Notes under the pieces: model-generated | What the model was told of the DNA's origin: nothing | The model's database searches: none | What the model saw: only the letters and a program-made list of their open reading frames with translations | Program-made: the position numbers and the translations under genes | In this document: positions 1 to 25,564 of the stretch, one piece after another | Position numbering within the stretch: the stretch's first letter is position 1 | Layout: every line of letters begins with the position of its first letter | IMG/VR virus record: IMGVR_UViG_3300042465_003163 | Location: 1-25,564 of that record | DNA length: 25,564 nt | DNA from: a virus | Reading direction: 5' to 3' (one strand)

Positions 1-2
1 CT

Positions 3-320
3 ATGTGTAGTAAAAAGAAACAAAGAGTAAACAAAGTGTACATGAAAGGTCAGAATGTTATTAACCTGTATAAGCAAAAGGTAACTAATGCTTATAGTAA
101 TTTTATATTCAAGACATTATTCCCAGAAAGTCCTATAACACAGTTCTTTATTGAAACTGAGGAAACAGATGTAGATTATAAAAATACACTCTCTTTTAAA
201 GATCTTAATATCAGTAAAGACCAAATAGTTGGTGTATTTATTACTGAAGGCATATTACCTAAAAACTTTCATGAGTTAGACAGGGACTTTAATGCTTTAC
301 CAAGATTAAAGAAAGCATAA
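3..320 (+). CDS. Hypothetical protein, possibly 5'-truncated
   Basis: A 105-residue reading frame starts at an ATG two bases inside the window, so a longer upstream version cannot be excluded. The N-terminus is lysine-rich (MCSKKKQRVNK) and the rest is a mixed, soluble-looking protein with acidic patches. I see no signal peptide, membrane segment or known motif. It is followed directly by a terminator hairpin, so it is probably the last gene of an upstream transcription unit. I do not recognise the family. The coding call rests on codon use typical of the window and the clean terminator behind it. Confidence 0.7.
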   Translation: MCSKKKQRVNKVYMKGQNVINLYKQKVTNAYSNFIFKTLFPESPITQFFIETEETDVDYKNTLSFKDLNISKDQIVGVFITEGILPKNFHELDRDFNALPRLKKA

Positions 321-327
321 TATTAAT

Positions 328-353
328 GGGTAGATGTAACAGTCTACCCTTTT
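328..353 (+). terminator. Rho-independent terminator
   Basis: An 8-bp stem (GGGTAGAT paired with GTCTACCC, one G-T wobble) with loop GTAACA is followed by TTTT. It lies 8 nt after the first gene's stop and 12 nt before the next start codon. The T tract is short, so read-through is likely. Confidence 0.75.
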
Positions 354-365
354 AAACTACTAGAT

Positions 366-863
366 ATGAACAGAAATGTAATTATAGAAATAATTGTTGT
401 AGTATTAATGTTATCATTATTAATTTTATTAGTCACACATAAAAAGAAATCAGTCTTTGATTATAAAACATACAATTATGAAAAGTATGATTTAATATTA
501 GGTAAAGATGCTTGTCAAGTATTTTATGCATATAGAGTATCTGAAATGCATGGACTGTCTGTAGAAGGTGCAAAGAAAAGAATATCTCAAGGAGGATCTT
601 ATATTGATGGTTTAAGTAATTACCATCCTAAAGATAAAAAATTGGATATGAAACTAAAACCTTTTATATTCTTAAATCTGGGTTCATTAAATAAAAACTA
701 TTCATTAGATGAAATACATACAGCTGTAATGCATGAAACTATGCACATGGCTATTAAATGTTTTAACTATGATTTAGAAAACCATGAAGAAGATATGATT
801 ACATGGGCTGAGTCTGAGGCTAATAAGATAATTAAACTGTTAAATAAAGAAAAATACATATGA
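366..863 (+). CDS. Membrane-anchored zincin-like metallopeptidase (HExxH)
   Basis: The 165-residue protein opens with a strong hydrophobic helix (about residues 4-24: valine, leucine, isoleucine) followed by HKKK, a signal-anchor arrangement with the short N-terminus inside and the body outside the cytoplasm. Residues 123-127 are HETMH, the zinc-binding HExxH motif, inside a predicted helix. Acidic residues at 141-142 or E149/E151 could be the third ligand. Such motifs mark zincin peptidases, but the substrate is unknown. The stop overlaps the next gene by 4 nt (ATGA), indicating translational coupling. It could be a host-surface or lysis-related protease; that is a guess. Confidence 0.65.
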   Translation: MNRNVIIEIIVVVLMLSLLILLVTHKKKSVFDYKTYNYEKYDLILGKDACQVFYAYRVSEMHGLSVEGAKKRISQGGSYIDGLSNYHPKDKKLDMKLKPFIFLNLGSLNKNYSLDEIHTAVMHETMHMAIKCFNYDLENHEEDMITWAESEANKIIKLLNKEKYI

Positions 864-1069
864 AACAGACAGCAGTAGAATGGTTTTATCAAAGAATCCT
901 AGCAAAAGATATTGAATCAGTATTCAAACAAGCCAAAGAAATGGAGAAAGAGCAGATAAGAGATGCTTTCAATGCTGGTGATTTAGATTCTGATACTTAT
1001 TTTATTCCATTTTTAAAAGAAAGTGATGAATCAGAAAACTACTACAATGAAACCTTTAAATCAGAATAA
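860..1069 (+). CDS. Small conserved phage protein (YYNETF C-terminus)
   Basis: A 69-residue, acidic, mostly helical protein. The pattern of an N-terminal VEWFYQ helix, a QAKEMEKEQIRDAF helix and a terminal YYNETF is one I associate with a common family of small uncharacterised proteins in Bacteroidota phages. No catalytic motif is visible. The start overlaps the preceding stop by 4 nt. The DNA encoding the C-terminal NETFK recurs 166 nt downstream (1212-1226), a possible remnant of a second copy. Confidence 0.75.
   Translation: MKQTAVEWFYQRILAKDIESVFKQAKEMEKEQIRDAFNAGDLDSDTYFIPFLKESDESENYYNETFKSE
1046..1060 (+). repeat. 15-nt direct repeat, copy 1
   Basis: AATGAAACCTTTAAA occurs here, encoding NETFK at the end of the YYNETF protein, and again at 1212-1226. 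Confidence 0.7.
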
Positions 1070-1070
1070 G

Positions 1071-1211
1071 ATGAATGAAGTAGAATTTTTAAAAAAAATA
1101 TTAAATGAATTAAGTGATGCCAAATATGGTGAAGGTTTAACATTTAATATTTCATATATTGAAATGCTAATTAGCAAAAGAATAAAAGAATTAAAAACTA
1201 AATCAGAGTAA
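1071..1211 (+). CDS. Small hypothetical protein
   Basis: A 46-residue helical protein when started at the ATG 1 nt after the preceding stop. In-frame ATGs at 1023 and 1047 exist, but they lie inside the conserved C-terminal coding region of the previous gene, so I prefer 1071. It is rich in lysine, glutamate and leucine and shows no known motif. It resembles the short helical proteins often found between phage genes. Function unknown. Confidence 0.55.
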   Translation: MNEVEFLKKILNELSDAKYGEGLTFNISYIEMLISKRIKELKTKSE

Positions 1212-1226
1212 AATGAAACCTTTAAA
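1212..1226 (+). repeat. 15-nt direct repeat, copy 2
   Basis: Second copy of AATGAAACCTTTAAA, upstream of the lipoprotein start. It may be a fragment of a deleted paralogue of the YYNETF gene. Confidence 0.7.
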
Positions 1227-1236
1227 AATAAAAAAA

Positions 1237-1485
1237 ATGAAAAAGATAATAATACTGATAACAATAGTAACAGCAGGCTTCACTTATAGTTGTAAGAAAA
1301 ATAATCCTACACCTAATAAGCCCTGTAATTGTGGTATAATACAGTCAGATAATGTATCCAACTACTCAGTAGATATAAAGAATGACTGTTCAGGTAATGT
1401 AAAGACATGGACCTTATCACAGTCTGATTGGATGACAGCCTATGTAGGCACCCACTATTGTATTACTAATACCACAAGCTGGTAA
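1237..1485 (+). CDS. Phage-encoded lipoprotein
   Basis: From the ATG at 1237 the protein has 82 residues and begins with a lipoprotein signal peptide: MKK, a hydrophobic stretch, then TYSC, with the lipobox cysteine at residue 19 followed by KK and a proline/asparagine linker. An in-frame ATG at 1213 would add a lysine-rich MKPLKIKK and keep the signal. The mature part has four further cysteines (CNC pair, C59 and C83 on the longer numbering), suggesting disulfides in the periplasm or at the surface. Its last codon overlaps the next start (TAATG). Phage lipoproteins are known to exclude superinfecting phages or to alter receptors. That role is inferred here, not shown. Confidence 0.75.
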   Translation: MKKIIILITIVTAGFTYSCKKNNPTPNKPCNCGIIQSDNVSNYSVDIKNDCSGNVKTWTLSQSDWMTAYVGTHYCITNTTSW

Positions 1486-1877
1486 TGGAAAAGAAAAAGA
1501 AATACTGTTCAGGTTGTGAATCTGAGCAATATATCTGGAAAGCACATGAAGGAAATAAGTATTGTAAAAATTGCTGGGGTAAGATCCAGTCTAAAGATCC
1601 TGATCATAAGGTGATACCACAAGTTTCTGCAAAAAGAAAGAAACTTGATGTTGAGTATCTTAAATTAAGGGCAAAACATATGGAAAAGTTTCCGTTATGC
1701 CAAATTAAAGTTGCTGGCTGTACTAATATGGGTACAGATATACATCATACATATGCAGGCTCTAATAGAGATGCATTTTACTTGATTCAGTCAACTTGGG
1801 CTGTAACATGTAGAAATTGTCATAATTATGTGCATGAAAATCCAGCAAAAGCAAGAACAATGGGTTGGTTAAAATAA
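1485..1877 (+). CDS. HNH endonuclease with N-terminal zinc ribbon
   Basis: This 130-residue protein has two cysteine pairs near the N-terminus (C8/C11 and C27/C30), forming a probable zinc ribbon, then a basic helix (KRKKLDVEYLKLRAKHMEK). The HNH core follows: C72/C79, the catalytic DIHH (H87, H88), and W105 leading to CRNCH (C109, C112, H113) with H117. The arrangement matches the small HNH/NinG-like nucleases common in Bacteroidota phages. It may act in recombination or branch processing, or as a free-standing nuclease. It starts in a TAATG overlap with the lipoprotein gene. Confidence 0.85.
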   Translation: MEKKKKYCSGCESEQYIWKAHEGNKYCKNCWGKIQSKDPDHKVIPQVSAKRKKLDVEYLKLRAKHMEKFPLCQIKVAGCTNMGTDIHHTYAGSNRDAFYLIQSTWAVTCRNCHNYVHENPAKARTMGWLK

Positions 1878-1890
1878 AATACAATTAATT

Positions 1891-2142
1891 ATGAATACAA
1901 ATAATATAACTAAAAGACCATGTGTACTTGTAGCACATGCTCATTTTTGTGATAGTCCTCATTATTATATTACTGATAAAAAAACTAAAAAAGTAAAGTA
2001 TTTTACTGATGAAAAAGCTGAACATTATATAGATAAACACAGTGAAAAAGGGTATGATGAAACTTTAGTAAAAAATTATACCTTTAATCCAGATTTTCCT
2101 GAGTATCAAATAAATGGTAAAGGGCCTGAAGTATACGGTTAA
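1891..2142 (+). CDS. Hypothetical protein, histidine-rich N-terminus
   Basis: An 83-residue protein of unknown family. Histidines, cysteines and aromatic residues cluster in the first 27 residues (AHAHFCDSPHYYI), and a second segment holds HYIDKH. This could be metal binding, but no recognised motif is present. It sits between two zinc-containing DNA-associated proteins with short gaps (13 and 11 nt), as part of one operon. No signal peptide or membrane segment. Confidence 0.65.
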   Translation: MNTNNITKRPCVLVAHAHFCDSPHYYITDKKTKKVKYFTDEKAEHYIDKHSEKGYDETLVKNYTFNPDFPEYQINGKGPEVYG

Positions 2143-2153
2143 AATAAATTGAT

Positions 2154-2516
2154 ATGAAAACATTAAGACATGCTAAAGGTATTGAATGCAATCATCCACA
2201 TGTCATTGAGGTTATTTTAAGTAAATTTGTTACTTGTCCTCATTGTAAGATATTGCTAAGAGATCCTGATATTAAAACTAAATTTGAACAGCAAAGAATA
2301 TCTGAAATTGAAAATGAAAAGTCTAAATTAGAAGACTTGGATAAAAAATTAATTGAAGAAAAACAAGTTATTTTTTCAGGTAATACTTTTAAATGCCCAA
2401 AATGTAATTCATTTATGGTACAAAGAATAAATAGTAAAACCAGTGAAATATTTTTTGGGTGTAAAGCATATCCAATATGTAAAGCAACTAAAAACGTAAA
2501 AATTATAAAAAGATGA
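2154..2516 (+). CDS. Topoisomerase-type C4 zinc-finger protein
   Basis: A 120-residue protein. The C-terminal third carries CPKC (C81, C84), an aromatic/glycine turn (FFGC, C103) and C109, the signature of the C4 zinc finger found at the end of bacterial topoisomerase I. An upstream CPHC (C28, C31) with C12 and H14 suggests a second zinc site. Residues 42-70 look like a charged coiled coil linking the two. It probably binds single-stranded or duplex DNA. It overlaps the SF2 helicase gene by 4 nt, so the two are likely translated together and may act together. Confidence 0.75.
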   Translation: MKTLRHAKGIECNHPHVIEVILSKFVTCPHCKILLRDPDIKTKFEQQRISEIENEKSKLEDLDKKLIEEKQVIFSGNTFKCPKCNSFMVQRINSKTSEIFFGCKAYPICKATKNVKIIKR

Positions 2517-3613
2517 AAAGAGAAGAGATACAACAGTTAGCACTTGATGCTACTGATAAGAAAAAAAGATCTGGATTATCATTAGCAACAGGAATTGGCA
2601 AGACTTTAGTAGCCCTATTACACATGGAGAAAAACATAACTCCATTGATGAATGTATTAGTGGTAGCACCTAAGTTAAGTATCTTTACATCTTGGAGAGC
2701 TGAAGCAATAAAGTTTAAAAAGTCACATCTTATGGATAATGTAAAGTTCACAACTTATTTAAGTTTGAATAAACTTGATCCTAGAGAGTATGATATGATA
2801 TACTTTGATGAGGCTCACTCATTATTACCTACACATAAAACATTTTTGGATGAGTATACCGGTAAAATCTTAGGATTAACCGGTACTCCTCCTAAAAATA
2901 CACATAGTGAGAAAGGTGAGATGATGCAAGAGTTCTATCCTATATGTTATGAATATCTTACTGATGATGCTGTTAATGATAATATCTTAAATGATTATAA
3001 AATCATTGTACATGAGATTAAACTAGACAACATCAACAAAAATGTAAAAGCAGGTAGTAAGTATAAACAATTCTTTACTACTGAAGTAGCTAATTATCAG
3101 TACTGGTGTAATAGAATAGATATGTCTAGACCAGGTAAAGAACAACAGATAGCTAGAATCATGAGGATGAAAGCTATGATGGAGTATCCAAGTAAAGAAA
3201 AGTATACTAAACTATTGAGTAATTCAATTAGTTCTAAGTGTATAATATTTGCTAATACTCAAGAACAGGCTGATGTGTTATGCACAAATAGCTATCATAG
3301 TACTAATCCTGAGTCTAATGAGAATCTTAATATGTTTAAGTCAGGTGATATTACCAGACTATCATGTGTATTGCAGTTAAGTGAGGGTATTAATATTCCT
3401 GAGTTAAAGCAATGCATTATTCTACATGCATATGGTAATGAGCGTAAGGCCTCACAACGTATTGGGAGATGTTTACGTCTTGCAGTTGATGAGACAGCTA
3501 CTATTCATATACTATGTTATGTAGATACTATTGATAAGAGTTGGGTTACTGAAGCATTATCAGGATTTGATCAGGATAAAATAGAGTGGAAAAATTTTAA
3601 TATTAAATTATGA
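2513..3613 (+). CDS. Superfamily 2 DNA helicase (UvsW/SNF2-like)
   Basis: A 366-residue protein with the complete SF2 motif series: Walker A ATGIGKT (residues 25-31), motif Ia around VVAPKLS, DEAH (99-102), TGTP (123-126), motif V region SEGINIPEL and motif VI QRIGR (315-319). There is no large accessory domain, so it is a compact two-RecA-fold helicase of the kind used by phages for fork or branch remodelling or replication initiation. The start is fixed by a 4-nt ATGA overlap with the zinc-finger gene, and its own stop overlaps the next start in the same way. Subfamily assignment is less certain than the SF2 call. Confidence 0.92.
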   Translation: MKREEIQQLALDATDKKKRSGLSLATGIGKTLVALLHMEKNITPLMNVLVVAPKLSIFTSWRAEAIKFKKSHLMDNVKFTTYLSLNKLDPREYDMIYFDEAHSLLPTHKTFLDEYTGKILGLTGTPPKNTHSEKGEMMQEFYPICYEYLTDDAVNDNILNDYKIIVHEIKLDNINKNVKAGSKYKQFFTTEVANYQYWCNRIDMSRPGKEQQIARIMRMKAMMEYPSKEKYTKLLSNSISSKCIIFANTQEQADVLCTNSYHSTNPESNENLNMFKSGDITRLSCVLQLSEGINIPELKQCIILHAYGNERKASQRIGRCLRLAVDETATIHILCYVDTIDKSWVTEALSGFDQDKIEWKNFNIKL

Positions 3614-3828
3614 AACCAAAAGAAAAAGCAGAAGAGTTAGTTGAAAAGTTCTATTCAAGAGCCACATCCTATTCTTTAGATAGAAAAAATCAGAATGAAA
3701 ATGCTAAACAATGTGCATTAATTGCAGTTGATGAGATAATGAAACAATGCTATGATTATAGAGATATTGATTTACAAGCATCTTATGATTATTGGGAAGA
3801 AGTTAAATCTGAAATAGAAAAATTATGA
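3610..3828 (+). CDS. Small conserved phage protein
   Basis: A 72-residue, charged, helical protein (NAKQCALIAVDEIMKQ helix, then a YDYWEEVKSEIEKL C-terminus). This pattern is frequent in uncharacterised small proteins of Bacteroidota phages. It is coupled to both neighbours by 4-nt overlaps. No motif gives a function. Confidence 0.75.
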   Translation: MKPKEKAEELVEKFYSRATSYSLDRKNQNENAKQCALIAVDEIMKQCYDYRDIDLQASYDYWEEVKSEIEKL

Positions 3829-4199
3829 CAGCAAAATTAGTTAAAGATAGTAATGGTTATTGGTTAGATTCTAATGATGAAGTTATTAAAGATTTTTTAC
3901 AAGAAGGTAAATTATCTAAAGAGAACTGTGATGAGATATTTGGAGTAGTTGATGTTGATAAGTTGGCAGAAGAAGAAACAAGAAAATATTTACCAGGTTG
4001 TCCTGAAAATATAATGAATTTCATAGCACATAAAAGATTCTTTAAAATAGCTTTTGAACAAGCAATGGAGTTGTATCAACCAAAAGTAATTAATGTTGAT
4101 GTAAAAATGAAAATTGTAAAAGAAGAGTCTACAAAAAATTCACCAGCTAAAACATTTAAATTAGATGAAAATGATTGTTTAATACTTAAAAAAATATAA
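3825..4199 (+). CDS. Hypothetical protein
   Basis: A 124-residue protein. The middle contains a helix (FIAHKRFFKIAFEQAMELY) resembling the helical element in other small proteins of this region, such as ALWQAKRMY at 5543-5905. The N-terminal 40 residues and the lysine-rich C-terminus are unlike anything I recognise. Coupled to the previous gene by a 4-nt overlap. Unknown function. Confidence 0.7.
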   Translation: MTAKLVKDSNGYWLDSNDEVIKDFLQEGKLSKENCDEIFGVVDVDKLAEEETRKYLPGCPENIMNFIAHKRFFKIAFEQAMELYQPKVINVDVKMKIVKEESTKNSPAKTFKLDENDCLILKKI

Positions 4200-4200
4200 G

Positions 4201-4407
4201 ATGTATAAAATAACAAGAACAGTGATAGATTTATCTTCTATCCCAGTAGAATTAAGATGTCATCCTTTAATACCTACAATTAAGCATTCATATGCTGAGT
4301 TTCACTATAGTAAAGAAGGAGATGATGATTCTTTAACAACTTATTTAATTGAGACATATCCTAGTCTTAGACGTAAAATATCATTTTTAATTTATATAGA
4401 TATATGA
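4201..4407 (+). CDS. Small hypothetical protein
   Basis: A 68-residue protein starting 1 nt after the preceding stop. The N-terminal part looks like a small beta fold; the end is hydrophobic (ISFLIYIDI). No recognised family. The stop overlaps the next small membrane-protein gene by 4 nt (ATGA). Confidence 0.6.
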   Translation: MYKITRTVIDLSSIPVELRCHPLIPTIKHSYAEFHYSKEGDDDSLTTYLIETYPSLRRKISFLIYIDI

Positions 4408-4499
4408 AAAAAAGAATTGTAGAAATAATTATATTTTTAATTGGATTTATAGGTGGAAGTGCAATTTTACATTATATATTAAATTATGGCAGAATATGA
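4404..4499 (+). CDS. Single-helix membrane microprotein
   Basis: A 31-residue reading frame: a short basic start (MKKR), one hydrophobic helix (about residues 5-26) with a glycine-rich centre (GFIGG), and a short polar tail. It sits in a 4-nt ATGA overlap with the gene before and overlaps the next start by 14 nt, the same coupling seen between established genes here. That is the main evidence that it is translated. Function unknown. Confidence 0.55.
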   Translation: MKKRIVEIIIFLIGFIGGSAILHYILNYGRI

Positions 4500-4998
4500 T
4501 CAAGACAATGTCAAATTCATAAGAGCACTGGTAAAAATATCTAGTGCTCTTTATGATATTGATGAAATGAAAAAGAATAAGAAGTTTAAGTATGCATTAA
4601 AGAAAGATGTATCTGAATGGCATGAATGGTCTGAAGAGTATATTAAAGAACCAATGAGTGTATTTGGTGATACTGATGCTAATGCTTTAATGACGCTGAT
4701 ACAGATTTTTGATGATTATAGTCATAAAATTCACATAAAAGATGAATTTAATACTAGATTAAACTTATTTTTGGCTAAAATTGCATCAGCAAGATGGGAT
4801 TTAATCCAGCTTGAAGTTGATAATAAATCAAGAATGAGCTTATTGATTAAGAATATAGAAATATTAACTAGTAAAGGTTACTTTAAGTCTTATACAGACT
4901 ATATAGATCCTTATGGTAAAGGTTTTACTGATATTGTTGATTCTATGAATAAAGTAGGAAACACAATAATAGTAGGAACTGAAGAAAATAATTTGTAA
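4486..4998 (+). CDS. Hypothetical helical protein
   Basis: A 170-residue soluble protein, predicted mostly helical (KFIRALVKISSALYDIDEM, then NTRLNLFLAKIASARWDL), ending in a glycine-containing polar tail. I see no catalytic motif, cysteine pair or membrane segment, and I do not recognise the family. The start ATG overlaps the preceding microprotein gene by 14 nt. Confidence 0.75.
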   Translation: MAEYDQDNVKFIRALVKISSALYDIDEMKKNKKFKYALKKDVSEWHEWSEEYIKEPMSVFGDTDANALMTLIQIFDDYSHKIHIKDEFNTRLNLFLAKIASARWDLIQLEVDNKSRMSLLIKNIEILTSKGYFKSYTDYIDPYGKGFTDIVDSMNKVGNTIIVGTEENNL

Positions 4999-5014
4999 AT
5001 TAATATATAAAAAC

Positions 5015-5263
5015 ATGGTTTTGGAAAAGACACATAAAATAACATTGTATAATGATGACAACCATGATTTTTTATATATCATAGCTTGTCTCATTAAAAT
5101 ATGTAAGCACTCACCTGATCAAGCTGAGCAGTGTGCTATAATAGTAGATAATAAAGGTTCATATGATATTATGTCTGGTGCATTTAATGATATCTTTGAT
5201 ATATATAACCAATTATCTGATCTAGAATTAAATGTAGAGATAGGTGAAAGTCAAGTTCATTAA
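5015..5263 (+). CDS. clpS-like: ClpS-like N-end-rule adaptor
   Basis: The 82-residue protein matches the ClpS fold along nearly its whole length: HKITLYNDDNHDF (residues 7-19), a helix ending HSPDQAEQC (32-40), then IIVDNKGSYDIMSG and a final NVEI strand. In ClpS the N-D pair (N34/D35 in E. coli; N13/D14 here) and a histidine (H66) hold the amino group of an N-degron. Here the histidine position, in the segment equivalent to VHYQGK, is aspartate (D45). Cellular ClpS delivers substrates to ClpA/ClpC-ClpP. The phage version could redirect or block that pathway (inference). It ends 2 nt before the next gene. Confidence 0.85.
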   Translation: MVLEKTHKITLYNDDNHDFLYIIACLIKICKHSPDQAEQCAIIVDNKGSYDIMSGAFNDIFDIYNQLSDLELNVEIGESQVH

Positions 5264-5265
5264 GT

Positions 5266-5532
5266 ATGATCAAGGTTATTTGCATTAACTCAAAAAATAA
5301 ACCCAATAAGATTCCTTTAAGTCAATGGCCAGTAGAAAATCAATTCTACACAGTGGTGAAAGTAATGAATATGGGTATTCAAGCTAACACATATGGATAT
5401 GAGTTAGAAGAAATAAATCTTGATGGATGTTTTCCTTATGAATATTATAATGCTAATAGATTTGCTGTAGTAAGTACAAGCAAGACTAAGAAAGCAGAAG
5501 AAATTCTTGAAGAAGATTTTGCATTAGTTTAA
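5266..5532 (+). CDS. Small conserved phage protein, SH3-like beta protein
   Basis: An 88-residue protein with the pattern MIKVICI, PLSQWP, YTVVKV, LEEI, CFPYEYY and RFAVV. This alternation of short strands recalls a family of small beta proteins found in Bacteroidota phages, for which I know no function. It starts 2 nt after the ClpS-like gene, so the two are probably co-translated. The last 18 residues are an acidic tail. Confidence 0.75.
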   Translation: MIKVICINSKNKPNKIPLSQWPVENQFYTVVKVMNMGIQANTYGYELEEINLDGCFPYEYYNANRFAVVSTSKTKKAEEILEEDFALV

Positions 5533-5542
5533 CTTAAATAAA

Positions 5543-5905
5543 ATGAATAAAACAGAATTAGAAGAAGCTGCTGAAAGATATTACATAAACTGTATCCCAT
5601 CAGATAGACATTCATTTATTAATGGTGCTTTATGGCAAGCTAAAAGAATGTATAGTGAGGCAGGATTTATTACTAACAATTTAATTATAAACACTATGGA
5701 AACAATTGACATAAAAGAACTATTAAAGTATTTAGTTCTAAACACTAACCAAAGCAGTCCTTTTCTCTCCCCTGAAATAACACATACCCTCGATCTTTAT
5801 CCTTTATTAAATAAGATTGCAGAACTAAGAGGTATGACTCCAGAAGAAAATGGAGAACAATACAACGCAATAGGTGATGAATTATTTCCACCTAAAATAA
5901 TTTAA
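5543..5905 (+). CDS. Hypothetical protein
   Basis: A 120-residue protein. Residues 1-40 contain the small-helix motif also seen elsewhere in this block (FINGALWQAKRMYSEAG). The second half (ETIDIKELLKYLVLN, then ITHTLDLYPLLNKIAELRG) appears to be a separate small domain, with an internal methionine near residue 52 that could serve as an alternative start. No known function. The leader TTAACTTAAATAAAATG resembles that at 7110. Confidence 0.65.
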   Translation: MNKTELEEAAERYYINCIPSDRHSFINGALWQAKRMYSEAGFITNNLIINTMETIDIKELLKYLVLNTNQSSPFLSPEITHTLDLYPLLNKIAELRGMTPEENGEQYNAIGDELFPPKII

Positions 5906-5917
5906 AAAGAAATAATT

Positions 5918-6010
5918 ATGACTACACTAACATTATTAATAATTCATATAGGTTTTGTCTTATGGTTTTATGTAGGATATAGATTTGGTAAACAATTTAA
6001 AAAAAAATAG
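5918..6010 (+). CDS. Single-helix membrane microprotein
   Basis: A 30-residue frame: a hydrophobic helix (about residues 3-22, TLLIIHIGFVLWFYVGY) and a basic C-terminus (KQFKKK). This layout predicts an inner-membrane peptide with a cytoplasmic C-terminal tail. It lies tightly between two genes (12 nt and 1 nt gaps). Translation is inferred from packing and composition. Function unknown. Confidence 0.5.
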   Translation: MTTLTLLIIHIGFVLWFYVGYRFGKQFKKK

Positions 6011-6011
6011 T

Positions 6012-6185
6012 ATGAAAAAAGAAAATGTATTTGCTACAAGCTTATTTATATACATAGCATGTACTCAGTTATTTAGCATGCATTTTTGGTATTTATGGGC
6101 TCAACATCATGGGTTCTTAAGTACTGTATTTGTAGGTCCTATAGTAGCTGAGATTAAAGGATTCCTGTTTCCATTTTTTATTTAA
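6012..6185 (+). CDS. Two-helix membrane protein
   Basis: From the ATG at 6012, 1 nt after the preceding stop, the protein has 57 residues with two hydrophobic segments (about 6-29 and 36-57) separated by AQHHG. A longer frame opening at 5985 would overlap the previous gene, so I prefer 6012. It is rich in phenylalanine and tryptophan. It could be a small membrane regulator, but no family is recognised. Confidence 0.55.
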   Translation: MKKENVFATSLFIYIACTQLFSMHFWYLWAQHHGFLSTVFVGPIVAEIKGFLFPFFI

Positions 6186-6188
6186 ACT

Positions 6189-6641
6189 ATGGAGTACACT
6201 AAAGATGATGTTATACAAGAGTTAAGAGATTTTTGTAATACACATAAAACCAAAGAAAGACATGTAACTGATAGGAGAAACTATTTAATTGCTATACTTT
6301 ATTATGAATTTGCAATGGCAGAAACAGAAATTGTTTCACACACAAATTTAACTAGTAGAAGTACAATTAATCATGCAAAAAGATCTGGGTATGAGTTATA
6401 TATGACAAAAGATAAAGGTTATCTTGAAAACATTAAAGATTTAGTTATTAAGTATCCGTGTAAATTTAAAGATCTTAATGTAAAAACAAGAACATGTTTA
6501 CCGTCAACAACAATGTCTGTATCATTATCACATCCTAATATTATAATACTTAATAATTATATGAAAGCAAAAAATATTGACAATGTTGATGATGCAGTTA
6601 AAAAATTAATCATATCAGTCTTAAAGTTATGGGAAGAATAA
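6189..6641 (+). CDS. Putative DNA-binding protein: DnaA domain IV-like HTH plus RHH-like tail
   Basis: A 150-residue protein. Residues about 25-70 (RRNYLIAILYYEF..., then SRSTINHAKRSG) resemble the DnaA C-terminal helix-turn-helix, in which a similar STV-HA signature follows two helices. Residues about 107-150 (MSVSLSHPNIIILNNYM..., NVDDAVKKLIISVL) look like a strand plus two helices, as in ribbon-helix-helix proteins. The protein may be a phage transcription or replication regulator. Both domain calls are by eye. The stop lies 13 nt inside the next small gene. Confidence 0.6.
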   Translation: MEYTKDDVIQELRDFCNTHKTKERHVTDRRNYLIAILYYEFAMAETEIVSHTNLTSRSTINHAKRSGYELYMTKDKGYLENIKDLVIKYPCKFKDLNVKTRTCLPSTTMSVSLSHPNIIILNNYMKAKNIDNVDDAVKKLIISVLKLWEE

Positions 6642-6772
6642 AAGAAATATATATTGATTTAATTAATCAGTACGGACATGTGGATGATATTCCACTAGAT
6701 GTTGAAATTGGAGATTATATAGCTAAAAAAAGAGAAAATGAAGAAGAAAGAGAAGAAAAGAGAGATCAGTGA
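6629..6772 (+). CDS. Small acidic hypothetical protein
   Basis: A 47-residue frame starting inside the 3' end of the regulator gene (13-nt overlap) and overlapping the next small frame by 35 nt. It has an ordered-looking N-terminal half (IYIDLINQYGHVDDIPLDV) and a highly charged C-terminus of alternating glutamate, lysine and arginine. Support comes from gene packing and composition only. Function unknown. Confidence 0.45.
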   Translation: MGRIKEIYIDLINQYGHVDDIPLDVEIGDYIAKKRENEEEREEKRDQ

Positions 6773-6908
6773 TATAAAAACTGCATGTTGTAATGCAGAT
6801 TGGTATATAAGATCAAGAGGTAATTACAGATGTGAAAAATGTGATGGTGACATTGCATTACAAATCCTATATTATGGTATGCTAATTAATGACTCTAAAA
6901 AAAAATGA
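6738..6908 (+). CDS. Small zinc-ribbon-like protein
   Basis: A 56-residue frame with a lysine-rich start (MKKKEKKREI), CC at residues 17-18 and CEKC at 32-35, spaced as in a small zinc ribbon. Its stop overlaps the next start by 4 nt (ATGA), the coupling used by many genes here, which supports the call. The 5' third overlaps the preceding frame. Nucleic-acid or protein binding is possible; function unknown. Confidence 0.5.
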   Translation: MKKKEKKREISDIKTACCNADWYIRSRGNYRCEKCDGDIALQILYYGMLINDSKKK

Positions 6909-7099
6909 AGCATTTTCTAAAATATCTTACAGTATGGATTAGTCAAAACTTGGCTATTCCATTCTGGACAATTGGACATTTACATCTTATGGTAAATGTT
7001 TATGAAGATATTATAGAAGTTATTGCATCATGTGGCATGAATTTAATAGTTGCCATAGGATTTATTATTGATTATATAGATCAGAGAAAAAACCGTTAA
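6905..7099 (+). CDS. Two-helix membrane protein
   Basis: A 64-residue protein with two hydrophobic segments (about residues 12-31 and 40-58) and a basic C-terminus (DQRKNR), so both ends may be cytoplasmic. The start overlaps the preceding stop by 4 nt. Size and layout are compatible with a holin-like or regulatory membrane peptide, but no lysis gene is nearby and I do not assign that role. Confidence 0.6.
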   Translation: MKHFLKYLTVWISQNLAIPFWTIGHLHLMVNVYEDIIEVIASCGMNLIVAIGFIIDYIDQRKNR

Positions 7100-7109
7100 C
7101 TTAAATAAT

Positions 7110-7337
7110 ATGGGTTTACAGGAAGAATGGAATGAAAGAAGAAATACTGTAAAGATGCATAATCAAGTGGTTAAAAAGAATATTGTAAAAAAAAATATTA
7201 TTATTAATCAGACTGATTTAGATAAATGTTTTATACATTTAGGCTGGAAAAACACAACTGATGCTTTTTATAATCTTGATTACACACCTTTTATGGGAGT
7301 TCTTAATGATTATATGGCAAAGTTGATTAAAAAATAA
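7110..7337 (+). CDS. Small hypothetical protein
   Basis: A 75-residue basic protein with a charged N-terminus (EEWNERRNT), a lysine/isoleucine-rich middle and a helical C-terminus (FMGVLNDYMAKLIKK). No motif is recognised. The leader TTAACTTAAATAATATG resembles the one at 5543. Confidence 0.6.
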   Translation: MGLQEEWNERRNTVKMHNQVVKKNIVKKNIIINQTDLDKCFIHLGWKNTTDAFYNLDYTPFMGVLNDYMAKLIKK

Positions 7338-7342
7338 ATATT

Positions 7343-7414
7343 ATGAAAACATCATTAGTTATCACATGTATAGTAATTTGTATTATTTATTATCAAATTA
7401 GAAACAGTGATTGA
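7343..7414 (+). CDS. Very short membrane peptide
   Basis: A 23-residue frame, MKTS followed by a hydrophobic helix (LVITCIVICIIYY) and a short polar end. It fills the gap between two genes (5 nt and 1 nt spacing). At this length the evidence is only packing and hydrophobicity, so it could be spurious. Confidence 0.35.
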   Translation: MKTSLVITCIVICIIYYQIRNSD

Positions 7415-7415
7415 T

Positions 7416-7628
7416 ATGGAAGATTTATATGGAATTGAGTTAATGTTAAAATGGATTAAGTATAAAGTGACAAATAAAACAAGTATGCTAAGAAAAAGAA
7501 AAATAATAAAAAAGTCACCTATAAATAATTCTATGATAATTAAAAAGCATAATCATAGAAAATTATATAGAGAATACATAGAAAAGAAAGCAAGCACAGG
7601 ATTTTACACACAAACAATTAATTATTAA
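7416..7628 (+). CDS. Small basic hypothetical protein
   Basis: Counted from the ATG at 7416 the protein has 70 residues and is very basic: MLRKRKIIKKS, then KKHNHRKLYREYIEKK. This suits nucleic-acid binding, but no fold is recognised. The frame is also open from a GTG at 7407, which would overlap the preceding peptide; ATG is preferred. Confidence 0.55.
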   Translation: MEDLYGIELMLKWIKYKVTNKTSMLRKRKIIKKSPINNSMIIKKHNHRKLYREYIEKKASTGFYTQTINY

Positions 7629-7644
7629 CTTGGTCAGTAGTAAT

Positions 7645-7851
7645 ATGAAGACAAAATATAAAATATTAAAATCACAGTACTCATATGGTGGGTATTTTGT
7701 ACAAACTAAAGAAGGCTTTTTTGGCTTTTGGAGATATAGTAAAGATCCACAAGGATTTATTATATTATTCTCAACAGCAATGGAGGCTGAAGACTATATT
7801 GATAACATAATAGAAGAAAAATTAAAAAATGAAGCAGCAAGAACTAACTGA
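7645..7851 (+). CDS. Small hypothetical protein
   Basis: A 68-residue protein from the ATG at 7645; a TTG at 7630 in the same frame is a less likely start. The first part is aromatic and strand-like (YSYGGYFVQTKEGFFGFWRY), followed by an acidic helix. The shape resembles short proteins in which a beta hairpin supports a helix. Its 3' end overlaps the next gene by 23 nt. Function unknown. Confidence 0.6.
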   Translation: MKTKYKILKSQYSYGGYFVQTKEGFFGFWRYSKDPQGFIILFSTAMEAEDYIDNIIEEKLKNEAARTN

Positions 7852-8086
7852 AGCAGGATTTGATAAAGTAATTGTTACTAAGGAAGAATCTGGTGATAAA
7901 AATGATTATTACTATTACTCATATGAAATAAACTCTGATGTAATACTGATATCAAATGAAAGTGATGAGATAAATAATAATCAGTGGAAAGTATATGAGC
8001 ACTCTTGGGGTGTTGCTATGACAGATATTGAAGATGTAGTATTACTTATTGACTTATTTAAAAAGTGGAGTAAAATACCATTATAA
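7829..8086 (+). CDS. Small conserved phage protein
   Basis: An 85-residue acidic protein: an N-terminal helix (QQELTEAGF), the segment EESGDKNDYYYYSYEI, a W-containing strand and a C-terminal helix (DIEDVVLLIDLFKKW). I have the impression of a recurring family in Bacteroidota phages, without a known function. It starts within the last codons of the preceding gene. Confidence 0.7.
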   Translation: MKQQELTEAGFDKVIVTKEESGDKNDYYYYSYEINSDVILISNESDEINNNQWKVYEHSWGVAMTDIEDVVLLIDLFKKWSKIPL

Positions 8087-8105
8087 CCTTTAAAACAAAA
8101 CCAAT

Positions 8106-8492
8106 ATGTTTAGCGCAAAATTTATTAAGAAAAATGGAAAACTCACCTACAAAACTGAAAAGGAAAGTTTAGCTTATGCTGAATTTGTAAAATTAGTAGA
8201 AGAAGATGAGGAATTAGAAATGTTTATTAGCATTCAAGGTAAATCTGGATCTTATGCACAAATCTCAAAAATACATGTATGTATTAGAGAAATGGCAAAA
8301 GAATCAGGATATACATTTGATGAAATGAAAAAACTTGTCAAAACACAAGCAGGATTATGCTTTGATGTAAATGATGAAGGTAGAAAGCTTGAGATGTGCA
8401 AATCATTTGCTGAGTGTTCAAGTGATGAGCTATCCCAAGCTGTTCAAGCATGTATAGAAATAGGAGCAGAGTACAATATTAATCTAGCGTAG
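8106..8492 (+). CDS. NinB/Orf-like recombination protein candidate
   Basis: A 128-residue protein. After an N-terminal beta region (MFSAKFIKKNGKLTY) come KIHVCIREMAKESGYTF, DEMKKLVKTQAG, a CKSFAECSSDELSQAV segment and a final helix ending GAEYNINL. The order of an early helix, a helix ending in G, a K-S segment, a helix beginning with S and a C-terminal G..NINL parallels lambda NinB (Orf), which helps load annealing proteins onto single-stranded DNA. The match is by eye and distant. It is the last + strand gene before the only - strand gene, with which it overlaps tail to tail by 14 nt. Confidence 0.6.
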   Translation: MFSAKFIKKNGKLTYKTEKESLAYAEFVKLVEEDEELEMFISIQGKSGSYAQISKIHVCIREMAKESGYTFDEMKKLVKTQAGLCFDVNDEGRKLEMCKSFAECSSDELSQAVQACIEIGAEYNINLA

Positions 8493-8799
8493 GTTCTACA
8501 TAACCTTCATCTCCTGGTTCAAGAACTTCTTTCTCATCAAAAAGATTTTGCTCTACAGAAAGTCTTTCAATTTCAGCTATCATTAAAGTAACAGTGTAAA
8601 AAGATTGCTCAACTTGAGACATCTTTGAGTAATCTGCAGCTTTAATAGTTTCAAATGACTTTTCAGAAGCTTCTGGACCAGCCAATTGAATTTGATTGTA
8701 TAAGTAAAACAAGTTATTCTTTAACATAAAGTAATATGCTTTGTTTACTGGGACACTGATTTGAGCATCATCTTTTAATTCTTTTACTTTTATAGCCAT
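8479..8799 (-). CDS. Lone antisense gene: small conserved helical protein
   Basis: A 106-residue protein, the only convincing gene on the - strand. It is soluble and helical (VNKAYYFMLKNNLFYLYNQI, then FYTVTLMIAEIERLSVEQ) with an acidic end (EPGDEGYVEP). That C-terminal pattern reminds me of small proteins in crAss-like phages, possibly linked to virion genes, but I cannot confirm it. Codon use matches real genes here, and no + strand gene fills the space. It converges with the NinB-like gene (14-nt overlap) and diverges from the UDG gene with only 20 bp between start codons, so its promoter must lie inside the UDG gene. Confidence 0.8.
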   Translation of the reverse strand: MAIKVKELKDDAQISVPVNKAYYFMLKNNLFYLYNQIQLAGPEASEKSFETIKAADYSKMSQVEQSFYTVTLMIAEIERLSVEQNLFDEKEVLEPGDEGYVEPTLD

Positions 8800-8819
8800 G
8801 GCTTAAAATTTTAATTAGT

Positions 8820-9533
8820 ATGACAACAAATATAAACATAAATGAAATAAAAGAAAAATTAAACGCAAAATTAATTGAATCAGGATGGGCAAGAGTTCTC
8901 AGAGGGTTTATATTTAGTAGTGAGTTTGATACTATTTTATTGACATTGATAAAAGATTCACAGGAAGATAGACGGTTTACTCCATTTATGAAGTATGTGT
9001 TTAGAGCATTTGAAGAATGTCCATATGATGAACTCAAGGTAGTGATAATTGGACAAGATCCATATTCTGGAATTGAACAAGCTGATGGACTTGCTTTCTC
9101 ATGTGCTTTTGAAAAGAAACCATTACCAGCATTGGAATATTTATTACAAGCTGTTAATGATACTGTATATGAGTCTGAGAGCATTTCTAATGACAAAGAC
9201 TTAAAGAGATGGAGTAACCAAGGTATTCTAATGCTAAATAGTGCCCTTACTACAACAATAGGCAAACCAAATTCACATATAGAATTATGGAGACCAATGA
9301 TGGCATATGTATTAGATTACCTTAAAATCTACAATCCTGGATTATGTTATATTTTGATGGGAAGAACTTCAGAACAGTTAATTGATTACTTATCTGAAAA
9401 AGATCCTTTATTTATTTTAACACATCCTATGAATGCTATATCTTTAGGTAAAAAGAAATGGCCATGTGATGATGTATTTAGAAAAGTATCTGAGATTACA
9501 AAAAAGAATTATAATTTTGATATAAAGTGGTAA
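8820..9533 (+). CDS. ung: Uracil-DNA glycosylase, family 1
   Basis: At 237 residues this is near the usual length for Ung. The water-activating loop is GQDPY (residues 78-82, catalytic D80), followed by QADGLAFS, which matches the family pattern; the usual histidine after GQDPY is serine (S83). LMLN (to N140) is the uracil-recognition asparagine strand, and THPMNAIS (H202) replaces the usual HPSPLS. The retained tyrosine Y82 should exclude thymine. Ung removes uracil from DNA. It heads the replication block and is followed 1 nt later by the next gene. Such genes are common in crAss-like phages. Confidence 0.92.
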   Translation: MTTNININEIKEKLNAKLIESGWARVLRGFIFSSEFDTILLTLIKDSQEDRRFTPFMKYVFRAFEECPYDELKVVIIGQDPYSGIEQADGLAFSCAFEKKPLPALEYLLQAVNDTVYESESISNDKDLKRWSNQGILMLNSALTTTIGKPNSHIELWRPMMAYVLDYLKIYNPGLCYILMGRTSEQLIDYLSEKDPLFILTHPMNAISLGKKKWPCDDVFRKVSEITKKNYNFDIKW

Positions 9534-9534
9534 T

Positions 9535-10125
9535 ATGGATGAAATTTTTAATTTATTAATAAAGAAACAGTTGAGTCCAAATCAATTGTATATACTCTAT
9601 TGTATTAAGCATAAAATTAAAACTAATGATTTTATTAATGATGCATTAGAGGTAAAACGCTTACAGTCAACAGACTGGTTAGAAGCTGATATGAAACTAG
9701 CAGGTAAGGCAATAATTCTTTTACAAGAACTAGAATCTTATTTTAAGAATAGTAAGAAAAAAACAAGTACAACATTGATGGGTGATAATTTTATGGAAAA
9801 TATTGATGTTTATTTAGATATTTTTCCTAAATTTAAGCTACCAAGTGGTAAATATGCAAGGTCAGATAAAAAGAATCTAGAGAATAACTTCAGATGGTTT
9901 TTTGAATCACATACTTATACATGGGAAACAGTAATTAATGCTACAAAGACATATGTTGATGAGTATGAAGCAACAGGATATAAGTATATGAGAACATCTC
10001 AATACTTTATTAGAAAACAAGGCTCAGATAAAACTTATGATTCTGAATTAGCAAATTATTGTGATATGTTATTAAATGGGTCAGATGATCCGTCACAAAC
10101 ACATTTTAAAGAAAAAGTAGTATAA
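9535..10125 (+). CDS. Candidate replicative helicase loader / DnaD-like protein
   Basis: A 196-residue protein. Residues 14-60 form a possible winged-helix region (LSPNQLYILYCIKHKI...). After a polar linker, residues about 90-170 carry IFPKFKLPSGKYARS, DKKNLENNFRWFF, TWETVINATKTYV, YKYMRTSQYFIRK, a helical arrangement seen in phage proteins placed next to DnaB-type helicases. There is no Walker motif, so it is not a DnaC-type ATPase. The loader role is inferred from position just upstream of the helicase gene and from the lack of another candidate. Confidence 0.6.
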   Translation: MDEIFNLLIKKQLSPNQLYILYCIKHKIKTNDFINDALEVKRLQSTDWLEADMKLAGKAIILLQELESYFKNSKKKTSTTLMGDNFMENIDVYLDIFPKFKLPSGKYARSDKKNLENNFRWFFESHTYTWETVINATKTYVDEYEATGYKYMRTSQYFIRKQGSDKTYDSELANYCDMLLNGSDDPSQTHFKEKVV

Positions 10126-10301
10126 TGTATAAATTACCCAAATTAATACTAGGGTGTTGTGCCATAGTAGGAATTCTATTAGGTTATTTAGTAATTAATA
10201 CATTTGTTATTTCTATTACTGCAATTCAGTTTATTGTAGTTGAAGTAGTGATTAGTGTATTACATGCTACATATAATAGAGTAAAAGTAAAAATTATTTA
10301 A
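10125..10301 (+). CDS. Two-helix membrane protein
   Basis: A 58-residue frame beginning in a TAATG overlap with the loader candidate and ending 9 nt before the helicase start. It has two hydrophobic segments (about residues 7-29 and 30-47) joined by a short polar turn, and a basic tail (YNRVKVKII). Its place in the middle of the replication genes is unusual for a membrane protein. Membrane attachment of replication is one possible reason, but that is speculation. Confidence 0.55.
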   Translation: MYKLPKLILGCCAIVGILLGYLVINTFVISITAIQFIVVEVVISVLHATYNRVKVKII

Positions 10302-10310
10302 TTATTGTAT

Positions 10311-11315
10311 ATGGCACTTAAGCAAACAGTTAATTCTAAGTGGGTTAGCCAAAAAGAAGGTTTTCAGGAATCATTACATTATTTAAAAGGCAGAATGGTA
10401 GGTGAGATTAAAAGTCTTAGAACACCGTGGCCTAAGTTTAATGATGCAATGACTGATGGTATTGAATGGAATACTATGACTGTAATTGGAGGAAGACCTG
10501 CAAGTGGTAAAACTTTAATTGTTGAGCAGATAGTAAGGGAATCTTTTATTCTTAATCCCGCAGAAGATTTTAGAGTTTTACAGTTTCAATTTGAAATGTT
10601 AGCTAGGTCATCTGCAATTAGAGAGTATTCAAGTATTATTGGTAAGTCATATAAGTATTTATGTAGTGCAGATGGTCAATTATCAACTGAAGATCTACAA
10701 AAATGCTATGATTATGCAAAGCAAAAGATTAAGTATCCCATTGATATAGTAGAAAAACCATGTACAGTAGATGAATTTATCAGAACTATACATGAGTATA
10801 TGTCACATCATTCTGAAGTAGATGAAGAAGGTAAAAGGAAATATAAAAAGACTTTAATTTCCCTAGATCACTCCCTACTTGTAAAAAAAGCACAAACTGA
10901 AAGAGATAAAAATGAAACTTTAAATAACCTTGGTGAAGCATTAACAAATCTTAAAAGAGTTTACCCGATAGCATTCATTATATTAAGTCAATTAAACAGA
11001 AATATAGATAATCCTGAGAGATCAGAAGATGGAAAGTATGGTAATTATGTATTAGAATCAGATATATTTGGTGCTGATGCTTTACTACAACATGCAGATA
11101 CTGTAATTGGTATCAATAGACCTGCTAAACAAAAAATCAGATTCTATGGTCCTGATAGATATATAATAGAAAATGATAGGGTAATGGTATTACACTTTCT
11201 TAAATGTAGAAATGGTGATACTAGATTAAGTTTCTTTAAAGCTGAGTTTGAAAGAATGAGTATAGCAGAAATGAATACTCCAGCACAACAAGAAAAAAGA
11301 ATTGGAACCAAATAA
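10311..11315 (+). CDS. DnaB-like replicative helicase (RecA-fold, SF4)
   Basis: Started at the ATG at 10311 (a TTG at 10305 is in frame), the protein has 334 residues. Walker A is GGRPASGKT (residues 60-68); FQFEM and a SLDHSLL strand correspond to H1a and Walker B of the DnaB core; ILSQLNR is the DnaB H3-type motif. About 100 residues shorter than cellular DnaB, it lacks the N-terminal collar domain and starts with a short linker. Hexameric 5'-3' unwinding ahead of the polymerase is the expected role. It follows the loader candidate and precedes recombination and SSB genes. Confidence 0.9.
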   Translation: MALKQTVNSKWVSQKEGFQESLHYLKGRMVGEIKSLRTPWPKFNDAMTDGIEWNTMTVIGGRPASGKTLIVEQIVRESFILNPAEDFRVLQFQFEMLARSSAIREYSSIIGKSYKYLCSADGQLSTEDLQKCYDYAKQKIKYPIDIVEKPCTVDEFIRTIHEYMSHHSEVDEEGKRKYKKTLISLDHSLLVKKAQTERDKNETLNNLGEALTNLKRVYPIAFIILSQLNRNIDNPERSEDGKYGNYVLESDIFGADALLQHADTVIGINRPAKQKIRFYGPDRYIIENDRVMVLHFLKCRNGDTRLSFFKAEFERMSIAEMNTPAQQEKRIGTK

Positions 11316-11322
11316 TTAATAT

Positions 11323-11874
11323 ATGGCATTAACAACAAAAGATAGCAGCAGTGCTAGTTTTAACAGAAAAGAAAAAACTGAAGAGATGGTGAAGTACCAT
11401 CAAAAAGTATTTGACGCATTAGGTGTAAGTAGTCCACTATATATTCCTAAATGTGCTTATAGACCATATGGTAAAGATGATTTATATATGGGATTCTTTA
11501 AGAGTGAATTATCAAGAGGAGAAGACATCTATACTGAATACGTAAGTATTACACTAGAGTCTGAAGACCCAACAAGAACACTGTATAAATGGAGTTATAA
11601 TTCATTTTATGATGAGGAGTATGAAACTACAGATCCTAATGCAAATGGGCATGTAAGATATCTGATTCCTGTATCTGAACTGACAGCAATTAAAACTGAA
11701 ACTAAAACTGAAACTAAGAATACTGAAACGCAAGGGTTATTTCCTGATTTTGATGATTTAATGGATTCAGATTTAGATGCTCCTTTAAGCAGTTTAACTG
11801 TAAGGGATCTAGCTGCCATTCTATTACAGAAGCCAGTAAGTAATAAAAAATGGTTAAATGATTTAATAAAATGA
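11323..11874 (+). CDS. Hypothetical protein between helicase and Sak4-like gene
   Basis: A 183-residue protein of unknown family. Residues 1-125 look like a mixed alpha/beta domain; a low-complexity linker of TET/KTET repeats (about 125-137) leads to an acidic stretch (PDFDDLMDSDLDAP) and a separate C-terminal helix pair (LTVRDLAAILLQKPVSNKKWLNDLI). A linker plus C-terminal helical peptide suggests a protein-interaction tail. It is 4 nt from the next gene. The position suggests a helper in replication or recombination. Confidence 0.7.
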   Translation: MALTTKDSSSASFNRKEKTEEMVKYHQKVFDALGVSSPLYIPKCAYRPYGKDDLYMGFFKSELSRGEDIYTEYVSITLESEDPTRTLYKWSYNSFYDEEYETTDPNANGHVRYLIPVSELTAIKTETKTETKNTETQGLFPDFDDLMDSDLDAPLSSLTVRDLAAILLQKPVSNKKWLNDLIK

Positions 11875-11878
11875 AAGT

Positions 11879-12607
11879 ATGAGTGAAGGATTAGTATTGC
11901 CCACTAAGAAAGTGAGTGCAACAAGAGTCAATCCAAAAAGATTAATTATTTATTCTAAGCCAAAGACAGGTAAAACTACTGCATTTGCTGGTCTAGAAGA
12001 TAATTTAATTATTGATTTGGAGAATGGGACTGATTATGTAGATGCATTAAAGGTTAAAGCAAGTAATCTTAAAGAGTTGCTAGCAATTGGTAAACAAGTA
12101 GTTGAAGCTGGTAAACCTTATAAGTTTATTACTATTGATACTGTAACTGCATTAGAAGAAATGGTAATGCCATTAGCTGTCAAAAAGTATAAAGCCACTA
12201 GTATGGGTAAAAACTTTGATGGAGATAATGTAATTACTTTACCAAATGGAGCTGGTTATTTATATGTAAGAGAAGCATTCTTTGATGTTTTAAACTATGT
12301 AGACACATTAGCTGACCATATTATTCTATCTGGGCATATCAAAGATAAGCAAGTAGATGATAAAGGTGAAATGGTTATGTCTGCTAATATAGATTTAACT
12401 GGTAAGATCAAGTCTTTAATCTGTGCTAATGCTGATGCAATTGGTTATATGTTTAGAAAAGGTAATCAAGTATTCTTATCATTTAAAACTAATGAAGAGA
12501 CAACTTGTGGTGCAAGACCTGAGCATTTAAGAAATGCAGAAATAGTTATTAGTGAAGCTAATGACAAAGGAGAAATAGTTACTCACTGGGATGAGATATA
12601 TAAATAA
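11879..12607 (+). CDS. Sak4-like RecA-fold ATPase (single-strand annealing family)
   Basis: A 242-residue protein with Walker A SKPKTGKTT (residues 26-34) and Walker B FITIDTV (D87), a compact RecA core without RecA's N- or C-terminal domains. This is the layout of the phage AAA_24/Sak4 proteins, which bind single-stranded DNA and promote annealing recombination with a partner SSB. LSGHIKDKQ and the following strands fit the core. The next gene encodes an SSB-like protein, the usual partner in phage operons. Confidence 0.85.
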   Translation: MSEGLVLPTKKVSATRVNPKRLIIYSKPKTGKTTAFAGLEDNLIIDLENGTDYVDALKVKASNLKELLAIGKQVVEAGKPYKFITIDTVTALEEMVMPLAVKKYKATSMGKNFDGDNVITLPNGAGYLYVREAFFDVLNYVDTLADHIILSGHIKDKQVDDKGEMVMSANIDLTGKIKSLICANADAIGYMFRKGNQVFLSFKTNEETTCGARPEHLRNAEIVISEANDKGEIVTHWDEIYK

Positions 12608-12626
12608 TAAATAAAAAATAAGAAAA

Positions 12627-13307
12627 ATGGCAATTGGAACAAAAGATGTAGGAACAGGTGGAAGTGGAATACCAAAAACAATTACTCCAGGTAATCACAA
12701 ATTAAAACTTAATAGTTTAGTAGGTGAAGATTTTAAATTTATCCCAGGTGGTATAAGTTTAATACTTAATGTTGAGACTGAGCCTCTTGAAGGATTTGAA
12801 GGATTCATGTTAGATAAAGAAAATCCAGATGCTGGTCATTATAAAGGTCAAATTGGTAGAGTAAAATCTGGTCAATATGCATTTGCAGATGGAGTAACTA
12901 AATCAGGTGTACAAATCTCTAGAGATAATAGTATATTAGTATTTATTAAATCATTATGTACTACATTAGACATAGTAGATTGGTTTGATGCTCAAGATAA
13001 TAAGCACAATACAATTGAAGAGTTTATCACTGCATTTGATAAAACAGCACCTTATCAAGATAAGTATTTAGATTTCTGTATTGCAGGAAAAGAATATGAA
13101 GGTAAAACAGGTTATACAAATTATGACTTATATTTGCCAAAATCTTCTAGAGATGGTTTTGCATATGCTAAACTTGGATCTGGTAAACAGTTACTATATT
13201 CTGAAGCTCTACATCTTAAAAAATTAGAAGCTAAGAAAGTAGAAGCATTTGGTGAAGATGATTTTGAGGTATCAACTAAGGTTGGCTCAGACTTTGATTT
13301 AGACTAA
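12627..13307 (+). CDS. Single-stranded DNA-binding protein candidate
   Basis: A 226-residue protein with a flexible glycine-rich N-terminus (GTKDVGTGGSGIPK), a beta-rich body suggestive of an OB fold (SLILNVETEPLEG..., GQIGRVKSGQYAF) and an acidic, phenylalanine-containing C-terminus (EDDFEV...SDFDLD) like the protein-interaction tip of SSBs. It follows the Sak4-like gene, where phages often place an SSB-like (DUF669-type) protein. Sequence identity to known SSBs is not obvious; the call rests on tail, fold impression and context. A terminator follows. Confidence 0.65.
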   Translation: MAIGTKDVGTGGSGIPKTITPGNHKLKLNSLVGEDFKFIPGGISLILNVETEPLEGFEGFMLDKENPDAGHYKGQIGRVKSGQYAFADGVTKSGVQISRDNSILVFIKSLCTTLDIVDWFDAQDNKHNTIEEFITAFDKTAPYQDKYLDFCIAGKEYEGKTGYTNYDLYLPKSSRDGFAYAKLGSGKQLLYSEALHLKKLEAKKVEAFGEDDFEVSTKVGSDFDLD

Positions 13308-13316
13308 CAATAGTTT

Positions 13317-13347
13317 AAAGGGGAGTCAGGAAATGGGCTCCCTTTTT
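13317..13347 (+). terminator. Rho-independent terminator
   Basis: The core stem GGGAGTC pairs with GGCTCCC (one T-G wobble) around an 8-nt loop; flanking A and T residues extend it by about four pairs and form the T tract (13343-13347). It closes the Sak4/SSB unit and lies 18 nt before the primase start. Confidence 0.85.
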
Positions 13348-13364
13348 AATTAAAGTTAAAAGAT

Positions 13365-14351
13365 ATGATTTCAACTAAAAATGTGATTAGATTCCAGGAT
13401 GTACCAACAATCTGGATTTTTGAGAATTACTTAAATCTTACTGAAAAATTAGACGGACAGCAGATAAAAATTAAATCTGTATTTAAAACTGAAAAGACTC
13501 CATCAATGATTATTTATATGGATGCTGCAACAATGACATATAAGTTTAAAGATTTTTCATCAGGTTATGGAGGAGACTCTATAGCATTAGTACAATATAT
13601 ATTTGGTATTAAAGATAGAGGAGTGGTTTCTTATAAGATAGTTAATGACTATGTTAAATACTTAGATGATCATAAATCTTACAAAGCTCCTGAAATTAAA
13701 ACTTATGAGAACTATAAAGTAACTGATTATACTATTAGGCATTGGTCTAACTTTGATCAGAAATACTGGGGACAATATCATATTGGTTCTAAGATGCTAG
13801 AAATATATAATGTATCTGCATTAGAGTATTATAAGATGACCAGACTTGAACTTAATGGTACTACATCTGAAATTATTATTACAGGTTTAAATCTGTATGG
13901 TTATTTCAAAAAAGATGGCACATTGTATAAGATTTATCAGCCTAAGAATATGAATAAGAAATTCTTAAAGTTAGGTAATCATATACAAGGGTCACAACAA
14001 CTATCACTTACAGTAGATTATTTAGTTATTACTTCTTCATTAAAAGATATAATGGCTTTTAATAAGCTTGGCTTTAAAGATATAGAGTGTATTGCTCCGG
14101 ATAGTGAAAATACTATGATTAAAGAGCAAAACATAAATAAACTTAAAGAGAAATATAAAAAGATATGTGTACTATTTGATAATGATGAAGCAGGTATTAA
14201 TTCTATGAAGAAATATAAAGAAAGATATAATCTTGATTTTATTATTCTTGATATGGAGAAAGATGTATCAGATTCTATTAAAGTGCACGGTATTGAAAAA
14301 GTAAAAGAAGAAGTATTAAAATTACTTAATGAAACATTATATGAAAGGTAA
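13365..14351 (+). CDS. DnaG-like primase with degenerate TOPRIM
   Basis: A 328-residue protein. Residues about 30-85 (KTEKTPSM, a hydrophobic strand, then FKDFSSGYGGDSIALVQYIFGI) mirror the CHC2 zinc-domain fold of DnaG but have no zinc-binding cysteines. The TOPRIM domain covers about 215-300: LVITSSLKDIMAF, then CVLFDNDEAG with D272 and D274. The glutamate that normally follows the first TOPRIM strand is replaced by serine (S224/S225). It should make RNA primers with the DnaB-like helicase. No helicase-interaction domain is seen. It starts just after a terminator and overlaps the next gene by 11 nt. Confidence 0.85.
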   Translation: MISTKNVIRFQDVPTIWIFENYLNLTEKLDGQQIKIKSVFKTEKTPSMIIYMDAATMTYKFKDFSSGYGGDSIALVQYIFGIKDRGVVSYKIVNDYVKYLDDHKSYKAPEIKTYENYKVTDYTIRHWSNFDQKYWGQYHIGSKMLEIYNVSALEYYKMTRLELNGTTSEIIITGLNLYGYFKKDGTLYKIYQPKNMNKKFLKLGNHIQGSQQLSLTVDYLVITSSLKDIMAFNKLGFKDIECIAPDSENTMIKEQNINKLKEKYKKICVLFDNDEAGINSMKKYKERYNLDFIILDMEKDVSDSIKVHGIEKVKEEVLKLLNETLYER

Positions 14352-14574
14352 GATTAAAATAAATTATGAGTTTGATGAAAAGTCACCAGAAAAATTTACT
14401 ACAAGTTTAAAGATACATGGAGTTACTCCTGCACATCTTATACATGCAGTAGTATTATTAATAGAGACTATTGAGAAAGAAGGTGGTATCAATGTAAAAG
14501 AAACATTAACTGAGGTATTCTCAGGTAAATTTATACAAGAACGTAACAGTATTATACCACAGGGTGATGCTTAA
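14341..14574 (+). CDS. Small hypothetical protein
   Basis: A 77-residue protein from the ATG at 14341 (14329 is an alternative in-frame ATG). A beta start (KIKINYEFDEKSP) leads to a long helix (HLIHAVVLLIETIEKEG) and a second helix. Its start lies inside the last codons of the primase gene, so the two are translationally coupled. It may be a primase accessory; there is no motif to confirm this. Confidence 0.65.
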   Translation: MKGKIKINYEFDEKSPEKFTTSLKIHGVTPAHLIHAVVLLIETIEKEGGINVKETLTEVFSGKFIQERNSIIPQGDA

Positions 14575-14585
14575 ATTTTAAAATT

Positions 14586-15005
14586 ATGAGTTGGATATAC
14601 AAGGGTAAAATTTTTACTGAAGATATGATTCCTGAAAATGCAATAGGTTTTATTTATAATATGACTGCAATAATAGACGGAAAATCAATTAGTTATATTG
14701 GTAAAAAGAATTTTTATGCAGATATTAAAACAAAACTGAGTAAGAAGGCTATGCCAACTGATAAGAGATTAAAGACATATAAAAGAGTAAAGAAAGCTAC
14801 TTATCAAAATTATTACAGTAGCAATGAAGTACTGAAAAAAGCACACAAAGACAATATAAAAATTAAAAGAGATATACTAATGATATGTACTACTAAATTA
14901 GAATTGTCATACCAAGAAACTAAACATCAATTTGTATTAGGAGTACTTGAGTCTGATAAATATTTAAACGGTAATATACTGGGACGTTTCTATAAATTTA
15001 AATAA
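14586..15005 (+). CDS. GIY-YIG endonuclease, SegE-like
   Basis: A 139-residue protein. GFIY (residues 21-24) and YIGKK (37-41) form the GIY-YIG core strands; TYKRVKKATYQNYYSS and the helix after it carry the arginine/tyrosine positions, and SYQET (E111) supplies the conserved glutamate for the metal ion. The order, including the tract up to the final N.NILGRF, fits the SegE-like phage GIY-YIG family. These proteins are usually free-standing homing endonucleases or nickases. It lies next to replication genes but not inside one. No separate DNA-binding domain is visible. Confidence 0.82.
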   Translation: MSWIYKGKIFTEDMIPENAIGFIYNMTAIIDGKSISYIGKKNFYADIKTKLSKKAMPTDKRLKTYKRVKKATYQNYYSSNEVLKKAHKDNIKIKRDILMICTTKLELSYQETKHQFVLGVLESDKYLNGNILGRFYKFK

Positions 15006-15029
15006 TATAAGTTTAAATAATAAAAAGTT

Positions 15030-15422
15030 ATGGATAAAAATAGTTTAGAAAAAATAATGTTTGGCTTAGTCAGTCATGGTATTAAAAAAGTTGTAGTACA
15101 TTATGAAGGTGGTGGAGATAGTGGAGCAATTGAATATGTTAATGCTACTCAAGATCCATATATAGATTATGATGAATTAGAAAATTGGGATCAAGAATAC
15201 TTATTAAATGATATTGATAGTGGATTAAGTACTTTAATTGAAGATTACTGTCAAGAGATGTTATTAAATGATATAGAAGACTGGTGGAATAATGAAGGTG
15301 GCCGTGGTTATGTTCATATTGATGTAGAACTTGGTACATATACAATTAATAATAGTATCAGAATTGCTGATTGGGAAGAATATACTCATGAAGGTAGTTT
15401 AAAAGATAAAAATAAAAAATAA
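15030..15422 (+). CDS. DUF6878-like protein, tandem paralogue A
   Basis: A 130-residue acidic protein: a helix (SLEKIMFGLVSHGI), strand VVVHYEGGGDSGAIEYV, helical region LIEDYCQEMLLNDIEDWW, then GGRGYVHIDVELGTYTINN and a HEGSL end. The GDSGAIE element and the Asp/Glu-Trp-rich middle recall an uncharacterised family I know as DUF6878 (tentative). It is followed 5 nt later by a clear paralogue, so this looks like a tandem duplication. Function unknown. Confidence 0.75.
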   Translation: MDKNSLEKIMFGLVSHGIKKVVVHYEGGGDSGAIEYVNATQDPYIDYDELENWDQEYLLNDIDSGLSTLIEDYCQEMLLNDIEDWWNNEGGRGYVHIDVELGTYTINNSIRIADWEEYTHEGSLKDKNKK

Positions 15423-15427
15423 TAACT

Positions 15428-15742
15428 ATGGAAGAATTAAAAATGACAAGCCTCTTACTTAAATTGGCTGACCGTGGTATTACAGGTATTAAAGTACAAT
15501 ATAATGGTGAAGGAGACTCAGGTGCTATAGACTGGATTGGTTATACAAATGAGCCTTGTGCAAGTACAGCAGATGTATTTAATAATATTGATGCTTGGGA
15601 CAATAATAATAATGCTTTAGAAGATAAAGAATTATATGACTCAATTGAAGATTTTGCACAATCTAAAATTCTTGATGATATAGAAGATTGGAGAACTGAT
15701 GAAGGTGGTTTTGGTAACTTATGTATACTTGTTCCTTCATGA
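15428..15742 (+). CDS. DUF6878-like protein, tandem paralogue B, truncated by TGA
   Basis: A 104-residue protein that aligns with the preceding gene over its whole length: GEGDSGAIDWIGY matches GGGDSGAIEYVNA, SKILDDIEDW matches EMLLNDIEDW, DEGGFGN matches NEGGRGY. It stops at a TGA (15740-15742) at the position of a glycine in paralogue A. The frame then continues in register with the paralogue for 28 codons, to a TAA at 15827-15829. One base change, GGA to TGA, explains this. The shortened protein lacks the final strand, so it may be inactive or an assembly or population variant. Confidence 0.65.
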   Translation: MEELKMTSLLLKLADRGITGIKVQYNGEGDSGAIDWIGYTNEPCASTADVFNNIDAWDNNNNALEDKELYDSIEDFAQSKILDDIEDWRTDEGGFGNLCILVPS

Positions 15743-15829
15743 AATTATAGTATAAACAATTATATAAGAATCATTGAACTTGTAGCTTATCATCATGAAG
15801 GTAATTTAATTGATAAAAGTTTAGAATAA
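15743..15829 (+). pseudogene. Detached C-terminal coding remnant of paralogue B
   Basis: The 28 codons after the TGA keep the same frame and read NYSINNYIRI... HHEGNL, matching TYTINNSIRI... THEGSL of the upstream paralogue. The terminal TAA overlaps the next gene's ATG by 1 nt, the junction type seen between intact genes here, so this was the original end of the gene. Confidence 0.8.
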
Positions 15830-16233
15830 TGAATAAAAAACAAGAAATAGAAAAAATGGAAATTGATACTGGATATCTTAATTATGAGTTTTCAAAAAAA
15901 TTAAAAGATTTAGGCTATGACGGAATGAGCCTTATGTTGTATATTAAAGATGCTCATGTTGGCTGGTATTCAAAATACATAACAAATGAAATTATTGACA
16001 AGTTAGAAAACACAACTGAAGAATCTTGTGTTGCGGCACTTAGACCTTTTGTATTTAATTGGTTTGATGAAAAAACAGATTGGTTAATTTCAATACAACA
16101 AGTTGGAAAAACAGAATTTGGATTTACTATTTCTTTTGATAAAGAAAATGTAATAAAAAGTTTTTCCTATTCTAATAGAAAAATAGCTGAAGAAACTTGT
16201 TTAAAAGAACTTATTAAAAAATACATTAAATAA
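15829..16233 (+). CDS. Hypothetical protein
   Basis: A 134-residue protein starting in the TAATG junction with the ancestral end of paralogue B. It has alternating helices and strands (FSKKLKDLGYDG, SLMLYIKDAHVGWY, ALRPFVFNWFDEKTDWLISI, SFSYSNRKIAEETCLKELI). It reminds me of a recurring family of small phage proteins with a WF.EK.DW element, without known function. It ends 1 nt before the next gene. Confidence 0.7.
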   Translation: MNKKQEIEKMEIDTGYLNYEFSKKLKDLGYDGMSLMLYIKDAHVGWYSKYITNEIIDKLENTTEESCVAALRPFVFNWFDEKTDWLISIQQVGKTEFGFTISFDKENVIKSFSYSNRKIAEETCLKELIKKYIK

Positions 16234-16234
16234 A

Positions 16235-16576
16235 ATGAGTCATCCTTTAGAGCATTGTAAGTCCTCAGTAAGAAAATGGGGTGGAGAATGGAGTGATTAC
16301 ATTGCAATTCATAATTGGTTTGATGAAACTAAAAAATGGATTGGGCATAGTAAACACAGAATGTTTAGACATCATAGTGAAGGTATATTTGAATGTGAAA
16401 AGATATTTGGAATGTCTTTTGTCAACTCAGATGGTAAAACTGTATATACAAGATATGTTGGAGAACAACATGTAAAAGAGGATTGTAATAATTATATCCC
16501 AAGTGCTAAAGAATGGGTTCAGAATTTAGATAAACCCACAGAATGGATGATTAAAACACTTAAAATAGAAGACTAA
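16235..16576 (+). CDS. DUF6915-like conserved protein
   Basis: A 113-residue protein with strongly conserved features: HPLEHCKSS (residues 3-11), SDYIAIHNWFDETK (20-33), HRMFRHHSEGIFECE (41-55), NSDGK (64-68) and RYVGEQHVKED (73-83). This string of histidine-containing motifs is that of a widespread phage and bacterial family of unknown function that I know as DUF6915. Histidines at 3, 7, 26, 41, 46, 47 and 79 suggest a metal site, so an enzyme is plausible. The frame overlaps the next gene by 1 nt (TAATG). Confidence 0.82.
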   Translation: MSHPLEHCKSSVRKWGGEWSDYIAIHNWFDETKKWIGHSKHRMFRHHSEGIFECEKIFGMSFVNSDGKTVYTRYVGEQHVKEDCNNYIPSAKEWVQNLDKPTEWMIKTLKIED

Positions 16577-16581
16577 TGGAA
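16569..16581 (+). repeat. Repeated initiation context AAGACTAATGGAA, copy 1
   Basis: The identical 13-mer covers the start codon of three successive genes: here, at 16868-16880 and at 17213-17225. In each it places ATG GAA after AAGACTA. Confidence 0.8.
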
Positions 16582-16863
16582 AAAATAACACATGAAACTT
16601 TACTAGAACATGATTGGAAATGTACTGATATAGGAAATCAAAGGTATGAACATACTTTTTATCCAAATTTAACATTGTTTTTAAGCAAAGATTATGGTAT
16701 TGATAATAACTATATGATACAAATATTGGCAATAAGTTCTGATTTTGATACATTAAAACTTAATATAAATTGCATTACAATTAATGATTTAAGAGGACTT
16801 GAAGCTTTACTTCAAAAAGCAAGTGCTGTAGGTTTAATTAAAAGACTATTGATTAATTATTAA
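16576..16863 (+). CDS. Small conserved hypothetical protein
   Basis: A 95-residue protein: N-terminal helix (THETLLEHDWKC), strands (RYEHTFYPNLTLFLSKD, YMIQILAIS), and a C-terminal helix (LRGLEALLQKASAVGLI). The W-K-C start and strand pattern resemble a common family of small phage proteins of unknown role. It starts in a TAATG overlap and has the repeated AAGACTAATGGAA initiation context. Confidence 0.7.
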   Translation: MEKITHETLLEHDWKCTDIGNQRYEHTFYPNLTLFLSKDYGIDNNYMIQILAISSDFDTLKLNINCITINDLRGLEALLQKASAVGLIKRLLINY

Positions 16864-16867
16864 ATAT

Positions 16868-16880
16868 AAGACTAATGGAA
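16868..16880 (+). repeat. Repeated initiation context AAGACTAATGGAA, copy 2
   Basis: Second copy of the 13-mer, over the start codon of the 112-residue gene. Confidence 0.8.
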
Positions 16881-17213
16881 GAAGTAGAAAAAACAATTAA
16901 AATAGAAAATGAGAAAATCAAAGTGGTTTTTACAAATGAGGTAAATTCTGATGAGCCAAGTTTAGAAGTAGAATTTATTTTTACAAGAAACAGTGAAGGT
17001 GAAAAAATAACTGAAGTGTCAATTGATAAATCTATTTTTACTAGAGAGCAATCATTTATGAGTGAATTGTATATGAATACAGTTAATTCTTTATTAATGG
17101 TAAAAGAAATATTTGATAAAGGTGAAGTGTATGAAGGTGTACATACAATAACTAGAGAACAATACAAGCAGTATTTAATAAAAGTAAGAGGTGTTGATCC
17201 AACTAAATTATAA
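16875..17213 (+). CDS. Hypothetical protein
   Basis: A 112-residue, glutamate-rich protein. The first half is a likely beta sheet with alternating charged and hydrophobic residues (KIKVVFTNEV, SLEVEFIFTRN, KITEVSID), the second is helical (MSELYMNTVNSLLMVKEIF) with a basic end. No family is recognised. It has the repeated AAGACTAATGGAA start context. Confidence 0.65.
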   Translation: MEEVEKTIKIENEKIKVVFTNEVNSDEPSLEVEFIFTRNSEGEKITEVSIDKSIFTREQSFMSELYMNTVNSLLMVKEIFDKGEVYEGVHTITREQYKQYLIKVRGVDPTKL

Positions 17214-17225
17214 AGACTAATGGAA
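17213..17225 (+). repeat. Repeated initiation context AAGACTAATGGAA, copy 3
   Basis: Third copy of the 13-mer, over the start codon of the 57-residue gene. Confidence 0.8.
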
Positions 17226-17393
17226 AAGATGAATAAAGAAGCAGAAACACAAGTAGTAAACTTGTTAAATCAATTAGAAGTACTAATTTCTAATAATATG
17301 GAATATGATGATGAAAACCCAGAAACATGTCAAAAAACTGAAGTTTTAGGGTTATTAGGTTATATATCTGATGAACTTTTAGAAATAAACTAG
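17220..17393 (+). CDS. Small helical protein
   Basis: A 57-residue acidic protein, two likely helices (AETQVVNLLNQLEVLIS and TEVLGLLGYISDELLEI) around a DDENPE turn. It begins 6 nt after the preceding stop in the third copy of the AAGACTAATGGAA context, which supports translation. Function unknown. Confidence 0.55.
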   Translation: MEKMNKEAETQVVNLLNQLEVLISNNMEYDDENPETCQKTEVLGLLGYISDELLEIN

Positions 17394-17397
17394 AATT

Positions 17398-17493
17398 ATG
17401 GAAATGCAATTATTTATAATAGATGGCTATAAAATCTGGGCATTTACATATGAAGATGCATATGCAAATTACTTAGTGATATCAAAATTATAA
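17398..17493 (+). CDS. Very small hypothetical protein
   Basis: A 31-residue frame (MEMQLFIIDGYKIW, then AFTYEDAYANYLVIS) lying 4 nt after one gene and 2 nt before the next. The sequence looks like a strand followed by a short helix. It may be a real microprotein or a leftover of a larger gene; packing is the only support. Confidence 0.45.
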   Translation: MEMQLFIIDGYKIWAFTYEDAYANYLVISKL

Positions 17494-17495
17494 AA

Positions 17496-17903
17496 ATGGA
17501 AAAAGTAGTACTGAATAGAGAAAGTGTTGAAAGTATATATGAAATGTATAATTCTCCTGATAAAGAGAATCATGTTGTTGCAAATGAAATACTAAATAAT
17601 TGTGATATTGATGCATCTGAAGGATGGTTAATTATATTTTATGGTATGAGTTTAAAAAGTGATGATTATTGGTTAGAAAATATGCCTAATGTTTTTGTTA
17701 GAGTCCGTGAATTAGGTATTCAAAGTGATCATAAGTTAAGTGCAGCACAACTTGTTAATGCTTTAATTGTTGCAAAAGTAGAACCTGGGATTATGGATTA
17801 CTATTTAGAAATTCATGTTGAAGATTTAAAAAGAGCAATGTCAAACTGGGGTTATCCAGTTAATAAATTAAATTACTCAATAACATTAAAAAATGAAGAG
17901 TAG
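17496..17903 (+). CDS. Uncharacterised protein sharing a domain with the 417-residue protein downstream
   Basis: A 135-residue helical protein. Residues about 13-52 (SIYEMYNSPDKENHVVANEI, then LNNCDI...GWLIIFYGMS) align with residues about 229-268 of the protein at 20369-21622 (SLCEMFNSSDTDNHTMAMEI, then MANSNF...YLSLLFYSYS), and later helices appear related. I do not know the family. It overlaps the VWA-zincin gene by 11 nt, implying coupled translation and perhaps a shared complex. It might be a substrate or adaptor of the AAA+/VWA pair. Confidence 0.75.
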   Translation: MEKVVLNRESVESIYEMYNSPDKENHVVANEILNNCDIDASEGWLIIFYGMSLKSDDYWLENMPNVFVRVRELGIQSDHKLSAAQLVNALIVAKVEPGIMDYYLEIHVEDLKRAMSNWGYPVNKLNYSITLKNEE

Positions 17904-19083
17904 AGAAGATAGTTTAGCAAAAACCAGTAAAGACTTGATGTTAAAAGAGCCCTATTATGGGTTCTTTTTAATCATGTTAAATAAAGTATGGAATAATAAA
18001 ATAGTTCCTACTGCTGGTGTAAGTAAAAATAATATTAATTATCAACTTACAATTAATGAAGATTTCTGGACAAGTTTATCTGAGGATCATAGATTAGGTT
18101 TACTTAAGCATGAGTTACTTCATATAGCTTTTGGTCATCTTACTATGTATTTTAAGTTTAGTGATAAAAAACTGGCTAATATAGCTATGGATATGGAGAT
18201 TAATCAGTATATTTCAGATGAATTACTACCAGAAGGTGGTATTAATATTGATGATTATCCTGATTTAAATCTTGATAGAAAAGCAGGTTGTAGATATTAT
18301 TATGATAAACTACAACAGGCTAAAGAAGATAAAGACAAAAATGGCACAAGTGGTGATGATAATTTTGATAAGTTAGCTGATCAAATGGATGCTGGAGATG
18401 AAATGGCCAGTGATCATCCTACTTGGGCTGATTTTGAAGATATGACTGAAGCTGAGCAAAAGCTAATTGAGAAACAATTAAATAAAATTCTTAATGATGC
18501 TAAGGAGATGACTGAAAAGAAAAGAGGTAATATCCCTGGAGAAATTGAGGGTTTACTTGAAATGGAAGAAATTAAGCCTGCTAAATTTGATTGGAGAGGA
18601 TATATCAGAAGATTTACTGGTGTATCATCTAAAGTGTATACTAAAAAGATAAGGAGAAAAGAGAATAAAAGATATTCTGAGAATCCTGGTCTTAAGATTA
18701 AAATGAAACAACACATGTTGTTGGCTATTGATACTTCAGGATCAGTATGTGATCAAGAGTTACATGAATTTATGAATGAAATATTACACATCTATAAACA
18801 AGGTGTTGATATTACCATAGTACAATGTGATACTGCTATCAAAAGCATAGAACCTTATAAAGGTAAAAATGAAATTGAGATATATGGAAGAGGTGGGACA
18901 GAATTTGATCCCGTCCTTGAATATTATAATGAGAATATAAGAAAATATACTAGCTTAGTGTATTTTACTGACGGTGAGTGTTATACTAATGTAAAGCCAA
19001 AAGCTCCTATATTGTGGGTGCTGTCTGAGCAATCTTATATGAACACGGAACTTCCCGGAAAAGTTATTAAGTTAGAAATTTAA
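17893..19083 (+). CDS. VWA-domain zincin (DUF2201-type), partner of MoxR-like ATPase
   Basis: A 396-residue protein with two domains. The N-terminal metallopeptidase-like domain has KHELLHIAFGHL (H73, E74, H77, with H82) and NIAMDMEIN, as in the DUF2201 N-terminal zincin. A charged linker (about 145-200) follows. The C-terminal von Willebrand A domain has a MIDAS DTSGS (280-284), GRGGTEF and a FTDGE strand. Such proteins are encoded with MoxR AAA+ ATPases in bacteria, and the next gene is one. The start overlaps the previous gene by 11 nt, and the family-like residues begin soon after it. A terminator-like hairpin lies in codons 18-26. Confidence 0.9.
   Translation: MKSREDSLAKTSKDLMLKEPYYGFFLIMLNKVWNNKIVPTAGVSKNNINYQLTINEDFWTSLSEDHRLGLLKHELLHIAFGHLTMYFKFSDKKLANIAMDMEINQYISDELLPEGGINIDDYPDLNLDRKAGCRYYYDKLQQAKEDKDKNGTSGDDNFDKLADQMDAGDEMASDHPTWADFEDMTEAEQKLIEKQLNKILNDAKEMTEKKRGNIPGEIEGLLEMEEIKPAKFDWRGYIRRFTGVSSKVYTKKIRRKENKRYSENPGLKIKMKQHMLLAIDTSGSVCDQELHEFMNEILHIYKQGVDITIVQCDTAIKSIEPYKGKNEIEIYGRGGTEFDPVLEYYNENIRKYTSLVYFTDGECYTNVKPKAPILWVLSEQSYMNTELPGKVIKLEI
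17943..17969 (+). promoter_or_regulatory. Terminator-like hairpin inside the VWA gene 5' end
   Basis: AAAAGAGCCC pairs with GGGTTCTTTT (10 bp, one G-T wobble) around TATTAT, and the right arm runs into TTTTT. It starts 50 nt after the start codon. It encodes LKEPYYGFFL, so it may be a by-product of codon choice. Confidence 0.4.
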
Positions 19084-19096
19084 AAAATTAAAAAAG

Positions 19097-20272
19097 ATGA
19101 GTCAAGTTCAATTAAATGTAGAAGAATTAAAAGGGTTTTTAAAACACATAGTTGGTAATAATCAATACATCCAAGCTGAAGGTAAAGTACCTGTTGCAAT
19201 AAATGTAGAAGGTGATGCAGGTCTTGGAAAGACTTCAGCTGTTAAGCAATTAGCAATTGAAATGGGTATGAATATTATTAAATTAAATCTTTCACAGATT
19301 GAAGAGTTAGGTGATTTAATTGGTTTTCCATTTAAAGAATTTGAGATGGTTAGAGAAGATGGTGCTACTAAATGGGTTCAAGAATCTTTAATGGAAACTT
19401 ATATTAAGAATAGATATAAACCTACTAATAGTAGTAGAATGTCACATGCTGCTCCAGAATGGATACAAGGGCAAGGTGAAGGTGGTTTCTTGATTTTAGA
19501 TGATTATACTAGAGCTGATCATAGATTTATGCAAGCAACTATGGAGCTTATTGATCAGCAAGAATATATTTCTTGGAAATTGCCAAAGAACTGGCACATA
19601 ATATTAACTTCAAATCCAGACAATGGAGATTATAATGTAACTGCATTAGATGTAGCTCAAAAGACTAGATTTATCTCAGTTGAAATTAAATTTGATATTA
19701 ATGTATGGGCTAAGTGGGCTGAGCAAGTAGGAATTGATGGTAGATGTATCAATTTTATGTTGATGAATCCAGAAGTAGTAACTCAAAAAGTTAATCCAAG
19801 AGCTATTACTACTTTCTTTAATGCTATTAGTTCTATTGAGAAGTTTGAAGAACAGTTACCGTTAATTCAAATGATTGGAGAAGGTTCAGTAGGACCTGAA
19901 TTCTCTAGTATGTTCACTATGTTTATTAATAACAAGATGGATAAAATTATATCTCCAGCTGATATTATGACTAATGTAAATGAAGCATATGTAGTTGGAG
20001 CATTAAATGGAGCAATAGGTACTGGAGATGAATTTAGAGCTGATATCAGTAGTATTATTACTACAAGACTTATAAATTATTCATTGACACATGCAGCTAA
20101 TCATTCTATAAGTGATGCTATGATAAACAGATTAGTAAAACTTACTACAGACTGTGACGCATTCACTAATGATCTTAAATACTATTTAGTGAAAGAGTTA
20201 CTAGCAGGCAATAAACCAAAATTTTCCAAGCTCATGATGAATCCACAAGTAGTGAAGATGGCTGTCAAATAG
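19097..20272 (+). CDS. MoxR-type AAA+ ATPase
   Basis: A 391-residue protein. Walker A is GDAGLGKTS (residues 39-47); Walker B is FLILDDYTRAD with D135 and D136, an aspartate where most AAA+ proteins have glutamate; sensor 1 is LTSNPDN. KTRF supplies a likely arginine finger, and the rest is a helical lid plus a C-terminal extension (about 270-391). The layout fits MoxR/dynein-related AAA+ ATPases that remodel targets with VWA partners, and the VWA-zincin gene ends 13 nt upstream. A terminator follows at 20330. Confidence 0.88.
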   Translation: MSQVQLNVEELKGFLKHIVGNNQYIQAEGKVPVAINVEGDAGLGKTSAVKQLAIEMGMNIIKLNLSQIEELGDLIGFPFKEFEMVREDGATKWVQESLMETYIKNRYKPTNSSRMSHAAPEWIQGQGEGGFLILDDYTRADHRFMQATMELIDQQEYISWKLPKNWHIILTSNPDNGDYNVTALDVAQKTRFISVEIKFDINVWAKWAEQVGIDGRCINFMLMNPEVVTQKVNPRAITTFFNAISSIEKFEEQLPLIQMIGEGSVGPEFSSMFTMFINNKMDKIISPADIMTNVNEAYVVGALNGAIGTGDEFRADISSIITTRLINYSLTHAANHSISDAMINRLVKLTTDCDAFTNDLKYYLVKELLAGNKPKFSKLMMNPQVVKMAVK

Positions 20273-20329
20273 TAAAAGCATAAAACTGTTTCCCATAAAA
20301 AGGAGCATAAACACAATTAAAACAAATAT

Positions 20330-20355
20330 AAAGCGGTGTAAAAGCCGCTTTTTTT
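20330..20355 (+). terminator. Rho-independent terminator
   Basis: An 8-bp stem (AAAGCGGT with GCCGCTTT, closed by a T-G wobble) around GTAAAA runs into a tract of seven T. It closes the AAA+ ATPase gene and lies 14 nt before the next start. The 57 nt between the ATPase stop and the stem contain no gene; an AAGGAG at 20310-20315 has no start codon behind it. Confidence 0.9.
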
Positions 20356-20368
20356 AAAATTAAATTAT

Positions 20369-21622
20369 ATGAAAGAGACATTATTTATAGAGATGGAGAT
20401 TGCAAATGGTGATTGGTATGATAATCATGATATAAACTCTTTATCTTTTAGGTTTGATATAGATACTAAAATATGTGATTTTGATAATGTGAATGATAAT
20501 AAAATATTTAACACAGTATCAACAGGTTATATACCTACATTAAATGATAAATTATATTTTGCAAAAGGAGTTAATATTCCAAGAGTAAAACTTAAAAATC
20601 TTGCAAAAGATTACAAAATTAAATCTACTACTAATTTAACAGATGCATCAGCAATTTTTGTTTCAGAAAATAGTAATTCAAAATACACAACTTGTCAATG
20701 GACATATACTGTTGATACTGTTGAGTTTAAACAATATTTTGAAAATTATTTAGCTTTAAACTTAGGTGATGATTATTATAATCAAAAAGTAATAGATGCA
20801 TTAGAATTTTATACTGAAGAATCAATTGGAGTTTCATATAATACAAGAGGTTTTCTTGAAAGTTCACATATTCCATTTAGATTAACATCTGGTACTAGTT
20901 ATTCTTCTAAAAGATATAATAAAATACAAGATGAATATCTTAGTGCTTATAATGAAATAAATAATTCAACTCTACCAGTATATGATGAATCAGAATTACT
21001 AAAACACCTTAATGGAAATGAGGCATTAGGTATTGATTCTGATATGTATGATAGCTTGTGTGAAATGTTTAATAGTTCTGATACTGATAATCACACAATG
21101 GCTATGGAAATCATGGCTAATTCAAATTTTGAAGACAGTGTGTTATATCTTAGTTTACTATTTTATTCATACTCTGGTCAAATGCAGCAATGTAGAAGTA
21201 AAGGACATGTAAATTTTAAATCATTATTATCTCTAATGACATTACCAAGTTCATATTTTAGAATGAATATTGATGATGTTATGGATAAACTGAAAAAGCA
21301 TAAACAATTAACTAAAGAAAATGTTGACATAGTGCTAAAGCTCCACGGGGATGATATAACTGATGGAGGTAATTCTTTATATTTTAGAGTAAAAACTATT
21401 ACTTTATGTACTGAATATCTTGAAGTTATGGATTTTAATTATACTTTTGTAGTGCAAGAAGATTTTGTTGCATCATCCCCAGAAATTGAATTACCTGATT
21501 TAGAAGAAGAAGCAGTTGTTGCATCTATTGCAACAGAACCTGAAAAGATAGATAAAGTCTTAATTGACTTTGATAATGTGAATCTAGAATTAAAAACAAA
21601 CACTGATGGCTATTTCTTATAA
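20369..21622 (+). CDS. Large uncharacterised protein, shared domain with 17496-17903
   Basis: A 417-residue acidic protein I do not recognise. Residues 1-200 look like a mixed alpha/beta domain, with SSHIPFRLTSGTSYSSKRYN marking a loop. Residues about 225-330 are helical and related to the protein upstream of the VWA gene. A glutamate/valine-rich stretch (about 365-395) leads to a C-terminal tail. DFDNVN occurs at both ends (38-43 and 400-405), from an identical 15-nt stretch of DNA. The start is 12-14 nt after a terminator; its 3' end overlaps the nuclease gene by 17 nt. Confidence 0.8.
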   Translation: MKETLFIEMEIANGDWYDNHDINSLSFRFDIDTKICDFDNVNDNKIFNTVSTGYIPTLNDKLYFAKGVNIPRVKLKNLAKDYKIKSTTNLTDASAIFVSENSNSKYTTCQWTYTVDTVEFKQYFENYLALNLGDDYYNQKVIDALEFYTEESIGVSYNTRGFLESSHIPFRLTSGTSYSSKRYNKIQDEYLSAYNEINNSTLPVYDESELLKHLNGNEALGIDSDMYDSLCEMFNSSDTDNHTMAMEIMANSNFEDSVLYLSLLFYSYSGQMQQCRSKGHVNFKSLLSLMTLPSSYFRMNIDDVMDKLKKHKQLTKENVDIVLKLHGDDITDGGNSLYFRVKTITLCTEYLEVMDFNYTFVVQEDFVASSPEIELPDLEEEAVVASIATEPEKIDKVLIDFDNVNLELKTNTDGYFL

Positions 21623-22613
21623 TGAAGAATTAAATCAATTTTATAATAGTGACTTTTATTTTAGTTACTCAAGTATTAATAAGCTGCTGTATTCACCGGC
21701 AGCTTTTTATAGACACTATATCTTAAATCAAAGAGAAGATATGGTTGATGCTCATTTAGTAGCAGGGAAAGTAGTACATTGTTTACTACTTGAACCAAAG
21801 AATTTTGATAAAGAATTCATAGTAATACCTGGTAATCTTCCAAAAGATAACAACAGGTTATTAGTAGATGAAGTCTTTAAGGTTTATCAATCACAACCTG
21901 ATACTGATTTAACATTAACTGATTTCTCTGATTCAATAATTGATGTACTTGCAGGTATTAACTTGTATCAGTCATTAAAAAATGATGAAGGTAGAATTGC
22001 AAAAATGACAACTGAACAGAATATGCAGTACTTTGAATTTTTAAAAGTAAAGCAAGGTAAAACTATTGTGGATCAAACCACACTAGACACAGCAAAAGAA
22101 TCTGTAGAGTTATTAAGAAAGCATCCAATTGTGAGTGAGTTGATGCAACTTAATGGTGATATAGATGAGAATGTTAAGATCTTTAATGAAGAAGGTGTAC
22201 AGATAAAATCAAGTAAGTATAAATTTGGTTTTAAAGGTATCTTAGATAATGTAGTCATGGACTATAATACTAAGACTTTATTTATTAATGACTTAAAAAC
22301 AACTGGTAAACCTATTCAGGATTTTCCAGACTCAGTGCAATATTATAAATATTGGATACAGGCCGTCATGTATAAACAGTTGAGTTTGGGTAAATATCTT
22401 AAAGGTTTACCTGATATGGCTGAATGGAAAATTGTTATTACTTTTATTGTGATTGATAAAGCTAATTTAATTTATCCTTTTCAAGTATCAACAGAAACAT
22501 TAAAGGTGTGGGAAGAAAATTTTAAAGAGATATTGACAGTTGTAGACTATCATTATACTAATAAGGATTTTACTCTTCCATATCAATTAGCAACCGGTAA
22601 TGTAAAACTATAA
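21606..22613 (+). CDS. PD-(D/E)XK exonuclease (DUF3799/RecE/Cas4-like)
   Basis: A 335-residue protein. The N-terminal SYSSINKLLYSPAAFYRHY is the S-x-L-x-x-SPA-type start of phage RecE/Cas4-like nucleases; AGKVVHCLLLEP (H58) supplies the conserved histidine. The catalytic core is GILDNVV (D214) and FINDLKTT (D229, K231), followed by QYYKYWIQAVMY with the Q-x-x-x-Y motif (Q252, Y256). There are no cysteines for the iron-sulfur cluster of Cas4. It probably makes 3' overhangs for annealing by the Sak4-like protein. The start overlaps the previous gene by 17 nt. Confidence 0.9.
   Translation: MAISYNEELNQFYNSDFYFSYSSINKLLYSPAAFYRHYILNQREDMVDAHLVAGKVVHCLLLEPKNFDKEFIVIPGNLPKDNNRLLVDEVFKVYQSQPDTDLTLTDFSDSIIDVLAGINLYQSLKNDEGRIAKMTTEQNMQYFEFLKVKQGKTIVDQTTLDTAKESVELLRKHPIVSELMQLNGDIDENVKIFNEEGVQIKSSKYKFGFKGILDNVVMDYNTKTLFINDLKTTGKPIQDFPDSVQYYKYWIQAVMYKQLSLGKYLKGLPDMAEWKIVITFIVIDKANLIYPFQVSTETLKVWEENFKEILTVVDYHYTNKDFTLPYQLATGNVKL
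21681..21708 (+). promoter_or_regulatory. Terminator-like hairpin inside the nuclease gene 5' end
   Basis: AAGCTGCTG pairs with CGGCAGCTT (9 bp, one T-G wobble) around a 7-nt loop, followed by a run of five T. It lies 75 nt after the start codon and inside the SPAAF-coding region, so it could be incidental. Confidence 0.4.
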
Positions 22614-22618
22614 CAATT

Positions 22619-23188
22619 ATGAGTATTAGTGCGCTTTATAAAAATTACTTTCAAAAATCCAAGATATTTGTATATCCACTCTTGGGCATTAAAAAAGGTT
22701 CAAGTGTTACTCCAGTTCAAACATATTTTGGCTGGAATGATTATGTAAAACCTGAGGATATGAAATTAGTAGCAATTTTTCATGAAAGAAAAGATCAAGA
22801 TTATCTGAATTTTGAGAAAAATGTACTATTAAAACACAATAGACTAAGTGATTATATTAAACTGAATGATACTGAGGTATTATATACATTTGATTTTTCT
22901 GACATGAAAGATGATTGGATGCATTTAATCAATGGTAAATACAGTAAGATGAATCCTACAGTTAAGCGCAAAATAAGAGACCATTTTGATAAGAATGGCA
23001 GCAATTTCATGTATATGGATAGCTTTTTGTTTCCTGAAAAGTATTTTAATATTTATTCTGAGTTACTTGGTATATCAGAAGAGACATTAAGAGATGTAGG
23101 AGAATTATGTACTATACCAGACATGGAAAAAGAAATATTAATAGTAAATGTAGAAGAATTACAAAAGTTAAATAAAGATTTAAAATAA
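22619..23188 (+). CDS. Hypothetical protein
   Basis: A 189-residue protein between the nuclease and the polymerase. It has alternating strands and helices: KIFVYPLLGI, MKLVAIFHERKDQDY, VLYTFDFSDMKDDWMHLI, KMNPTVKRKIRDHF, FMYMDSFLFPEKYFNIYSEL, ending in a lysine-rich helix. I see no catalytic motif. Position among replication genes suggests a conserved accessory of DNA metabolism. It starts 5 nt after the nuclease stop and ends 5 nt before the next gene. Confidence 0.75.
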   Translation: MSISALYKNYFQKSKIFVYPLLGIKKGSSVTPVQTYFGWNDYVKPEDMKLVAIFHERKDQDYLNFEKNVLLKHNRLSDYIKLNDTEVLYTFDFSDMKDDWMHLINGKYSKMNPTVKRKIRDHFDKNGSNFMYMDSFLFPEKYFNIYSELLGISEETLRDVGELCTIPDMEKEILIVNVEELQKLNKDLK

Positions 23189-23193
23189 AAATT

Positions 23194-23580
23194 ATGACAG
23201 GAGAAAACACAATGACATTAATTAGTTCAGAATGGAATGGTCACAGTACATTTAGAATGATACCAGTATCTAATGATTCACCTTATGTAGAATGTATTTA
23301 TGATTTGACATCAGGGTTATTTGTTATTATAGGTAAAGTAACTAAAACTACATTACACATGTTACCAAAACTAGATGAAAATGGAGACCCTACTGCTACT
23401 AAAGCATTGAGACCTAATGGTAGAAATGTAAAAGAAGAAAGAGTGTCAAGTGAAACATTTCAAGAGTACTACTTAGATAACAAGTTAGATATTAAAAATC
23501 TTATTAACTTTATAGGTATTAATTCTAAAGAGTTTGACTTTCAGACTACACTTGATAAAGCAGTACAACCTGCAAAATAA
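23194..23580 (+). CDS. Hypothetical protein
   Basis: A 128-residue protein with strands in the first half (TFRMIPVSNDSPYVECIYD, GLFVIIGKVTKTTLHMLP), a basic loop (ALRPNGRNVKEERV) and a helical end. An in-frame ATG at 23212 could be the true start. No known family. It is the last gene before a strong terminator, so it closes the unit containing the shared-domain protein and the nuclease. Confidence 0.75.
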   Translation: MTGENTMTLISSEWNGHSTFRMIPVSNDSPYVECIYDLTSGLFVIIGKVTKTTLHMLPKLDENGDPTATKALRPNGRNVKEERVSSETFQEYYLDNKLDIKNLINFIGINSKEFDFQTTLDKAVQPAK

Positions 23581-23590
23581 TTAAATAATT

Positions 23591-23623
23591 CACAGAGTGT
23601 CATTACTGATGCTCTGTGTTTTT
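23591..23623 (+). terminator. Strong rho-independent terminator
   Basis: A 12-bp stem (CACAGAGTGTCA with TGATGCTCTGTG, two G-T wobbles) with loop TTAC is followed by five T. It is the strongest hairpin in the window. The polymerase start lies 38 nt downstream. Confidence 0.95.
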
Positions 23624-23660
23624 AACTAAATAGGGGAAACAGCTTAACTGAATAATAAAT

Positions 23661-25564
23661 ATGGGAGAGATTACAAAAACACATTGGGTCATGGACCTAG
23701 AAACTCTTAGCAATTGCTTTATAGCTTGTTTTGAAAGTGTTAAATCAGATGAAAGATATGTATTTGTAATGCATGATTTACAGAATGACTGGGATGAGTT
23801 TATTGCATTTTTAGAAAGAAATATATTATATGATGAATGGCATGTATCTTATAATGGATTAGGATTTGATGGTCAGATAACTGAATATATAATTCAGAAT
23901 GCTGAAAGTTTATCTTATATGTCAGGTAGTGAGATTGCAGAATGGGTTTACAGTAAAGCACAACATGTAATCAATAAGCAAAGTAATGGAGAATTTCTAG
24001 ATTTTTATGAAAAGACTATGAGTGTTAAGCAAGTAGATGTCTTTAAGTTAAATCATTGGGATAATCCTGCTAAAAGAAGCTCACTAAAGTGGATTCAGTA
24101 TAGTATGGATTGGGAAAGCATACAGGATATGCCTATACACCATACTACCAAAGTGACCACATTTGATCAGATTGATGAGATAATTGGTTATTGTTGGAAT
24201 GATGTAAAGTCAACTAAGCGTATAATGATGCTTAGTAAAAGTCAAATTGCTTTAAGGAAAACATTAACTGAGGAGTATAATATTCCTTTATTCAGTGCAT
24301 CTGAGCCAAGAATTAGTAAAGAGTTATTTTTACATTTCTTGAGTGAGAGTACTGGTATTAAAAAGTATGACTTAAGACAATTAAGAACTAAAAGAGAAAG
24401 TATTACAGTAAAAGATATAATACTTGATTATACTGAATTTAAAACTGCAACATTTCAAAAACTATTAACAAGATTTAATGAAATAATTGTATATCCAGAA
24501 AACACAAAAGGAGGATTTAAATATAGTCTGAACTATAAAGGTGTTAAAACTGATTTTGGTTTAGGTGGTATTCATGGTGCAAGGAAGAGTGGTATATATG
24601 AGTCTAGTAAGGATGTTATTATTATGTCAAGTGATGTAGTATCATATTATCCCAACTTAGCAATCAGAAATGGTTGGTCTCCAGCACATTTACCAAAAGC
24701 AGAATTTTGTGAGTTATATGAATGGTTCTTTAATGAAAGAAAAAAGATAAGTAAAAAAGATGTAAGGAATTATGTATATAAGATTATTCTTAATTCAACT
24801 TATGGATTAAGTAATGATGCTAATAGTTTTCTGTATGACCCAGAGTTTACTATGCAAATTACAATTAATGGCCAGTTAAGTTTATGCATGCTATATGAGA
24901 TGATATGTGAGGAGATTCCTGATGCATATCCTTTGATGCAAAATACTGATGGTCTAGAAACTATTATACCTAGAGAATATCAAGATAAGTATCTAGAGAT
25001 TTGCAATAGATGGGAAAAGATAACTAATCTTCAATTAGAACATGATACTTATAGTAAAATGATTCTTGGAGATGTAAATAACTACATAGCAATACATGAT
25101 TATAAACTTGTTGATAAAGATAGATATAATGAAATGAAGCAAGAGAATCCGCATTATCTTTTTAAAGAAGGAAATGGTACGTTCTATTATGCTGCAACTA
25201 AGTGTAAAGGTAGATTTGAGTTTAATAATCTGGCCTTACATAAGAATAAAAGTTTTTTAATTATACCAAGAGCAATATATTATCATTTTGTACACGGTAT
25301 TAAACCTGAAGCTTTTCTACTTACTCAGACTAATGTGTATGATTATTGTGGAGGAGTTAAGATAAAAGGTGACTGGGAATTTATTGAAGAGAAAATAGAA
25401 ATGTCTGAGTATTCAGCTACAAAACTACAACAGACTATTAGATATTATATATCTGAGAAAGGGTCTAAAATTATTAAGACAAATAAAACTGATGGTAGAA
25501 AGATACAAGTTGAGAGTGGTAAGTGGATGCAGACTGTATTCATTAACTATGTAGAGAAGCCTTT
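23661..25564 (+). CDS. DNA polymerase family B (3' end outside window)
   Basis: 634 complete codons are visible and the frame is open to the window edge. The 3'-5' exonuclease motifs are MDLETL (D12, E14), YNGLGFD (N65, D70) and YCWND (Y177, D181). The polymerase motifs are A: DVVSYYPN (D325), B: KIILNSTYG (K374 to G382) and C: QNTDGLE (D430). Motif C has asparagine where most family B enzymes have the first aspartate of DTD. A later ATKCKGRFEF matches the K-x-x-G region. It should copy the phage genome with proofreading, together with the DnaB-like helicase and primase. The start follows a terminator and an A/T-rich leader without Shine-Dalgarno. Confidence 0.95.
   Translation, partial: MGEITKTHWVMDLETLSNCFIACFESVKSDERYVFVMHDLQNDWDEFIAFLERNILYDEWHVSYNGLGFDGQITEYIIQNAESLSYMSGSEIAEWVYSKAQHVINKQSNGEFLDFYEKTMSVKQVDVFKLNHWDNPAKRSSLKWIQYSMDWESIQDMPIHHTTKVTTFDQIDEIIGYCWNDVKSTKRIMMLSKSQIALRKTLTEEYNIPLFSASEPRISKELFLHFLSESTGIKKYDLRQLRTKRESITVKDIILDYTEFKTATFQKLLTRFNEIIVYPENTKGGFKYSLNYKGVKTDFGLGGIHGARKSGIYESSKDVIIMSSDVVSYYPNLAIRNGWSPAHLPKAEFCELYEWFFNERKKISKKDVRNYVYKIILNSTYGLSNDANSFLYDPEFTMQITINGQLSLCMLYEMICEEIPDAYPLMQNTDGLETIIPREYQDKYLEICNRWEKITNLQLEHDTYSKMILGDVNNYIAIHDYKLVDKDRYNEMKQENPHYLFKEGNGTFYYAATKCKGRFEFNNLALHKNKSFLIIPRAIYYHFVHGIKPEAFLLTQTNVYDYCGGVKIKGDWEFIEEKIEMSEYSATKLQQTIRYYISEKGSKIIKTNKTDGRKIQVESGKWMQTVFINYVEKP

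Follow-up and report, generated by a model that had tools for sequence, protein, structure and literature searches.

An AAA+/VWA gene pair in uncultured aquatic phages is flanked by two proteins that share a helical domain

In Midasin (Rea1), an AAA+ protein, the MIDAS takes hold of an acidic residue within a domain common to two substrates: it is bound by E114 of Rsa4-UBL and by E80 of Ytm1-UBL (PMC6624252). In a related account, the sixth ligand of the MIDAS is an acidic residue of the target, and the MIDAS of NorD is required for an active target (PMC9976466). As described there, NorQ-NorD, RavA-ViaA, and CbbQ-CbbO are two-gene MoxR-VWA remodelers, and it is by this description that we liken them to the phage pair considered here.

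AAA/VWA pairs are already known from viruses, including gp24/gp25 of phage N4 and the pairs of jumbo phages. For N4-like phages, the list of 14 core genes includes gp24, entered as "Unknown," and gp25, entered as "vWFA domain" (PMC4193335). In group 2.2 jumbo phages, a MoxR-vWA pair with an N-terminal metallopeptidase was proposed to be a virion-assembly chaperone (PMC7824862). In the archaeal Acidianus two-tailed virus, tail assembly has been linked to a MoxR-vWA pair (a finding that PMC7159879 and PMC7824862 both cite); this pair, which we also compare by description, is without a peptidase domain (PMC7824862). The cited parts of these sources give no demonstrated target for the pair in bacteriophages (PMC4193335, PMC7824862).

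We examined a stretch of 25,564 nucleotides from an uncultured virus (IMG/VR record IMGVR_UViG_3300042465_003163; "the window"). In this aquatic phage group, the genes for the ATPase and its metal-site partner are flanked by the genes for two proteins, p135 and p417. All four genes, and all of the features described below, are on the + strand. We know of no flanking pair of proteins with a shared domain, and no zincin domain in the VWA partner, in NorQ-NorD, RavA-ViaA, or CbbQ-CbbO.

The ATPase and the zincin-VWA protein

The zincin-VWA protein (396 amino acids; 17893-19083) is above the Pfam cutoffs for both DUF2201_N (58.7 bits; cutoff 23.2) and DUF2201 (62.1 bits; cutoff 26.4), and it matches phrog_1314 (E = 1.5e-64). 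With both domains and an HExxH motif, it belongs to the DUF2201 metallopeptidase-VWA family. The zinc-site motif is HELLH (residues 73-77, in the zincin domain; 18109-18123) and the core of the MIDAS is DTSGS (residues 280-284, in the VWA domain; 18730-18744), with T336 and D360 completing the DxSxS-T-D pattern. To count motifs, we used sequences of at least 380 amino acids from 80 loci, leaving out split, short, and truncated genes. The HExxH motif (H73, E74, and H77) and H82 are invariant in 65/65 VWA sequences, and the MIDAS residues (D280, S282, S284, T336, and D360) are intact in the same 65/65.

The ATPase (391 amino acids; 19097-20272) was recognized by profile and family matches. It matches phrog_1297, "ATPase" (E = 2.9e-34), and is under the Pfam cutoffs for AAA (19.8 bits; cutoff 21.2) and AAA_5 (17.4 bits; cutoff 22). 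The profile of its family has five matches in the PDB, all of them Midasin (E = 4e-9), which is the only PDB relative at E ≤ 0.1. (The VWA profile has no match in the PDB at E ≤ 1.) In 41/41 distinct AAA sequences, G39, G44, K45, and T46 of the Walker A motif (residues 39-46; 19211-19234) are invariant, and so are the Walker B, sensor 1, and arginine positions examined (D135, D136, N173, R191, and R235); the roles of N173, R191, and R235 are our own assignment. With its motifs intact and a sequence relation to Midasin and phrog_1297, the ATPase is probably of the MoxR clade; with a complete MIDAS in the VWA partner next to it, the two form a MoxR-VWA pair. The initial annotation had described adjacent MoxR-type ATPase and VWA-zincin genes, and both are where it placed them; their catalytic and metal-site motifs are intact.

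Relatives of the VWA protein are present in 380 of 50,697 phage records (tblastn, E ≤ 0.001). N4 gp25 matches the VWA profile of the window's family (E = 8.9e-16) and gp24 matches the AAA profile (E = 1e-5), so both genes are homologous, but the order in N4 is AAA then VWA, while in the window phage it is VWA then AAA. Matches to the window's VWA protein also include several jumbo-size phages, such as PBECO4 (tblastn, E = 4e-11). As described, the jumbo-phage pair has the same two-gene plan as the window, with the zincin fused to the VWA domain (PMC7824862).

The shared helical domain of p135 and p417

p135 (17496-17903) has one copy of the shared helical domain, and its model has 7 helices. 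p417 (20369-21622) has an N-terminal part, a BRCT-like region, the shared helical domain, and a disordered tail. The similarity of the two proteins is significant by BLASTP (52 residues, 35% identity, E = 3e-7) and also when the two families are compared with hhalign (107 columns, E = 3.3e-10, probability 96.7), so it is not due to chance and it holds across relatives. The shared region is helical in both models (pLDDT 89.4 for p135 and 82.2 for p417). That the flanking proteins have a related helical domain, as first noticed in the window, was thus borne out.

The joining of a BRCT-like region to the shared helical domain in p417 is new. This region (residues 56-216, of which about 70-80 align; 20534-21016) aligns to 7scy_K in VIA-align (Z = 6.3, rmsd 3.3, 78 aligned), and "BRCT" is in the title of 16 of the 50 rows listed in the fold search, although Z below 8 can reflect a common arrangement. 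Pfam's BRCT model hits only 1/39 members of the p417 family (E = 0.077). p417 also has four BFVD matches (E ≤ 0.001) that span almost its full length. Each is an uncharacterized phage protein, with 9-17% identity and a query TM-score of only 0.32-0.40; one (A0A8S5QMV2) is from the crAss-like ctYsL76, and the contig ctz6O13 accounts for two (A0A8S5TL70 and A0A8S5TKB2).

The window's p135 and p417 have no match in Pfam, NCBIfam, or PADLOC (the latter at E ≤ 0.01); in PHROGs, p417 has one weak row (E = 0.094) and p135 has none. We rejected assigning them to known families, as scans of individual members gave scattered and weak hits, with no family common to many members. (The best rows were E = 0.0045 for 1/39 members in Pfam, and E = 0.0026 for 1/39 and E = 0.0089 for 1/57 in PHROGs.) Searching the 50,697 phage records with tblastn gave no match to p135 or p417 at E ≤ 1 and none to the consensus of the p417 domain at E ≤ 5. 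In the PDB fold search with p135, nothing was below E = 2, and the VIA-align hits (Z ≤ 4.7) were ARM/HEAT-like arrangements.

As its core, the shared domain has a helical hairpin of about 35 residues, of the type EExxNLxxMLxSxDxxN. In p135 it is at 17508-17615, with D22 as the acid, and in p417 it is at 21029-21139, with D238. We observed that this core, which the initial annotation did not describe, is also present on further small proteins that these phages encode. The p135 profile finds 19 extra copies (E ≤ 0.001) in 15 of the 20 long records, and further copies are in 7 of 16 portal-selected contigs from outside the set that was used to build the hairpin profile. Two kinds of extra hairpin protein are encoded shortly before the terminase gene. 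Hairpin proteins of 83 and 111 amino acids are present in record G002, a relative of the window phage. The flanking proteins had been proposed as the partners of the pair; because the core is also on further phage proteins, the set of partners is probably wider than p135 and p417.

The residue at the turn of the hairpin is acidic in all of the copies examined that include the position. In p135, there are 116 D and 4 E among 122 distinct sequences (two of the four E calls depend on a gapped alignment), and the other 2 are fragments that lack the site. It is D in 95/95 p417 sequences and, from the listing, in 19/19 of the other proteins. Our hairpin alignment (A5), in which D is invariant, includes p135 representatives numbering 14 of the 19. 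Among the five that it omits, E or a gapped E stands at this place in two, so the p135 family as a whole does not have an invariant D. (L248, which is nearly identical to L245, was excluded from the hairpin set.) Since the acid is directly before helix 2 in the p135 model, it may be only a helix cap.

Gene order and the phages that carry the locus

The initial annotation suggested a four-part module whose first gene is translationally coupled to the VWA gene. The end of p135 and the start of the VWA gene overlap by 11 nt (17893-17903), which suggests that the two might be coupled. In 199/209 loci, the VWA frame could start before p135 ends; this is an upper bound because the earliest ATG, GTG, or TTG was taken as the start.

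The four genes do co-occur in a fixed order in related phages. Across 222 overlapping viral loci, the order was kept wherever the flank suffices: p135-VWA in 195/195, VWA-AAA in 155/155 (with an inserted ORF between them in some), and AAA-p417 in 151/151. Two divergent phages (L382 and L383), at 52-55% VWA identity, have the same four-gene order. (In L383, the hairpin profile misses the counterparts of p135 and p417 at E ≤ 0.05.) The gene downstream of p417 is just as constant: a PD-(D/E)XK exonuclease (21606-22613), with a 17-nt overlap, is 3' of p417 in 148/148 loci. We regard it as a neighbor and make no claim that it belongs to the machine. Within the family, gene order from primase to PolB is also kept, as strictly as that of the four genes. 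Because these neighboring replication genes are equally kept, the four-gene order is not specific to a module, and we rejected synteny within the family as proof of a closed one.

The phage that carries these genes is, judging by three proteins of a relative, related to Crassvirales; we mean a relation and not a formal placement. In this relative (G002, which is not the window fragment), the major head protein, portal, and terminase are homologous to those of phi14:2 (E = 2e-8, 1e-27, and 4e-8, respectively). Relatives of the portal include records without a Crassvirales classification. In the ten portal-related reference records that we searched, VWA, p135, and p417 are absent and there is no hairpin at E ≤ 0.01 (there is one match of 14 residues, with E = 0.0155).

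Other phages have the pair without these proteins. Of seven other phage records searched, six have the VWA protein and none has the hairpin. Profile searches of N4 found no match to p135, p417, or the hairpin, and the cited description of the jumbo-phage pair does not mention hairpin-domain partners (PMC7824862). Because such phages exist, p135, p417, and the hairpin are not general cofactors of the AAA/VWA pair.

The kept order of the primase-to-PolB block raises another explanation: in this phage group, the hairpin could serve generally for self-association or as a structural element, unrelated to AAA/VWA, and p135 and p417 would be neighbors of the pair by way of a frozen replication block. 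Helical hairpins commonly pair with one another, and this one is also on proteins that are encoded far from the pair. But the ten records without VWA have no hairpin either, p135 is 5' of the VWA gene in all 195 loci, and its counterpart is kept where VWA identity is just 52-55%. We consider this explanation unlikely, though it is the most serious alternative. (The evidence against it could still reflect the shared descent of one clade.)

A possible remodeling machine and its alternatives

Our preferred reading, held tentatively and by analogy, is that the locus encodes a phage MoxR-VWA remodeler, similar to Midasin or NorQD, with the hairpin-domain proteins as its own ligands. The AAA+ protein would form an ATP-driven ring, and the zincin-VWA protein would be the ring's partner for gripping substrates. 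p135 and p417 would be ligands or adaptors that dock through the shared helical domain, and the acidic residue at the hairpin's turn would be a ligand of the MIDAS, as in Midasin/Rea1. The BRCT-like region of p417 might extend the grip to nucleic-acid complexes. Other hairpin proteins, some of which are encoded shortly before the terminase gene, would be clients, which the machine would strip away or rearrange in replication, packaging, or virion assembly. The initial annotation had named a replication or RNA-polymerase assembly of the phage, or a host enzyme, as possible targets, while virion assembly is what was proposed for the jumbo-phage pair (PMC7824862). Rea1 differs in that it is a single giant chain and its ligand domain is ubiquitin-like, while the predicted ligand in the window phage is a helical hairpin. 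Should the MIDAS indeed use the hairpin as its handle, the Midasin principle (one grip, several clients) would extend to viruses.

A bolder version, which we think doubtful, is that the SxD hairpin is a portable client tag of about 35 residues on five kinds of protein in these phages. Its acidic turn would dock to the MIDAS of the VWA protein, and a single AAA+ motor could thereby strip or rearrange both replication and packaging factors. If true, this would be a viral counterpart to Midasin's gripping of UBL-bearing assembly factors. In any case, because the likely partners adjoin the pair and share a domain whose core marks other phage proteins, a pair of "function unknown" becomes testable: the candidate substrates are few, and mutation can be aimed at one residue.

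Alternatively, the VWA protein could be an active metallopeptidase that is fed by the AAA+ ring, with the hairpin proteins being cut or degraded, as in the maturation of virion precursors. The invariance of HExxH and H82 is consistent with this, as is the proposal by Iyer et al. of virion assembly plus peptidolytic processing for the jumbo-phage pair (PMC7824862). Yet invariant zinc ligands may be structural too, we identified no cleavage site or substrate, and most MoxR-VWA systems, as described, assemble or remodel their targets, with one (YebA-coupled) called likely peptide-degrading (PMC7159879, PMC9976466). We consider a peptidase of this kind improbable.

Conservation bears on a third alternative. 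Among 11 proteins measured, the VWA and AAA proteins are among the most conserved (median identities of 73% and 72%; PolB has 66%), and p417 (39%) and p135 (25%), which evolve fast outside the hairpin, are the least. This could fit a set that acts in conflicts with the host or mobile elements, with p135 and p417 as fast-evolving sensors or effectors, and several bacterial conflict systems do consist of MoxR-vWA and a third protein (PMC7159879). We consider this very improbable, as the pair shows the conservation of a core gene and is listed as core in N4-like phages (PMC4193335), and we found no effector domain and no PADLOC match at E ≤ 0.01. Third components of the ternary systems (VMAP, iSTAND, FtsH, or beta-propeller) were not seen in p135 or p417 with Pfam or PADLOC, which are general models and not dedicated profiles.

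The pair also resembles NorQ/NorD and CbbQ/CbbO in kind (PMC9976466). Nevertheless, a chaperone that inserts a metal cofactor into a phage or host enzyme, as NorQD does for nitric oxide reductase, is scarcely credible here, given that the genes beside the pair are for replication or of unknown function, with no metalloenzyme recognized. Nor, to our knowledge, do NorD and ViaA include a zincin domain.

Is there a cellular counterpart of p417? DUF2201_N is in 60 of the 235 genomes of the phylum Myxococcota that we searched. In 3 of 41 Myxococcota neighborhoods (40 plus L384), an LRR protein of one family is encoded near the VWA gene, and the AAA gene was called in two of these three as well. In L384, part of the LRR protein resembles BRCT (Pfam E = 0.023, under the cutoff), and hhalign against p417 was non-significant for both this protein alone (E = 0.19) and the four ORFs (E = 0.59). 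Five cellular segments that were picked by eye matched the phage hairpins with E = 0.0022 but a probability of 12.8% (score 16.2; none of 50 column shuffles scored above 9.8). Used as a profile, these segments recover four hairpin proteins of phages (E = 0.025 to 0.22), but neither the ORFs of the window nor the main set of loci gives a match at E ≤ 1. In the reverse direction, the hairpin profile from the phages has no hit among the cellular ORFs at E ≤ 1 and none in the genome of L384. Because the segments were hand-picked, the cellular resemblance is only a lead. If the weak, non-significant resemblance to the Myxococcota LRR proteins is real, then the handle would be older than phages.

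We dropped the ATPase matches labeled "Human faecal Bacteriophage sp." as phage relatives; by eye, the neighboring genes suggest a chromosomal location for at least three of the five. In two gut fragments (MT835935 and MT837836), an LRR_5 protein is encoded before the AAA/VWA pair.

Gene content, order, and conservation

In the window, an IMG/VR virus record of 25,564 bases, the four genes lie on the same strand: p135 (17496-17903), the zincin-VWA gene (17893-19083), the MoxR-like AAA+ gene (19097-20272), and p417 (20369-21622). Directly after p417 is a PD-(D/E)XK exonuclease (21606-22613), followed by p189, p128, and a DNA polymerase that matches phrog_1252. The zincin-VWA protein matches Pfam's DUF2201_N and DUF2201, both above cut-offs, and the VWA metal site (MIDAS) is intact in all 65 VWA sequences. 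The AAA protein has a weak match in Pfam and a clear match in PHROGs (phrog_1297, E = 2.9e-34). Among PDB chains, the only relatives of the AAA profile at E <= 0.1 were from Midasin (E = 4e-9), and the VWA profile had no relative at E <= 1. (PHROGs and many phage records label the zincin-VWA family, phrog_1314, as "HNH endonuclease"; N4 gp25 in RefSeq is L085:3165-4307. Because the window's member matches DUF2201_N and DUF2201, this label looks like a misannotation.) Elsewhere in the window, two adjoining small ORFs (15030-15422 and 15428-15742; 130 and 104 amino acids) have common relatives and look like paralogues; relatives carry either one or both.

We collected viral loci with the VWA protein (the best 80 of 590, with best-segment identities of 69-99%) and gathered further loci, among the matches listed, with the p417 and p135 alignments. 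The resulting 222 overlapping loci represent 124 distinct full-length VWA genes. Where the flank was sufficient, p135 always precedes VWA (195/195 loci), AAA always follows VWA (155/155), p417 always follows AAA (151/151), and the exonuclease always follows p417 (148/148). The initial annotation had proposed a four-gene module, and the order is indeed kept in every testable locus. But the order from primase to PolB is kept equally well, which counts against the four genes being special as a module.

Sequence conservation differs within the set. Considering loci whose VWA is under 80% identical, and alignments that span over 70% of the query, the median identities to the window are 74% for p113 (n=147), 73% for VWA (n=159), 72% for AAA (n=136), 66% for PolB (n=57), 52% for the exonuclease (n=100), 51% for the primase (n=115), 39% for p417 (n=117), and 25% for p135 (n=151). 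The VWA/AAA machine is therefore conserved and the flanking proteins are fast-changing.

Some relatives have interrupted genes. Group I introns (Rfam RF00028) break the AAA gene at L144:4756-5048 (76.7 bits) and L196:10473-10902 (72 bits); the gathering score was reached in two of nine relatives scanned. In other relatives, AAA or VWA is split at several sites by inserts of 0.9-1.5 kb, most with an ORF of 235-284 amino acids, and by eye, some of these ORFs resemble GIY-YIG or LAGLIDADG homing endonucleases. Also, nine loci (L010, L125, L147, L184, L186-L189, and L218), some of which come from a common contig, have an ORF of 268-270 amino acids inserted in opposite orientation after p135 and before VWA.

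When we scanned contigs of bacterial genomes with the VWA alignment, we found five loci. Two of these, L382 and L383, are phage contigs within one Campylobacteraceae bin, with VWA identities of 52% and 55%. (Both contain a primase, and L383 also contains the exonuclease and p189.) Each has a p135 counterpart (E = 1.8e-5 and 0.0049), VWA, AAA, and then two proteins at p417's position. The second protein matches the p417 profile (7e-16 and 1e-20). The match of the first is only weak: E = 3e-4 for L382, and for L383 an hhalign E of 0.0011 with a probability of 19.8. So the order outlasts large divergence, and the flanking genes are kept there as well. At least two contigs of this MAG (CAKZOX010000053.1 for L382 and CAKZOX010000136.1 for L383) are relatives of this phage, which is either binning contamination or a hint about the host.

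The shared hairpin and its acidic turn

The proposal that both flanking proteins contain a related helical domain was confirmed: p135 and p417 match each other singly (BLASTP, 35% identity over 52 residues, E = 3e-7) and at family level over 107 columns (E = 3.3e-10). At the core of this domain is a helical hairpin, modeled in p135 as helices 8-19 and 23-35 and in p417 as helices 224-235 and 239-250, with a turn between them.

The hairpin is not limited to these two proteins. In 20 long family records, the p135 alignment gave 19 more matches at E <= 0.001 (in 15 records), mostly confined to its first 35-50 positions. At such places lie small proteins of three other kinds: 83-88 amino acids with the hairpin at the end, 99-112 with a C-terminal hairpin, and 133-194 with an internal one. 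In G002, a long relative, the first two kinds adjoin each other a few genes upstream of the terminase, next to two proteins of 276 and 128 amino acids, which by our reading are PD-(D/E)XK-like and HU/IHF-like, respectively. A hairpin profile, built partly from these same 20 records, found 2 to 5 copies in each at E <= 1e-9 (2 in the window). Its sole match in 17 reference records was 14 residues long (E = 0.0155). It matched the copies in L382 (1.1e-4 and 2.5e-8) and none in L383 at E <= 0.05.

Outside this sample, we selected 17 contigs of at least 30 kb by their portal (among 80 loci) and searched 16, omitting one used previously. Seven had the hairpin at E <= 0.01. VWA was present in the three longest; the rest are mostly fragments, where a missing match carries little weight. 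In one contig of 73 kb, hairpins occur without VWA.

In an alignment of 43 hairpins, M and D are invariant and S is present in at least 90%. Two of the five p135 representatives omitted from it have E at the D position, and the family as a whole therefore lacks an invariant D. Of 122 distinct p135 sequences, 116 have D at the turn and 4 have E (two of which depend on gapped alignment); the other 2 are fragments without that position. The turn residue is D in 95/95 p417 sequences and, as read from the listing, in 19/19 hairpins of other proteins. In L382 and L383, by-eye alignment places D or E at the turn of all four counterparts. Glutamate is a poor helix cap, which speaks for a functional acid, but the role of the residue may instead be structural.

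p135 and p417 as candidate ligands

VWA domains are reported to bind a metal at DxSxS-T-D, with the sixth ligand supplied by the target through an acidic residue, and the MIDAS of NorD to be required for an active target and dispensable for binding NorQ (PMC9976466). The MIDAS of Rea1/Midasin is described as gripping Rsa4 E114 and Ytm1 E80, both within UBL domains, and ATP hydrolysis as leading to their removal (PMC6624252). Like Rea1/Midasin, the phage set has a ring-type ATPase, an intact MIDAS, and two neighbors sharing a domain whose turn is always acidic.

The analysis establishes the components, how conserved they are, and the order in which they lie; given the matching parts, we propose that p135 and p417 would bind the machine as its ligands. 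The remaining hairpin proteins may be further clients. A bolder reading, in which the hairpin is a client tag, seems rather unlikely. A BRCT-like region in p417 (Z = 6.3 with an rmsd of 3.3 across 78 residues; a Z under 8 may reflect a common arrangement) could link the machine to nucleic-acid complexes; the machine's target is likewise inferred.

Phage affiliation and known pairs

G002's head protein, portal, and terminase match head-and-packaging families in PHROGs, and they match Cellulophaga phage phi14:2 (Crassvirales) at 2e-8 (major head protein), 1e-27, and 4e-8. phi14:2 is also matched by three further proteins from the window (the SNF2-type helicase, uracil-DNA glycosylase, and primase), and it has adjoining counterparts of the exonuclease (E = 1.2e-10) and p189 (7.7e-10). 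The four genes are absent from phi14:2 (best E = 0.07 for VWA, 0.17 for AAA, 0.023 for p135, and 0.11 for p417). Ten reference records picked among portal relatives (six classed as Crassvirales) gave nothing for VWA at E <= 0.01 and nothing for p417 or p135 at E <= 1; AAA was searched in phi14:2 only. Of seven other phage records, six, N4 among them, have VWA and none matched p417 or p135. The empty p417 and p135 searches in both groups had no positive control of their own, but the same alignments match 20/20 family records.

The AAA/VWA pair itself is already known in phages. N4 gp24/gp25 are described as core genes of N4-like phages (PMC4193335; PMC2784036), and Iyer et al. describe jumbo phages whose MoxR-vWA pair includes an N-terminal metallopeptidase, and propose a role in virion assembly (PMC7824862). 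Among the open-licence PMC papers listed as matches, none reported the module in crAss-like phages. As far as our searches go, three things are new: the VWA-AAA order, the pair of partners bearing the hairpin domain, and how widely the hairpin is spread. The set is a variant of the MoxR-VWA machine already known from phages, and its candidate partners are plausible and cheap to test.

Among annotated phages, the family's best portal match is Leptolyngbya phage Lbo-JY46 (L267, PP438436.1; 32.9% identity), whose listed host is cyanobacterial. To our knowledge, such a host is unusual for crAss-like phages. Lbo-JY46 has no VWA, p417, or p135 match, and six contigs picked by its nuclease (of 16 loci) have neither hairpin nor VWA. 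Three loci deposited as human faecal "Bacteriophage sp." (L228, L229, and L231; MT835935, MT838754, and MT837937) look, by eye and gene content, like fragments of bacterial chromosomes. Finally, a BFVD search with p417 found structural relatives in crAss-like virus ctYsL76 and two in contig ctz6O13, which recall the paired p417-like genes of L382 and L383.
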